NCBI GenBank assembly: GCA_025989215.1
Contig: JAPDNP010000003.1
Span: forward strand, 62,001 to 126,000
Reading direction: 5' to 3'
Source: Neisseriaceae bacterium JH1-16
GTDB lineage: Bacteria > Pseudomonadota > Gammaproteobacteria > Burkholderiales > Chromobacteriaceae
Length of the DNA stretch: 64,000 bases
Under the pieces are notes generated by a model, which was given only the letters and a program-made list of their open reading frames with translations, did not search any database and was not told the origin of the DNA. Position 1 is the first letter of the stretch; the number at the start of each line of letters is the position of its first letter. Made by a program: the position numbers and the translations under genes. Shown one piece after another: positions 1 through 64,000 of this stretch.

Positions 1-1
1 A

Positions 2-316
2 CGGGTCTGCGCCGACGGCGGACGGATCGAGTTGGCGCTGCAGGGCGACCAGGTGGTCGGCCTGGCGCTGTACCGGGTCTACGAGAACACCTATCAGGGT
101 CGGCGCCTCTATGTCGACGATCTGGTCACCGATGAGGCCCACCGCTCGCAGGGCGTCGGCTCGCTGCTGTTGGCGCGCTGCGAGGCGCTGGCTTACGCCG
201 CCGGCTGCCGCTATCTCACGCTCGACTCCGGCACGCAGCGCACCGACGCCCACCGCTTCTACTTCCGCGAGGGCCTGGTGATCAACGCCTTCAACTTCGA
301 TCGCGAGCTCGACTGA
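2..316 (+). CDS. GNAT-family N-acetyltransferase, 5' end cut by window
   Basis: The reading frame is open to the left edge, so the N-terminus lies outside the window; about 104 residues are visible. The protein ends in a typical GNAT acetyl-CoA fold: the VDDLVTDEAHRSQGVGSLLL stretch carries the R/Q-x-x-G-x-G/A pyrophosphate loop (RSQGVGS), followed by an alpha helix and the C-terminal AHRFYFREGL motif. A first apparent start (TTG at 32) is only an internal codon. The acceptor substrate cannot be told from sequence. The next gene, on the other strand, is another GNAT protein, and the two are convergent with about 120 bp between them without a clear terminator. Confidence 0.85.
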   Translation, partial: RVCADGGRIELALQGDQVVGLALYRVYENTYQGRRLYVDDLVTDEAHRSQGVGSLLLARCEALAYAAGCRYLTLDSGTQRTDAHRFYFREGLVINAFNFDRELD

Positions 317-438
317 ACGGCTGAGTACCCTAAACAACACGAGGCAGCGCCGGGCTTACTCCCTGGCGCCACCGCACTGCTTCGTCGCGTTCCTTGAACC
401 GCCAGCAGCGGCAAGTCTCACCAGGGTCGCACGCTTGC

Positions 439-981
439 TCAGCGGCCAGCCCCCAACGCCAGTTCACGCCGCATCAGCACCCGGCGCGCCATCGGAAAAC
501 CGGCGGCGCGTTCGGCCTCGCGACAGACGCGCAAGCGCTCGTCCCACTCGCTTTCGGCCAAGGTAGCAAACCCGCGGCGCGCGTAGGACGGTGCATTCCA
601 CGCCACATCCGCCAGCGTCGACAGCGTCAGCGCCAGGCATCCGGCCTGCGCCAACTCGGCACACAACGTTTCGAGCAGCGCGCTCGCCAGCCTCTGCCCG
701 CCGTGGGCGGGCCCCACGTCGATCTCGTCCAGATGCGCCTCCGCCCCATGACGTGACACCAGCGCGAAACCGGCCAGCTCACCGTCCGATGCCACGCCGA
801 CCCACAACAAGTTCGCAGCACGACCCCGCTCCAGCTCGGCCAGACTCAGGCCATGCGCCGCGAACAAGGGGCCGACCGGGTCGTCGCGGAAGCGCTCGGC
901 GGCAGCGCGCTCGATCGCCTGCAGTGCGGGCAGCTCATCGGAGCGGGCCTCTCGGATGGTCCAGCGGATCGAAGAGTTCAT
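439..981 (-). CDS. GNAT-family N-acetyltransferase
   Basis: This 180-residue protein is a single GNAT domain that transfers an acetyl group from acetyl-CoA to an unknown amine. Visible features are the beta4 segment AHLDEIDVGPAHGGQRLASALL, a slightly divergent acetyl-CoA loop (HGGQRLAS in place of the usual Q/R-x-x-G-x-G), and the C-terminal APSYARRGF motif. The ATG at 979-981 (MNSSIRW) is chosen as start because the frame upstream runs through the 3' end of queG and looks non-coding. One copy of the TTGGCCGAA repeat lies inside the gene and encodes Leu-Ala-Glu. Confidence 0.8.
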   Translation of the reverse strand: MNSSIRWTIREARSDELPALQAIERAAAERFRDDPVGPLFAAHGLSLAELERGRAANLLWVGVASDGELAGFALVSRHGAEAHLDEIDVGPAHGGQRLASALLETLCAELAQAGCLALTLSTLADVAWNAPSYARRGFATLAESEWDERLRVCREAERAAGFPMARRVLMRRELALGAGR

Positions 982-1052
982 TTTTATATACGGTTGGGAA
1001 TCGATCGATGTTGATCGAAACGGATCGGAGCCGGCTTCGCGAGCCAGACGGT

Positions 1053-2141
1053 TCAGCCCAGCACCACGCCGTGGCGAGCCAGCGCCCAGCGGGTCGGCTC
1101 GCGCACCAACTCGTCCGGATGATCGGCGCGTGCGTGCAGCGCCGCGATCACCGCGTCCGACGTCGGCGCATTGCCCAGGCCGACTGCGATATTCGACAGC
1201 CACTTCAGGTAGCCGATCCGGTAGATCGGACTGCCGGCCATGCGGACCTTGAAGTCGTCCTCGCTCCAGCCGAACAGCTCGACCAGGCTCACATCGTCCA
1301 GGCCGTGACGCACCGCGAAGTCCGGCTCGGCGGTATGCACCGCGAAGCGGTTCCACGGACAGGCCAGTTGGCAGTCATCGCAGCCGTACACCCGGTTGCC
1401 GATCAGCGGGCGCAGCGGCTCGGGGATCGCGCTCTTCAGTTCGATGGTCAGGTAGGAGATGCAGCGACGCGCATCGACCGTATACGGCTCGACGATTGCC
1501 CCGGTCGGACAGACGTCCAGGCAGCGGGTGCAACGGCCGCAGTGCTCCGGTTCCTCGACATCGACCGGCAGCGGCAGGTCGGTGACCAGCTCACCGAGGA
1601 AGAACAACGAACCCTGGTTCTTGTTGAGCAGCAGCGTGTGCTTGCCCCGCCAGCCCAGGCCCGCCTGCGCCGCCAGCGCCACTTCGGCGATCGGCGCACT
1701 GTCGGTAAACACCCGGTAGCCCAGGGGCTGTATCGTTTCGGCCAACCGGTCGGCCAATTTCTGCAGGCGATTGCGAATCACCTTGTGGTAATCGCGCCCC
1801 AGCGCATAGCGTGAAATATAGGCGGCGGCGCCGTCCTCCAGCACCGCGTCGGCCGAACGCGCCTCAGCCGGCCAGTAGTGCATGCGCAGCGACACCACCG
1901 ACAGTGCGCCAGGTACCAGTTCGGCCGGGCGCACCCGTAGCTGGCCGTGTCGTGCCATATAGTCCATTTCGCCGTGGTGGCCGGCCGCCAGCCACGCGGC
2001 CAGACGCTCGCCTGCCTCGGGCGGCAGCTCGGCACGGCCGATGCGCACGTCGGCGAAACCCAATTCGCGTGCCCAGTCTTTGATTTGGCGCGCCAATTCG
2101 GGATAATTCGGATTTTCGGAGGTACTTGCCTGCATGGTCAT
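1053..2141 (-). CDS. queG: Epoxyqueuosine reductase
   Basis: QueG performs the last step of queuosine synthesis, reducing epoxyqueuosine to queuosine in the tRNA wobble position (Asn, Asp, His, Tyr tRNAs), using cobalamin and two [4Fe-4S] clusters. The 362-residue protein has the bacterial-ferredoxin motif CGRCTRCLDVCP (Cys 201, 204, 207, 211) and a second set at Cys 227, 254, 257 and 261 (GCDDCQLACPWNRF), plus the family signature DSAPIAEVALAAQAGLGW near 147-164. Length is normal for the family. Its 5' end overlaps the start of the divergent gene tsaE, so the two promoters must lie inside each other's coding DNA. Confidence 0.95.
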   Translation of the reverse strand: MTMQASTSENPNYPELARQIKDWARELGFADVRIGRAELPPEAGERLAAWLAAGHHGEMDYMARHGQLRVRPAELVPGALSVVSLRMHYWPAEARSADAVLEDGAAAYISRYALGRDYHKVIRNRLQKLADRLAETIQPLGYRVFTDSAPIAEVALAAQAGLGWRGKHTLLLNKNQGSLFFLGELVTDLPLPVDVEEPEHCGRCTRCLDVCPTGAIVEPYTVDARRCISYLTIELKSAIPEPLRPLIGNRVYGCDDCQLACPWNRFAVHTAEPDFAVRHGLDDVSLVELFGWSEDDFKVRMAGSPIYRIGYLKWLSNIAVGLGNAPTSDAVIAALHARADHPDELVREPTRWALARHGVVLG

Positions 2142-2625
2142 GAATGATACCCGCTCACGCTCCGGTTATATACCGGACGAAGCCGCCACGCTGGCGCTCG
2201 GCGCGGCGCTGGCTGCGGCCATCGAGCCCGGCCTGGTGATCTACCTGCAAGGCGACCTCGGTGCCGGCAAGACCACGTTGACGCGCGGTTTTCTTGCCGC
2301 GCTCGGTCACAGCGGTCGGGTGAAGAGCCCGACCTATACGCTGGTGGAAAGCTACCCGCTGCCGCGGCTGACTGCCCACCATTTCGATCTTTATCGTTTT
2401 GCCGACCCGGACGAATGGGAAGACGCCGGTTTTCGCGACTACTTCGATGCCGACAGTGTCTGCCTGGTCGAATGGCCGGACAAGGCCGCCGGCCTATTAC
2501 CCACGGCGGATCTCGTCGTGGAACTCGATGTCGCCGGCGACGGTCGGACCTTTGTTTTGTCGGCCAATAGCGAGCACGGAACCACATGCCTGAGTCGAAT
2601 CACAATCCCCTGCGCCGCCGCCTGA
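2134..2625 (+). CDS. tsaE: tRNA threonylcarbamoyladenosine biosynthesis ATPase TsaE
   Basis: TsaE is the small ATPase that works with TsaB and TsaD to make t6A at position 37 of ANN-decoding tRNAs. The 163-residue protein shows Walker [10 protein letters not shown] (residues 40-48), the switch segment [12 protein letters not shown], and the [18 protein letters not shown] motif typical of the family. ATG at 2134 or the in-frame ATG at 2140 could be the start; with 2134 the gene overlaps queG by 8 bp, with 2140 by 2 bp. The 3' end overlaps the amiC start by 40 bp, an arrangement suggesting translational coupling. Confidence 0.93.
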
Positions 2626-3839
2626 TCGGCGCCGCTGCCGCCACCTGGCTGCTGTCGGTCAGCCGCGTCGGCCTTGCCGCCGACGCCACGATCGTCGCGG
2701 TACGCGTCTGGCCGTCGTCGACCTATACCCGGGTCACCATCGAATCCAGCGCGCCGCTGAAGTTCAAGCAGTTCCTGCTGAACAATCCGAACCGGCTGGT
2801 CGTCGACGTCGAAGGCGTGCAGCTCAACAGCCTGCTGAAAGATATCGGCGGCCAGATCGGCAACGGCGACCCATTCATCCAGAGCGCCCGCGCCGGCCAA
2901 AATACCCCGGACACGGTGCGGCTGGTGCTCGACCTGAAAACCGAGGTCAAGCCGCAGATCTTCACCCTGCAGCCGGTCGCCGAGTTCAAGCACCGGCTGG
3001 TGGTCGACCTGTACCCGGCCCAGGCAAGCAATGACCCGCTGCTGGCGCTGCTCGACGACTACAACAAGGGGCAGCTCGACAACACCGCGCCGCCGCCGGA
3101 ACCGACCAAACCGAAGAAGGGCAAGGCCGGTACCGACCGCCCTATCATGGTGATGCTCGACCCCGGCCACGGCGGCGAGGACCCGGGCGCCACCGGCCCG
3201 CGCGGCACGCACGAAAAAGACATCGTGCTGAAGATCGCCCGTCAGCTCAAGCAGATGATCGACCGCGAGCCGAACATGAAGGCGCACATGACCCGTGACG
3301 ACGACGTGTTCATCCCGCTGGGGGTACGCGTCGCCAAGGCGCGCAACCTCAACGCCGACCTGTTCATCTCGATCCACGCCGATGCCTTCATCACCCCGGC
3401 GGCGAAGGGCTCATCGGTGTTCGCGCTGTCAGAAAAAGGCGCCACCAGTACCGCGGCGCGCTTCCTCGCCCAGACGCAGAACGATTCCGACCTGATCGGC
3501 GGGGTGAAGCTGAAGAGCAAGGACCGCTACCTCGCCCACACCCTGTTCGACCTGACGCAAACCGCCACCATCAACGACAGTCTGAAACTGGGCAAGTCGG
3601 TGCTCGGCCAGATCGGCGATCTCAACGCCTTGCACAAGGGCAAGGTGGAACAGGCCGGTTTCGCAGTACTGAAGGCGCCGGACATCCCGTCCATCCTGGT
3701 CGAGACCGCCTTCATCAGCAACCCGGACGAGGAGCGCCGTCTGCTCGACCCGGACTTCCAGCAGAAGATGGCCCAGTCCATCCTCTCCGGGGTAAAGAGC
3801 TATTTCTCTCAAGGCGCCTCGCTCGCATCACGCGCCTGA
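2586..3839 (+). CDS. amiC: N-acetylmuramoyl-L-alanine amidase (AmiC type)
   Basis: This periplasmic zinc amidase cuts the bond between MurNAc and L-Ala in peptidoglycan to split septal wall. The 417-residue protein begins with a twin-arginine-like signal (RRRLIG at residues 10-15, then a hydrophobic stretch ending in GLAADA), as in Tat-exported AmiC of E. coli. An AMIN domain covers about 36-145, a Pro/Lys-rich linker about 165-185, and Amidase_3 about 187-410. Visible zinc and catalytic residues are His195 ([11 protein letters not shown]), Glu210, His264 (SIHAD) and Glu373 (LVETAFISN). A likely activator, the NlpD-like protein at 49755-50489, is also in this window. A strong hairpin terminator follows. 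Confidence 0.95.
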
Positions 3840-3854
3840 GCCTACGTAGCACGC

Positions 3855-3881
3855 AAAAAAGCCGGCGATGCCGGCTTTTTT
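3855..3881. terminator. Bidirectional rho-independent terminator between amiC and yacG
   Basis: A GCCGGC/GCCGGC hairpin with a 3-nt loop is flanked by A6 on the left and T6 on the right, so it can stop both convergent transcripts. Confidence 0.85.
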
Positions 3882-3894
3882 CATTGGTCCCGCC

Positions 3895-4092
3895 TCAGTT
3901 GAGGCTGTTGCGGGTCAGCTCGTCGAGGTCGTCCTCTTCGGCGGCGACCCGATACTGTTCGGTCGCCCACTGGCCCAGATCGATCAGCTTGCAGCGCTCG
4001 CTGCAAAACGGCCGGAATCGATTCTCCGGCGTCCAGTCGATCAAGGTCTTACAGGTCGGGCACGTCACTTGGCGTGGGGTAGAGCTACTCAT
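3895..4092 (-). CDS. yacG: DNA gyrase inhibitor / zinc-binding protein YacG
   Basis: YacG is a small zinc protein that binds GyrB and blocks DNA binding by gyrase in E. coli. The 65-residue protein has the full ligand set C-x2-C...C-x3-C (Cys 11, 14, 30, 34: CPTC and FCSERC) and the family tail [14 protein letters not shown]. The ATG at 4090-4092 gives the usual length. It sits 2 bp after zapD in the conserved pilB-pilC-pilD-coaE-zapD-yacG order. Confidence 0.93.
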
Positions 4093-4094
4093 GA

Positions 4095-4853
4095 TCAGAA
4101 CTTGCAATAGGTCAGGTCGAACTCGATATCCTCTTCGCTCTGGCGCGCGCGCACTTCCCCGGTGCCGGCGCAAACGAAGCGGATATTGAGCATGTACTTG
4201 TTGGCCGACAGCTCCGGCAGCACATTGCGCGTCTTGTCGAAACCGACGCGCACCAGCTGCACGATCTTGCCGCCGGACATCTGCTGAAATGCACCGCCGC
4301 GGGCGAGATAACGATGGGTCTTGCCGCTGTCGCGCAACAGCTTGAGTAGAACGGTACTTGCCAACGCCGTCGGAGTCAGCGGGCCGGACCAGCGCAGCAG
4401 ATCCTCGCGACGCTCCTCGGCCGACTTCTGTTGCCACAGGAAATAGGACGGCAGGTCGAACTGGCAAGTGCCGCCGGGAATACCGGCACGCTGCTTGATC
4501 GCCATCAGCCACTCGTTCTCACGCAGATGCTGGCCGAACTTGCCGGTCAGGCCAAGCAAACCGGCCGACGACTGTTCGATGTCGTCGAGTACCGACTCCA
4601 GCGTCCCCTCGTCGATCGCCGGGTTGCTGCGCAGCTGCTCAAGCACCTGCTTCTGGCGCTCCAGTTCCTGCAAGAGATCAGCTTTGATGTCGGCACGCGA
4701 CGCGGTTTCCATCAGCTCGAACAACACCAGCAAGGCGGCGTGGTGCTCGAACGGATCATCCCGCTCAATGAAAAAGGCCAGCCGCTGATAGAGCTGCTCC
4801 AGACGGAGCAGCGTGCGAGTACGTTCGGTGACGGGAAACTCGAAGCAGATCAC
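4095..4853 (-). CDS. zapD: Cell division protein ZapD
   Basis: ZapD (YacF) cross-links FtsZ filaments and helps form the Z-ring in the cytoplasm. The 252-residue product starts [19 protein letters not shown], the family hallmark, and is mostly alpha-helical up to about residue 120, with the [11 protein letters not shown] and family C-terminal beta region after about 140. Length matches the family. It is in line with coaE upstream (32 bp gap) and yacG downstream (2 bp gap), the arrangement kept in many gamma- and betaproteobacteria. Confidence 0.93.
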
Positions 4854-4885
4854 AACGACGACGGCCCTTTTGGTGAATGGCTACC

Positions 4886-5500
4886 TTACGCCGGATCGGC
4901 AATAAGGTTGGCAAGATAATAGCGGTGTTTCGCGTCGACTTGAAGCGTTAACACAGCCAGGCCGTCATTATTGTCGATCACGTCGTCCGCCCTGGCCAGG
5001 CGCTCGGCCCGCGGCAGCTGCGCCGCCATGATCGCAGACACCGTCGCCTCGTCCATGCCATTGCGCTGCATCACCCGCCGACGCTGCACGGCTTCATCAC
5101 AGTCGACCACCAGCACCCGCGCCAGCAGCGCATCGTAGTGGCCGGTCTCGAACAACAGCGGCACCACCAGCAGCGCATACGGCCCTTCGGCCAACTTGAG
5201 CTGCCGCTCGCTCTCGGAGCGGATCAACGGGTGCAAAATCACCTCGAGCCGCGAGCGTGCCGACGGATCGGCGAACACGATACCCCGCATCGCCGCGCGA
5301 TCCAGCGCCCCGTCCGCGCCCACCACTTGCGGGCCGAACGCTGCGGCGATCGCCGCCATTGCGCCACCACCTGCCGCGGTCAATTGGTGAGAAATCTTGT
5401 CGGTATCGATTACCGCTACGCCGTGCGTGGCGAACAAATCGGCCACCGTGCTCTTGCCCGAACCGATGCCGCCGGTCAGCCCCACTACCTTGTCAGCCAT
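4886..5500 (-). CDS. coaE: Dephospho-CoA kinase
   Basis: CoaE phosphorylates the ribose 3'-hydroxyl of dephospho-CoA, the final step of coenzyme A synthesis. The 204-residue protein shows the P-loop GGIGSGKST (10-18), the DTDKISHQL CoA-binding segment near 31-40, and the LID region with RRRVMQRNGM. The stop region of pilD overlaps its start by 8 bp, so it is probably translated in the pil operon. One TTGGCCGAA copy encodes KLAEG. Confidence 0.95.
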   Translation of the reverse strand: MADKVVGLTGGIGSGKSTVADLFATHGVAVIDTDKISHQLTAAGGGAMAAIAAAFGPQVVGADGALDRAAMRGIVFADPSARSRLEVILHPLIRSESERQLKLAEGPYALLVVPLLFETGHYDALLARVLVVDCDEAVQRRRVMQRNGMDEATVSAIMAAQLPRAERLARADDVIDNNDGLAVLTLQVDAKHRYYLANLIADPA

Positions 5501-6356
5501 GCAGATACCACATCATGATCCGATCTCCCCACATAAACGCGATCCAACCCGCCGCCGCCAGGTAAGGGCCAAACGGAATTCCCTGCTGACGCTCGGCGCG
5601 ACGTGTCGCAATCAATATTACACCGACCAGTGCGCCGACCAACGACGACAACAGGATCACCAACGGCAGGACCTGCCAGCCGAGCCAAGCCCCCAACGCA
5701 GCCAGCAGCTTGAAGTCGCCATAGCCCATACCCTCCTTACCAGTGACGAGCCGGAATATCCAGTACACCGACCACAGCGCCAGATAACCGAACACAGCGC
5801 CAAGTACCGCGGCGGACAACGCCACCTGTCCGGTCAGCAGGTTGAACAGCAGCCCCGCCCAGAGCAGCGGCAAGGTCAGGCAATCCGGCAGCAGCTGGGT
5901 ATCGGCGTCGATGAAGGCCAGCGCGAGCAAGATCGACGACAACAGCATCGCCCCGGCCAGCATGCTGCCGGGCCCGAAACGCCAGGCCAGCCACGCAAAC
6001 ATCAGGCCGGTCAATAGCTCGACCAGCGGGTAGCGCCGGCGGATCGGCATCTCGCACGACGCACAGCGCCCGCGCAACAGCATGAAGCTGATCAGCGGCA
6101 GATTCTGCCATGGCTTGATCGGAGTCAGGCAGGCCGGGCAATGTGAAGCCGGTAGGCACAGGTCATAACGCGGTGCGACATGATCCGGCGCACCGCTCAA
6201 TCGCGCACAGTCCCGCTGCCAGCTCTGCTGCAGCATGATCGGCAAGCGGTGGATCACCACATTCAGAAAACTGCCGATCAGCAGCCCAAACAACAATGCC
6301 GCACCGGCAAGCCCGACCGGGTTGGCCGAAAGAAAAATGAACAACGCCTGCATCAA
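5493..6356 (-). CDS. pilD: Type IV prepilin leader peptidase / N-methyltransferase
   Basis: PilD is an inner-membrane aspartyl protease that cuts leader peptides of type IV pilins and type II secretion pseudopilins and methylates the new N-terminus. In the 287-residue protein the N-terminal zinc site is complete (Cys 73, 76, 98, 101) and the two catalytic aspartates are visible at IDADTQLLPD (Asp152) and GYGDFKLL (Asp214). About eight membrane segments can be drawn. It overlaps pilC by 4 bp and coaE by 8 bp. The gene is needed for pilus-mediated twitching and DNA uptake. Confidence 0.95.
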   Translation of the reverse strand: MMQALFIFLSANPVGLAGAALLFGLLIGSFLNVVIHRLPIMLQQSWQRDCARLSGAPDHVAPRYDLCLPASHCPACLTPIKPWQNLPLISFMLLRGRCASCEMPIRRRYPLVELLTGLMFAWLAWRFGPGSMLAGAMLLSSILLALAFIDADTQLLPDCLTLPLLWAGLLFNLLTGQVALSAAVLGAVFGYLALWSVYWIFRLVTGKEGMGYGDFKLLAALGAWLGWQVLPLVILLSSLVGALVGVILIATRRAERQQGIPFGPYLAAAGWIAFMWGDRIMMWYLHG

Positions 6357-7579
6357 CCGACCACCTGCCCCATCTCGAATATCGGCCAGTACATCGCGAG
6401 GACCAGCCCCCCGATCAATACCCCCAGAACGAGCATGATCGCCGGTTCCAGCAGACTGGACAACGAGGCAAGCGCATTATCGACTTCATCCTCGTACAAG
6501 TCCGCGACCCTGAGCAGCATCGTATCGAGCGCCCCGGCCTCTTCGCCGATCGCCGTCATCTGCAATACCACCGGCGGAAACAAGGCGCTGCGCTGCATCG
6601 CCCGGTTCAGGCTGACTCCACTGTTGACCTCGGCCCGGATACGCCGGGTCGACGCCTGGAACACCCGGTTGCCGGCAGCTCCACCAACCGAGTCGAGCGC
6701 ATCGACGATGGGCACCCCGGCGGCAAACAAGATGGCCAGCGTGCGCGACCAGCGCGCAATAACGCCGCGACGCACGATCGCGCCGAGCACCGGCAGACGC
6801 AATAAGCAACCGTCGAAGCGTTCGATAAAGTGGGGAGAACGCCGAAAGGCATACCCTAACCCGCCAACGGCCGCCAACAAACTCGCCAACATCGGCCAGT
6901 GCCAGGCAAGCAGCAGATCGGACAGACGGATCAATAGCTGGGTCGGTAAGGGTAGCTCGGCCCCGAACCCCGCAAACAGGGCCTTGAACGCCGGGACCAC
7001 GTAGAGCATAACCATAGCAGTGATCAGGCACGAAGCCACGACGATCGTCGCCGGATAGACGAGCACCGAGCGAAGCTTGCTCTTGAGCATCAGCATCTTC
7101 TCCCGGTAAGTCGCCAGTCTGTCGAGCAAGGTATCCAGCACTCCGCCGGCCTCGCCGGCCGCAACCAGGCTACAGAACAGTCGATCAAAATGGCGTGGAT
7201 GCCGGCGAAACGCTTCGGCCAGCGATGACCCCGCCTCCAGATCATCCTTCACCTCGGACAGCAGTCGCGCCAATGCCGGCGCGGCATGCCCCTGGGTGGC
7301 AATATCCAAAGCCTGCAACAGCGGCACGCCCGCCTTCAGCATCGTCGCCAGCTGCCGGACAAACACAGCGACTTCCCGGTCACTAACACGCTGCCCAAAT
7401 CCCCGGCGGCGGCGATGCAACGAAATCGACCGAATACCCTGCCGGCTCAACAGCACTCTGGCCACCGTTTCGGAGGGAGCACGGATTTCACCGCTAGCCG
7501 CTTGACCGCTACGGCCCAGCCCTTCCCACGCCCACAACTTCCCAGAAGTGGACGATGCCTCGCGTCGAGACTCCATCAT
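6353..7579 (-). CDS. pilC: Type IV pilus inner-membrane platform protein PilC
   Basis: PilC is the integral membrane platform that couples the PilB and PilT motors to the pilus. The 408-residue protein has two T2SSF domains at about 75-198 and 280-400, each carrying a GxPLLxALD-like signature (GVPLLQALDIA near 105; GVPIVDALDSVGG near 290) and predicted membrane helices near 170-195, 220-245 and 380-402. It follows pilB by 9 bp and overlaps pilD by 4 bp. The only odd point is a short polar N-terminus before the first T2SSF domain, which is normal for the family. Confidence 0.95.
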   Translation of the reverse strand: MMESRREASSTSGKLWAWEGLGRSGQAASGEIRAPSETVARVLLSRQGIRSISLHRRRRGFGQRVSDREVAVFVRQLATMLKAGVPLLQALDIATQGHAAPALARLLSEVKDDLEAGSSLAEAFRRHPRHFDRLFCSLVAAGEAGGVLDTLLDRLATYREKMLMLKSKLRSVLVYPATIVVASCLITAMVMLYVVPAFKALFAGFGAELPLPTQLLIRLSDLLLAWHWPMLASLLAAVGGLGYAFRRSPHFIERFDGCLLRLPVLGAIVRRGVIARWSRTLAILFAAGVPIVDALDSVGGAAGNRVFQASTRRIRAEVNSGVSLNRAMQRSALFPPVVLQMTAIGEEAGALDTMLLRVADLYEDEVDNALASLSSLLEPAIMLVLGVLIGGLVLAMYWPIFEMGQVVG

Positions 7580-7588
7580 GCCCCCTCG

Positions 7589-9280
7589 CTAATCACTGGT
7601 CACGGCGACCAGTTCGGCCAGCGAAGTGCTGCCACGCTTAACCTTCAGCAAGCCGGCACGACGCAAATCGAGCATACCTTCGGCACGCGCCAGTGCCGCC
7701 AAGTCGAGCTCGGAGCCACCCTGCATGATCAGTCGAGCTATCGCCTCACTGACCGGCAGCACCTCGAACACTCCGATCCGACCACGGTAGCCGCTGCCTC
7801 GGCACTGTGCACAGCCTCGTGGACCGAATGGAAGCCAACTACCATCGAGCTCTTCCTCGGCGAAACCGGCACTCAATAGCGCTTCGCGCGGAATGGTTTC
7901 CGGCTGCTTGCAGTGCTCGCACAAGCGCCGGGCCAAACGCTGCGCGATAATCAACGACACCGAGCTTGCCAGATTGAATGCCGCCATCCCCATATTCAAC
8001 AAACGGGTCAACGTCGCCGGTGCATTATTGGTATGCAGCGTCGAAAACACCCGGTGCCCGGTCTGTGCCGCCTTGATCGCGATATCGGCGGTCTCGATAT
8101 CGCGAATCTCACCGACCATCAGGATGTCCGGATCCTGCCGCAGAAAGGCACGCAGCGCCGACGCAAAGGTCAAGCCGGCCTTCTCGTTGACAGCCACCTG
8201 ATTGATACCGGGTAGATTGATCTCGACCGGGTCTTCGACGGTGGCAATATTGACCTCGGCCTGGTTGAGCAGATGAAGGAAAGCGTACAACGATACGGTC
8301 TTGCCCGAGCCGGTGGGCCCAGTGACAAGCACCATGCCATTAGGTTTGGCAATCGCCTGATGCACAGCCGTCAGCTGTGATGGTTCCAAGCCGAGCCGGT
8401 CGACGGCCAGCAATGAGGCCGACGAGTCGAGGATGCGCAGCACTATCTTCTCGCCGAATAACGTCGGCAGGGTACTGACCCGAAAATCGACGGCCCGCCC
8501 CTCGGGCAGTGCCAGTTTCAGTCGGCCATCCTGTGGCACCCGCTTCTCGGCAATGTCGAGCCGCGACACCACTTTCAAGCGCGAGGCAATCCGCTCCTTA
8601 AGACCCAGCGGCGGCTGTACCACCTCCTTGAGCTGGCCATCGATGCGATAGCGGACCCGGTAAATCTTCTCGTACGGCTCGAAATGAATATCCGATGCAC
8701 CGCTATTAATGCCATCAAGCAAGAGCTGGTGGACCAGCTTCACTACCGAGACATCATCAGTCTCTAAAGAAACACTGGCAAAACCGGCAGGTTCGCGAGC
8801 CTCCCCTACGTCGCCATCCAGTGTCGGCGCAATGGATCGGGCATGCCCATGTAGTCGTTCGATCAAGCGGGCCAGCTTATCGTCTTCGACAACGACGACA
8901 TCGACGGACAGGCCCGTCTTGAAGGCAAGCGTGTGAAAGACAGCACTTTGGGTGGGGTCCGACGTCGCTACACACAGCCGATTGCCACGCAGAGACAGCG
9001 GAAGCAGGCGGTTATCGCTCAGCAGCGTTTCATTGACCATCGCCTGCGGCAATTGCACCATGTCGACTTCTTGCAGGTCGAACAAGGGATAGCCGAAGGC
9101 CTGCGAGGCAAACCGCGCCACCTCTAGCGCCGTCATTGTCCCGCTTTCAAGCAGTTGCTCGACAAAACTGATACCTACCGCAGCCGCCTGCCGCTGGATT
9201 TGCATGGCCACTTGCAGCGAGAGCCGCTGATGCTGCACCAACGTTTGCGCCAAACCGACCAATTCAAACACGTCCTCCAT
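7589..9280 (-). CDS. pilB: Type IV pilus assembly ATPase PilB
   Basis: PilB is the hexameric cytoplasmic ATPase that drives pilus extension. The 563-residue protein has an N-terminal MshE/T2SSE_N-like region (about 1-150), Walker A GPTGSGKT (about 321-328), Walker B and Asp boxes (ATVEDPVE, MVGEIRD), and the CxxC...CxxC zinc site near the C-terminus (CEHC, CAQC). I start at ATG 9280 (MEDVFELVGL) because GGAGGAG lies just ahead of it and homologues begin here; a GTG at 9337 would add 19 residues of weak character. First gene of the pilB-pilC-pilD-coaE-zapD-yacG operon. Confidence 0.94.
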   Translation of the reverse strand: MEDVFELVGLAQTLVQHQRLSLQVAMQIQRQAAAVGISFVEQLLESGTMTALEVARFASQAFGYPLFDLQEVDMVQLPQAMVNETLLSDNRLLPLSLRGNRLCVATSDPTQSAVFHTLAFKTGLSVDVVVVEDDKLARLIERLHGHARSIAPTLDGDVGEAREPAGFASVSLETDDVSVVKLVHQLLLDGINSGASDIHFEPYEKIYRVRYRIDGQLKEVVQPPLGLKERIASRLKVVSRLDIAEKRVPQDGRLKLALPEGRAVDFRVSTLPTLFGEKIVLRILDSSASLLAVDRLGLEPSQLTAVHQAIAKPNGMVLVTGPTGSGKTVSLYAFLHLLNQAEVNIATVEDPVEINLPGINQVAVNEKAGLTFASALRAFLRQDPDILMVGEIRDIETADIAIKAAQTGHRVFSTLHTNNAPATLTRLLNMGMAAFNLASSVSLIIAQRLARRLCEHCKQPETIPREALLSAGFAEEELDGSWLPFGPRGCAQCRGSGYRGRIGVFEVLPVSEAIARLIMQGGSELDLAALARAEGMLDLRRAGLLKVKRGSTSLAELVAVTSD

Positions 9281-9421
9281 ACTCCTCCACTCTGTTGAAC
9301 CGAACGGAAACCTCAACGATGAGTATAGAAGCGACACTAAAATATGCCATTGGCAATTTTATTGCCGTACACCAACTACGACATACGCTTGTGCCCATGC
9401 CGATACACAAGCGATAAATAC

Positions 9422-9448
9422 AAAAAGGGCTGCCGAAGCAGCCCTTTT
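9422..9448 (-). terminator. Rho-independent terminator of the porin gene
   Basis: An 11-bp stem (AAAAGGGCTGC and complement) with a 4-nt CGAA loop is followed on the minus strand by a T-run. It lies 25 bp after the porin stop codon. Confidence 0.85.
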
Positions 9449-9473
9449 AGAAGGTTCAATCTGTCAGGACAGA

Positions 9474-10616
9474 TTAGAACTTGTGTTGCAGACCAACAGC
9501 AACGGTGTTCTCTTTGTCGCCACCAACATTGGCAAAGTTAGCCAAGGCGGAGTCATACTTCTTCTGACCGTAGGAGATGTAGGTGTTGGTGCGCTTCGAC
9601 AGAGCGTAGTTCACGCCAACAACAAACTGGTCGTAGCCGGTGTCGTTCAGCTTGTTGCCGCCAACCTTGGCATCCCAGCCCTTGGCGTAGGTAGCCATCG
9701 GGGTGAAGGCGCCGATGGTGTAGCCAACGGTCAGAGCAGCTTCACTCTGCTTAACATCAGCGTTAGCAGTGCCGTTCAGAGCATTCAGACCAGCTGCAAC
9801 GTTAGCGATGGTCGGGCTCACGCCTTGGATCGCGAAAGCTGCGTCGTTGAACGTCTTGGTCTGTTGGTAAGCTGCAGCCACCAGCAGGTTGTTGGCGTTG
9901 TAGCCAGCTTCAGCACGCCAGTAGTAGGCGGTCTGATCGCTGTCGGTACCTTGGTCGCGCTGACCAACGTAGCCCAGGTCGCCGTAGAAGCCCGAGTTCT
10001 CGTAGCCGAGGCCGAAGGCGTATTGACCGGCGTTAGCACGCTTGCCATTGATCGGGTTAACGGTACGGGTTTCGTCGAAGCCGTACTGAGCCGAGATCTT
10101 CAGGCCCGGAACGATAGCCGGAGCATCGTAGCGGATCGAGTTTTTCAGACGACCATCATTGAAGGTCATGGTGTACAGGCCGTTGTTGCCGGCACCGTAG
10201 ATCCACGGATCCATCTTCTCCATGTCGGAGTTCAGGTAGGTGCTGATCTTACCCAGTTTCACGGTACCGAAACCGCCGCTCAGGCCAACGAAGCTGTCGC
10301 GGGTAGCGAAAGTACCACCGTAGCCGTTACCCGAACCGTCACCCGAGGTGCCGTCGATGTTCAGGCCTTGCTCAACTTGCCAGATTGCCTTCAGACCGTT
10401 GCCCAGGTCTTCGTTGCCCTTGAAGCCGATGTAGGAACCGGTATCGTCGATCTTGCTGACGTTCTTCAGGGTCGGGTTACCTGCAGCATCACGCTGGTTG
10501 TAGTTCAGTGCTTTGCCGTTTTCGATGCTAGCTTCGATATCGCCGTACAGGGTTACGTCGGCCATGGCTGCAGCCGGCAGAGTAGCCAGCAGCAGAGCGA
10601 TCAGCTTCTTGTTCAT
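9474..10616 (-). CDS. Gram-negative trimeric porin
   Basis: This is an outer-membrane general diffusion porin of the neisserial/burkholderial OmpC-like family. The 380-residue precursor has a signal peptide of 19 residues (cut after AAAMA, before DVTLYGDI), the conserved N-terminal strand VTLYGDIEASIE, the SYIGFKGNEDLGNGLKAIWQVEQ motif, and ends in QHKF, the C-terminal aromatic residue recognised by the BAM complex. Base composition is lower in GC than its neighbours, as is common for highly expressed porins. It is monocistronic, with its own terminator and a well-formed promoter about 105-135 bp upstream. Which porin paralogue (PorA/PorB-like) cannot be settled. Confidence 0.93.
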   Translation of the reverse strand: MNKKLIALLLATLPAAAMADVTLYGDIEASIENGKALNYNQRDAAGNPTLKNVSKIDDTGSYIGFKGNEDLGNGLKAIWQVEQGLNIDGTSGDGSGNGYGGTFATRDSFVGLSGGFGTVKLGKISTYLNSDMEKMDPWIYGAGNNGLYTMTFNDGRLKNSIRYDAPAIVPGLKISAQYGFDETRTVNPINGKRANAGQYAFGLGYENSGFYGDLGYVGQRDQGTDSDQTAYYWRAEAGYNANNLLVAAAYQQTKTFNDAAFAIQGVSPTIANVAAGLNALNGTANADVKQSEAALTVGYTIGAFTPMATYAKGWDAKVGGNKLNDTGYDQFVVGVNYALSKRTNTYISYGQKKYDSALANFANVGGDKENTVAVGLQHKF

Positions 10617-10721
10617 CGCTTCGTTCCTTTCAAGTCAGTCATAACTTGCCCGGATCCTGCGTTGTGGCCTGAAGGGCCGGGCGTTGGTTCACCGCTGTGT
10701 AATCCAGCGATTTCTGCGACG

Positions 10722-10750
10722 ACTATAAAACGGCCGTTGTGAAAATACAA
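10722..10750 (-). promoter_or_regulatory. Sigma-70 promoter of the porin gene
   Basis: On the minus strand TTGTAT (10745-10750) and TATAGT (10722-10727) are separated by exactly 17 bp, a good match to the consensus. The predicted transcript has a leader of about 100 nt before the porin ATG. The rest of the 377-bp gap 10617-10993 holds the palindrome described separately and no further gene. Confidence 0.6.
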
Positions 10751-10844
10751 AACCGGAGCCCAGCAAAAAACGTCACCGGCATCACGAACGCGACAAAAAA
10801 ACCACAAACCCCTGTATTTACAGCACTTCTCGCATTAAACCTGA

Positions 10845-10864
10845 TTGTTGCTCATGTGCAACAA
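10845..10864. promoter_or_regulatory. Perfect 7-bp inverted repeat, candidate operator
   Basis: TTGTTGC, six bases, GCAACAA form a perfect dyad about 95 bp upstream of the porin -35 box and about 130 bp ahead of the former photolyase start. It looks like a regulator binding site for the divergent region; the regulator is not identifiable here. Confidence 0.4.
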
Positions 10865-10993
10865 AAACAACACCCCCAGGGAAAGTGTTGCGAAAAATGG
10901 ACAATATGACGTTCATGCACCGTTTTGGCGCAACTAGCCAAGCACAGACAACACGCCGAAAATCGGGTTAACGACATCCACAAGGACCTTGCC

Positions 10994-12413
10994 ATGCCCT
11001 CGTGTCACCTCGTGTGTTTCCGGCGCGACTTGCGCAACTTCGACCATGCCGCGCTGTTTCATGCACTCGACGATGTCGCAACGGTCCATTGCGCCTTTAT
11101 CTTCGACAGCACGATCCTGGCCGACTTGCCGCGCACCGACCGGAGGGTCGAATTCATCTGGCGCAGTGTGCTTGAGCTGAAGCAGGCACTGCAGGCGGCA
11201 GGCGGCAGGCGGCAGGCGGCGATCTTCTGGTGCGGCACGGCGATCCGATCGTAGAAGTGCCGCGACTGGCCCGCGAACTCGGTGTCTCCGCGGTGTACTG
11301 TAACCGCGACTACGAGCCGCTGGCGCTGGGCACGCGATGCGCAAGTGGCCGAGCGCTTGGCCGAACATGGCATTGCCTTTCAGCAGTACAAGGACCAGGT
11401 AATCTTCGAACGCGACGAAATCCTGACCGCCACACGGCAGCCTTATACCGTGTTCACACCTTATTAAGAATACTTGGTTGAAGCGCCTGACTTCGGCCGA
11501 CCTGACGAGCTACCCGATACGGGAGCGGCTGGGCCGGCTGGCACCCTGCTCGGTCGAACCAATGCCCTCGCTCGCCGAGCTCGGCTTCGAGCCCAGCGAT
11601 CGGGATGCACTCAAGGTCGTGCCGGGCATGGACGGCGGCATGGCTCTGTTCGAGTCGTTCGGCCAACGTATCGACCGCTACAAGACGCAGCGCGACTTCC
11701 CCGCCGTCAAAGGAGTGTCCTACCTGTCGGCACACCTGCGCTTCGGCACGGTGTCGATCCGCGAACTGGCCCGCTTCGCTTGACAGCACGGCAGCGAAGG
11801 GGCGGCGTGTTGGCTGAACGAGTTGATCTGGCGCGAGTTCTATCAGCAACTGCTGTGGCATTTCCCGCAAGTAGCGCAGCAGAGTTTCAAGCCCATCTAC
11901 CGCGACCTGATTTTTCCGAATAACGAGGCCTGGTTCGCCGCCTGGTGCGAGGGATGTACCGGCTACCCGCTGGTGGATGCGGCGATGCGCCAGCTCAATC
12001 ACAGCGGCTATATGCACAACCGTCTGCGCATGGTGATGGCGAGCTTTCTGGTGAAGGACCTGTTGATCGACTGGCGCTGGGGCGAACACTACTTTGCCGA
12101 GCGGCTGCTCGATTTTGAACTGGCTTCCAATAATGGCGGCTGGCAATGGGCCGCGTCGACCGGCTGCGATGCCCAGCCCTACTTCCGCATCTTCAACCCG
12201 GTGACCCAGTCGGAAAAGTTCGACCCGGATGGGCCCTTCATTCGCCGCTATGTGCCCGAGTTGGCTGCGCTCGACAACAAGGCGATTCATGCCCCTTGGC
12301 TGGCCAAGTCGCTGCCGGAGGGATTCCGCCTCGGACACGACTACCCGGCACCGTTGGTCGATCACGCGGTGCAACGCTAAGCGGCGCTGGCGCTGTTCAA
12401 GCGCGCCGGCTGA
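10994..12413 (+). pseudogene. phrB: Deoxyribodipyrimidine (CPD) photolyase, decayed
   Basis: When repaired, this locus reads as a normal-length (about 473 residue) class I CPD photolyase: LVCFRRDLRNFDHAAL at the N-terminus, the antenna domain, then the FAD domain with [30 protein letters not shown] and [10 protein letters not shown]. Five lesions break it: expansion of a 7-bp tandem repeat from an inferred two to four copies at 11193-11220 (+14 nt); an extra G at 11328-11330; an extra T at about 11463; a TGA at 11781-11783 (probably from CGA in RFARQHG); and a TAA at 12378-12380 (probably from AAA). The frame is shared by homologous peptides throughout, so the order of lesions is certain but not their age. 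Light-driven repair from this gene should be lost. Confidence 0.92.
11193..11220 (+). repeat. Four tandem copies of a 7-bp unit (AGGCGGC) inside phrB
   Basis: Four perfect head-to-tail copies. Removing two of them restores the photolyase frame, so the array probably grew by slipped-strand mispairing. Because 7 is not a multiple of 3, each change in copy number shifts frame. Confidence 0.9.
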
Positions 12414-12419
12414 TCCGCC

Positions 12420-12447
12420 AAAACAAAACGCCCTGCAATGCAGGGCG
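12420..12447 (-). terminator. Rho-independent terminator of comEA
   Basis: An 8-bp CGCCCTGC stem with a 3-nt loop is followed on the minus strand by TTTTGTTTT. It also lies just after the end of the photolyase pseudogene. Confidence 0.75.
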
Positions 12448-12471
12448 ACGGGGGTGTTCAGCTGATCGAAC

Positions 12472-12876
12472 TTACGGTGTGGTTTTCTTGGTCGGGTCGA
12501 CCGGTGGTTTCTTGCTGGTCGCGGCGGTCGTGGCCGGTGTGGTGGCCTTGGCGGTCGACTTGGCTGCGCCGTTCGCGCTCGACGGAGCGGCGCCCTTGCC
12601 GGCTGGAGTCGGCACGCTGGTCTTGCCCGAGACGGCGACGTCCTTGCGCAGCTTCTCCAGCGTCTTGTCGCCAATCCCCTTTACATTTTTGAGGTCGTCC
12701 ACACTCTTGAACGGCCCATTCTTGGTGCGGTAATCGATGATGGCCTGGGCCTTGCTCGGGCCGATGCCATTGAGCGATTCCAGCTCCTGCAGATTGGCAG
12801 TGTTGACGTTGACCGCGGCAAAGGCGGCCGAGGCAAACAGAAATAGTCCGACGAACAGTGCAAGCAGTTTCTTCAT
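12472..12876 (-). CDS. comEA: ComEA-like competence DNA-binding protein (helix-hairpin-helix)
   Basis: ComEA proteins bind incoming double-stranded DNA in the periplasm and ratchet it in during natural transformation. The 134-residue precursor has a clear signal peptide ([20 protein letters not shown]) and one ComEA domain of about residues 21-80 holding two helix-hairpin-helix motifs ([16 protein letters not shown] and [13 protein letters not shown]). The tail from about 85 is a low-complexity Ala/Thr/Lys/Pro stretch, longer than in neisserial ComE and probably flexible and positively charged. It has its own terminator. Confidence 0.9.
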
Positions 12877-12928
12877 ATGCGACTCCCGGTTACAAGTGAA
12901 AACACGGCAAAGTCACTATGACACGCAA

Positions 12929-13750
12929 TTAAACGCGTTGCAAAATCAATTCGAGAACTACTTTGCTGCCGATATAGGCCAGCATCAGCGCCACGAAACC
13001 GGTCAGGGTCCAGCGTATCGCCAGCTTGCCGCGCCAGCCATGACGGCTGCGGCCGTACAGCAGCGCGCCGAACAGCAGCCAGGAAATCAGCCCGAACAGC
13101 GTCTTGTGGGTAAAGGTGGCCGGCTTGCCGAACAGCTGCTCCGAGAACAGCATGCCGCTGACCAAGGTGAGCGACAGCAGCACGAAGCCCCAGCCGATCA
13201 CCCGGAACATCAGTTTTTCCAGCGTCAGTAGCGGCGGCAGCGTCTTGACCAGCGGGGTCCAGTGCTTGCGGTGCAGCGCTCGTTCCAGCGCCAGCATCAG
13301 CACCGCCAACAGCGCGCTGATCGCGAACAAACTGTAGGCCAGCATCGAGGCGAACAGGTGCAGCATGAAGGCCGGATTGCTCAGTGCGTAGCCGGAGTGC
13401 GCACCGGGCAACAGCAGTGCCAGGCCCAGCGTCACCAGCGCCAGCGGCATCAGGAACAGCTGCAGCCCCTCCAATCTATAGAAGAAGCTGCCGGTCCAGT
13501 AGATGGTCAGCATCAGCCATGCCACCAACGCCAGTGCGTGGCCGACGCCGATTTCCACCAAATGGCCGTGCACCAGCGGCACCAGCACGCAGACGGCCTG
13601 AGCTAGCAGCAAAATGCCGAGCAGCGAGTGTTCCAGCCGCGGATCGCGCGGCCAGGTGGGCGCGCCGCGCCAGTGGCTGAAGAAGTGCCAGGAGAAGGCG
13701 CCGTAGGCGACCATGAGTAACAGCGAGAGGGCCAGAAGCAATGGGGTCAT
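12929..13750 (-). CDS. ypjD: Inner-membrane protein YpjD, CcsA/HemX-like
   Basis: The 273-residue product has eight or so hydrophobic segments and the CcsA/CcmC-like fold (family: cytochrome c assembly protein). A HGHLVEIGVGHAL segment and a loop with HLFASMLAYSLFAISA are visible, but the tryptophan-rich WWD heme motif is not clear, as in other YpjD proteins. Its function is not established; it is not necessarily involved in cytochrome biogenesis. The divergent ypjD-ffh order is conserved in many proteobacteria. I start at ATG 13750 (MTPLLLALSLL); an upstream in-frame start at 13804 would add 18 residues and overlap the ffh promoter. Confidence 0.85.
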   Translation of the reverse strand: MTPLLLALSLLLMVAYGAFSWHFFSHWRGAPTWPRDPRLEHSLLGILLLAQAVCVLVPLVHGHLVEIGVGHALALVAWLMLTIYWTGSFFYRLEGLQLFLMPLALVTLGLALLLPGAHSGYALSNPAFMLHLFASMLAYSLFAISALLAVLMLALERALHRKHWTPLVKTLPPLLTLEKLMFRVIGWGFVLLSLTLVSGMLFSEQLFGKPATFTHKTLFGLISWLLFGALLYGRSRHGWRGKLAIRWTLTGFVALMLAYIGSKVVLELILQRV

Positions 13751-13859
13751 CAGCAAGCAGATGGCCGGTAGGGCTAAAGCCCGGCGGCTCGTGTAAAATA
13801 GCAAGTTTGAAGTCTACACCAAGCAGACTCGCCATAGGCAGAGTGAAGGATCCCGTTCC

Positions 13860-15215
13860 ATGCTAGACAACCTGACTTCGCGCCTGTCGGGCGTGATCAA
13901 GACGCTGCGCGGCAATGCGCGGCTGAGCGAATCGAACATCCAGGACGCATTGCGTGAAGTGCGCATGGCGCTGCTCGAGGCCGACGTGGCGCTGCCGGTG
14001 GTCAAGAGCTTCATCGCCCAGATCAAGGAGCGCGCGCTCGGCCAGGAGGTGATGGGCAGCCTGACCCCGGGCCAGGCGCTGGTCGGCGTGGTCAACGAAG
14101 AGTTGGTCAAGCTGATGGGCGACAAGAACGACGCCCTGAACCTGGCCGCCGTACCGCCGGCGATCGTGCTGATGGCCGGCCTGCAGGGTGCCGGTAAGAC
14201 CACCACGGTCGGCAAACTCGCCAAGCTGCTGAAGGAAACCCAGAAGAAGAAGATTCTGGTGGTGTCGGCCGACGTGTACCGTCCAGCGGCGATCGAGCAG
14301 TTGAAAACGCTGGCCAGTCAGGTCGGCGTCGAGTGGTTCCCGTCCGAGGCCAGCCAGAAGCCGGTCGACATCGCACTGGCCGCACTGGACCACGCCAAGC
14401 GCCACTTCTTCGACGTGCTGATGGTCGACACCGCCGGCCGGCTGGCGATCGACGAGGCGATGATGGCCGAGATCAAGGCGCTGCACGCCGCGATCAATCC
14501 GGTCGAGACGCTGTTCGTGGTCGACGCGATGCAGGGCCAGGATGCGGTGAACACCGCGCAGGCCTTTAATGAAGCACTGCCGCTGACCGGTGTGATCCTG
14601 ACCAAGATGGACGGCGATGCGCGCGGCGGTGCCGCGCTGTCCGTGCGCCAAGTGACCGGCAAGCCGATCAAGTTCATCGGTGTCGGCGAGAAGCTGACCG
14701 GTCTCGAGCCGTTCTACCCGGACCGGATCGCCAGCCGCATTCTCGGCATGGGCGACGTATTGAGCCTGATCGAGGAAGTGCAGAAAGGCATCGACCAGGA
14801 CGAAGCGGCCAAGATGGCCAAGAAGCTCAAGTCGGGCAAGGGCTTCGACCTGGAAGACTTCAAGGCACAGATCCAGCAGATGCAGAAGATGGGCGGCATG
14901 GCCAACCTGATGGAAAAGATGCCAGGGCAGATCGGCCAGATGGCCAAGGGCATCCAGGGCGCCGAGGCCGACAAGGCCACCCGCCGCATCGAGGGCATCA
15001 TCAACTCGATGACGATGGAAGAGCGCCGCAAACCCGAGCTGCTCAAGGCCAGCCGCAAGCGCCGCATCGCCGCCGGTGCCGGCGTGACGGTGCAGGAAGT
15101 CAACCGCCTGCTCAACCAGTTCGAACAGACCCAGAAGATGATGAAACAGTTCTCGTCCAAGGGCGGGATGATGAAGATGATGCGCGGCATGAAAGGCATG
15201 ATGCCGGGTATGTAA
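13860..15215 (+). CDS. ffh: Signal recognition particle protein Ffh (SRP54)
   Basis: Ffh binds signal sequences of nascent membrane proteins and, with 4.5S RNA and FtsY, brings ribosomes to the translocon. The 451-residue protein has the N domain (about 1-85), the G domain with GLQGAGKTTTVGKLA (about 106-120), DTAGR and TKMDGDARGG, and the methionine-rich M domain from about 325 with many Met-Lys and Met-Gly pairs to the C-terminus. Length is normal. A short hairpin terminator follows. Confidence 0.97.
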   Translation: MLDNLTSRLSGVIKTLRGNARLSESNIQDALREVRMALLEADVALPVVKSFIAQIKERALGQEVMGSLTPGQALVGVVNEELVKLMGDKNDALNLAAVPPAIVLMAGLQGAGKTTTVGKLAKLLKETQKKKILVVSADVYRPAAIEQLKTLASQVGVEWFPSEASQKPVDIALAALDHAKRHFFDVLMVDTAGRLAIDEAMMAEIKALHAAINPVETLFVVDAMQGQDAVNTAQAFNEALPLTGVILTKMDGDARGGAALSVRQVTGKPIKFIGVGEKLTGLEPFYPDRIASRILGMGDVLSLIEEVQKGIDQDEAAKMAKKLKSGKGFDLEDFKAQIQQMQKMGGMANLMEKMPGQIGQMAKGIQGAEADKATRRIEGIINSMTMEERRKPELLKASRKRRIAAGAGVTVQEVNRLLNQFEQTQKMMKQFSSKGGMMKMMRGMKGMMPGM

Positions 15216-15224
15216 GGTTGGCCG

Positions 15225-15252
15225 AACGGGCGGGGACTCTCCGCCCGTTTTT
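15225..15252 (+). terminator. Rho-independent terminator of ffh, overlapping a TTGGCCGAA repeat
   Basis: A 9-bp AACGGGCGG stem, 7-nt loop, complement and T5. The first bases of the stem are the end of a GTTGGCCGAAC copy at 15217-15227, so the repeat is built into the terminator. Confidence 0.8.
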
Positions 15253-15272
15253 CTTGATGGCAAGGAATCGAC

Positions 15273-16181
15273 ATGCATGACGACGTGGTGGTATTGACCG
15301 ACGCCCGCTGGGTGACACTCGACGAGCAGGACTGGTACAGCCGCCAGGTGCATCACGAGGATGGTCTGGTGGTCGATGCGCTGCGCCGCCAGGGTCTGGA
15401 AGTTAGTCGTCACGCCTGGGATGATGCGTCGATCGACTGGCGCGACGTCGGTGCGCTGCTGTTTCGCACCACCTGGGACTATTTCGACCGCTTCGGTGAG
15501 TTTGCGCCGTGGCTAGCCCGGGTCAGCACCGAGACCACGCTATATAACGAAGCGGGCTTGCTGCGCTGGAACATCGACAAGCACTACCTAGCGGTGCTGC
15601 GCGAGGCCGGCATCAACATCGTGCCGACCCGCTATCTGGAAATCAACGAGCCGCACAGCTTGGCGCAGGCGGTAGCCGACACCGGCTGGAGCGAGCTGAT
15701 CCTGAAGCCCACGGTGTCCGGCTCGGCACGCCATACCTATCGCTTCGCCGCCGCCGATGCAGCCCGCTACGAATGCGTATACGCCGAACTGATCCAGCAG
15801 GAAGCGTTAATGCTGCAACCGTTCCAGCACCAGATTGTCGACCAGGGTGAGCTGTCGCTGATGGTGATCGACGGTGCGGTCACCCACGCGATCCGCAAGA
15901 CCGCCCGCGCCGGCGACTTTCGCGTGCAGGACGACCACGGCGGCACCGTGCATCGCTACGAGGCCAGCGCTGAGGAGATCGCCTTCGCCGAAGCGGCGGT
16001 GGCGGCGGTGCCGTTCGACGTGCTGTACGCGCGCGTCGACCTGATCCGCGACAACGATGGCCGGCTCGCGATCATGGAGCTGGAGATGATCGAACCCGAA
16101 CTGTTTTTCCGCTTCAACCCCACCGCCGCCGACCGGCTGGCAGCCGGGCTGAAGCGGCGTATGAAAGAGCGCCAAGCTTAG
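15273..16181 (+). CDS. ATP-grasp superfamily ligase, function unknown
   Basis: The 302-residue protein has an ATP-grasp fold of the RimK/glutathione-synthetase type: preATP-grasp segment 1-95, ATP-binding SELILKPTVSGSARHTYRF near 141-158, and the metal-binding end VDLIRDNDGRLAIMELEMIEPELFF near 258-282. It resembles the group that includes DcsG (O-ureido-D-serine cyclo-ligase) and many uncharacterised ligases. Such enzymes join a carboxylate to an amine or thiol through an acyl phosphate; the substrates here are unknown. It lies between ffh and purB on the same strand, but neither neighbour suggests a pathway. Confidence 0.8.
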   Translation: MHDDVVVLTDARWVTLDEQDWYSRQVHHEDGLVVDALRRQGLEVSRHAWDDASIDWRDVGALLFRTTWDYFDRFGEFAPWLARVSTETTLYNEAGLLRWNIDKHYLAVLREAGINIVPTRYLEINEPHSLAQAVADTGWSELILKPTVSGSARHTYRFAAADAARYECVYAELIQQEALMLQPFQHQIVDQGELSLMVIDGAVTHAIRKTARAGDFRVQDDHGGTVHRYEASAEEIAFAEAAVAAVPFDVLYARVDLIRDNDGRLAIMELEMIEPELFFRFNPTAADRLAAGLKRRMKERQA

Positions 16182-16199
16182 CCTTTCGGCCAACCTTGA

Positions 16200-17621
<1,422 letters not shown>

Positions 17622-17647
17622 GTCCGTCCGGCTACCGCCGATACGAC

Positions 17648-17677
17648 AACGCCACCGTTTCGACGGTGGCGTTTTTT
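17648..17677 (+). terminator. Rho-independent terminator of purB
   Basis: An 11-bp AACGCCACCGT stem with a TTCG tetraloop and T6. It is the usual end of a single-gene transcript; the next 160 bp to 17838 show no gene. Confidence 0.88.
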
Positions 17678-17838
17678 ATTGGGCGGGGCCGGAGACCTCC
17701 CGAACGTGGCGACAGCCAGAACGCGCCTACGGCAATACGGTGACGCCAAGCAAGCACTCAACGACCAGCGCGCCGCACCACTCACCACTTCGTGCAGCCC
17801 CGGGCCTTGGCTCAGGCTTAGCAACCTCATGCGGATGC

Positions 17839-18555
17839 TCAGGCACAACGCAGTGCCAATTGGTCCGGATCGTCGACGAAGGGGTTGGCCGAACCCTGCC
17901 AGCGTGCGATCTCCTGGTTGCGCGCCCGCTCCCAGTCGTCGACCGGATGCGCCGCCGCCCAGCTGCACAGCTGCTGACGCTCGCCCTGGGCCAGCGGCCA
18001 GTCGTAGCGCTCGTGCATATAGAAGCGAATGCGCGCCAGCCGACCGCGCGCCGCGGCGGGCAACGAGTCCCCCTCCAATTCCGCGCCACTCTTCACCGGC
18101 ACCAGGTTGACCAGATCCCCTTCGGCCATCTGGAACACGCCGTCGTCGCGCTCGCAGGCGGCCAACCCACCCTGCTGCCAGCAACGCCGCTCGCGACCGA
18201 GCTCGGCCGGGTCGACCAGCGGCTGCCAGCCTGCCTGACTCACCATCGCGCCGGCCAGCGTGGTTTTTTCGCCACGAAAGCGCGTCGCCAGCAACTGGCG
18301 CGCCTCGTCGAGACGGCGATGCCCGACCGCCGGCCCCGACACCAGCGATACCGCCACGTTCGGTTCGTCGGCCACTTCCTCGGTGAGCGGCGTGGCATCC
18401 TGAGGGACAATAGCCTGCTGCGGCTCTGGTGCCAGCGGCGACGCCGCGCCTTGCCTGGCGGGGCTCGAGGTCATACCGATGCAACCGAGCAGCAATGCCA
18501 GCACCAACAGCGCACGACCGGATGGAATGCGAAACGACGGGGCACTAAGTTGCAT
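17839..18555 (-). CDS. Divergent endonuclease I (EndA/NucM) family lipoprotein, catalytic motif missing
   Basis: The 238-residue protein has a start supported by AGGAG eight bases upstream, and an LLLGC lipobox (Cys25), so it is probably a lipoprotein. Residues about 105-238 follow the C-terminal half of endonuclease I (E. coli EndA): ERRCWQQGG (124-130), DLVNLVPV in place of DLHNLxP (147-154), GRLARIRFYMHERYDWPL (171-188) and the tail WERARNQEIARWQGSANPFV. The catalytic WEHVVPA motif appears as WQPLVDPA, so the essential Glu-His pair is gone, and the DLHN His is Val. Asn150 stays. It is likely a non-catalytic relative. It is divergent from umuDC across 93 bp. Confidence 0.72.
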   Translation of the reverse strand: MQLSAPSFRIPSGRALLVLALLLGCIGMTSSPARQGAASPLAPEPQQAIVPQDATPLTEEVADEPNVAVSLVSGPAVGHRRLDEARQLLATRFRGEKTTLAGAMVSQAGWQPLVDPAELGRERRCWQQGGLAACERDDGVFQMAEGDLVNLVPVKSGAELEGDSLPAAARGRLARIRFYMHERYDWPLAQGERQQLCSWAAAHPVDDWERARNQEIARWQGSANPFVDDPDQLALRCA

Positions 18556-18648
18556 GGGAATGACTCCTGATCAAGGGGTTACGAAGCCATTATGGCGTTT
18601 TTGATTTAAAGGTACAATAATCTAAATAGCCCGATGGGAGGAAGAGCG

Positions 18649-19275
18649 ATGAACAAGGATGGACGCGGCGGACGCCGCGATGGCGCCGGCCGCCCCAGCG
18701 GCACCGGCCGCTTCGGCGACGAACCGCTGGTGAAAGTGGCACTGCCGGCGCGCCTGCGCGAGGAAGTGATCGACTTCGCGGTGGCCCGGCTGGCGAAGCG
18801 CCACGACACCACGCTGCTCACCGAGCGACGCGAGCTGCCCGAACATGCATTACGCGCACCGCTGCAGCCGAGCCGCCGCGCGGTACCGCTATTCCTGCAG
18901 GGCGTGCGCGCCGGCTTCCCGGCACCGGTGGCCGACGAGGTCGACCAGGAGCTGGACCTGAACCAGTACCTGCTGGAAGGCGATGGCGAGACCACCTTCA
19001 TGGTACGGGTGGAGGGCGACTCGATGATAGACGCCGGCCTGTTCGACGACGACCTGCTGGTGGTGAACCGCCGCCAGCGCCCGCAGCACGGCGACATCGT
19101 GGTCGCGCTGCTCGACGGCACCGAGTTCACCTGCAAGCGCCTCCACAGCAAGGATGGCCGCATTGCGCTGCTGCCGGAAAACCCCGCCTATCCGCCAATC
19201 GAAATCCGCGGCGAGCGCGAGATGAAGATCTGGGGCGTGGTGACCGGCATGGTGCGCAAGCTCGGCCGCAAGTGA
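18649..19275 (+). CDS. umuD: UmuD-like DNA polymerase V subunit with N-terminal extension
   Basis: UmuD is cut by RecA-stimulated self-cleavage to UmuD', which joins UmuC to form error-prone polymerase V. The C-terminal LexA/S24 domain has the Ser-Lys dyad (VEGDSM, Ser125; FTCKRL, Lys163) and the cleavage region VRAGFPAP (Ala88-Gly89). At 208 residues it is about 65 longer than E. coli UmuD; the extra N-terminus is basic ([17 protein letters not shown]) followed by a possible ribbon-helix-helix-like segment ([19 protein letters not shown]). The start has GGAGG seven bases upstream. It overlaps umuC by one base (TGATG). No CTG-N10-CAG LexA box is seen upstream. Confidence 0.88.
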
Positions 19276-20540
19276 TGGCACGCTTCGCGCTGGTCGATGC
19301 CAACTCGTTCTATGTCAGCTGCGAGCGGGTATTTCGCCCCGACCTCGTCGCCCGCCCGGTGGTGGTGCTGTCCAACAACGATGGCTGCGTGGTGTCGCGC
19401 AGCCGCGAGGCCAAGGCGCTCGGCATCCCGATGGGGGCGCCGTTCCACGAGGTGCGCGGTCTGTGCAAGCGCTTCGACGTGGCGGTGTTCTCGTCCAATT
19501 ACGCGCTGTACGGCGACATGAGCCGGCGGATGATGCGGCTGCTGGCCGAGTTGGCACCGCGCCAGGAGGTCTATTCGATCGACGAGTGCTTCCTCGACCT
19601 CGCCGACGAGCCGGACCCGGTCAGGCTGGGTCGAGAAATCCGCCGTCGCCTGTACCGCTGGCTCAGCCTGCCGGCCTGCGTCGGCATCGGGCCGAGCAAG
19701 ACGCTGGCCAAGCTCGCCAACCATCTGGCCAAGCAGGACCCGGCCTATGGCGGTGTCGTGGACTGGGAGGAGCTGCCGGCCGAACAGGTCGACCAGCAGC
19801 TCGCCGCGCTACCAGTCGGCGCCGTCTGGGGGGTCGGGCGCAGGTTGGCCGAACGGCTGGCCGGCTTTGGCATCAGCAGCGTCGCCCAACTGCGCGATGC
19901 CCGCCCCGACTGGCTGCGCCGCCAGTTCGGCATCACCCTGGAGCGCACCCATGCCGAACTGAACGGCGCCAGTTGCCTCGCCCTCGATGCCATCTGCGCG
20001 CCGCGCCAGCAGCTGATCGTCAGCCGCTCGTTCGGCCAACCCTTGCAGGACTTCGAACTGATCGCCGCCGCACTCGCCCACCATACCGCCCAGGCCGCCG
20101 AGAAACTGCGCGCGCAGGGATCGCTGTGTGCGCTGGTCGGCGTCAGCCTGCGGGTCGGTGCCCAGGCGCTGCAACGCCCGTCGCAGCAATGGGCCTGTAT
20201 CCCGCTCGACGCCCCCAGCGACGACACCCTGCTGCTGCACCGCGCGGCGCGACAGGCGCTACGGCAGCTCTACCGGCGAGGCTACCGTTATCACAAGACC
20301 GGGGTGGTACTGCTGGAACTCAGCCCGCGCCAGTCACAACAGGCCAGCCTGTTCGACCACGATGATGCACCGCAGCGACAGCAGCTGATGGCCACACTCG
20401 ATGCGATCAGCCGGCGCTGGGGCCGCGACAGCATCGGGCTAGGGCGCGCCGCGCTGCCGAGCGACGCTTGGCGCATGCGCTGCGAACAACGCTCCCCACG
20501 CTACACCACCCGCTGGGAAGAGCTCCCCCAGGTGTCGTAA
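19275..20540 (+). CDS. umuC: DNA polymerase V catalytic subunit UmuC
   Basis: UmuC is a Y-family translesion polymerase. The 421-residue protein shows the palm motif [13 protein letters not shown] at the start, the catalytic SIDECFLDL near 103-111, the [13 protein letters not shown] helix-hairpin motif, and the little-finger domain from about 230. The ATG overlaps the umuD stop, and a GTG one codon earlier is an alternative. Two copies of the repeat word lie inside, encoding RLAER and SFGQP. Expression after DNA damage is expected from the family, but no LexA site was found. Confidence 0.95.
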
Positions 20541-20722
20541 ACGACATAGCAGTAGCGCCGCGTTGATCTACGACAAACGAATAGCCATTCATCCTCCGTA
20601 CAATCGCCCGGTTTTTTTGCCCGACAAATCGACAAAGGCAAAACCGCCCAGCGCCCGCTCGCTTGCTGTTCCACCTCGCGGCCCGGGTTCCATCCATGAA
20701 CCGTTAAAGGGAACACCCGCAC

Positions 20723-21046
20723 ATGCTGCACTGGTTTCGCCCGACCCGCCCGCGCGCCGAGCAACACGACACCCTGACCCTGCTGCGCCAGGCGCTCGAC
20801 CATGTCGACAACCTGGTGATGATCGCCGCGCCGGATGCCGACCACACCATCCTGTATATGAACCGGCGGGCTCGCCAGCTGTTCGCCGAACACCATGCCA
20901 GCCTCAGCCGGCGCCTCGGCGGCCAGGACCCGCGACAGGCGGAAGGCCGCTCCATCCACAGCTTCCATCGCGACCCCGACCGGGTGCGCGGCCTGTTGGA
21001 CAGGCTGGCCGGCCAGCCGGGCAGCGAGCACGGCGCCGATATCTAA
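20723..21046 (+). CDS. N-terminal (PAS-like) part of a split chemoreceptor
   Basis: This 107-residue piece (MLHWFRPTRPRAEQHDTLTLLRQALDHV...) has a PAS-like segment (DHVDNLVMIAAPDADHTILYMNRRARQLF) and ends with a TAA at 21044-21046 that is directly followed by ATG of the next piece in the same frame. It has a fair ribosome site (AAAGGG). The codon is probably AAA (Lys) turned into TAA, so the two pieces were one 375-residue protein. The two may still be made by stop-restart because the stop and start touch. Confidence 0.7.
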   Translation: MLHWFRPTRPRAEQHDTLTLLRQALDHVDNLVMIAAPDADHTILYMNRRARQLFAEHHASLSRRLGGQDPRQAEGRSIHSFHRDPDRVRGLLDRLAGQPGSEHGADI

Positions 21047-21847
21047 ATGGGCGAGCTGCTGTTCCGTACCCGCGCCTATCCGCTATTCGACGCAGTCGGC
21101 AGCGGCAACCTGCTCGGCCACCTGGCCTGCTGGCAGGACATCACACTGCAGCGCCGGCACGAGCAGTTGCAGCAGACCCGCGAACAGCGCAGCACGCAGC
21201 TGCACGAGCAGGTAACCCAGATCACCGTCGCGATGGAACAGCTGATGGCCCGGGTCGGGCAGATCAGCACCCGCAGCCGCGATGGCAAGGAGCGCGCCAG
21301 CCACATGCTGGCAAGCGCGGAACAGGGACGCGAAGAGGTCGAACACCTGGCGGGGGAGATGCGTCAGTTGGCCGAAGGGGTGCGCCAGGCAGGGCTGATC
21401 GTCTCGGCACTGAGCCAGCGTTCCGATCAGGTCGGCGTGGTGGTCGGCCTGATCAAGGACATCGCCGACCAGACCAATCTGCTGGCGCTCAATGCCGCCA
21501 TCGAGGCGGCGCGGGCCGGCGAGGCAGGCCGGGGCTTCGCCGTGGTGGCCGACGAGGTGCGCAAGCTGTCCGAGCGTACCGCCGGTGCCACCCAGGAAAT
21601 CGACGCCACCATCCGCACGATCCAGAGCGACATCCATAGCGCGGTCGGCGCGATCGAGCTGGGACAGCGCCATGCCGGCAGCGGCGAGGGAGCCGCCCAG
21701 TCGGCCAGCGGCGCGCTATCGAGCATCCTGATCGACATCGAGGCCGTCAGCCGCTTGGTGAGTGACATTTCCGAGGCGGTCGGCCAGCAGGCCGACTCGT
21801 CGGCGCAGATCACCACCGAGCTCACGACGCTGCTAGAGATGCGCTAA
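21047..21847 (+). CDS. Methyl-accepting chemotaxis signalling domain, C-terminal part of split chemoreceptor
   Basis: The 266-residue piece holds the end of the PAS fold ([20 protein letters not shown]) and a short MCP signalling domain with the conserved hairpin tip [19 protein letters not shown] and [18 protein letters not shown], which bind CheA and CheW. There is no membrane segment in either half, so the intact receptor would be soluble, similar to Aer-like or PAS-only cytoplasmic receptors. No reliable Shine-Dalgarno is seen for the internal ATG; translation would rely on restart after the stop. Confidence 0.75.
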
Positions 21848-21863
21848 GCGGAAACGCCAATGC

Positions 21864-21897
21864 AAAAACGGTCGACTCTTTCGAATCGACCGTTCTT
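21864..21897. terminator. Bidirectional terminator between the MCP gene and the tRNA cluster
   Basis: A 9-bp AACGGTCGA stem with a 10-nt loop; the plus-strand side ends in CTTATT and the minus-strand side in T5, so it can also end the tRNA transcript. Confidence 0.7.
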
Positions 21898-21899
21898 AT

Positions 21900-21976
<77 letters not shown>

Positions 21977-22040
21977 ACTGTACTGTTTGGACTGCTGTGC
22001 TGCCGAATCGTGCCACTGTCGCGAGCGACACGTTCTTATT

Positions 22041-22117
<77 letters not shown>

Positions 22118-22184
22118 ACTGTACTGTTTGGACTGCCTTGCTGCCGAAACGTGCCGCTGTCGCGAGCCACACGTTTAATAACCT

Positions 22185-22261
<77 letters not shown>

Positions 22262-22274
22262 TCTGAGGGAACGA

Positions 22275-22303
22275 AATATAACCGAGCGTTTACTGTCCGT
22301 CAA
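22275..22303 (-). promoter_or_regulatory. Strong sigma-70 promoter of the tRNA-fMet cluster
   Basis: Minus strand TTGACG and TATATT are separated by 17 bp, and the TATATT is about 14 bases from the first tRNA base. A near-consensus promoter like this suits a stable-RNA operon. Confidence 0.8.
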
Positions 22304-22375
22304 GACTTAATGCAAATTAGTGATAAATACCCGACGGCTGCGTCGCACGGAAAGACCCGCTCCCCGCTCATTCCA

Positions 22376-23194
22376 TCACAGCGACCAGTCCACCCAGCCC
22401 ATTTTCCAGGTCAGCAGAATGAACAGACCGAAACCGATCCGATACCAGGCAAACGGCACATAGTTATGGCCGGACACGAAGCGCAGCAGGCTACGCACCG
22501 CGATCAGGCCGCTGACGAAGGCCGCCACGAAGCCGATCAGGATCACCGGGATATCCGCCGCACTGAACAGCGCGTAATGCTTATAGATGTCGTAGAAGGT
22601 CGCGGCGAACATCACCGGCACCGCCAGAAAGAACGAGAACTCGGTCGCCACCTGGCGGCTCAGACCGAAGGCCATGCCGCCCATGATGGTCGAGCCCGAT
22701 CGCGACGTGCCCGGCATCAGCGCCAGCACCTGGGCCACACCTACCGCCAGCGCATCGCGCCAGGTCATAGCGTCGACCGAGGTGACGCGTGGCGTCACCC
22801 GCTTCTGATGGCGCTCGATCAGCAGAATCACCAGGCCACCGATCACCAGCGCGGCGGCGACGCTGATCGCGTTGAAGAAGTGCGCCTTGATCCCCTTGAT
22901 GAACAGCATGCCGACAATCGCCGCCGGCAGAAAGGCGATCGCCAGGTTCAGCACGAAGCGGTTGGCCCATGGCTCGCGGCCCAGCCCGCGCGCCACCTTG
23001 AAGAAGCGCGCCCGGTATTCGAACAGCACCGCCAGCACCGCGCCGAGCTGAATCACCACCTCGAATACCTTGCCATTGCTGTGGAAGTCGATCAGATCGC
23101 CGACCACAATCAGGTGGCCGGTACTGGAAATCGGCAGGAATTCGGTGATGCCCTCGACGATGCCCAACAGCAGCGCCTTGGCGTACAACAACAT
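22376..23194 (-). CDS. uppP: Undecaprenyl-diphosphatase (BacA/UppP)
   Basis: UppP removes a phosphate from undecaprenyl pyrophosphate so the lipid carrier can be reused for peptidoglycan and O-antigen. The 272-residue membrane protein shows [18 protein letters not shown] near the N-terminus and the second signature [15 protein letters not shown] use ATG 23194 (MLLYAKALL) because upstream codons give a weak, charged extension. The gene is close to, but separated by a terminator from, dsbA. Confidence 0.94.
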
Positions 23195-23223
23195 GTCCAC
23201 GAACAGACCCTCGACTCGAACAG

Positions 23224-23257
23224 CAAAAAATAACGGCAGCATTAAATGCTGCCGTTA
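23224..23257 (-). terminator. Rho-independent terminator of dsbA
   Basis: A 12-bp TAACGGCAGCAT stem with a 3-nt loop and T6 on the minus strand, 28 bp after the dsbA stop. Confidence 0.85.
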
Positions 23258-23284
23258 GCTCATGACATCGATTTTACACGAGTC

Positions 23285-23899
23285 TTATTTCTTCAGCTCC
23301 GTACGCGCCTTGGCAACCAGCTCGTTCAGCACTTCGACCAGGCGCTGCGGCTCGGCCGGCAGCGTAGCGTACTTGCCTGCCACCACGATGGTCGGCGTGC
23401 CTTCGATCGCGTAGTCACGGGTCATCTTGGCTTGGCGCGCGACTTGCGCATTCACGCCGAACGACTGGTAGACCTGCATGAACTTGGCCGCATCGACACC
23501 CGGCTGCTTCTTCAGCCAGTCAGCCAGCACGTCCTGCTTGGACAGATCGATACGCTGCTTCATCACCGCCTCGAAGGCCGGGCGATGCAGCTTGGCGGTG
23601 GTGCCGGTAGCCGCCTCAGTGGCCACCAGGCGGGCGAAGCCCTCCATCGGCTTGCCCCACACCACTTGGATGCGGTTGAACGCCACGTCGGCCGGCAGCT
23701 TGTCGAGATACGGAGTCAGCACCGGCTCCAGGTTGTAGCAGTGGATGCAGGTGTAGGAGAAGAATTCGAGCACTTCGACCTTCTTCGCATCGGCAACCGG
23801 CTGCGGCTTGGCCAGCACGACATAATCCTTGCCCTGCACAATCGCTGCATTCGCCACGCCGGCGACCAGCATCAGTCCAATCAGCAGCCACTTCTTCAT
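23285..23899 (-). CDS. dsbA: Thiol:disulfide interchange protein DsbA
   Basis: DsbA introduces disulfide bonds in periplasmic proteins, including pilus and competence components. The 204-residue precursor has a signal peptide ending VANA and a thioredoxin fold with redox motif CIHC (Cys51, Cys54) and the cis-Pro loop GTPTIVV. The start at 23899 (MKKWLLIG) is preferred because AAGGA is nine bases upstream of it; the ATG three codons earlier is too near the ribosome site. Transcribed after the SPOR gene, which is the conserved neighbour in beta-proteobacteria. Confidence 0.93.
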   Translation of the reverse strand: MKKWLLIGLMLVAGVANAAIVQGKDYVVLAKPQPVADAKKVEVLEFFSYTCIHCYNLEPVLTPYLDKLPADVAFNRIQVVWGKPMEGFARLVATEAATGTTAKLHRPAFEAVMKQRIDLSKQDVLADWLKKQPGVDAAKFMQVYQSFGVNAQVARQAKMTRDYAIEGTPTIVVAGKYATLPAEPQRLVEVLNELVAKARTELKK

Positions 23900-23935
23900 T
23901 CTTGTCATTCCTTGATGGGGGGTGAGATCAGTTAC

Positions 23936-24721
23936 TTACTCGGCCTTCACCGGCGAGGCATCGATACCGCTCTGCTTGAGCTGGCTACGCATCCGGTCCG
24001 CCTCGGCACCACTGCCGAACGGGCCGACCCGCACACGATGCACCAAGCCCTTGTCGGGCACATTGACCGACTGGATCTTCGCCTCGATGCCGAGCAGCGC
24101 GAGTTTGGCCTTCAGGTTGTCCGCTTCGTTCTCGTGCTGGAACGCGCCCAGCTGGAGATAGGTCTTTTTGGCCGGTGCCGACGCAGAAGGTTCCGACGAC
24201 TTGCCCTGTTTGGCATTGTTCGGCACCGCATCGACCTGACCCGGCAGAATCTTGTAGAAGTCGAAGTCCGGGCTGCTGTCATCGCTCTTCGCTTGGGCCG
24301 GCGCCGGTTTGGCACGCTCATGCGAGGGCTTCGCCGCCGGAGCCGGTGTAGGCGCAGGAGTCGGGGCAGGCGCCGGCGTGGCCGGTGCCGGGCTGATCTC
24401 CTCGGCAGGCGGCAATGTCGCCGGCGCCGGTGCGGCTTCCTGCTTGGCCTGCGTCGCGGACTGATCGGTGATGCGCGTACCCGGCTCGAGCACTTCCGGC
24501 TTGGCCACCGTGGTGCTGGCGTCCGCCTTGCGGTCGAACTTCTCCATATTGGAGAACGGTGTGGAGGACTTGTTCAAATACATCGCCAGCCCCACGGCGG
24601 CGCCGATCCCCACGATCAGGCCGATCAGCACCCCGGCCATCATGCCGCCACCGCCGCCACTCTTGCTGGAGGCGCCTCGTGAACGGCTGGAACGGGTGTT
24701 CTTATAATCGCGATTGCTCAT
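23936..24721 (-). CDS. SPOR-domain cell-division protein (FtsN-like)
   Basis: The 261-residue protein has a Gly/Ser/Arg-rich cytoplasmic start, one membrane segment (about 28-48), a Pro/Ala-rich linker (about 95-150), and a C-terminal SPOR domain (about 186-260, KKTYLQLGAFQHENEADNLKAKL region). SPOR domains bind denuded glycan strands at the septum. Position before dsbA is usual for this FtsN-like family in betaproteobacteria. Which divisome role it takes is not proved by sequence. Confidence 0.85.
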   Translation of the reverse strand: MSNRDYKNTRSSRSRGASSKSGGGGGMMAGVLIGLIVGIGAAVGLAMYLNKSSTPFSNMEKFDRKADASTTVAKPEVLEPGTRITDQSATQAKQEAAPAPATLPPAEEISPAPATPAPAPTPAPTPAPAAKPSHERAKPAPAQAKSDDSSPDFDFYKILPGQVDAVPNNAKQGKSSEPSASAPAKKTYLQLGAFQHENEADNLKAKLALLGIEAKIQSVNVPDKGLVHRVRVGPFGSGAEADRMRSQLKQSGIDASPVKAE

Positions 24722-24786
24722 CAGAAATAACGCTTTAACGCCCTCGGCAGGCCAGAGCCCGCCCTCAAGTCAACAGAATCTTATCG

Positions 24787-26292
24787 TCAGGACCCACTGT
24801 CCTGCATAGCGCGCCGAAACGGCACGGCCTGCAGCACATGTTCGCGCGTGACGCAGGGCTTGTCTTCCATATCGGCCACGGTGCGGGAAACCCGCAATAA
24901 ACGATGATAGCTGCGCGCCGACAGGCCAAGTTTCTCGGCAATCTGCACCAGCATCTCGCGCGCCTGGACTTCGATTGCCGCCACCTCGTCGAGTTCGCGG
25001 CCGGACAACAGAAAGTTGGCCTTGCCTTGGCGCGCCAGTTGGCGCTCGCGCGCCGCCAGCACCCGTTCCCTGACCCGCTCGCTGCTCTCGCCGCGCGCAC
25101 CTGCGTCGAGCTCGCTCGGACTCAGGCTCGGCACCTCGATGGTCAGATCGATGCGATCGAGCAGAGGGCCAGAGATTTTACCGCGATAGCGCTGGATCTG
25201 CTCGTTGCTGCAGCGGCAACGCTTGGCCGGATGACCGAGGTAACCGCAGGGGCAGGGGTTCATTGCCGCCACCAGCTGGAAACGCGCCGGGAATGTCGCC
25301 TGGCGGTTGGCTCGCGAAATGTGGATCTCGCCGCTTTCCAAGGGCTCTCGCAGCACTTCCAGCACCTTGCGGTCGAACTCGGGCAATTCGTCGAGGAACA
25401 ACACGCCATGATGGGCCAGACTGATCTCGCCCGGCCGCGGGTCGGACCCACCGCCGACCAGCGCCACCGCCGATGCCGAATGATGCGGCGAGCGGAACGG
25501 GCGCACCGCCAGTGTGGCGGCGCTCACACCACCGTGCGACAGGGAACGGATCGCCGCGCTCTCCAGCGCCTCGTGTTCGGCCAACGGCGGCAGGATGCCG
25601 GGCAGGCGCGCTGCTAGCATCGACTTGCCGGTGCCGGGCGGGCCGACCAGCAACAGGCTATGGCCGCCGGCCGCAGCCAGCTCCAACGCGCGCCGTGCGG
25701 TGCCCTGCCCCTTCACATCGGCCAGATCCGGGTAATTCAGTTCGAGCTCGCTCGCGCCGCGCTGCTGCACCGGCAAGGCGGCAAGGCCGTTCAGGTGCGC
25801 GCACACCGCTGCCAGGCTGTCGGCCGGATGGATCGTCGCGGCACTGACCCAGGCGGCTTCGGCGGCGCTGTCGCTCGGCAGAATGAACGCCCGACCGGCC
25901 TGCTTGGCCTGCCAGACCATCGCCAGCGCGCCGCGCACCGGGCGCAGTGCGCCGGTCAAGCCCAGCTCGCCGGCCAGCTCATAACGCTCCAGCCGGCTGG
26001 CGTCGATCTGACCCGAGGCAGCCAAGACGCCGATCGCGATCGGCAGGTCGAAACGGCCGGACTCCTTGGGCAGGTCGGCCGGCGCCAGGTTGACGGTGAC
26101 CTTCTTCGCCGGAAATTCGAAGCCCGAAGTCAGGATTGCCGCCCGCACCCGGTCGCGACTCTCCTTCACCTCGGTGTCCGGCAGACCGACGATGTTGAAC
26201 GCCGGCAGCCCGTTGGCGAGGTGGACTTCCACCAGCACCGGCGGGGCTTCGAGGCCGGCGAGCGCGCGGCTGTAGACGACCGATAGCGACAT
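24787..26292 (-). CDS. comM: ComM / YifB family Mg-chelatase-like AAA+ ATPase
   Basis: ComM is a hexameric helicase that extends branch migration of single-stranded donor DNA during natural transformation. The 501-residue protein has the N-terminal ChlI domain (about 1-170), Walker A LLLVGPPGTGKSML (about 214-227), the Mg_chelatase core with FRSPHHSASAVALVGGG, the Cys cluster PCPCGYLGHPAKRCRCS, and the Mg_chelatase_C tail (RSYHRLLRVSRTVADME). It follows ubiK by 6 bp. One TTGGCCGAA copy encodes PLAEHE. Confidence 0.94.
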   Translation of the reverse strand: MSLSVVYSRALAGLEAPPVLVEVHLANGLPAFNIVGLPDTEVKESRDRVRAAILTSGFEFPAKKVTVNLAPADLPKESGRFDLPIAIGVLAASGQIDASRLERYELAGELGLTGALRPVRGALAMVWQAKQAGRAFILPSDSAAEAAWVSAATIHPADSLAAVCAHLNGLAALPVQQRGASELELNYPDLADVKGQGTARRALELAAAGGHSLLLVGPPGTGKSMLAARLPGILPPLAEHEALESAAIRSLSHGGVSAATLAVRPFRSPHHSASAVALVGGGSDPRPGEISLAHHGVLFLDELPEFDRKVLEVLREPLESGEIHISRANRQATFPARFQLVAAMNPCPCGYLGHPAKRCRCSNEQIQRYRGKISGPLLDRIDLTIEVPSLSPSELDAGARGESSERVRERVLAARERQLARQGKANFLLSGRELDEVAAIEVQAREMLVQIAEKLGLSARSYHRLLRVSRTVADMEDKPCVTREHVLQAVPFRRAMQDSGS

Positions 26293-26298
26293 GGGGGC

Positions 26299-26586
26299 TC
26301 AGGAATGACCCTGAGCGGCCTGGGCGGCTTCGAGCTCGGCGGCCTTGTCCGGGAACACCTGCGCTTCCAGCTCGGCCAGACGCGCTTCCAGCGCTTCCAG
26401 CTTTTCGCGGGTGCGCACCAGCACTTCCTGCTGTACGTCGAATTCCTCGCGGGTAACCAGATCCATCCGGGTGAAGGTGGACGCCATCATCGCCTTGACG
26501 TTCTTCTCCAGATCTTTGGCTGGGCTCGCGGCGATCGTTTCGCTGATCTTGGCGCTAATTTCATCGAACAGTTTCTGGCTGAGCAT
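26299..26586 (-). CDS. ubiK: Ubiquinone biosynthesis accessory factor UbiK (YqiC/BMFP)
   Basis: UbiK binds UbiJ and lipids in the multi-protein ubiquinone complex. The 95-residue protein has the membrane fusogenic segment MLSQKLFDEISAKISETI and the coiled-coil REEFDVQQEVLVRTREKLEALEARLAELE. ATG 26586 is taken because AAGGAGAG is eight bases upstream. It is the first gene of a minus-strand group with comM. Confidence 0.92.
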   Translation of the reverse strand: MLSQKLFDEISAKISETIAASPAKDLEKNVKAMMASTFTRMDLVTREEFDVQQEVLVRTREKLEALEARLAELEAQVFPDKAAELEAAQAAQGHS

Positions 26587-26708
26587 CGGCTCTCTCCTTG
26601 CCTTTGTCATTTCATGACGGATTGAGTGTAGCAAAAAGCCGCACGCCCTACGCGTTCGGCCCTGTCTTATTTTGACACGTGGCGCCAAGGTGCGCTTGCA
26701 GCATCGCG

Positions 26709-26725
26709 TGCACCAAGCTGGTGCC
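26709..26725. promoter_or_regulatory. NtrC-binding site upstream of glnK
   Basis: TGCACC-5 nt-GGTGCC fits the NtrC dyad consensus closely. It is about 100 bp upstream of a sigma-54 promoter, the usual spacing for an activator site. A weaker dyad (TGCCC-N5-GGGCG) lies at 26782-26796. Confidence 0.75.
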
Positions 26726-26729
26726 ATGA

Positions 26730-27221
<492 letters not shown>

Positions 27222-27247
27222 GCACACGATAAGAACGGGGACCCATC

Positions 27248-28555
27248 ATGAAAAAATCGCTCGCCTTGCTCCCGCTGTTGCTGCTTGCAGCCGTTCCGGC
27301 CCTGGCCGACACCCCCATCATGCCGACCCTGGTCGATGCCAAGACCATCAGCGCCGGCGACACCGCCTGGATGCTGACCTCGACCGCGCTGGTACTGTTC
27401 ATGACCATCCCGGGCCTGGCGCTGTTCTACGGCGGCATGGTGCGCAAGAAAAACGTGCTGGCCACGCTGATGCAAAGCTTCGCCATCTGTGCGCTGGTCA
27501 CCGTGCTGTGGACCGTGGTCGGCTACAGCCTGGCGTTCACCGGCGGCACGCCCTACCTCGGCGGTTTCGGCCGCGTGATGATGGACGGCCTGAGCTACCT
27601 GAAAGATGCCAACAAGCTGACCGTGCACCCGCTGGCGACGACGATTCCCGAGTCGGTGTTCATGATGTTCCAGATGACCTTCGCGATCATCACCCCGGCG
27701 CTGATCGCCGGCGCCTTCGCCGAACGGATGAAGTTCTCGGCGATGATCGTGTTCATGGCGGTATGGTCGCTGGTGGTGTACGTGCCGGTGGCGCACTGGG
27801 TGTGGGCGCCGAACGGCTGGATGGCCGGCAAGGGCGTGCTCGACTTCGCCGGCGGTACCGTGGTGCACATCAACGCCGGTGTCGCCGGCCTGGTCTGCGC
27901 CCTGATGCTGGGCAAGCGTACCGGCTACGGTCGTGAAGTGATGGCACCGCACAACCTGGTGCTGACCATCATCGGCGCCTCGATGCTGTGGGTGGGCTGG
28001 TTCGGCTTCAACGCCGGTTCCGCCGCCGCCGCCGACGGCCGTGCCGGCATGGCGATGCTGACCACCCAGGTCGCCACCGGTATCGCCGCGCTGGGCTGGA
28101 TGTTTGCCGAATGGTTGAGCAAGGGCAAACCGTCGGTGTTGGGCATCGCATCCGGTGCGGTGGCAGGCCTGGTAGCCATCACCCCGGCCGCCGGTTTCGT
28201 CGATGCCAAGGGGGCACTGGTGATCGGCCTGGTGGCCGGCGTGGTGTGCTTCTGGAGCGCCACCAGCCTGAAACACGCGCTGAAGTACGACGACTCGCTG
28301 GATGCCTTCGGTGTGCACGGTGTCGGCGGCATCATCGGCGCGCTGTTGACCGGCGTGTTCGCGGTCAAGGAGATCGGCGGCGCCGAGGGCAGCCTGGCGA
28401 TTCAGGCAATGGGCGTGGCGGTGACCCTGATCTACTCCGGCGTCGTGACTGCGGTGATTCTGAAAGCGATCGACCTGGTGATCGGCCTGCGCGTCAACGA
28501 AGAAGAAGAACGCGAAGGCCTGGATGTGATCCTGCACGGCGAGCGAGTGGAGTAA
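27248..28555 (+). CDS. amtB: Ammonium transporter AmtB
   Basis: AmtB conducts ammonium across the inner membrane and is blocked by GlnK when nitrogen is plentiful. The 435-residue protein starts with a cleavable signal peptide (about 1-22, ending PALA), then 11 membrane helices. Visible family signatures are GLALFYGGMVRKKNVL, DFAGGTVVHINAGVAG (with the structural Asp and the first pore His) and DDSLDAFGVHGVGGIIG (second pore His). The C-tail keeps the GlnK-contact region. Confidence 0.95.
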   Translation: MKKSLALLPLLLLAAVPALADTPIMPTLVDAKTISAGDTAWMLTSTALVLFMTIPGLALFYGGMVRKKNVLATLMQSFAICALVTVLWTVVGYSLAFTGGTPYLGGFGRVMMDGLSYLKDANKLTVHPLATTIPESVFMMFQMTFAIITPALIAGAFAERMKFSAMIVFMAVWSLVVYVPVAHWVWAPNGWMAGKGVLDFAGGTVVHINAGVAGLVCALMLGKRTGYGREVMAPHNLVLTIIGASMLWVGWFGFNAGSAAAADGRAGMAMLTTQVATGIAALGWMFAEWLSKGKPSVLGIASGAVAGLVAITPAAGFVDAKGALVIGLVAGVVCFWSATSLKHALKYDDSLDAFGVHGVGGIIGALLTGVFAVKEIGGAEGSLAIQAMGVAVTLIYSGVVTAVILKAIDLVIGLRVNEEEEREGLDVILHGERVE

Positions 28556-28593
28556 GCGCGCCGCGCATAACGATGTTGTGGGGCTGTCTTCTC

Positions 28594-28621
28594 GGGGCAC
28601 GATTCGTGCCCCGCTTTTTAT
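28594..28621 (+). terminator. Rho-independent terminator of glnK-amtB
   Basis: GGGGCACG/CGTGCCCC stem, 3-nt loop, then GCTTTTTATT. Confidence 0.85.
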
Positions 28622-28652
28622 TCCGGTGCCCGCCGGCGCAGTCGACGGGCAC

Positions 28653-28678
28653 AAAAAAACGCGCCAACGGCGCGTTTT
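28653..28678. terminator. Terminator of tyrS (minus strand), possibly bidirectional
   Basis: A 10-bp AAAACGCGCC stem with a 3-nt loop and a 7-nt T-run on the minus strand. A further G/C dyad (GTGCCCG...CGGGCAC) is at 28626-28652. Confidence 0.75.
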
Positions 28679-28683
28679 CGCTG

Positions 28684-28709
28684 TTCGGCCAACCTTGAGG
28701 TTGGCCGAA
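28684..28709. repeat. Inverted pair of the TTGGCCGAA repeat between amtB and tyrS
   Basis: Two copies face each other to make an 11-bp perfect hairpin (TTCGGCCAACC, 4-nt TTGA loop, GGTTGGCCGAA). It stands between convergent genes and next to their terminators, as paired DNA uptake sequences do in Neisseria. Confidence 0.9.
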
Positions 28710-28716
28710 GCCATCG

Positions 28717-29991
<1,275 letters not shown>

Positions 29992-30076
29992 AACACTCTC
30001 CATCAAGGTTGCGGTTCCGGGCCTCTGCCACCCGAAACGGCGGATTGGGGTTTGCACGCACGGTGCAAGATAGGAA

Positions 30077-30097
30077 ACACCCGCCTGAGGCGGGTGT
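30077..30097 (-). terminator. Terminator hairpin of sspB with adjacent repeat-word copy
   Basis: A 9-bp ACACCCGCC stem with TGA loop; the T-run on the minus strand is short (TTTCC). A TTGGCCGAA copy sits at 30102-30110 between it and the sspB stop. Confidence 0.6.
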
Positions 30098-30118
30098 CTG
30101 CTTGGCCGAATGGCGCGG

Positions 30119-30568
30119 CTATTTGACGATGCGCAGCGCCGGGCGACCGCTCGGACGCGGCGGCGGCTCGTCGTCCGGCGAACGGGTGGATTCCACCGGT
30201 GCCGAACCCGACTCGACCGGCTTGAGCGCCACCGGCTCGCGCAGCGGGGCTTCTTCGGCCTTTTCAACCTCGAAACCCATGCCCTCGCCAGTTTCGCGGG
30301 CGAAGATCGACATCACGTTGCCGATCGGCACCCACAGCTCGCGCCCCACCCCGCCGAAGCGGGCCGAGAACGACAGCCACTGGTTGTCGATATGCAGGTT
30401 CTTGGTCGCCCCGGGGCCGATGTTCAGCACGATCTCGTTGTTCTTCACGAACTCGCGCGGCACATCGGTGTGCTCGTCGACCCACACCACCACATACGGC
30501 GTGTGAGCATTGTCGCAGCACCATTCGTACAGCGCGCGGACCAGATACGGTTTGGTACTGCCGGACAT
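30119..30568 (-). CDS. sspB: ClpXP specificity-enhancing factor SspB
   Basis: SspB carries ssrA-tagged proteins to ClpXP. The 149-residue protein has the folded substrate-binding domain (about 1-110: [47 protein letters not shown]) and a flexible Pro/Ser-rich tail ending [11 protein letters not shown], the conserved ClpX-binding motif. It follows sspA by 9 bp, the usual order. Confidence 0.95.
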
Positions 30569-30577
30569 TAGCGTTCC

Positions 30578-31180
30578 TTACTTGCGCATGGCCTTTTCGG
30601 CCGGAGTCAGCGAGTCGATGAAGGCCTGACGCTGGAAGATGCGTTCGGCGTACTTCAGGATCGGCGCGGACGCCTTGCCCAGGTCGATGCCATAGTGCTC
30701 GAGGCGCCACATCAGCGGGGCGATCGCCACGTCGATCATCGAGAAGTCGTCGCCGAGCATGAACTTCTGCTTGGTGAAGATCGGCGCGATCATGGTCAGA
30801 CCTTCGCGGATCGCCTCGCGTGCCTTGTTGGCTTCCTTGCCGGTAGCGCCGCCTTCCAGCGTCTTCACGTGCACGAACAGCTCCTGCTCGAAGCGGAACA
30901 GGAACAGGCGAGCACGGGCGCGCATCACCGGATCGGCCGGCATCAGCTGCGGGTGCGGGAAACGCTCGTCGATGTACTCGTTGATGATGTTCGATTCGTG
31001 CAGGATCAGATCGCGCTCGACCAGTACCGGCACCTCGTTGTACGGGTTCATCACCGCGAGGTCTTCCGGCTTGTTGTGGATGTCGACGTCGATGATCTCG
31101 AAATCCATGCCCTTCTCGAACAGGACGATACGGCAGCGCTGGCTGAACGGGCAGGTAATCCCGGAGTACAAGGTCATCAT
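30578..31180 (-). CDS. sspA: Stringent starvation protein A
   Basis: SspA has a glutathione-transferase fold but binds RNA polymerase and affects stress and stationary-phase transcription. The 200-residue protein starts MMTLYSGITCPFSQRCRIVLFEKG and has the family motif NEVPVLVERDLILHESNIINEYIDERFPHP-like region near 48-77, the SspA surface PHP loop included. It is downstream of petABC but separated by a terminator. Confidence 0.95.
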   Translation of the reverse strand: MMTLYSGITCPFSQRCRIVLFEKGMDFEIIDVDIHNKPEDLAVMNPYNEVPVLVERDLILHESNIINEYIDERFPHPQLMPADPVMRARARLFLFRFEQELFVHVKTLEGGATGKEANKAREAIREGLTMIAPIFTKQKFMLGDDFSMIDVAIAPLMWRLEHYGIDLGKASAPILKYAERIFQRQAFIDSLTPAEKAMRK

Positions 31181-31344
31181 GGTGAAGTAGTTATCCCTGG
31201 AAATGGCAATCGTTTAACTGGCCGATTGTAGCATTAGCCGGGCCTTCATTGCCAGTTTTGCCCAGCAAACCCTTGACACACAAAGGGAATTCGCCATTCC
31301 AGACCAAGCCAGCGCCTCAGGGCCAGCGCCAAGGACCCAGACGC

Positions 31345-31370
31345 AAAAAAGGCGGGGAAACCCCGCCTTT
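31345..31370 (-). terminator. Terminator of petABC
   Basis: A GGCGGGG/CCCCGCC stem with AAA loop flanked by T-run on the minus strand, 21 bp after petC. Confidence 0.85.
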
Positions 31371-31390
31371 GCTTGTCTGGCACACCGTGC

Positions 31391-32158
31391 TCAGTGGATG
31401 TCGCGCCAGTATTCCCTTTTCAGGAAATAGGTCAACGGCAGCAGCAGCAGGCCGAGGAACATCAACACCACGTAGCCGATCTGGCGGCGGGTCACCTGGG
31501 CCGGTTCGCTCATATACACCAGATAGTTGGTCAGATCGGCCATGCGGCGATCGTAGTCGAGCGTATTGGCCTTGCCGTCGACCAGCTTGGTCAGGTTGCC
31601 GGCCTTCACCAGTTCGAGCTTCTTGACTTCGTGGCCCTCGGCATCCTTCTCGGTCTTCAGCACCTGGTCGCCCTGCAGCTCCCACAGCACGTGCGGCATC
31701 GCCACCTTGTCGAACACCAGGTTGTTCCAGCCGGTCGGACGGCTCGGATCGCGATAGAAGCTGCGCAGATAGGTGTACAGCCAGTCGGCACCGCGCGAAC
31801 GCGCGGTCAGCGACAGGTCAGGCGGAGTGTTGTCCAGCCAGACCTTGGCATCCTTCTTGTTCATCGCAATGTTCATCTGGTCGCCGATCTTGGCGCCATC
31901 CGGCAGCAGATTATCCTTGACCTGCTGCTCGGACAGGCCGATGTCGAGCAGACGGTTGTAACGCATCATGCTCGCCGAGTGGCAGGACAGGCAGTAGTTC
32001 AGGAAGGTCTGCGCACCGCGCTGCAGGCTCTCGGTGTCCTGGATGTCAATCGGCGCCTTGTCCAGCGCCGGGCCTTCCTCCGCCGCGTGCGCTGCCAGCG
32101 GCAGCATCAGCACGACGGCGGCGAGCAGATGACGAATCTTGGTTTTCATATCGGTCAT
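31391..32158 (-). CDS. petC: Ubiquinol-cytochrome c reductase, cytochrome c1
   Basis: Cytochrome c1 takes electrons from the Rieske centre and gives them to cytochrome c. The 255-residue precursor has a signal peptide (about 1-26), the heme motif CLSCH (Cys56, Cys59, His60), the likely Met ligand in VAMPHVLWEL, and a C-terminal anchor (about 228-246, IGYVVLMFLGLLLLPLTYFL). It is the third gene of petABC. Confidence 0.95.
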   Translation of the reverse strand: MTDMKTKIRHLLAAVVLMLPLAAHAAEEGPALDKAPIDIQDTESLQRGAQTFLNYCLSCHSASMMRYNRLLDIGLSEQQVKDNLLPDGAKIGDQMNIAMNKKDAKVWLDNTPPDLSLTARSRGADWLYTYLRSFYRDPSRPTGWNNLVFDKVAMPHVLWELQGDQVLKTEKDAEGHEVKKLELVKAGNLTKLVDGKANTLDYDRRMADLTNYLVYMSEPAQVTRRQIGYVVLMFLGLLLLPLTYFLKREYWRDIH

Positions 32159-32166
32159 CCCCTTGG

Positions 32167-33513
32167 TTACACGAGCTTGGCGAACAGCGTCGCACCGATC
32201 ACGGTCACCGCGACCAGGATCAGGAACACGATCTGGCGGCGGCTATTGGTGTCGGTCACACGCTCCGGCACCGGCGTGCTGCCGACGTCGTTCTTGGTGT
32301 AGAACGGCATGCCGAAGAAGAACGCGAAGTAGATCACCGAGAAGATCTGCGAGATCAGCGTGCGGCCGGCAGTCGGCGGCAGCGCGCCGAGGATACCCAG
32401 GCCGATGAAGCTGATGATGAACAAGGTCAGCATGATCTTGAACTTCGGGCCGCGGTAGCGAATCGACTTCACCGGCGACTTGTCTAGCCACGGCAGCAGC
32501 GCGATCAGCACCACGGCGGCGCCCATGCCCAGCACACCCCATACTTGGGTGCCGAGGAAGGACGGAATCGCGCGCAGAATCGCGTAGAACGGCGTGAAGT
32601 ACCATACCGGCGCAATGTGCGGCGGGGTCTTCAGCGGGTCTGCCGGATCGAAGTTCGGGTGCTCCAGGAAGAAGCCGCCCATTTCCGGTGCGAAGAACAC
32701 GATCGCCGAGAACACCACTAGGAACACCGCGACACCGAAGATGTCCTTCACGGTGTAGTACGGATGGAACGGGATGCCGTCGAGCGGGATGCCGGTCGCC
32801 GGATCCTTGTTCTTCTTGATCTCGACGCCGTCCGGGTTGTTCGAGCCGACTTCGTGCAGCGCCACCAGGTGGGCGACCACCAACGCCAGCAGCACCAGCG
32901 GCACGGCGATCACGTGCAGCGCGAAGAAGCGGTTCAGCGTGGCATCGGACACCACGAAATCACCACGGATCCACACCGACAGGTCCGGGCCGATCACCGG
33001 GATCGAACCAAACAGGTTCACGATCACCTGCGCGCCCCAGAACGACATCTGTCCCCACGGCAGCAGGTAGCCCATGAATGCCTCGGCCATCAGGCACAGG
33101 AAGATCAGCGAGCCGAACACCCAGATCAGTTCGCGCGGCTGCTTGTACGAGCCGTAGATCAGGCCGCGGAACATGTGCAGGTAGACCACGACGAAGAACA
33201 TCGAGGCACCGGTCGAGTGCATGTAACGGATGATCCAGCCACCCGCCACGTCGCGCATGATGTATTCGACCGACGCGAACGCCACCGGCAGGCCGGCGCC
33301 GTTGAGCGTGCCGTCTGGCTTGTAGTTCATCGTCAGGAAGATGCCGGTGACGATCTGGATCACCAGGACCAGCATCGCCAGACTGCCGAAGAAGTACCAG
33401 AAGTTGAAGTTCTTCGGTGCGTAGTACTCGGTGATGTGCGCCTTCAACGTGGATGTCAGCGGGAAGCGCTCGTCGATCCAGTTGAGAATGGTTTGTCCTT
33501 TGCTGCTGCTCAT
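32167..33513 (-). CDS. petB: Ubiquinol-cytochrome c reductase, cytochrome b
   Basis: Cytochrome b holds the two b hemes and the quinol sites of complex III. The 448-residue protein has about eight to nine membrane helices, the GGWIIRYMHSTGASMFF and FALHVIAVPLVLL helices that hold the heme His ligands, and the quinol-oxidation PEWY-type loop seen as the APVWYF segment. It is transcribed with petA (18-bp gap) and petC (8-bp gap). Confidence 0.96.
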   Translation of the reverse strand: MSSSKGQTILNWIDERFPLTSTLKAHITEYYAPKNFNFWYFFGSLAMLVLVIQIVTGIFLTMNYKPDGTLNGAGLPVAFASVEYIMRDVAGGWIIRYMHSTGASMFFVVVYLHMFRGLIYGSYKQPRELIWVFGSLIFLCLMAEAFMGYLLPWGQMSFWGAQVIVNLFGSIPVIGPDLSVWIRGDFVVSDATLNRFFALHVIAVPLVLLALVVAHLVALHEVGSNNPDGVEIKKNKDPATGIPLDGIPFHPYYTVKDIFGVAVFLVVFSAIVFFAPEMGGFFLEHPNFDPADPLKTPPHIAPVWYFTPFYAILRAIPSFLGTQVWGVLGMGAAVVLIALLPWLDKSPVKSIRYRGPKFKIMLTLFIISFIGLGILGALPPTAGRTLISQIFSVIYFAFFFGMPFYTKNDVGSTPVPERVTDTNSRRQIVFLILVAVTVIGATLFAKLV

Positions 33514-33531
33514 TGAGTTCGCCCTCAGCCT

Positions 33532-34116
33532 TTATTTGTCTTCGCCGATCAGCAGACGCGAGTCCGACAGATACTTGTGCGGCGGGATTTCAAGGTTCTT
33601 CGGAGCCGGCACGCCCTGGAACACGCGGGCAGCCAGGTCGAACTTGGAGCCATGACACGGGCAGTAGAAACCACCCAGCCACTGCGGACCGAGATCCGCC
33701 GGTGCGATGTCCGGGCGGAAGGTCGGCGAACAGCCCAGGTGGGTACAGATGCCGACTGCGACCAACATTTCCGGCTTGATCGAACGAGTCTCGTTCTGGC
33801 AATACTTGGGCTGCTGATCCACCTCGGACTTCGGATCAACCAGACGGTCGTCGTTTTTCGGCAGGTTCTTCACCTGCTCCGGGGTGCGGTTGAGCAGCCA
33901 TACCGGTTTGCCGCGCCATTCCACGTTGATCTTCTGACCCGGCTCGATCTTGCTGATGTCGACCTCCACCGGAGCCCCGGCCGCCTTGGCCCGCTCCGAA
34001 GGGAAGAAGCTCATCAGAAACGGCGTCGCCACACCAGCCACGGCTACACCTCCGACCGCGCTGGTTGCCACCGTCAGAAACCGGCGGCGTCCCGTATCCA
34101 CTTGCTTTTCAGTCAT
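33532..34116 (-). CDS. petA: Ubiquinol-cytochrome c reductase, Rieske iron-sulfur subunit
   Basis: The Rieske subunit carries the [2Fe-2S] centre that oxidises quinol. In the 194-residue protein the ligands are in CTHLGC (Cys124, His126, with disulfide Cys129) and CPCHGS (Cys152, Cys154, His155). The N-terminus is a Tat signal-anchor (RRRFLT at 10-15, then one membrane helix). First gene of the petABC operon. Confidence 0.96.
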   Translation of the reverse strand: MTEKQVDTGRRRFLTVATSAVGGVAVAGVATPFLMSFFPSERAKAAGAPVEVDISKIEPGQKINVEWRGKPVWLLNRTPEQVKNLPKNDDRLVDPKSEVDQQPKYCQNETRSIKPEMLVAVGICTHLGCSPTFRPDIAPADLGPQWLGGFYCPCHGSKFDLAARVFQGVPAPKNLEIPPHKYLSDSRLLIGEDK

Positions 34117-34161
34117 TTTCAGTCATCCCTAAACTTGGCAACCGAGCATATAAACCGTGCA

Positions 34162-34191
34162 ATTTTACCCGATTAACAGTGTGGACTTGAA
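34162..34191 (-). promoter_or_regulatory. Possible sigma-70 promoter of petABC
   Basis: Minus strand TTCAAG and TAAAAT with an 18-bp spacer lie about 45-75 bp upstream of the petA start. The match is moderate. Confidence 0.4.
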
Positions 34192-34235
34192 GATGTTATC
34201 TAAATAAAGTGCCCAGCCGAACAGAAACCCATGTT

Positions 34236-34982
34236 TTAAACGGGGTTTTTCAGTTCGGCATGGTTCACGTCCAGTCCTGTTTCTTGTGCCAGCCAGTCGC
34301 CAAGCGCCCTCACCCCATAGCGTTCGGTCGCGTGGTGGCCTGCGGCGAGAAACACCACACCGCTTTCCTCGGCAATATGATAGTTCTGCTCGGACACCTC
34401 GCCGGTGATAAAGGCATCAGCGCCCAGCGCGATCGCCTGCTCGAAATAGCCCTGCGCCCCACCGGTGCACCAGCACACCCGCTCGATGCGCCGTGCCGGA
34501 TCGCCCAGCAACAGCGGCGGCCGCGCCAAGGCCACATCGACCTGCTCGGTCAGACTCTGTGCGGTGGTCGGCACAGTGCAGCGCCCATACCACAGCAAGC
34601 CCTGCTCGCCGGTCTGGCCTTCGACGATCAGCCCGAGCCGTTCGGCCAACGTCGCGTTGTTGCCGAGCGTCGGGTGCGCATCCAGCGGCAGGTGGTAGGC
34701 GATCAGACTGATGTCGTGTTCGAGCAGCGCCTTCAGCCGTGCCCGCTTGATACCCACAATGCGAGCGTCCTCGTTCTTCCAGAAATAGCCATGATGAACC
34801 AGGATTGCGTCAGCACCCTCGGCGATCGCTGCGTCGATCAACGCCTGCGAGGCGGTGGTGCCGGTGAGCACCTTCTTCACCTCGGCGCGTCCCTCCACCT
34901 GCAGGCCGTTCGGTGCATAGTCCTTGAAACGCCAGGGTTCGAGCTGGGCGTCGAGCAGCCGGATCAGTTCGGTCAGTTGCAT
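34236..34982 (-). CDS. NIF3-like dinuclear metal protein (YbgI family)
   Basis: The 248-residue protein belongs to the NIF3/YbgI family, hexameric proteins with a two-metal centre and unclear activity (annotated in databases as GTP cyclohydrolase I type 2 homologue, which is not proven). The metal ligands are visible: VHHGYFW at about 62-68, AYHLPLDAH, and the C-terminal AGHHATERYG. It is upstream of petA on the same strand, with about 120 bp between. Confidence 0.9.
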   Translation of the reverse strand: MQLTELIRLLDAQLEPWRFKDYAPNGLQVEGRAEVKKVLTGTTASQALIDAAIAEGADAILVHHGYFWKNEDARIVGIKRARLKALLEHDISLIAYHLPLDAHPTLGNNATLAERLGLIVEGQTGEQGLLWYGRCTVPTTAQSLTEQVDVALARPPLLLGDPARRIERVCWCTGGAQGYFEQAIALGADAFITGEVSEQNYHIAEESGVVFLAAGHHATERYGVRALGDWLAQETGLDVNHAELKNPV

Positions 34983-35033
34983 GGTCTATTCCTTGTCGCG
35001 ATGGGCGCATTGTCGCACGCACCGCGCCGGCAT

Positions 35034-35066
35034 GAAAAAACCCCGCGGAAATCCGCGGGGTTTTTG
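35034..35066 (-). terminator. Terminator of groESL
   Basis: A CCCCGCGGA/TCCGCGGGG stem flanked by A6 and T5. A GTTGGCCGAAC copy (35075-35085) sits between it and the groEL stop. Confidence 0.85.
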
Positions 35067-35092
35067 GTCGGCGGGTTGGCCGAACGGCTTGA

Positions 35093-36787
<1,695 letters not shown>

Positions 36788-37075
36788 TTATTCCACGATG
36801 CCCATCACGTCTTCTTCGCGCATCACCAGTACTTCGTCGCCGTCGATCTTGACGGTCTGGCCCGAGTACTTGCCGAAGATCACCTTGTCGCCCACTTTCA
36901 GGTCGAGCGCGCGGCGTTCACCGTTTTCCAGGATCTTGCCGTTGCCGACGGCGAGCACTTGGCCCATGTCCGGCTTTTCAGCGGCGGCGCCGGGAAGAAC
37001 GATGCCGGAAGCGGTTTTTTCTTCAGCTTCCAGACGCTTGATAACCACGCGGTCATGCAAAGGACGAATTGCCAT
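36788..37075 (-). CDS. groES: Co-chaperonin GroES
   Basis: GroES caps the GroEL ring. The 95-residue protein starts [16 protein letters not shown] and has the mobile loop [17 protein letters not shown]. The ATG at 37075 is preceded by GGAGA and is the family start; an upstream in-frame ATG four codons earlier is less likely. A CIRCE operator and promoter are upstream. Confidence 0.97.
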
Positions 37076-37144
37076 TGATCTCTCCAAATAAGCGTTGGCG
37101 TTGAGAATGAAAGCTCAATCAAATCAGCGGATTGACCGGGTGCT

Positions 37145-37171
37145 TTAGCACTCTACGGTATCGAGTGCTAA
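37145..37171. promoter_or_regulatory. CIRCE operator (HrcA-binding site) of groESL
   Basis: TTAGCACTC, nine bases, GAGTGCTAA: a perfect match to the CIRCE consensus. It begins right where the -10 box of the promoter at 37171-37199 ends, so HrcA would block transcription directly. hrcA is not in the window. Confidence 0.95.
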
Positions 37172-37199
37172 TAATAGGGACGACCCGGAAGGTTTTCAA
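37171..37199 (-). promoter_or_regulatory. groESL promoter (sigma-70, overlapping sigma-32-like)
   Basis: Minus strand TTGAAA and TATTAT are separated by 17 bp, the last base touching CIRCE. The same stretch reads CTTGAAA ... CCCTATTA, close to a heat-shock sigma-32 promoter. Confidence 0.65.
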
Positions 37200-37224
37200 G
37201 AGCCCAGCAGAGCACTGTCAAGCG

Positions 37225-37252
37225 AGGTGGGGCGAAGCCAACCGATTTCAAG
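37225..37252 (-). promoter_or_regulatory. Second, sigma-32-like groESL promoter
   Basis: Minus strand CTTGAA and CCCCACCT with 14 bp between them match the heat-shock sigma factor consensus (CTTGAA...CCCCATNT) well. It is about 50 bp upstream of the first promoter. Confidence 0.5.
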
Positions 37253-37271
37253 CGAACAGGAGACAAGATGC

Positions 37272-37295
37272 AAACAGCCGGCACGAGGCCGGCTG
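37272..37295 (-). terminator. Hairpin, probable terminator of the WecA-like gene
   Basis: An 8-bp CAGCCGGC stem with a 5-nt loop and short T-run on the minus strand, about 15 bp past the stop codon. Confidence 0.5.
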
Positions 37296-37311
37296 CTAGA
37301 CGATCAATGCA

Positions 37312-38415
37312 TCAATGTTTGCGACACTTCCGCAACACCAGCCAGGCAGGTGTCTGGAAGCGGATGATCATCCGGTAGAGCCCGACATAGGCAAGCACGA
37401 ACAACGTGGTGAAGCCGAGCAAGGCGATGGTGTTGTCCCAGAACAGCATCGCGGGCACCACCGCCAACGAGGTCAGCACCCAGAGGTAGGGCGAGGTCAG
37501 ACTGTTGCGGTTGGTCAGGTGGCGCGCCTCGCGCGAACCGACCATCCAGCGCACCAAGCGCTTGTAGACCATCTGATGCAAGTGCAGCGCATCGGGGTAG
37601 CCAACCGAACGACCCTGCAGGAATTTTCGGCGATAGATCGAGAACAGCGTCTCGAACACGGGGTAGATCACCAGCAACAGTGGGAACCACGGTGAAACCT
37701 GCGGATGGCGCGCCACCAGCAGCACCGAGATTTCGGCGATCAAGAAGCCAATCAGATAAGCGCCGCCGTCGCCGGCAAAGATCAGGCCTCTCGGAAAGTT
37801 CCACAGCAGGAAGCCCACCACACCGCCGGCAGCTGCCAAACTGAGTCCAAGCAGCGAAGTATCGCCGACCTTGAAACTGACATAGGCGAGAGCCAGGAAG
37901 ATGAAGATCGATACCATACCGGCCAAGCCATTGTAGCCATCGATGATATTGATCGCATGCGCGACCCCGCCCACTGCCACGATGGTAAACAGCAAGGACA
38001 GGAACCAGTAACGCTCCAGGACAGTATCGAGCCCTGGAATCGCCAGGCGATTCAAGCCCGCCTTCAACAACCAGAAACCGAGCAGAGCCGCGACAAAGGT
38101 TGCCAACAAGCGAGGCAATGGCCCGATGCGCTTGGTGACGTCCTCGGTCAATCCCGCGAGATAAGCCGGCAGCGAGGAAGCCAATAGCAACCACATCTCG
38201 ATATTCGGCCACTTAAAGCTGGCCACGCAGGCGCCCGCCATAATTCCGGCCATCACCGGCACGCCACCGATACGCGGCACGGGTGTCGCATGAAATTTCT
38301 GCACACCATCCAAGTCGTGATCGGCGGTGAACTTGGCATGCACGTGCTGGAAGCGAATGATCAGCACACCCATGAGGAAAGAGGCCAGCAACGCACCAAA
38401 CACAATCATCAACAT
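37312..38415 (-). CDS. MraY/WecA-family glycosyl-1-phosphate transferase
   Basis: The 367-residue integral membrane protein has about ten helices and the family motifs: FHATPVPRIGGVPVMAG near 41-57, NIIDGYNGLAGM near 156-167, NFPRGLIFAGDGGAYLIGF near 207-225 and HLHQMVYKRLV near 274-284. In the first catalytic motif the usual Asp-Asp reads Glu-Asp (LTEDVTK), as in the wider WecA/WbpL group. It should transfer a sugar-1-phosphate from a UDP-sugar to undecaprenyl phosphate to begin a surface polysaccharide. It stands alone here; no partner glycosyltransferases are seen. Confidence 0.85.
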   Translation of the reverse strand: MLMIVFGALLASFLMGVLIIRFQHVHAKFTADHDLDGVQKFHATPVPRIGGVPVMAGIMAGACVASFKWPNIEMWLLLASSLPAYLAGLTEDVTKRIGPLPRLLATFVAALLGFWLLKAGLNRLAIPGLDTVLERYWFLSLLFTIVAVGGVAHAINIIDGYNGLAGMVSIFIFLALAYVSFKVGDTSLLGLSLAAAGGVVGFLLWNFPRGLIFAGDGGAYLIGFLIAEISVLLVARHPQVSPWFPLLLVIYPVFETLFSIYRRKFLQGRSVGYPDALHLHQMVYKRLVRWMVGSREARHLTNRNSLTSPYLWVLTSLAVVPAMLFWDNTIALLGFTTLFVLAYVGLYRMIIRFQTPAWLVLRKCRKH

Positions 38416-38529
38416 AAAAGCTATTTAGATCTTTTTGAGTAGACGCAGCCAGCCATTATGCCAGTCCCCGCCGCATGCCGACAGAATAGCTAGCGAATTA
38501 CCCCCATGAAGAGGCCTGTGCTAACCAAG

Positions 38530-38553
38530 AAAAAGCCCACGCTAAGGTGGGCT
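38530..38553 (-). terminator. Terminator of gltBD
   Basis: AGCCCAC/GTGGGCT stem, 6-nt loop, and T5 on the minus strand, about 33 bp after gltD. Confidence 0.75.
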
Positions 38554-38585
38554 CTCGATAGTAACGCACCAGCTTTACCGAGCGT

Positions 38586-40046
<1,461 letters not shown>

Positions 40047-40072
40047 TCATTGCTATCCTTGCCTGTACTTGG

Positions 40073-40102
40073 GGTTGGCCGAACACGACGGTTCGGCCAA
40101 CC
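40073..40102. repeat. Inverted pair of the TTGGCCGAA repeat between gltB and gltD
   Basis: GGTTGGCCGAAC, six bases, GTTCGGCCAACC form a perfect 12-bp hairpin. It is inside an operon, so if it acted as a terminator it would lower gltD relative to gltB; there is no T-run. Confidence 0.9.
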
Positions 40103-40116
40103 TGCGATCACGCGGC

Positions 40117-44562
<4,446 letters not shown>

Positions 44563-44600
44563 ACCTTCTACCTGCTGATTTTTGTGAAACGAATGATTCG

Positions 44601-44630
44601 ATTCTAAAGGGAAGGCAAGTTCAGCCGCAA
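44601..44630 (-). promoter_or_regulatory. Possible sigma-70 promoter of gltBD
   Basis: Minus strand TTGCGG and TAGAAT with an 18-bp spacer, about 35-65 bp upstream of the gltB start. The rest of the 276-bp gap to 44838 is AT-rich for this genome and shows no gene. Confidence 0.4.
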
Positions 44631-44838
44631 CCGCTTTTTGTGCGTCGCATTACCCTATTAAAAACAAGCATTTGCGCGCATTTTTTGCCGAAATTATCGA
44701 AATTTCTTAGACTTTTTTGACGGTTTTATTTCCATTTTTCCGACATTGAGATTCGAAAACACGACCCACCGGAAAATCTTTCCAAACTATCCAATCCACT
44801 GAAAACGATCTCACTTCGTTCATTGCCAGACAATATAC

Positions 44839-46335
44839 ATGCAGAAGACAGAGCTAGCCTCGCCCCGCCACGAGCTGATCCGTCAACTGGCCGATCAGGC
44901 ATTTTCGCGATCGGCCGGCGCGCCACTGGTATCAGGCAATCGCATCGAACTGCTGTTCGACAGCACCGAGAACTTTCCGGCCTGGGAGGCGGCGATCGCG
45001 GCCGCCGAGCACTCGGTGCTGATCGAAATGTATATCTTCGCCAATAATCCGTTCGGGCGGCGGTTGCGCGATCTGTTGGCCGAACGCGCCGCAGCCGGCG
45101 TACAGGTGAAATTGCTGTACGACTGGCTGGGCTCGTGGAAGGAGCATCTGTCCGGCTTCTTCAAGCCCATCGTCGCAGCCGGAGGAGAGGTGCGGGCGTT
45201 CAACCCGCCGTCGCTGGCCGGCGGCCTGAGCCTGCTCGGTCGCGACCACCGCAAGCTGATCCTGGTCGACGGGCGCGAGGCCTTCGTCGCCGGACTGTGC
45301 GCGTCCAGCGCCTGGGAAGGCGATGCGGCGCGACAGCGTCCGCCATGGCGCGATACCGGCGTGCGCTTCAGCGGCCCGCTGGTGGCCGATGCGGTCGAGG
45401 CATTCGCCGACAGTTGGGCGACCTGCGGCGCGGCGCTGCCGGACGACTGGCTGCACCAAGTACCGGCCGAGGCAGGCCAGGTGGCGGCGCGCTTGATCGC
45501 CACCACGCCGGCCACCGCCAACGTGATGCGGCTGGACCTGATGATCGCCAGCTTCGCCCGGCGCACCCTGTGGTTGACCGATGCCTACTTCATCGGCACC
45601 GGCACCTATCTGTCCGCGCTGCAGAACGCGGCGCGCGACGGCGTCGACGTGCGCCTGTTGGTACCGCGCTCCAGCGACATCGGCTGGATCGCCACCGTTT
45701 CGCGCACGCTGTACCGGCCGCTGCTGGAAGCCGGCGTGCGGGTGTTCGAGTGGAACGGGCCGATGATCCACGCCAAGACCGCGGTGGCGGACGGACGCTG
45801 GGCGCGGATCGGCTCGACCAACCTGAACGTGTCGAGCTGGCTTGCCAACCGCGAGATCGACGTGGCGATCGAGGACGAGGTATTGGCCGGCCAGTTGGCC
45901 GAACAGTTTCTGAAGGACTTGCAGAACGCCACCGAGGTGGTGCTGGGTGGGCCGCACCAGCGCCCGATGCTGACGCGGCGGCGCCCGCGCGATGTGCTGC
46001 TGCCGATCTCGCCGCGCGGCTCGGCGGTGGCCGGCGCCTCGGCCGCTGCGCGTCAGGCGGCGCGGATCAGCGACGCGGTCGGCGCGGTGGTGCGCGGCAG
46101 CCGCAGCGTCGACGCGAGCGAAGCCTCGTCGTTTCTGACCATCGGCTTGTCGCTGCTGGCGCTGGCGCTGGCGATCGGCTTCTTCCCCTATCTGGTTGCG
46201 GTGCCGCTGGTACTGGTGCTGGTGCTGACCGGAGGGGCGGTGACGGTGAAGGCGCTGGGCCTCTACCGGGCGCGGCGGCGCAAAAAACAACAGGCAACGC
46301 AGTTGGCCGCACCGGCAAACCCGCAGGACGAATGA
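44839..46335 (+). CDS. Phospholipase D-family protein, cardiolipin synthase type (ClsB-like)
   Basis: The 498-residue protein has two HxKx4D motifs: His137-Lys139-Asp144 (HRKLILVDG) and His311-Lys313-Asp318 (MIHAKTAVADG), the pair needed for phosphatidyl transfer. Unusually for ClsB, residues about 425-470 form two membrane segments at the C-terminus, after a basic linker (about 385-420), rather than at the N-terminus. The product may join two phosphatidylglycerols, or a phosphatidylglycerol and another lipid. Two repeat words encode LLAER and QLAEQ. The start at 44839 gives the best family start but has no strong ribosome site. Confidence 0.8.
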   Translation: MQKTELASPRHELIRQLADQAFSRSAGAPLVSGNRIELLFDSTENFPAWEAAIAAAEHSVLIEMYIFANNPFGRRLRDLLAERAAAGVQVKLLYDWLGSWKEHLSGFFKPIVAAGGEVRAFNPPSLAGGLSLLGRDHRKLILVDGREAFVAGLCASSAWEGDAARQRPPWRDTGVRFSGPLVADAVEAFADSWATCGAALPDDWLHQVPAEAGQVAARLIATTPATANVMRLDLMIASFARRTLWLTDAYFIGTGTYLSALQNAARDGVDVRLLVPRSSDIGWIATVSRTLYRPLLEAGVRVFEWNGPMIHAKTAVADGRWARIGSTNLNVSSWLANREIDVAIEDEVLAGQLAEQFLKDLQNATEVVLGGPHQRPMLTRRRPRDVLLPISPRGSAVAGASAAARQAARISDAVGAVVRGSRSVDASEASSFLTIGLSLLALALAIGFFPYLVAVPLVLVLVLTGGAVTVKALGLYRARRRKKQQATQLAAPANPQDE

Positions 46336-46705
46336 TCACAATATCCGATTAAAAATCATACGGTTACCAAACACGCTGATCGCATATATCGCCAGCCGGT
46401 TTCCCTGCGACAACGTTCGTGCCGGACGCATCGCACGCCACCCGGCGCCGGAACACACTTTGTAACGCAATCCGACAACAATAGCCCCGACAAAACGGCT
46501 ACACTACGCGCCGTTTTTTCCGGGTAGTTCCAGGCCGGCTGGCGGACGGTTGCCGAATCGGGCCCGGGGACAGGCTGAGACTCAGTCCGCTCCTCGCAGG
46601 TACCACGCATCCAGTACGCACCGCGGCGCAAAGCGCCCCCTCCCCAGCGCCCCAAGGCAGGTGTTTCCTTGCCCCTCGCGCACCGAGACAGTTAAGGACT
46701 CAGGT
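46336..46705 (+). other. 370-bp gap with long leader of the decarboxylase gene
   Basis: No gene is seen. The first third is AT-rich with TACACT near 46500 as a possible -10 box. The last 200 bases are very GC-rich and can fold: GCGGAC at about 46536 pairs with GTCCGC at about 46586, and GGCGC-AAA-GCGCC forms a local hairpin near 46625. This suggests a structured 5' leader, but I cannot match it to a known riboswitch class. Confidence 0.4.
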
Positions 46706-48970
46706 ATGCGTTTTCACTTTCCGCTCGTCATCATCGACGAAGATTTCCGCTCCGAAAACACCAGCGGCTCCGGCATTCGCGAACTCGCGGCCGCCATCGA
46801 AGCCCAGGGCATGGATGTGATCGGCTACACCAGCTACGGCGACATCACCTCGTTCGCCCAGCAGCAAAGCCGCGCCGCCGGCTTCATCTTGTCGATCGAC
46901 GACGAGGAATTCGGCACTGGCTCCCCCGAGGAGACCCAAGAGGCGCTCGCCAACCTGCGCGCCTTCGTCGCCGAGATCCGCCGCCGCAACCCGGACATTC
47001 CGCTTTACCTGTACGGCGAGACGCGCACCTCGCGCCACATCCCCAACGATGTGCTGCGCGAGCTGCATGGCTTCATCCACATGCACGAGGACACCCCGGA
47101 CTTCGTCGCGCGCCACATCATCCGCGAGGCGAAGAGTTACCTCGACAGCGTGGCGCCGCCGTTCTTCCGCGCGCTGGTCGACTACGCCTACGACGGTTCC
47201 TACTCCTGGCACTGCCCGGGACACTCCGGCGGCGTGGCCTTCCTGAAGAGCCCGGTCGGCCAGATGTTCCACCAGTTCTTCGGCGAGAACATGCTGCGCG
47301 CCGACGTGTGCAATGCGGTCGACGAACTGGGCCAGTTGCTCGACCACACCGGCCCGGTAGCGGCCAGCGAGCGCAACGCCGCGCGCATCTTCAACGCCGA
47401 CCACCTGTTCTTCGTCACCAACGGCACCTCGACATCGAACAAGATCGTCTGGCACAGCACCGTCGCTGCCGGCGACATCGTGCTGGTCGACCGCAACTGC
47501 CACAAGTCGAACCTGCACGCGATCATGATGACCGGCGCGGTGCCGGTGTTCCTGATGCCGACCCGCAACCACTACGGCATCATCGGCCCGATTCCGAAGT
47601 CGGAATTCGAGCCGGCCAACATCAAGAAAAAGATCCTGGCCAACCCGTTCGCGCGCGCGATCCTCGCCAAGAACCCGAACGCCAAACCGCGCATCCTGAC
47701 GCTGACTCAGTCCACCTACGACGGCATCCTGTACAACGTCGAAGAGATCAAGGGCCTGCTCGACGGCGAGGTCGACACGCTGCACTTCGACGAAGCCTGG
47801 CTGCCGCACGCGACCTTCCACGACTTCTACGGCGACTTCCACGCCATCGGCGAGGGCCGGCCGCGTTGCCAGGAATCGATGATCTTCTCGACCCAGTCCA
47901 CCCACAAGCTGCTGGCTGGTTTGAGCCAGGCCTCGCAGATCATGGTGCAGGACCCGGTCAACCGTAAGCTCGATACCCACAGCTTCAACGAAGCGTATCT
48001 GATGCACACCTCGACCAGCCCGCAGTACGCGATCATCGCCAGCTGCGACGTCGCCGCGGCGATGATGGAACAGCCGGGCGGCCAGGCGCTGGTGGAAGAG
48101 TCGCTGGTCGAGGCGCTCGACTTCCGCCGCGCGATGCGCAAGGTCGACGAGGAATACGGCGACGACTGGTGGTTCTCGGTGTGGGGCCCGGACAAGCTGT
48201 CCGACGACGGCATCTGCGATCCGGCCGACTGGACGCTGGCCGCCGACGAGCGCTGGCACGGCTTCGGCCCGGTCGCAGAGGGCTTCAACCTGCTCGACCC
48301 GATCAAGGCGACGCTGATCACCCCGGGCCTGAACATGGACGGCGAATTCGCCGACAGCGGCATCCCGGCGGCGATCGTCACCAAGTATTTGTCCGAGCAC
48401 GGCGTAGTGGTGGAGAAAACCGGCCTGTACAGCTTCTTCATCATGTTCACCATCGGCATCACCAAGGGCCGCTGGAACACCTTGATCTCGCTGCTGCAGC
48501 AGTTCAAAGACGACTACGACAAGAACCAGCCGATGTGGCGGATCATGCCGGAGTTCGTCGCCAAGCAGCCGCAGTACGAACGCGTCGGCCTGCGCGACCT
48601 ATGCCAGAAGATCCACGACGTCTACCGCCGTCACGACATCGCCCGCCTGACCACCGAGGTCTACCTGTCGGACATGGTACCGGCGATGAAGCCGTCGGAC
48701 GCGTTCGCCAAGATGGCGCACCGCGAGATCGAGCGGGTGGCAATCGACCAGCTGGAAGGCCGCGTCACCGCGGTGATGCTGACCCCGTACCCGCCGGGCA
48801 TCCCGCTCTTGGTACCGGGCGAACAGTTCAACCGGACCATCGTCGACTACCTGCGCTTCGCCGAGGACTTCAACCGTGAACTGCCGGGCTTCGAGACCGA
48901 CGTGCACGGCCTGATCGCCGAGGAACGCGACGGACGCCGGGTGTACGGTGTCGACTGCGTGAAGCAGTAA
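46706..48970 (+). CDS. Lysine/arginine/ornithine decarboxylase (fold III, acid-resistance type)
   Basis: The 754-residue PLP enzyme removes CO2 from a basic amino acid to give cadaverine, agmatine or putrescine and raises pH. It has the N-terminal wing domain (about 1-130, response-regulator-like), PLP domain with the Schiff-base Lys401 (STHKLLAGLSQAS), and a C-terminal domain with MLVPYPPG-like MLTPYPPGIPLLVPGE. It resembles Pseudomonas LdcA and E. coli LdcI/AdiA along its length. The choice between Lys, Arg and Orn cannot be made from sequence by eye. ATG 46706 is used because AAGGA is upstream and homologues start here. A terminator follows. Confidence 0.9.
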   Translation: MRFHFPLVIIDEDFRSENTSGSGIRELAAAIEAQGMDVIGYTSYGDITSFAQQQSRAAGFILSIDDEEFGTGSPEETQEALANLRAFVAEIRRRNPDIPLYLYGETRTSRHIPNDVLRELHGFIHMHEDTPDFVARHIIREAKSYLDSVAPPFFRALVDYAYDGSYSWHCPGHSGGVAFLKSPVGQMFHQFFGENMLRADVCNAVDELGQLLDHTGPVAASERNAARIFNADHLFFVTNGTSTSNKIVWHSTVAAGDIVLVDRNCHKSNLHAIMMTGAVPVFLMPTRNHYGIIGPIPKSEFEPANIKKKILANPFARAILAKNPNAKPRILTLTQSTYDGILYNVEEIKGLLDGEVDTLHFDEAWLPHATFHDFYGDFHAIGEGRPRCQESMIFSTQSTHKLLAGLSQASQIMVQDPVNRKLDTHSFNEAYLMHTSTSPQYAIIASCDVAAAMMEQPGGQALVEESLVEALDFRRAMRKVDEEYGDDWWFSVWGPDKLSDDGICDPADWTLAADERWHGFGPVAEGFNLLDPIKATLITPGLNMDGEFADSGIPAAIVTKYLSEHGVVVEKTGLYSFFIMFTIGITKGRWNTLISLLQQFKDDYDKNQPMWRIMPEFVAKQPQYERVGLRDLCQKIHDVYRRHDIARLTTEVYLSDMVPAMKPSDAFAKMAHREIERVAIDQLEGRVTAVMLTPYPPGIPLLVPGEQFNRTIVDYLRFAEDFNRELPGFETDVHGLIAEERDGRRVYGVDCVKQ

Positions 48971-48976
48971 ACGACC

Positions 48977-49004
48977 ACGGCGCGGATCCCTCCGCGCCGT
49001 TTTG
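48977..49004 (+). terminator. Terminator of the decarboxylase gene
   Basis: A 10-bp ACGGCGCGGA stem, TCCC loop and short T-run. Confidence 0.75.
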
Positions 49005-49047
49005 CCATCTGCCTCACCCAACCTTCAGCCATCCCGGAATCCAAGCC

Positions 49048-49680
49048 ATGTCCAAGCGCGTCGTGTTCATCCTCGACCTGATCGTCAACCTGGCCCTGCC
49101 CTGGCTCGCCTACACGCTGACCGTGGCGCGCTTTGGCGAGTTCGGCGGCCTGCTCGCCTCGGCGTTGCCGCCGCTCGCGTGGAGCCTGGTCGAGCTGGCG
49201 CGGTTCCGCCGTCTCGACCCGATCAGCGCGCTGGCGCTGGCCGGCATCGCCCTGTCGGTGCTGGGCCTCGCGCTCGGCGGCAGCCCGCGGCTGCTGTTGT
49301 TGCGCGAATCGCTGGTCTCCGGCCTGATCGGCCTGGTATTCCTGGTATCTCTGCTGTTCGGCCGACCGCTGATCTACCACCTGGCCTATGCCACACTGCG
49401 CCGCGAGGACGACAACCATGCCGAGAGCTTCCGGCAGCGCTGGCAGGACAGCCCGATGCTACAGCAGGCGATGCGTACGATGACCCTGATGTGGGGCGTC
49501 GGGCTGAGCGGCGAGACCGCACTGCGCAGCTGGATGGCCTGGAACTGGAGCACTACCCGCTTCCTGGCGATATCGCCGCTGATCGGCTACGGCCTCTATG
49601 GCGCGCTGACCCTGTGGACGCTGTGGTACCGGCGCCGGCTGGGCCGGCAGCGCAGCACGGCTGCGCCACAGAGCGCCTGA
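49048..49680 (+). CDS. Multi-spanning membrane protein (VC0807-like family)
   Basis: The 210-residue protein has about six hydrophobic segments (near 8-28, 32-48, 58-76, 85-105, 140-160, 172-192) and a polar loop with NHAESFRQRWQD. It is similar to the uncharacterised VC0807 family (DUF3159-like intracellular-septation type cannot be excluded). Nothing in the sequence shows a function. It follows the decarboxylase after a terminator, so is probably independent. Confidence 0.6.
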   Translation: MSKRVVFILDLIVNLALPWLAYTLTVARFGEFGGLLASALPPLAWSLVELARFRRLDPISALALAGIALSVLGLALGGSPRLLLLRESLVSGLIGLVFLVSLLFGRPLIYHLAYATLRREDDNHAESFRQRWQDSPMLQQAMRTMTLMWGVGLSGETALRSWMAWNWSTTRFLAISPLIGYGLYGALTLWTLWYRRRLGRQRSTAAPQSA

Positions 49681-49684
49681 CAAT

Positions 49685-49716
49685 GAAAACGGCCGCCCCA
49701 TCGGGCGGCCGTTTTC
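49685..49716. terminator. Bidirectional terminator between convergent genes
   Basis: A perfect 14-bp GAAAACGGCCGCCC stem with a 4-nt loop; A4 and T4 runs serve both strands. Confidence 0.88.
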
Positions 49717-49754
49717 ATTTTGGTCTGCTTCAGGAGACAAGCGAACCATAAGGC

Positions 49755-50489
49755 TCAAGGCAGGAACTGCTGCGGGTCGATCGCCTTGCCCTGGTAGCGC
49801 AACTCGAAGTGCAATTGCGTGCGGTCGGCGGCGGTGCTACCCATCAGCGCGATCTTCTGCCCCTGGGTGACGCGCTGCCCTTCCTTGACCAGCAGCGACT
49901 GGTTGTTAGCGTAGGCGGTCAGGTAGTTGCTGTCGTGCTGGATGATCACCAGATTGCCGTAGCCGCGGATATTGGTGCCGGCGAACGCCACCTTGCCGGC
50001 CGCGGCGGCCACAATCGGCGCCCCGGCGCTACCGCCGATATCGATGCCCTTGCTGGTACCGCCGTCGAAACGTTTGAGCAGCGGCCCCTTCGCCGGCCAC
50101 TGCAGCGCAAAGCTCAGCGCCGGTTTGGACGGCACCGGGGTCGGACTCGGACTCGGGACCGGTGTAGGCGCCGGCTTGCTGGCCGCACCACCGCCACTCG
50201 ACGACGGCTTGCTCGACGCGGTCGCGCCGCCCGGCGGGACCACGCGCAGCACCTGGCCGGCGTCGATCTGCGCGGCATTGGTGAGATTGTTCCAGCGGCT
50301 CAGTTCGGCGACGCTGCGGCCATTGTTCTTGGCGATGCGAAACAGCGTATCGCCCGGCTGGACCCGGTAATAGCCGACCGGCACCGGTGCGTTGTAATTG
50401 GTGCTGGCGCAGGCGGCGACCAGGCCGGCCAACAGCACGGCGCTGACACCGGCGCGCAGCCGGGAGAAAGAGGACATGGTGAATCGCAT
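49755..50489 (-). CDS. nlpD: NlpD-like lipoprotein, LysM plus degenerate M23 domain
   Basis: The 244-residue protein is a lipoprotein (lipobox LVAAC, Cys27) with a LysM domain (about 41-86), a Pro/Ser-rich linker and a C-terminal LytM domain (about 130-243). The metal ligands are not all kept: the first His of HxxxD is missing (SKGIDIGG) and the HxH pair reads HFE, as in E. coli NlpD, which is not a hydrolase but switches on AmiC. AmiC is present at 2586-3839. The start is uncertain; 50489 (MRFTMSS) or 50477 are both possible. Confidence 0.85.
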   Translation of the reverse strand: MRFTMSSFSRLRAGVSAVLLAGLVAACASTNYNAPVPVGYYRVQPGDTLFRIAKNNGRSVAELSRWNNLTNAAQIDAGQVLRVVPPGGATASSKPSSSGGGAASKPAPTPVPSPSPTPVPSKPALSFALQWPAKGPLLKRFDGGTSKGIDIGGSAGAPIVAAAAGKVAFAGTNIRGYGNLVIIQHDSNYLTAYANNQSLLVKEGQRVTQGQKIALMGSTAADRTQLHFELRYQGKAIDPQQFLP

Positions 50490-50655
50490 GGCCGCCATTC
50501 TAGCATCGGCGTGCCGGATGCACGCGCCGCGACGCCTCGCCACCCATACTGCATTGCCATCCTCCGGATCACATCGGCCACCTCGCCAATCAGAACGGCA
50601 TCGCCTCATCTTCTCCGCAATCCAAGCGCCGCACCGATGGCCAGTCCTTGGCTGC

Positions 50656-50685
50656 TTGGCCGAAGCGTCAGCTCGCTTCGGCCAA
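50656..50685. repeat. Inverted pair of the TTGGCCGAA repeat downstream of the transsulfuration gene
   Basis: TTGGCCGAAGCG, six bases, CGCTTCGGCCAA form a perfect 12-bp hairpin 11 bp after the stop codon of the minus-strand gene. It may act as its transcript end, though a clear T-run is lacking. Confidence 0.9.
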
Positions 50686-50696
50686 CTTGCGCTCGA

Positions 50697-51839
50697 TCAG
50701 CCCAGCGCCTGCGCCAGGTCGGCCAGGATGTCGTCGATGTCCTCGATGCCGATCGACAGCCGCAGCAATCCTTCACGAATGCCGAGCTTCTGCTTCTGCT
50801 CGGCCGGCATCGAGCCGTGCGACATGGTCGCCGAGTGGTTGACCAGCGACTCCACGCCGCCGAGCGACTCGGCCAGCGCAAACAGTTTCAGCCGCTCCGC
50901 CACCCGGCTGGCCGCCTCGCGGCTGTCATCTTTCAGGTAGATCGACACAACGCCGCCGAAACGCTTCATCTGCCGGGCCGCCAGCGCGTGGCCCGGAAAT
51001 TCCGGCAGGCCCGGATAGAACACCTTCTCGATCGCCGGATGCGATTCGAGGAAGGCGGCGACCCGCTCGGCGTTGTCGCAATGGCGGTCCATGCGCAGCG
51101 GCAGCGTCTTGATGCCGCGCAGGGTCAGGAAGCAGTCCTGCGGCCCCGGCACCGCGCCGGTCGAGTTCTGGATGAAGCGGATCGCCTTGTAGCGCGCCTC
51201 GTCGTTGAGCGCCACCAGGCCCAGCAACACGTCGGAGTGTCCGCCCAAGTACTTGGTCGCCGAGTGCACGACGATGTCGGCGCCCAGGTCGAGCGGGTTC
51301 TGCAGATACGGCGACGCGAAGGTGCTGTCGACCGCCACCGCGACCCCGTGGCGATGCGCTTCGGCCGACAGCGCGGCAATGTCGACGATGGCCAGCAGCG
51401 GGTTGGTCGGCGACTCCAGCCACAGCAGCTTCACATTGCTGCTGAGCTGATCGGCCAGGGTCGAGGCATCGGTCAGGTCGGCGAAGCGCACCTCGATGCC
51501 CTGCTCGGCCATTACCCGAGTCAACAGCCGGTAGGCGCCGCCGTACAGATCGGCCACCGCCAGCACCGCATCGCCCGGCTTCAGGCTGGCGCGCAGCACC
51601 GCGTCGATCGCTGCCATGCCGCTGGCGAAGGCTAGGCCGTATTTGGCGTTTTCCAGGCTGGCCAGGCAGTCCTCCAGTGCCGAGCGGGTCGGTGTGCCGG
51701 TCCGCGCGTAGGAATAAGGCAGCGTCTCGCCGACATGATGGTGCGCAAACACCGAGGTCTGGTAGAGCGGCGGCATCACCGCGCGGTTGTGCTGATCGGC
51801 GTCATGGCCGGCATGGATCGCCCGCGTCGCAAATTTCAT
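50697..51839 (-). CDS. Transsulfuration-family PLP enzyme (cystathionine gamma-synthase/lyase type)
   Basis: The 380-residue protein is a fold type I PLP enzyme of the Cys/Met metabolism family, acting on cystathionine or homoserine ester plus cysteine. PLP Lys196 lies in SATKYLGGHSD; other signatures are YSYARTGTPTR (about 42-52) and AFASGMAAIDA (about 70-80). By eye, cystathionine gamma-synthase (metB), gamma-lyase or beta-lyase cannot be told apart. It ends at a repeat-word hairpin. Confidence 0.88.
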   Translation of the reverse strand: MKFATRAIHAGHDADQHNRAVMPPLYQTSVFAHHHVGETLPYSYARTGTPTRSALEDCLASLENAKYGLAFASGMAAIDAVLRASLKPGDAVLAVADLYGGAYRLLTRVMAEQGIEVRFADLTDASTLADQLSSNVKLLWLESPTNPLLAIVDIAALSAEAHRHGVAVAVDSTFASPYLQNPLDLGADIVVHSATKYLGGHSDVLLGLVALNDEARYKAIRFIQNSTGAVPGPQDCFLTLRGIKTLPLRMDRHCDNAERVAAFLESHPAIEKVFYPGLPEFPGHALAARQMKRFGGVVSIYLKDDSREAASRVAERLKLFALAESLGGVESLVNHSATMSHGSMPAEQKQKLGIREGLLRLSIGIEDIDDILADLAQALG

Positions 51840-52072
51840 TCTGTTCTCCCGCTATTTTTTCGACGAACGGCCGCTGTCCAACAACCCAACCAAAACCGGG
51901 CCGACAAGCCGCCATTCAAATTCCAGATTCATTTTCCCGGCGGCAAACAAGCCGATATCTGCCGCGAAAACACCAGTAACGTACTTGATCTTTCTCAATA
52001 AAACGGCGAACTCGCTTTACAGCCCCAACGTCAATCGCTATGGTCGGCAGTTTCGTTTTCCGGATTCGCCGC

Positions 52073-53827
52073 ATGAAGCTTGATCGCGCCTTCGACTTTC
52101 TGCACCACCAGTTGGCCACCCGGCCGCGCGCCGACTGTCTGGCCGCCCGGCAAGGCAACCACTGGCAGGCGCTGTCGACCGCCGAAGTGGCGGCCAGCGT
52201 CGACCGGCTGAGTCTCGGCCTGATCCGGCTCGGCATCGAGCGCGGCGACAAGGTAGCGATTGCCGCCGACAGCTCGATCAGCTGGACGCTGGTCGACCTG
52301 GCACTGCAGCAAGTCGGCGCGATCAGCGTCCCAATCTACCCGACCGCCACCCTAGACGATGCACGCTATATTCTGACCCATGCCGAGGTCAAGCTGGCAT
52401 TCGCCGGCAGCCCGGCGCTGACACGCAAGCTGGCCGAGGCGCTCGGCAAGTTCAGCTGCCCGATCTACGGCCTGACCGACTTTGACGACGCGCCGAGCTG
52501 GCGGCAGATCGATGCACTCGGCCGCGATGAGGACCGGGCCATGTTGGCCGAACGACGCGATGCGATTGGCCGCGACGACGTCTTCACCATCATCTACACC
52601 TCCGGCACCACCGGACGCGCCAAGGGCGTGCTGCTCAGCCACGGCAACGTGGTCAGCGACGTACTGGCGGTCGACAAGCATTGCCGGACGCTGAACGGCT
52701 CGCAGCGCGCGCTGTCCTTCCTGCCGCAGTCGCACATCTTCGAGCGCGCCGGCGTGCTCTATTACCTGTATACCGGCACCGGCGTGTACTTCTCCTCGGT
52801 GGACGGCCTGTCCAGCGCGATGCAGGAGGTCAAGCCGCACACCTTCAGCGCGGTGCCGCGCGTGCTGGAGAAGGTCTACGAGAGGCTGCACGCCAAGGAA
52901 AAAGAGCTGTCCGGCTTGCAGCGGTGCATCTACCGCCGCGCACTGAGGTTGGCCGAACACTACGAGCCGAACGCCACGCCCGGCCCGCTGCTGGCGCTGC
53001 AGTTGGCGCTGGCGAAGAAGCTGGTGTTCAGCAAGTGGCGTGCCGCGATGGGCGGCGAGCTGATGGCGATCAACGTCGGCTCGGCGGCGCTGCAGCCGCG
53101 CCTCGCCCGGCTGTTCTGGGCCTGCGGCGTGACCGTCAGCGAGGGCTACGGCATGACCGAGAGCTCGCCGGCGCTGACCGCCAACCCGTTCAACGCCAAA
53201 GGCGTGCGCATCGGCAGTGTCGGCGTGCCGCTCGACGGTGTCGAGTTCCGCCTCGCCGACGACGGCGAGATCCTGGTGCGCGGCCCGATGGTGATGCAGG
53301 GCTATTACAAGGAGCCGGAACTGACCGCCGAAACCCTGCGTGACGGCTGGCTGCACACCGGCGATATCGGCGTGTTCGAGCACGGCTACCTGCGCATCAC
53401 CGACCGCAAGAAGGAGATGTTCAAGACCAGCAACGGCAAGTACATCGCGCCGCAGGTGATCGAGAACAAGCTGAAGGAATCGGCGTTCATCGACCAGATC
53501 ATGGTGGTCGGCGACGGGCAGAAATTCGCCGCCGCACTGATCGTGCCGCTGTTCGCCAAGCTGAAGGAATGGTGCATCGAGCAGGGCATCGCCTACACCA
53601 GCGACGGCGAAATGGCGCGCAACCCGATGGTGCAGGCGCTGATCGACCGCGAGGTGAAGCGCTTCAACCGCTATTTCGGCCACTGGGAGCACGTCAAGAA
53701 GTTCGCGCTGCTCGACAGGCCCTGGTGCGTCGACTCGGGCGAGCTGGCGCCGACGCTGAAACTGCGGCGCAAGGTGATCGTCGAACGCTGCCGCGACGAG
53801 ATCGCCCGGCTGTACGCGCCGGCCTGA
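52073..53827 (+). CDS. AMP-forming long-chain acyl-CoA synthetase
   Basis: The 584-residue protein joins a fatty acid to CoA through an acyl-AMP. The P-loop YTSGTTGRAKGVLLSHGN (about 178-195), the EGYGMTESSP motif near 362-371, and the hinge motif DGWLHTGDIG with ITDRKKEMFKTSNGKYIAP are present. It resembles the FadD15/LACS group used in bacteria and eukaryotes rather than E. coli FadD. The start at 52073 (MKLDRAFDF) is chosen over 52040. Two repeat words encode MLAER and RLAEH. Confidence 0.88.
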   Translation: MKLDRAFDFLHHQLATRPRADCLAARQGNHWQALSTAEVAASVDRLSLGLIRLGIERGDKVAIAADSSISWTLVDLALQQVGAISVPIYPTATLDDARYILTHAEVKLAFAGSPALTRKLAEALGKFSCPIYGLTDFDDAPSWRQIDALGRDEDRAMLAERRDAIGRDDVFTIIYTSGTTGRAKGVLLSHGNVVSDVLAVDKHCRTLNGSQRALSFLPQSHIFERAGVLYYLYTGTGVYFSSVDGLSSAMQEVKPHTFSAVPRVLEKVYERLHAKEKELSGLQRCIYRRALRLAEHYEPNATPGPLLALQLALAKKLVFSKWRAAMGGELMAINVGSAALQPRLARLFWACGVTVSEGYGMTESSPALTANPFNAKGVRIGSVGVPLDGVEFRLADDGEILVRGPMVMQGYYKEPELTAETLRDGWLHTGDIGVFEHGYLRITDRKKEMFKTSNGKYIAPQVIENKLKESAFIDQIMVVGDGQKFAAALIVPLFAKLKEWCIEQGIAYTSDGEMARNPMVQALIDREVKRFNRYFGHWEHVKKFALLDRPWCVDSGELAPTLKLRRKVIVERCRDEIARLYAPA

Positions 53828-53847
53828 GCTCGTCGACCGGACACGAC

Positions 53848-53872
53848 AACGCCCCGCATTGCGGGGCGTTTT
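53848..53872 (+). terminator. Terminator of the acyl-CoA synthetase gene
   Basis: A 10-bp AACGCCCCGC stem with ATT loop and T4. A repeat-word copy (53891-53899) follows. Confidence 0.8.
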
Positions 53873-53940
53873 GCATGGGACCTCGTTCGGTTCGGCCAAC
53901 CTTGAGGGCCGCTTGAACCGCTTGTCCGGGCCGGCCCCGG

Positions 53941-54606
53941 CTAGCGCTGATGCGCCCGCTCCAGGCGCAGCTCGACGCGCTTCTGCAGCCGCTCGAAGCT
54001 GGCCGACAGCACCCAGTACACCAGCGCCGCCGCCAGGTACAGCGGCAGCGGCTGGAAGGTCTGCGCGATCAGTTCCTTGGTCCCCAGCATCAGCTCGGTG
54101 ACGGTGATCACCGACACCAGCGAGGTGTCCTTGATCAGCGAGATCAGGCTGTTCGACAGGCTGGGCACCGCCAGGCGCAGCGCCTGCGGCGCCACCACGA
54201 AGCGCATCGTCTGCCACCAGGTGAAGCCCAGCGACAGGCCCGCATCCCACTGGCCCTTGTGCACCCCGGCGATCGCACCGCGCATGCTCTCGGACAGATA
54301 GGCCGCCACGTTCAGCGTCAGCGACAGGACGCCGGCGCTGACCGGCGAGAACTCGATACCGACGCTCGGCAGGCCGTAATAGATCACGAAGATCTGCACC
54401 AACAGCGGCGTGCCGCGGATCAGACTGACGTATAGCGCGGCGATCTGCGCCAGCACCGGCACTTTTGCCACGCGCAGCAGCGCCACGACGAAGCCGAGCG
54501 CCAGGCCGAGCACCATCGACACCACCGCGAACGCCAGCGTGTAGCCGGTGCCTTTCAGCAATACCGGCCACGCCAACTCGGCCAGCCCCCACCAAGGATG
54601 ATCCAT
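53941..54606 (-). CDS. Polar amino-acid ABC transporter permease
   Basis: The 221-residue inner-membrane protein belongs to the HisM/TcyL family, with about five helices and the EAA loop SMRGAIAGVHKGQWDAGLSLG that meets the ATPase. The start at 54606 (MDHPWWGL) has GGGAGAGG just upstream. It is paired with the binding protein 78 bp upstream in the same direction; no ATPase gene is nearby. A cystine or similar amino-acid cargo is only a guess. Confidence 0.9.
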   Translation of the reverse strand: MDHPWWGLAELAWPVLLKGTGYTLAFAVVSMVLGLALGFVVALLRVAKVPVLAQIAALYVSLIRGTPLLVQIFVIYYGLPSVGIEFSPVSAGVLSLTLNVAAYLSESMRGAIAGVHKGQWDAGLSLGFTWWQTMRFVVAPQALRLAVPSLSNSLISLIKDTSLVSVITVTELMLGTKELIAQTFQPLPLYLAAALVYWVLSASFERLQKRVELRLERAHQR

Positions 54607-54683
54607 GCCCTCTCCCAAATACGACGCCCCCGCACTAGGCGGGGGCGCAAATCCACAGCGACTATTTTAACGCGAAACCGCGC

Positions 54684-55466
54684 TTATTTCTTCGCCGCCG
54701 GGGCCTTGGATACGTCGATGCCGAACCACTTCACCGAAATCTTCTTGAAGGTGCCGTCGGACTTCATGCCGTTGAGCGCGCCGTCGATCGCGCCCTTGAA
54801 CTGCGGGTTGCCCTTGGCAAACGGGATCGCCATCGTCACCGTGTCGCCGACCGGGGCGCCGGCCTTCACCGGCAGCTTCGATTCCTTGATCGCAAACGGG
54901 ATCAGCAGACTGTCGTTCAGCGCCGCATCGATACGGCCGGTGGCCAGATCCTGCAGGTATTCGGGGGAACCCGGGTAGGTCTTCACTTCGACGCCGGCGA
55001 CCTTCTTGGCCATGTCGGCATAGTTGCTGCCCTGGCCGACGCCGAGCTTCTTGCCCTTCAGGTCATCCAGGCTCTTGAAAGTGCGGGTTTCGTTCTTGCG
55101 CACGATCAGCTGCGGGCTGGAGATGGTGTACGGCACCGAGAAATCGAACACCTGCTGGCGCTGCGGGGTCACCGAAACCTGGTTGACCACCACGTCGAAC
55201 TTGCCGGCCTGCAGACCGGCCAGCAGGCCGCTCCATTCGGCGGTAGTGAATTCAGGCTTCACCTTCAGGCGCTTGGCCACCTCGGTGATCACCTCGACGT
55301 CGAAGCCAGTCAGCTGCTGCTTGCTGTCCTTGAAATTGAACGGCGGGTAGGTGCCTTCCAGGCCGATCTTCAGCGTGCCGCGCTGATGCACGGTGTCGAG
55401 CAGGTCGGCAGCGAAGGCCGACGACGCGGTGGCCAGCAGGGCCAGCGATACAAGCAGCTTTTTCAT
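54684..55466 (-). CDS. Amino-acid ABC transporter, periplasmic binding protein
   Basis: The 260-residue precursor has a signal peptide of about 19 residues (SSAFA, then ADLLDTV) and a type II solute-binding fold: IGLEGTYPPFNFKDSKQQLTGFDVEV, NQVSVTPQRQQVFDFSVPY and LGVGQGSNYADMAKK are the family signatures for polar amino acids. FliY/TcyJ-like cystine binding is possible but not proved. First gene of the short transporter operon. Confidence 0.9.
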   Translation of the reverse strand: MKKLLVSLALLATASSAFAADLLDTVHQRGTLKIGLEGTYPPFNFKDSKQQLTGFDVEVITEVAKRLKVKPEFTTAEWSGLLAGLQAGKFDVVVNQVSVTPQRQQVFDFSVPYTISSPQLIVRKNETRTFKSLDDLKGKKLGVGQGSNYADMAKKVAGVEVKTYPGSPEYLQDLATGRIDAALNDSLLIPFAIKESKLPVKAGAPVGDTVTMAIPFAKGNPQFKGAIDGALNGMKSDGTFKKISVKWFGIDVSKAPAAKK

Positions 55467-55626
55467 TTACATAGAACCTTTAGTTATTAATAGCAATAAC
55501 AACATAACAATGCGGAATTTATCAATTCCACATCGATCTGACCAGTTGCTAATACCTATCGATGACATTCTATGTCGCTATCGGCTACCCCGCTGCCTCG
55601 GCTGCTATCCCCTATTCACAATTCAC

Positions 55627-56616
55627 TCATTCGGAATGACCGGTCGCCGCCTCGGCCAGGTCCGATGCTTGACCCGCACGCGCTTCAGCCGGCGCGGCCT
55701 GGCCGGGCTGTGCCGCCGCATACTCGGTGCCGGACCGCAGTTCGGCCGGCAGATAGCGCGCCTGGACCAGTCGGTTCGGCAGACCGAGTTTGCCGAGGAA
55801 GGTATCCATCTTCGGCACCCACACCGGCATGCCTTCCAGATGGGCCATCATATTGTGCGAGTCGTTCATGAAGCGGCCGACTTCGACCAGCTCGGCCTGC
55901 CCGCCCGAGGCGGTGTAGCGCTCGTGCATGCTGTGCCAGGTCGAGGTCGAGAACAGGCTGTCGTTGTCGCCGTAGAACCAGATCGACGGCACACGGGTGT
56001 CCGCACCGTAGTGGGCCGCCGCGTCGGCCAGATGCGAACCCCACCACGGGCATTGCGGCTCGCTGAGTCCGCCGGAGAAATTGACCAGGCCTCGCACGCC
56101 CGGGTGGTTGAGCGTCCCCACCGCCAGCGCGTTCCAGCCGCCGAAGCTCTGGCCGGCCACCACGATGCGGTGCGGATCGATGTCGGACTGCTTGCTCATG
56201 TAGTCGATGACCGCGCCGATGTCGGCGGCCTGCTGGCGGCCGTCAGCCTCGATATCGCAGTCGTGCAGCACGAAGCGCCCACCCGAGCCGGCAAAACCGC
56301 GCAGCATCGGCAGCACCACCGCGTAGCCGCGCGACAGGAAGTAGCGGGTCGCGTAGCGCGCACGGTAGCGCGGTTGCTCATCGGCATGGCCGACGTCCTT
56401 GCCGTGGTTCATCACCACCAGCGGGAACGGGCCGGGGCCAGACGGCTTGAACAGCGTCGCCTGCAACAGCACCGGATGCGCCTTGCCCACCGGCACGCTG
56501 ATCACCTGCTCGTTCAACGAAGCGTCGAGCGACTCGTCGGCATGGCAATATGCACTCGCCATCAGCAAAGGCAGCAACAGCAACAACGCCAATCTTTTTA
56601 TAAAAATCGTCAGCAT
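55627..56616 (-). CDS. Secreted alpha/beta hydrolase (dienelactone-hydrolase-like)
   Basis: The 329-residue precursor has a signal peptide (MLTIFIKRLALLLLLPLLM region, cut near YCHA) and an alpha/beta hydrolase fold with the oxyanion segment VVMNHGKDVGHADEQ, nucleophile elbow GQSFGGW, and acid/base candidates in YGDNDSLF and NDSHNMM. The C-terminal 30 residues are Ala/Gln-rich. Start 56616 gives the signal peptide; the longer frame has no conserved sequence. Substrate unknown. Confidence 0.8.
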   Translation of the reverse strand: MLTIFIKRLALLLLLPLLMASAYCHADESLDASLNEQVISVPVGKAHPVLLQATLFKPSGPGPFPLVVMNHGKDVGHADEQPRYRARYATRYFLSRGYAVVLPMLRGFAGSGGRFVLHDCDIEADGRQQAADIGAVIDYMSKQSDIDPHRIVVAGQSFGGWNALAVGTLNHPGVRGLVNFSGGLSEPQCPWWGSHLADAAAHYGADTRVPSIWFYGDNDSLFSTSTWHSMHERYTASGGQAELVEVGRFMNDSHNMMAHLEGMPVWVPKMDTFLGKLGLPNRLVQARYLPAELRSGTEYAAAQPGQAAPAEARAGQASDLAEAATGHSE

Positions 56617-56939
56617 ATCAAAGACATCCGAGCCGTTAGACGCACACAAGCTCGCCACTTTAACGTAAAGAAAGTCCTCGTCAATCGCCGTGCGGCGAAC
56701 GGTAGCATTGATTTCCCACGGTAGCATTTCCAGGCGCGCAACCATGAAAAAAGCCCGGTATAAACCGGGCTTTTTTCATGGCGTGGCAATGCTCAGACGT
56801 TAAACCGAAACATGCGCCAAGGAGCGTTGTTTCCACATGCAGTTGCAGATTGATCGGCCATTTCGTAGTCACTTCCATATACATTTTTCGCGGCGCTACC
56901 TTGGCTGGTGGCGCTCGAAATGACGGCAGCTTCGCACAA
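56617..56939. other. 323-bp gap between hydrolase and XRE gene
   Basis: No gene is seen. It holds a 10-11 bp direct repeat with a period of 19 bp (56699 and 56718) and the long hairpin at 56742-56781 described separately. Composition drops in GC near 56640-56700. Confidence 0.5.
56742..56781. terminator. 18-bp perfect hairpin, probable terminator of the XRE gene transcript
   Basis: CCATGAAAAAAGCCCGGT pairs with its exact complement across a 4-nt ATAA loop. A6 and T6 lie inside the stem. It is about 160 bp after the XRE stop. Confidence 0.7.
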
Positions 56940-57194
56940 TCAGGGTGCTCCGTCTGCAGGGGGCTCGAACAAGAAGAGCTCGCCCACCGGAACCTCCAGC
57001 GTCTCAGCGAGCTTGCAGATGTTGATCAATGCAATGTTGCGCTGCCCACGTTCGACGCCCCCCAGGTAGCTCCGGGCTATGCCACTTTCGAGGGCTAGCC
57101 TCTCCTGCGACCAGCCCTTCAGCTTCCGAACCTGAGCCAACCTGCGCCCGAAGAGGATGCGCGGGTCTGTCTGCATCGATTTCTTCTTGTCCAA
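56940..57194 (-). CDS. XRE-family helix-turn-helix regulator
   Basis: The 84-residue protein has one HTH domain (about 15-70: LAQVRKLKGWSQERLALESGIARSYLGGVERGQRN) of the Cro/C1 type and nothing else; it is like controller proteins of restriction-modification systems and of small phage/island operons. Upstream is a palindromic operator at 57238-57288, so self-control is likely. It sits at the edge of a degraded mobile segment. Confidence 0.85.
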   Translation of the reverse strand: MDKKKSMQTDPRILFGRRLAQVRKLKGWSQERLALESGIARSYLGGVERGQRNIALINICKLAETLEVPVGELFLFEPPADGAP

Positions 57195-57237
57195 AAGAAA
57201 AAGATGCTATGAATAGAGCCACTATCGGGCCACGCCC

Positions 57238-57288
57238 TATGAGTGACAAAGACAGGAAACACTGGCAAATTATGTCACTCATAGTGAC
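57238..57288. promoter_or_regulatory. Operator between divergent XRE and GX3-protein genes
   Basis: TATGAGTGAC (57238-57247) is an exact inverted copy of GTCACTCATA (57274-57283), and the latter is itself the left part of the palindrome GTCACTCATAGTGAC (57274-57288). Such repeated dyads suit a dimeric XRE regulator binding two sites. Confidence 0.6.
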
Positions 57289-57369
57289 CATAATGACGAG
57301 AGTCAAATTAAGGGGCCAAGGCAGGGATGACGAACATCGCAACATCAACCTGCCGCCGAGGAGATAACG

Positions 57370-57813
57370 ATGGTCGGTGAATACTTCAATGACCAGGCAG
57401 TCACCGAGCAGCATGGCTACAGCATGGGTCACTTGGCCGGAGAGCTCCAAGGCCGTGAGCGCGGTCGCCAGGAAGGCCATCACGCCGGTTACAACGCGAG
57501 ACACGCGGATGGCTATACCGAAGGCCACGAGGCTGGCCGCCTGGCGGGGTGGAACGCGGGTATTGCTCGCGGCAATGAGGAAATCCTCAAGCAGCTGGCA
57601 TTCACGCGAGAGCATGTTGCCGAGAATGAGGTGTTGAAGACGCTTGTGGTGAATGCCAATGCCCTGATCGAGCAACTCCGTGCCCAGCTGTCGGAAGTTG
57701 AGACGCAGAAGGAACGCATCGAGGCAGTCGGCCGTGAAGCTCTCCAGATGGCCTCGGCGGCCACCGTCGGAGCGCCACGCTTGACCGTCTTGTTGAGGAT
57801 GTCGAGCACGTGA
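57370..57813 (+). CDS. GX3-repeat (Yae1-like deca-GX3) protein, 3' end replaced
   Basis: Residues 16-68 carry glycine at every fourth position (13 of 14 places), a deca-GX3 pattern as in Yae1-type proteins, followed by a coiled-coil (about 75-120, with ALIEQLRAQLSEVETQKERIEAV). The last about 20 residues (from about SAATVGAPRL) are only the antisense of the integrase gene, so the true end is lost at a junction near 57755-57765. It is divergent from the XRE gene and has a good ribosome site (GAGGAGATAACG). Function unknown. Confidence 0.6.
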   Translation: MVGEYFNDQAVTEQHGYSMGHLAGELQGRERGRQEGHHAGYNARHADGYTEGHEAGRLAGWNAGIARGNEEILKQLAFTREHVAENEVLKTLVVNANALIEQLRAQLSEVETQKERIEAVGREALQMASAATVGAPRLTVLLRMSST

Positions 57814-58241
57814 GCCGGTGTGATCTGGCGTACTGGCAGCTTGCCGATCGACGGGAAGACCACGCGCTCTAACATGTCCAGCCGCCGCTTTTTCGTCATT
57901 TCTTCCCAGTCCTTCAGGGCCAGCCACTCCTTGGCGACGGCCTCGAACGTATTTGCTGCGTCCTGCTCGCGCTTGATGCGCTCGATCTGACGGTTCCGGA
58001 CGGGATTGATGCCCTCCTTGACCAGCTTGCGCGCGGCCTCGCACTTTTCCCTGGCCTCCCCGAGCGTCACGCTGGGGTAGTCGCCGAGTGCGAACCACGA
58101 AGCCTTGTCATTGAGCTTGAACCGATAGCGCCACGCCTTGATGCCGTTGGGTTTGATTTCCAGGTACAGACCCTTGTAGTCATTGAGGCGGTAGATGCCC
58201 TCTTTGGGCTTGGCAGCTCGGCACTGGGCATCTGTCAGCAT
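57765..58241 (-). pseudogene. Tyrosine-type phage integrase, N-terminal fragment
   Basis: The start is intact: an Arm DNA-binding domain (DUF4102 type: MLTDAQCRAAKPKEGIYRLND, WRYRFKLNDKASWFALGDYPSVTLGEAR) and the beginning of the SAM-like core-binding domain (EWLALKDWEEMTKKRRLDMLERVVFPSIGKLPVRQITPAHVLDIL region). The conserved frame ends at about APTVAAEA, where it runs into the GX3 gene on the other strand; the catalytic Arg-His-Arg-Tyr domain is missing. The open frame continues to 57513 as nonsense. It marks a lost or rearranged island next to ychF. Confidence 0.85.
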
Positions 58242-58370
58242 CGTGGGGCTCTCCAGGTGGTCATGCGCTCATCGTATACACCTTATGAGGTGCATGGCAA
58301 TAATCATATACACGCCCGTATTCACTTGCGCAGCGCAATCAAATGTTGTTGCATGCAATGAGCTGAAATG

Positions 58371-58396
58371 AAAAAGCCCCGTATTTACGGGGCTTT
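58371..58396 (-). terminator. Terminator of ychF
   Basis: AAAGCCCCGT/ACGGGGCTTT hairpin with T5 on the minus strand, 60 bp after ychF. Confidence 0.8.
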
Positions 58397-58455
58397 GTGT
58401 CAGTTTTGGCGACTCTCTGCAAGCAGATGCAATCGCCTGAAATGGCTAGTTTGAC

Positions 58456-59547
58456 TCAGACGTTGAACAGGAAGTTCATCACGTCACCGTCCTTGACCAC
58501 GTATTCCTTGCCTTCCGAACGCATCTTGCCGGCTTCCTTGGCCTTCGCTTCGCCGCCGCAGGCGATGAAGTCGTCGAACGCAATGGTCTGCGCGCGGATG
58601 AAGCCGCGCTCGAAATCGGTGTGGATCACACCGGCTGCCTGCGGGGCGGTATCGCCGACGTGGATGGTCCAGGCGCGTACTTCCTTCACACCGGCGGTGA
58701 AGTAGGTCTGCAGGCCCAGCAGCTTGTAGGCGGCACGGATCAGGCGGTTCAGGCCCGGCTCCTCCAGTCCCATCTCGGACAGGAACTCGGCCTTGTCGGC
58801 CTCGTCGAGCTCGACGATTTCCGATTCGATCGCCGCACACAGCGCCACTACCGGCGCGCCCTCTTTCGCCGCCAGCTCTTGCAGGCGGGTCAGGTGCGGG
58901 TTGTTCTCGAAACCGTCTTCGGCCACGTTGGCGACATACATCGCCGGCTTGATCGTCAGCAGGCAGAACGGCTTGAGCAGCGCCAGTTCTTCCGCATCGA
59001 GGGCCAGCGAACGCGCCGGGTGGCCCTGGTCGAGGTGAGCACGCACCTTTTCCAGAACCGCCACCGACTTGATGGCTTCCTTGTCACCCGAACGGGCCTT
59101 CTTGCCGTCGCGCAGGATGGCCTTTTCCACCGTGCCCAGGTCAGCCAGCGCCAGTTCGGTCACGATGGTTTCGATGTCGGAGATCGGATCGACCTTGCCG
59201 GCCACGTGCACCACATTGTCGTCGTCGAAGCAGCGCACCACGTTGACGATCGCGTCGGTCTCGCGGATGTTGGCCAGGAACTGGTTACCCAGCCCCTCCC
59301 CCTTCGACGCGCCCGCTACCAGGCCGGCGATATCGACGAACTCGACGATGGCCGGCTGAATCTTTTGCGGTTTGACGATCTCGCTCAGCTGCGCCATGCG
59401 CGGGTCCGGCACCTCGACGATGCCGACATTCGGCTCGATGGTGCAGAACGGGTAGTTGGCGGCTTCGATGCCGGCCTTGGTCAGGGCGTTGAACAGGGTC
59501 GACTTGCCGACGTTCGGCAGGCCGACGATGCCACACTGGAGACTCAT
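58456..59547 (-). CDS. ychF: Redox-regulated ATPase YchF (Obg family)
   Basis: YchF is an Obg-family protein that uses ATP and binds ribosomes. The 363-residue protein has [21 protein letters not shown], the [21 protein letters not shown] segment with G3 and the long helical domain, and the C-terminal TGS domain ending [13 protein letters not shown]. The integrase remnant lies just beyond its terminator. Confidence 0.96.
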
Positions 59548-59708
59548 GGGGGTGTCCTTCTGAAACGGGTCTGTGCTGCCGGTTGCCGCGCTTCGGCCAA
59601 CTCTGGCCGGCCGCGCACCCGCAGACGGAAATTCACGAAACGATAAGTATACCAGCTTGCGCGGCGACTCCCGCCGTCTGCTGCCGGGCGGGGACCGCGT
59701 GTCGCATG

Positions 59709-59733
59709 AAAAAAGGCCGGGTTGCCCCGGCCT
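59709..59733 (-). terminator. Terminator of the small Cys-rich gene
   Basis: AGGCCGGG/CCCGGCCT stem with a 4-nt loop and T6 on the minus strand. Confidence 0.8.
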
Positions 59734-59754
59734 CGCTACGTCTCGCGGTGCGCC

Positions 59755-59958
59755 TCAAGGCGAGCCGCTTGCCCCGCCGTCGCACTGGCGGCTGCAGGCG
59801 TAGTGCTGGCACGGTGTGCAGCGACCACTGGCGTCGCGCTGCAGGTTGGCCGAACAATGCGCCCGGCTGCTCGCGTACATATCGACGAAGTAGCCGTAGC
59901 CGTATTCGGTGTTGGCGCTGCTGCGCTGCTCGGTCGGGGTGGGAGTGCGGTTTGCCAT
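59755..59958 (-). CDS. Small Cys-rich protein of unknown function
   Basis: The 67-residue protein is not recognised. AGGAG sits six bases ahead of the ATG and a good terminator follows the stop, so it looks like a real single-gene unit. Six residues are Cys, with CTPCQHYACSRQC near 47-59, a spacing that could bind zinc or form disulfides. There is no signal peptide or membrane segment. One repeat word encodes CSANL. Confidence 0.65.
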   Translation of the reverse strand: MANRTPTPTEQRSSANTEYGYGYFVDMYASSRAHCSANLQRDASGRCTPCQHYACSRQCDGGASGSP

Positions 59959-60078
59959 GATGGGCTCCTGACAATGACGAATTCGATTAACGTCATTATC
60001 GGTCGCCCCCGAGCGGGCGCCCTTGACCTGGATCAGCAGCGGCGCACTATCTTCTTAAAAAGCTTTTTGCCGTGATAA

Positions 60079-60657
60079 TTAACGCGCGGTATGCAGCGTC
60101 TTCATCGCCGAGGCAAAGTCACCGGAGAGCACCGTCGGCACCGTGTCCAGCGCGCGCAGGATAGCCTCGTCGATCAGCGTCTGCTCCTCGCTGCGCGGCT
60201 TCTTCAGCACGAAGTTGACCACTTCGTTGCGATCGCCCGGGTGGCCGATGCCGAGGCGCAGCCGCCAGAAGTTCGGCGAACCGAGCCGCGCGATGATGTC
60301 CTTCAGGCCATTGTGGCCGCCGTGACCGCCGCCCTGCTTGTAGCGCGCCACGCCCGGGTCGAGGTCGAGTTCGTCGTGCACCACCAGCACTTCTTCCGGC
60401 AGGATCTTGTAGAAGCGCGCCAGCGCCACCACCGCCTGACCGGACAGATTCATATAGGTCATCGGCTTGACCAGCCACACTTCGCCGGCCGGCGTATTGA
60501 CACGCGCCACCTCGCCGAAGAACTTGCTCTCCGACTTGAAGTTGGCCTTCAGCTGCCAGGCCAGCTCGTCGATCAGCCAGAAGCCGGCATTGTGCCGGGT
60601 ACGCACGTAGTCCGGGCCCGGGTTGCCCAGGCCGGCAATCAATCGAATCCCACTCAT
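60079..60657 (-). CDS. pth: Peptidyl-tRNA hydrolase
   Basis: Pth frees tRNA from peptidyl-tRNA that has dropped off the ribosome. The 192-residue protein has [22 protein letters not shown] with catalytic His22, MNLSGQAV with the Asn contact, and HDELDLDPG with the conserved Asp. It lies after rplY in the order prs-rplY-pth. Confidence 0.96.
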
Positions 60658-60728
60658 CTTGCTCGCTCAATGAAAAAGCCCGCTGTGGCCGAGGCTCACA
60701 ACGGGCTGGGGTCGTGCCAAAGGCAGAC

Positions 60729-61307
60729 TTATTCGGCTTTGACTTTGCCCGAAGCCGAAGCGATGGCCAGGTCTTCGCCGCGCAGCAGCGATACGCCTTC
60801 CACGCCTTCCGGCAGTTTCACGTCGGACAGGTGGATGGTTTGACCACCAACCACGGTCGACAGGTCGACTTCGATGAAGTTCGGCAGAGCGGCCGGCAGA
60901 GCGCGGACTTCCACTTCGTTCAGGATGTACGACAGACGGCCGCCGTGCAGCTTCACAGCCGGCGATACGTCGGCGTTGACGTAGTGCAGCGGCACCTTAA
61001 CATGTACTTTTTCGTTCAGGTTCACGCGCTGGAAGTCAACGTGCATTACCTGCTGCTTGTACGGGTGCATCTGGAAGTCACGCACCAGCACCGGCTCTTT
61101 GGCGCCGTCTACAACCAGGTCGATGACGCTGGTGTGGAACGCTTCGTCTTTCAGCGCGTAGAACACGGTGTTGTGATCGATGGTCACTGCTTCCGGGGCT
61201 TTCTCGCCACCGTAAACAACGGCCGGGGTCTGGCCAGCGTGACGCAGGCGGCGGCTCGCACCAGTGCCCTGTTCTGCACGCTTGGCAGCAATCAATTCGA
61301 ATGCCAT
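60729..61307 (-). CDS. rplY: 50S ribosomal protein L25 (CTC long form)
   Basis: L25 binds 5S rRNA. The 192-residue product has the L25 domain (about 1-92) and the extra C-terminal TL5/CTC domain (about 93-185), so it is the long form, unlike the single-domain E. coli protein. In the same strand as prs and pth. Confidence 0.95.
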   Translation of the reverse strand: MAFELIAAKRAEQGTGASRRLRHAGQTPAVVYGGEKAPEAVTIDHNTVFYALKDEAFHTSVIDLVVDGAKEPVLVRDFQMHPYKQQVMHVDFQRVNLNEKVHVKVPLHYVNADVSPAVKLHGGRLSYILNEVEVRALPAALPNFIEVDLSTVVGGQTIHLSDVKLPEGVEGVSLLRGEDLAIASASGKVKAE

Positions 61308-61383
61308 GGTAAAACTCCTTTACGGGCGACCATCGTCGCCCCGATTGAAAATCACCGCTCCGCCGCGACCAGCGCGAGCGATG

Positions 61384-62367
61384 TTACGGCAGGCAGGCGC
61401 CTGTCGAAACCAGTTCCTCGTTGAAGAGGTAGGACACCGACTCTTCGTTGTTGATCCGGCGCAGCGTCTCGGCCATCAGGCCGGCGATCGATACGGCGCG
61501 GATGCGCGAGCAGGCGCGAGCCTGTGCGGACAACGGGATGGTGTCAGTCACCACCACTTGGTCGATGTCGGAATTCTGAATGCGGTCGACCGCCTGACCC
61601 GAGAACACCGCGTGGGTCGCGTAGGCGACCACTTTGACCGCGCCGCGCTCTTTCAGCGCCGAGGCAGCCTTGCACAGGGTGTTGGCGGTGTCGATCATGT
61701 CGTCGATGATCAGGCAGGTACGGCCCGACACGTCGCCGATGATGTTCATCACTTCGGCCACGTTGGCCTTCGGACGACGCTTGTCGATGATCGCGAGATC
61801 AGCGTTCAACGCCTTGGCGGTGGCGCGAGCGCGCACCACGCCGCCGATGTCCGGGCTGACCACCAGCAGGTCTTCGAAGCGCTGAGCGACGATGTCTTTC
61901 AGCAGTACCGGGGTCGCGTAGACGTTATCGACCGGGATATCGAAGAAGCCCTGGATCTGGTCGGCGTGCAGATCGACGGTCAGCACGCGGTCGATGCCGG
62001 CGGTGGCCAGCATGTTGGCGACCAGCTTGGCCGAGATCGGTACACGGGCCGAACGCGGGCGACGGTCCTGACGGGCGTAACCGAAATACGGAATCGCCGC
62101 GGTGATCCGGCCGGCCGAGGCACGCTTGAGCGCGTCGGCCATGGTCAGGATCTCCATCAGGTTGTCGTTGGTCGGGTTACAGGTGGACTGCAGGATGAAC
62201 ACGTCGCGACCGCGGACGTTTTCCAGCAGTTCCACTGCCACCTCCCCGTCGGAGAAGCGGCCGACGTCGGCACGCCCCAACGAGATGTCGAGGTGCTTGA
62301 CCACATTGTGTGCGAGTTCCGGATTGGCCGTTCCGGTGAAGACCATCAAACTGTCGTATGCCGCCAT
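61384..62367 (-). CDS. prs: Ribose-phosphate pyrophosphokinase
   Basis: Prs makes PRPP for purine, pyrimidine, His and Trp synthesis. The 327-residue protein has the metal-binding [17 protein letters not shown], the ribose-5-phosphate loop [11 protein letters not shown], and the flexible loop [14 protein letters not shown]. It follows the tRNA-Gln gene but a terminator stands between them. Confidence 0.96.
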
Positions 62368-62395
62368 GATACTTTTGCCTGTCGGTGAACAAAGA

Positions 62396-62427
62396 AAAAG
62401 CGTGTAAGGGTTAACTTACACGCTTTT
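62396..62427 (-). terminator. Terminator after tRNA-Gln, before prs
   Basis: A 13-bp AAAAGCGTGTAAG stem, 6-nt loop and T-run on the minus strand. Confidence 0.85.
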
Positions 62428-62452
62428 ATTCACTTCATATATGTGAAGTTCT

Positions 62453-62527
62453 TGGCTGGGGAGGTAGGGATCGAACCTACGAATGCCGGAATCAAAATCC
62501 GGTGCCTTACCACTTGGCGACTCCCCA
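62453..62527 (-). tRNA. tRNA-Gln (UUG)
   Basis: The 75-nt gene starts TGGGGAGTCGCCAAG, has a TTG anticodon in the GGATTTTGATTCC stem-loop and an encoded CCA. It lies between ispE and prs, a placement conserved in many proteobacteria. Confidence 0.97.
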
Positions 62528-62539
62528 GTAAACAGATTG

Positions 62540-63379
62540 TCAGCCTTTGTCGAACAGCGGATGGTTAGCTAACCCTTTTGCGACGAATCCGCGCCATTTT
62601 TTCGACAACTGCTCAAAAACTTTGCTTGCCTGGTCTTGCGTCTCGCACTCTAGGAAAATGCAACTTCCCGAGCCGGTCATCAGTGCCGGACCATATTCGC
62701 TCAACTCCGTGAGCGCCCGGTCCACCACCGGGTAAATCTGTCGAACTACGCCTTGCATGTCGTTGCGACGTTGCTGCGTTGTTTCGAGGGTTCGCATTAT
62801 GGAGGGGGGCGAATTCCTTGTCAACAGCGGTGACGAAAAAATTTGTGCAGTCGGAATATGCACGTCCGGGCGCAGTACCACGTACCAGTTTTCTGGCAAT
62901 TCGAGCGCGGTCAGCTCCTCGCCGACGCCGGTGGCGAAGGCATTCTGGCCGAACACGAACACCGGCACGTCGGCGCCGAGGCGCAGGCCCAGCGCCATCA
63001 GCGCCTCGCGGCTGAGGCCGGTCCCCCACAGCTTATTCAGCGCAAGCAGCACGGTGGCCGCGTCCGAGCTGCCGCCGCCCAGCCCCCCGCCCATCGGGAT
63101 GCGCTTGGTCAGACGGATGCTGGCGCCGAGCCGAACGCCGCTTGCCTGCTGCAATAGCCGCGCGGCGCGCACCGTCAGGTCGGTGTCGGGATCGACGCCC
63201 GGAATCGGCGTCTCAAGCTCGATCACGCCGTCGTCGCGCACCGCCAGTTCGACCGTGTCGGCCAGATCGATGAAGCGGAACACCGTTTCGAGCAGATGGT
63301 AGCCGTCGGGGCGGCGGCCGGTGATCTTCAGCGTCAGATTGAGCTTGGCCGGGGCCGGATAGGAGTGGAACTGGGTCAT
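62540..63379 (-). CDS. ispE: 4-diphosphocytidyl-2-C-methyl-D-erythritol kinase
   Basis: IspE phosphorylates CDP-ME in the MEP isoprenoid pathway. The 279-residue GHMP kinase starts with PAPAKLNLTLKITGRRPDGYH and has the ATP loop PMGGGLGGGSSDAAT (about 95-109) and the C-terminal MTGSGSCIFLE motif. The lolB gene is 40 bp upstream with a repeat-word copy between them. Confidence 0.95.
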   Translation of the reverse strand: MTQFHSYPAPAKLNLTLKITGRRPDGYHLLETVFRFIDLADTVELAVRDDGVIELETPIPGVDPDTDLTVRAARLLQQASGVRLGASIRLTKRIPMGGGLGGGSSDAATVLLALNKLWGTGLSREALMALGLRLGADVPVFVFGQNAFATGVGEELTALELPENWYVVLRPDVHIPTAQIFSSPLLTRNSPPSIMRTLETTQQRRNDMQGVVRQIYPVVDRALTELSEYGPALMTGSGSCIFLECETQDQASKVFEQLSKKWRGFVAKGLANHPLFDKG

Positions 63380-63418
63380 GATGCGGACTGCGTAACGGTA
63401 AAGGTTGGCCGAACGGGT

Positions 63419-63991
63419 TCAGGGCTGCTGCCAGCCGTGGGTGACCAGGCGGATCGACAGCCGGTCGCGCACCAGCTCGACGCGCTTGGGCACCTGGCTT
63501 GCGGTGTCGCCTTCGTCGCGGAAGAAGCGGATGGTCCAGCCTTGCTGCTGCAGCGCGCCGTCGGCGAGCCGTTCGCTCGGCGTATTCGGCGCCGGCAGGC
63601 CGCGGATCCACCACACCAGGTTGTCCAGCGGCAGGGTCCAGCCCAGCGTCTCGTTGGTCAGCTCCTCGACGTTAGCCGAACGGGTCTGTTTGCCGTCGGC
63701 CTCCAGCAACACGCCGTCGGCGTCGCGGGTCAGCCGCGCGACGGTGCTGCCGACCGGGGTGGTGATCGACACCACGTCGTGCGCCGGCGCATGCTGCCAT
63801 TCGAAGTTGCCGTAGCTGCCCTTGTCGTCGACCTTCACCGCCAAGCGCCCGGAGGCGCTGAACGGCGTATCGACCGCCTGGCTCGGCAGATTGACTGGCT
63901 GGAACGGCTGCTGGGTGGCGCAGGCGCCCAATAACAGCGTTGCCGTGACCAGCAGCGCACGGCCCAGTTGGCGAAGGCTGCGGATGCTCAT
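63419..63991 (-). CDS. lolB: Outer-membrane lipoprotein receptor LolB
   Basis: LolB takes lipoproteins from LolA and places them in the outer membrane. The 190-residue precursor has a lipobox LLGAC (Cys24), the N-terminal FSASGRLAVKVDDKGSYGNFEWQ strands and the LDNLVWWIRGLP motif near 122-133. The ATG is 9 bases from the window edge, so its ribosome site is only partly visible. Confidence 0.92.
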   Translation of the reverse strand: MSIRSLRQLGRALLVTATLLLGACATQQPFQPVNLPSQAVDTPFSASGRLAVKVDDKGSYGNFEWQHAPAHDVVSITTPVGSTVARLTRDADGVLLEADGKQTRSANVEELTNETLGWTLPLDNLVWWIRGLPAPNTPSERLADGALQQQGWTIRFFRDEGDTASQVPKRVELVRDRLSIRLVTHGWQQP

Positions 63992-64000
63992 TCTGCCCCC

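Follow-up and report, generated by a model that had tools for sequence, protein, structure and literature searches.

A probable internally deleted island remnant with both attachment sites at the 3' end of ychF in Neisseriaceae bacterium JH1-16

P4, after which a type of tyrosine integrase is named, integrates at a tRNA gene. Other elements have lost their integration genes and kept both attL and attR, and are known as cis-mobilizable elements (CIMEs), as set out in PMC5704250. A CIME derives from an ICE or IME whose transfer genes have gone as well, and can be mobilized in cis once it has undergone accretion with a functional element. In Streptococcus pneumoniae, prophages and satellite prophages integrate beside ychF, on its upstream side (PMC8637289 and PMC10383233). 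In the literature searched, whose coverage was partial, no account of islands at the ychF 3' end in proteobacteria was found.

A short element adjoining ychF lies in the 64-kb stretch of the Neisseriaceae bacterium JH1-16 genome analyzed here (the window). It is very probably an att-bounded, internally deleted, CIME-like remnant of an island at the ychF 3' end that carried a P4-type tyrosine integrase. The supporting set includes a repeated core, an empty site in genome G001, eight att-bounded relatives, the spacing of arm-type repeats, the break in the integrase gene, an XRE-type gene beside attR and a comparable remnant in genome G349. The features of the locus are as follows.

56742-56781, minus strand: original ychF terminator, displaced beyond attR (folding z -10.1; in G001 the matching sequence directly follows ychF).
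56793-56804, minus strand: attR core TTTAACGTCTGA (core match and 15-bp overlap at the G001 empty site).
56865-56883, minus strand: attR arm segment TGTATATGGAAGTGACTAC with two arm-type repeats, one of them variant (same core-relative place in G019, G014, G292 and G215).
56940-57194, minus strand: complete XRE-type regulator (HTH_3, E 1e-14).
57237-57284, no strand: probable XRE operator, a 12-bp perfect inverted repeat CTATGAGTGACA / TGTCACTCATAG (recurs upstream of XRE homologues).
57370-57749, plus strand: gene for a GX3-repeat protein, native part of about 126 residues, 3' end probably lost (homologue alignment; the frame runs to 57813).
57749/57750, no strand: deletion junction between the GX3 and integrase genes (end of DNA homology and alignment to intact integrases).
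57750-58241, minus strand: integrase fragment, codons 1-164, comprising the arm domain and part of the core-binding domain (Pfam and alignment to intact relatives).
58274-58325, minus strand: three arm-type repeats GTGNNTAY at 58318-58325, 58306-58313 and 58274-58281 (spacing shared with relatives).
58373-58396, minus strand: terminator-like hairpin contributed by the element, downstream of ychF (folding z -5.9).
58456-58467, minus strand: attL core TTCAACGTCTGA, overlapping the ychF stop codon (TTYAACGTCTRA match and G001 empty site).
58456-59547, minus strand: ychF, complete reading frame ending in the 12 bases of the attL core (agrees with relatives up to and including the stop codon).

The end of ychF (58455-58473) is repeated at 56792-56810, and TTYAACGTCTRA has only two matches in the 64 kb, namely the two att cores (none in 100 shuffles). 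Between them lies an insertion of 1,663 bp that contains the truncated integrase gene, the GX3 gene, the complete XRE regulator with its predicted operator, arm-type repeats and a terminator; its GC content is 57%, against 61.5% and 64% in the flanks. In G001, which belongs to the same genus, the site is empty: ychF is directly followed by sequence like that of the window beyond 56793, and the two matches to the window share a 15-bp overlap. The original prediction had put the attachment site probably downstream of ychF; this can be made more precise, since ychF itself provides the site with its 3' end, attL and attR both surviving. Because both remain, the loss was internal and not one-sided, and the prediction fails if it is read as a loss that reached one end of the island.

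Similarity extends beyond the cores in alignments of nine regions for attL and ten for attR, one of the latter being the second att of G215. The GTGNNTAY repeats of the window lie 143, 155 and 187 bases from the attL core, a spacing that is equal or within one base in G014, G292, G215 and Aeromonas; departures from it are a single variant copy in G349, two of the three repeats in G019, only one in Salmonella and shifted positions in G264. On the other side, the attR arm repeats stand about 68 and 80 bases before the core, one copy reading ATGTATAT. All nine attL regions have a hairpin-like segment at the same place, of which only the window's was folded.

Integrase residues 1-164 were used as query against 399 genomes of the order, 12 of which, its own included, matched at E<=1e-45; a larger integrase sample gained no further genome. 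Att cores were looked for in eight of the other eleven (G014, G019, G292, G215, G349, G264, G177 and G274), G005 having been read only at a contig end and G276 and G086 lying outside this comparison. In all eight the integrase gene stands beside ychF with a core at both ends (across two contigs in G019), the core departing from the consensus by a single base in G177 and in the G274 attR. Core-to-core lengths are 39.7 kb in G292, 33.0 kb in G274, 32.4 kb in G014 and 13.5 kb in G264 and G177; short elements measure 1.6 kb in G349 and 2.1 kb in G215, and after the latter comes another att-bounded segment, 1.9 kb long. The comparison with relatives that had been proposed thus found full islands after ychF, of 13-40 kb, with the same-genus G001 site empty; together with the deletion derivative in G349, they bear out the central claim of a deletion within an island beside ychF. 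AlpA-type genes occur in the islands of G014, G292, G264, G274 and G019.

The tandem arrangement at ychF in G215 (L087 72-3998) places 2.1 kb with an intact integrase gene and an XRE-like gene before the 1.9 kb, which has no integrase gene. Separately, G059 has a ychF 3' end duplicated 0.9 kb apart (L096 6802 and 7689) with no integrase match; it may represent a different kind of remnant at ychF. Among 5,426 complete E. coli genomes, 628 carry the integrase type of the window, with at least 80% of the query covered in 626. The gene is beside ychF in both neighborhoods viewed, those of E. coli WEM25 (a short fragment) and one Salmonella record.

Within the element, the GX3 plus frame (57370-57813, 147 aa) and the integrase minus frame (58241-57513, 242 aa) overlap tail to tail at one junction, as originally described, and each does run into the antisense of the other, from about residue 127 of the GX3 frame and for the last 78 codons of the integrase frame. 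The DNA match of the integrase gene to intact genes ends at window position 57749 (88% identity to G014, 75% to G019). At the same point the protein reads GAPTVAAEA followed by IWRASRP, while GAPTVAAEA is followed by KRTMSG in G014, G019 and Aeromonas; the boundary recurs in G047 (LTVAAEA, then KRTMSG) and Salmonella (GAPTVAAEA, then RRTISS). One fused junction was therefore correctly proposed, but its position, 57749/57750, is a few bases earlier than the predicted 57755-57765. That both genes had lost their conserved ends is certain for the integrase; for GX3 it is probable but unproven, one of three aligned homologues being equally short. A repeat at 57733-57751 and 58242-58260 (84% identity), one copy of which, 57733-57751, ends close to the junction, was considered as the cause of the deletion and rejected, since recombination between the copies gives a different product; we read it as chance. 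The exact integrase-GX3 junction was absent from a search of viral contigs.

Over 164 residues the integrase fragment and the intact G014 integrase are 97% identical; intact relatives measure 394-424 aa. In the window frame, Pfam recognizes the arm domain and, of the 96 positions of the central domain, 1-68; the G014 protein has an unbroken central domain and also the catalytic domain PF00589. Alignment makes it certain that everything after codon 164 has been lost in the window, and as the catalytic domain is missing the fragment cannot recombine DNA by itself. Its branch carries six synonymous and one non-synonymous polarized codon changes and no decay in 164 codons; so few changes fit a recent break. 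The 157-position family PHROG 3423 matches residues 1-148, but is not established as a family of short integrases, the integrase of Yersinia phage YeP5 being full-length.

The suggested search for the missing catalytic domain in the same genome yielded three other integrases, at 30-42% identity, and one decayed C-terminal relic on contig C17 (G000:C17:25544-25925; L133 9547-9925), the only integrase of the same subfamily there besides the fragment. The relic begins at about residue 272 of the ychF-type integrase, and its DNA is nearest to the G215 gene (87% vs 80% to G014), whereas that of the fragment is nearest to G014 (89% vs 84% to G215); although the two comparisons cover different stretches of the gene and call for caution, these contrary affinities suggest another copy and not the lost half.

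Homologues of the GX3 protein from Aeromonas (198 aa) and P. syringae (263 aa) continue well past the break, and a relative from Thauera is likewise long-tailed; the third aligned homologue, from Deefgea (132 aa), whose gene is also divergent from an HTH gene, stops at about the same point. The 3' end of GX3 is thus probably truncated, a claim with few homologues behind it. Relatives were found in four plasmid records, at one locus in viral contigs and, with an alignment query, at four loci in genome contigs, where none appeared before that query was used; phages gave none. An Alcaligenaceae match sits, as judged by eye, among genes resembling flagellar ones; kinship with FliH was rejected, profile matches lying far below the cut-off and probably reflecting a shared glycine pattern. 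This GX3 gene occurs in no other genome among the 61 of the family and 399 of the order, and hence no relative was found with both frames intact in the same arrangement, which would have spoken against a deletion.

The XRE regulator starts at a TTG at 57194 or, more likely, at an ATG at 57176, and has homologues at 80% (G031) and 62-67% (G019) identity. The operator half-sites recur with no or one mismatch upstream of both, the G019 copies being in direct orientation; the 12-mers are absent from the scanned stretches of Deefgea (L050), G008 (L047) and G014 (L055, L056). The divergent neighbors of XRE differ among the three loci with operator-like 12-mers (57237-57284 in the window, L041 7618-7664, L039 929-980), being GX3 in the window and other genes in G031 and G019. 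The regulator and these 12-mers may possibly form a cassette with exchangeable client genes, and XRE and its predicted operator may still be working, with XRE repressing the GX3 promoter. An XRE-like gene adjoins attR in G014, G292 and G215 and is close to it in G019, in the same direction; as there is no XRE match at E<=1e-6 in G349, G264, G177 and G274, it is not a constant part of these islands.

G349 has its own 1.6-kb remnant at ychF (L088 3427-5034), in which the integrase gene is also broken after codon 164. Up to that codon, and again near attR, this element matches the island of G177 (13.5 kb, with type I restriction genes); on the other side of its junction is a fragment of an AAA ATPase gene with relatives in the G274, G177, G292 and G014 islands. 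Since the first part of the ATPase fragment is missing in G177, that island would be a relative of the parent and not the exact parent. The G349 junction shows a possible 4-base microhomology, AGCC. Across the 12 matching genomes, nine have open integrase frames of 381-474 aa (G274 with its first 24 residues in another frame), two end after codon 164 (the window and G349) and one, G005, is cut by a contig end and has a stop. Other broken copies are interrupted elsewhere: in G724 homology disappears near residue 201-211, in Aeromonas caviae the break is near residue 210-218, and E. coli WEM25 has 36 codons left. By our own arithmetic, post hoc and for two cases, a uniformly placed second break would come within 2 bases of the first about 5 times in 1185; the two breaks do not establish a hot spot. 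It is a long shot that ychF islands repeatedly shrink to about 1.6 kb, keep all cis sites and have their integrase gene broken at a single favored nucleotide, which would yield a class of non-autonomous mini-islands moved in trans by intact ychF integrases in the manner of miniature transposons.

We favor a history in which an illegitimate deletion brought integrase codon 164 up against a GX3 gene toward the opposite end of the island and would have removed the catalytic domain together with the cargo between. By analogy with G349, the middle would have been lost in one or more deletions; AlpA and RepA genes lie between XRE and attR in G019 and are missing in the window, so more than one event is possible. 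The genomes searched yielded no full island with this GX3 gene, so the parent has not been seen and the element could be a mosaic, its integrase half and its XRE-GX3 half stemming from two ychF islands joined by recombination, or by tandem insertion then deletion. We regard such an origin as unlikely: no searched island holds integrase, GX3 and XRE together and the two tandem segments of G215 show that accretion at ychF occurs, but the attL and attR of the window are in register at one site, and G014, G292 and G215 each combine, in one element, an integrase gene beside attL with an XRE-like gene beside attR.

It is improbable that the shortened integrase has been retained to bind DNA and regulate the att region or its own promoter. 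The arm-binding domain is complete, its 164 codons are free of decay and the G349 remnant ends at the same codon; against this, the break falls inside the core-binding domain, off a domain border, there is no common C-terminus (78 antisense codons in the window vs 4 past the break in G349), and a recent deletion accounts for the absence of decay. Even less credence is due to an assembly artefact joining unrelated contigs: the junction is present in one assembly only, yet it is embedded about 120 kb deep in a contig of 486 kb, between att sites in the expected register and in a region with no second copy in the genome. Finally, a deletion that also took one island end and left only the integrase start at ychF, as the tail-to-tail junction viewed alone might suggest, is refuted by the second core, arm repeats and displaced ychF terminator at 56742-56883 together with the G001 empty site, and has virtually no probability.

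With the internally deleted remnant as the preferred reading, its excision would need a ychF-type integrase and probably also an excisionase in trans, the cis sites looking intact. With one site seen empty, filled by full islands and, twice independently, reduced to a minimal remnant, island decay becomes readable stepwise, and the layout of att core and arm repeats is now given for the ychF-targeting group of integrases. Such shrinkage is an ordinary fate of islands, and remnants with intact att sites can combine later with incoming elements.

Compared with the described systems, the element differs from the S. pneumoniae prophages, which lie upstream of ychF at another attB, in using the 3' end of the gene. 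Its kinship with P4 is apparent in a 39% identity between the P4 integrase and the window frame (residues 6-176 of the latter), in the arm-type DNA-binding domain of that frame and in the AlpA-type genes of related ychF islands; unlike P4, however, the ychF group targets a protein gene. As in a functional P4-type island, the insertion is att-bounded at one target gene, but the window copy has no catalytic domain and hence no complete recombinase. On inspection of its open frames, no xis or AlpA frame was noted in the 1.66-kb element, nor does it contain transfer genes, the related islands being typed by single genes only. It differs from CIMEs such as those related to ICESt1 of Streptococcus thermophilus in host, in target gene and in being only 1.66 kb long, and also in that no parental conjugation gene was seen, so that its parent was maybe a genomic island and not an ICE; what it shares with them is the loss of the integration genes between a retained attL and attR.
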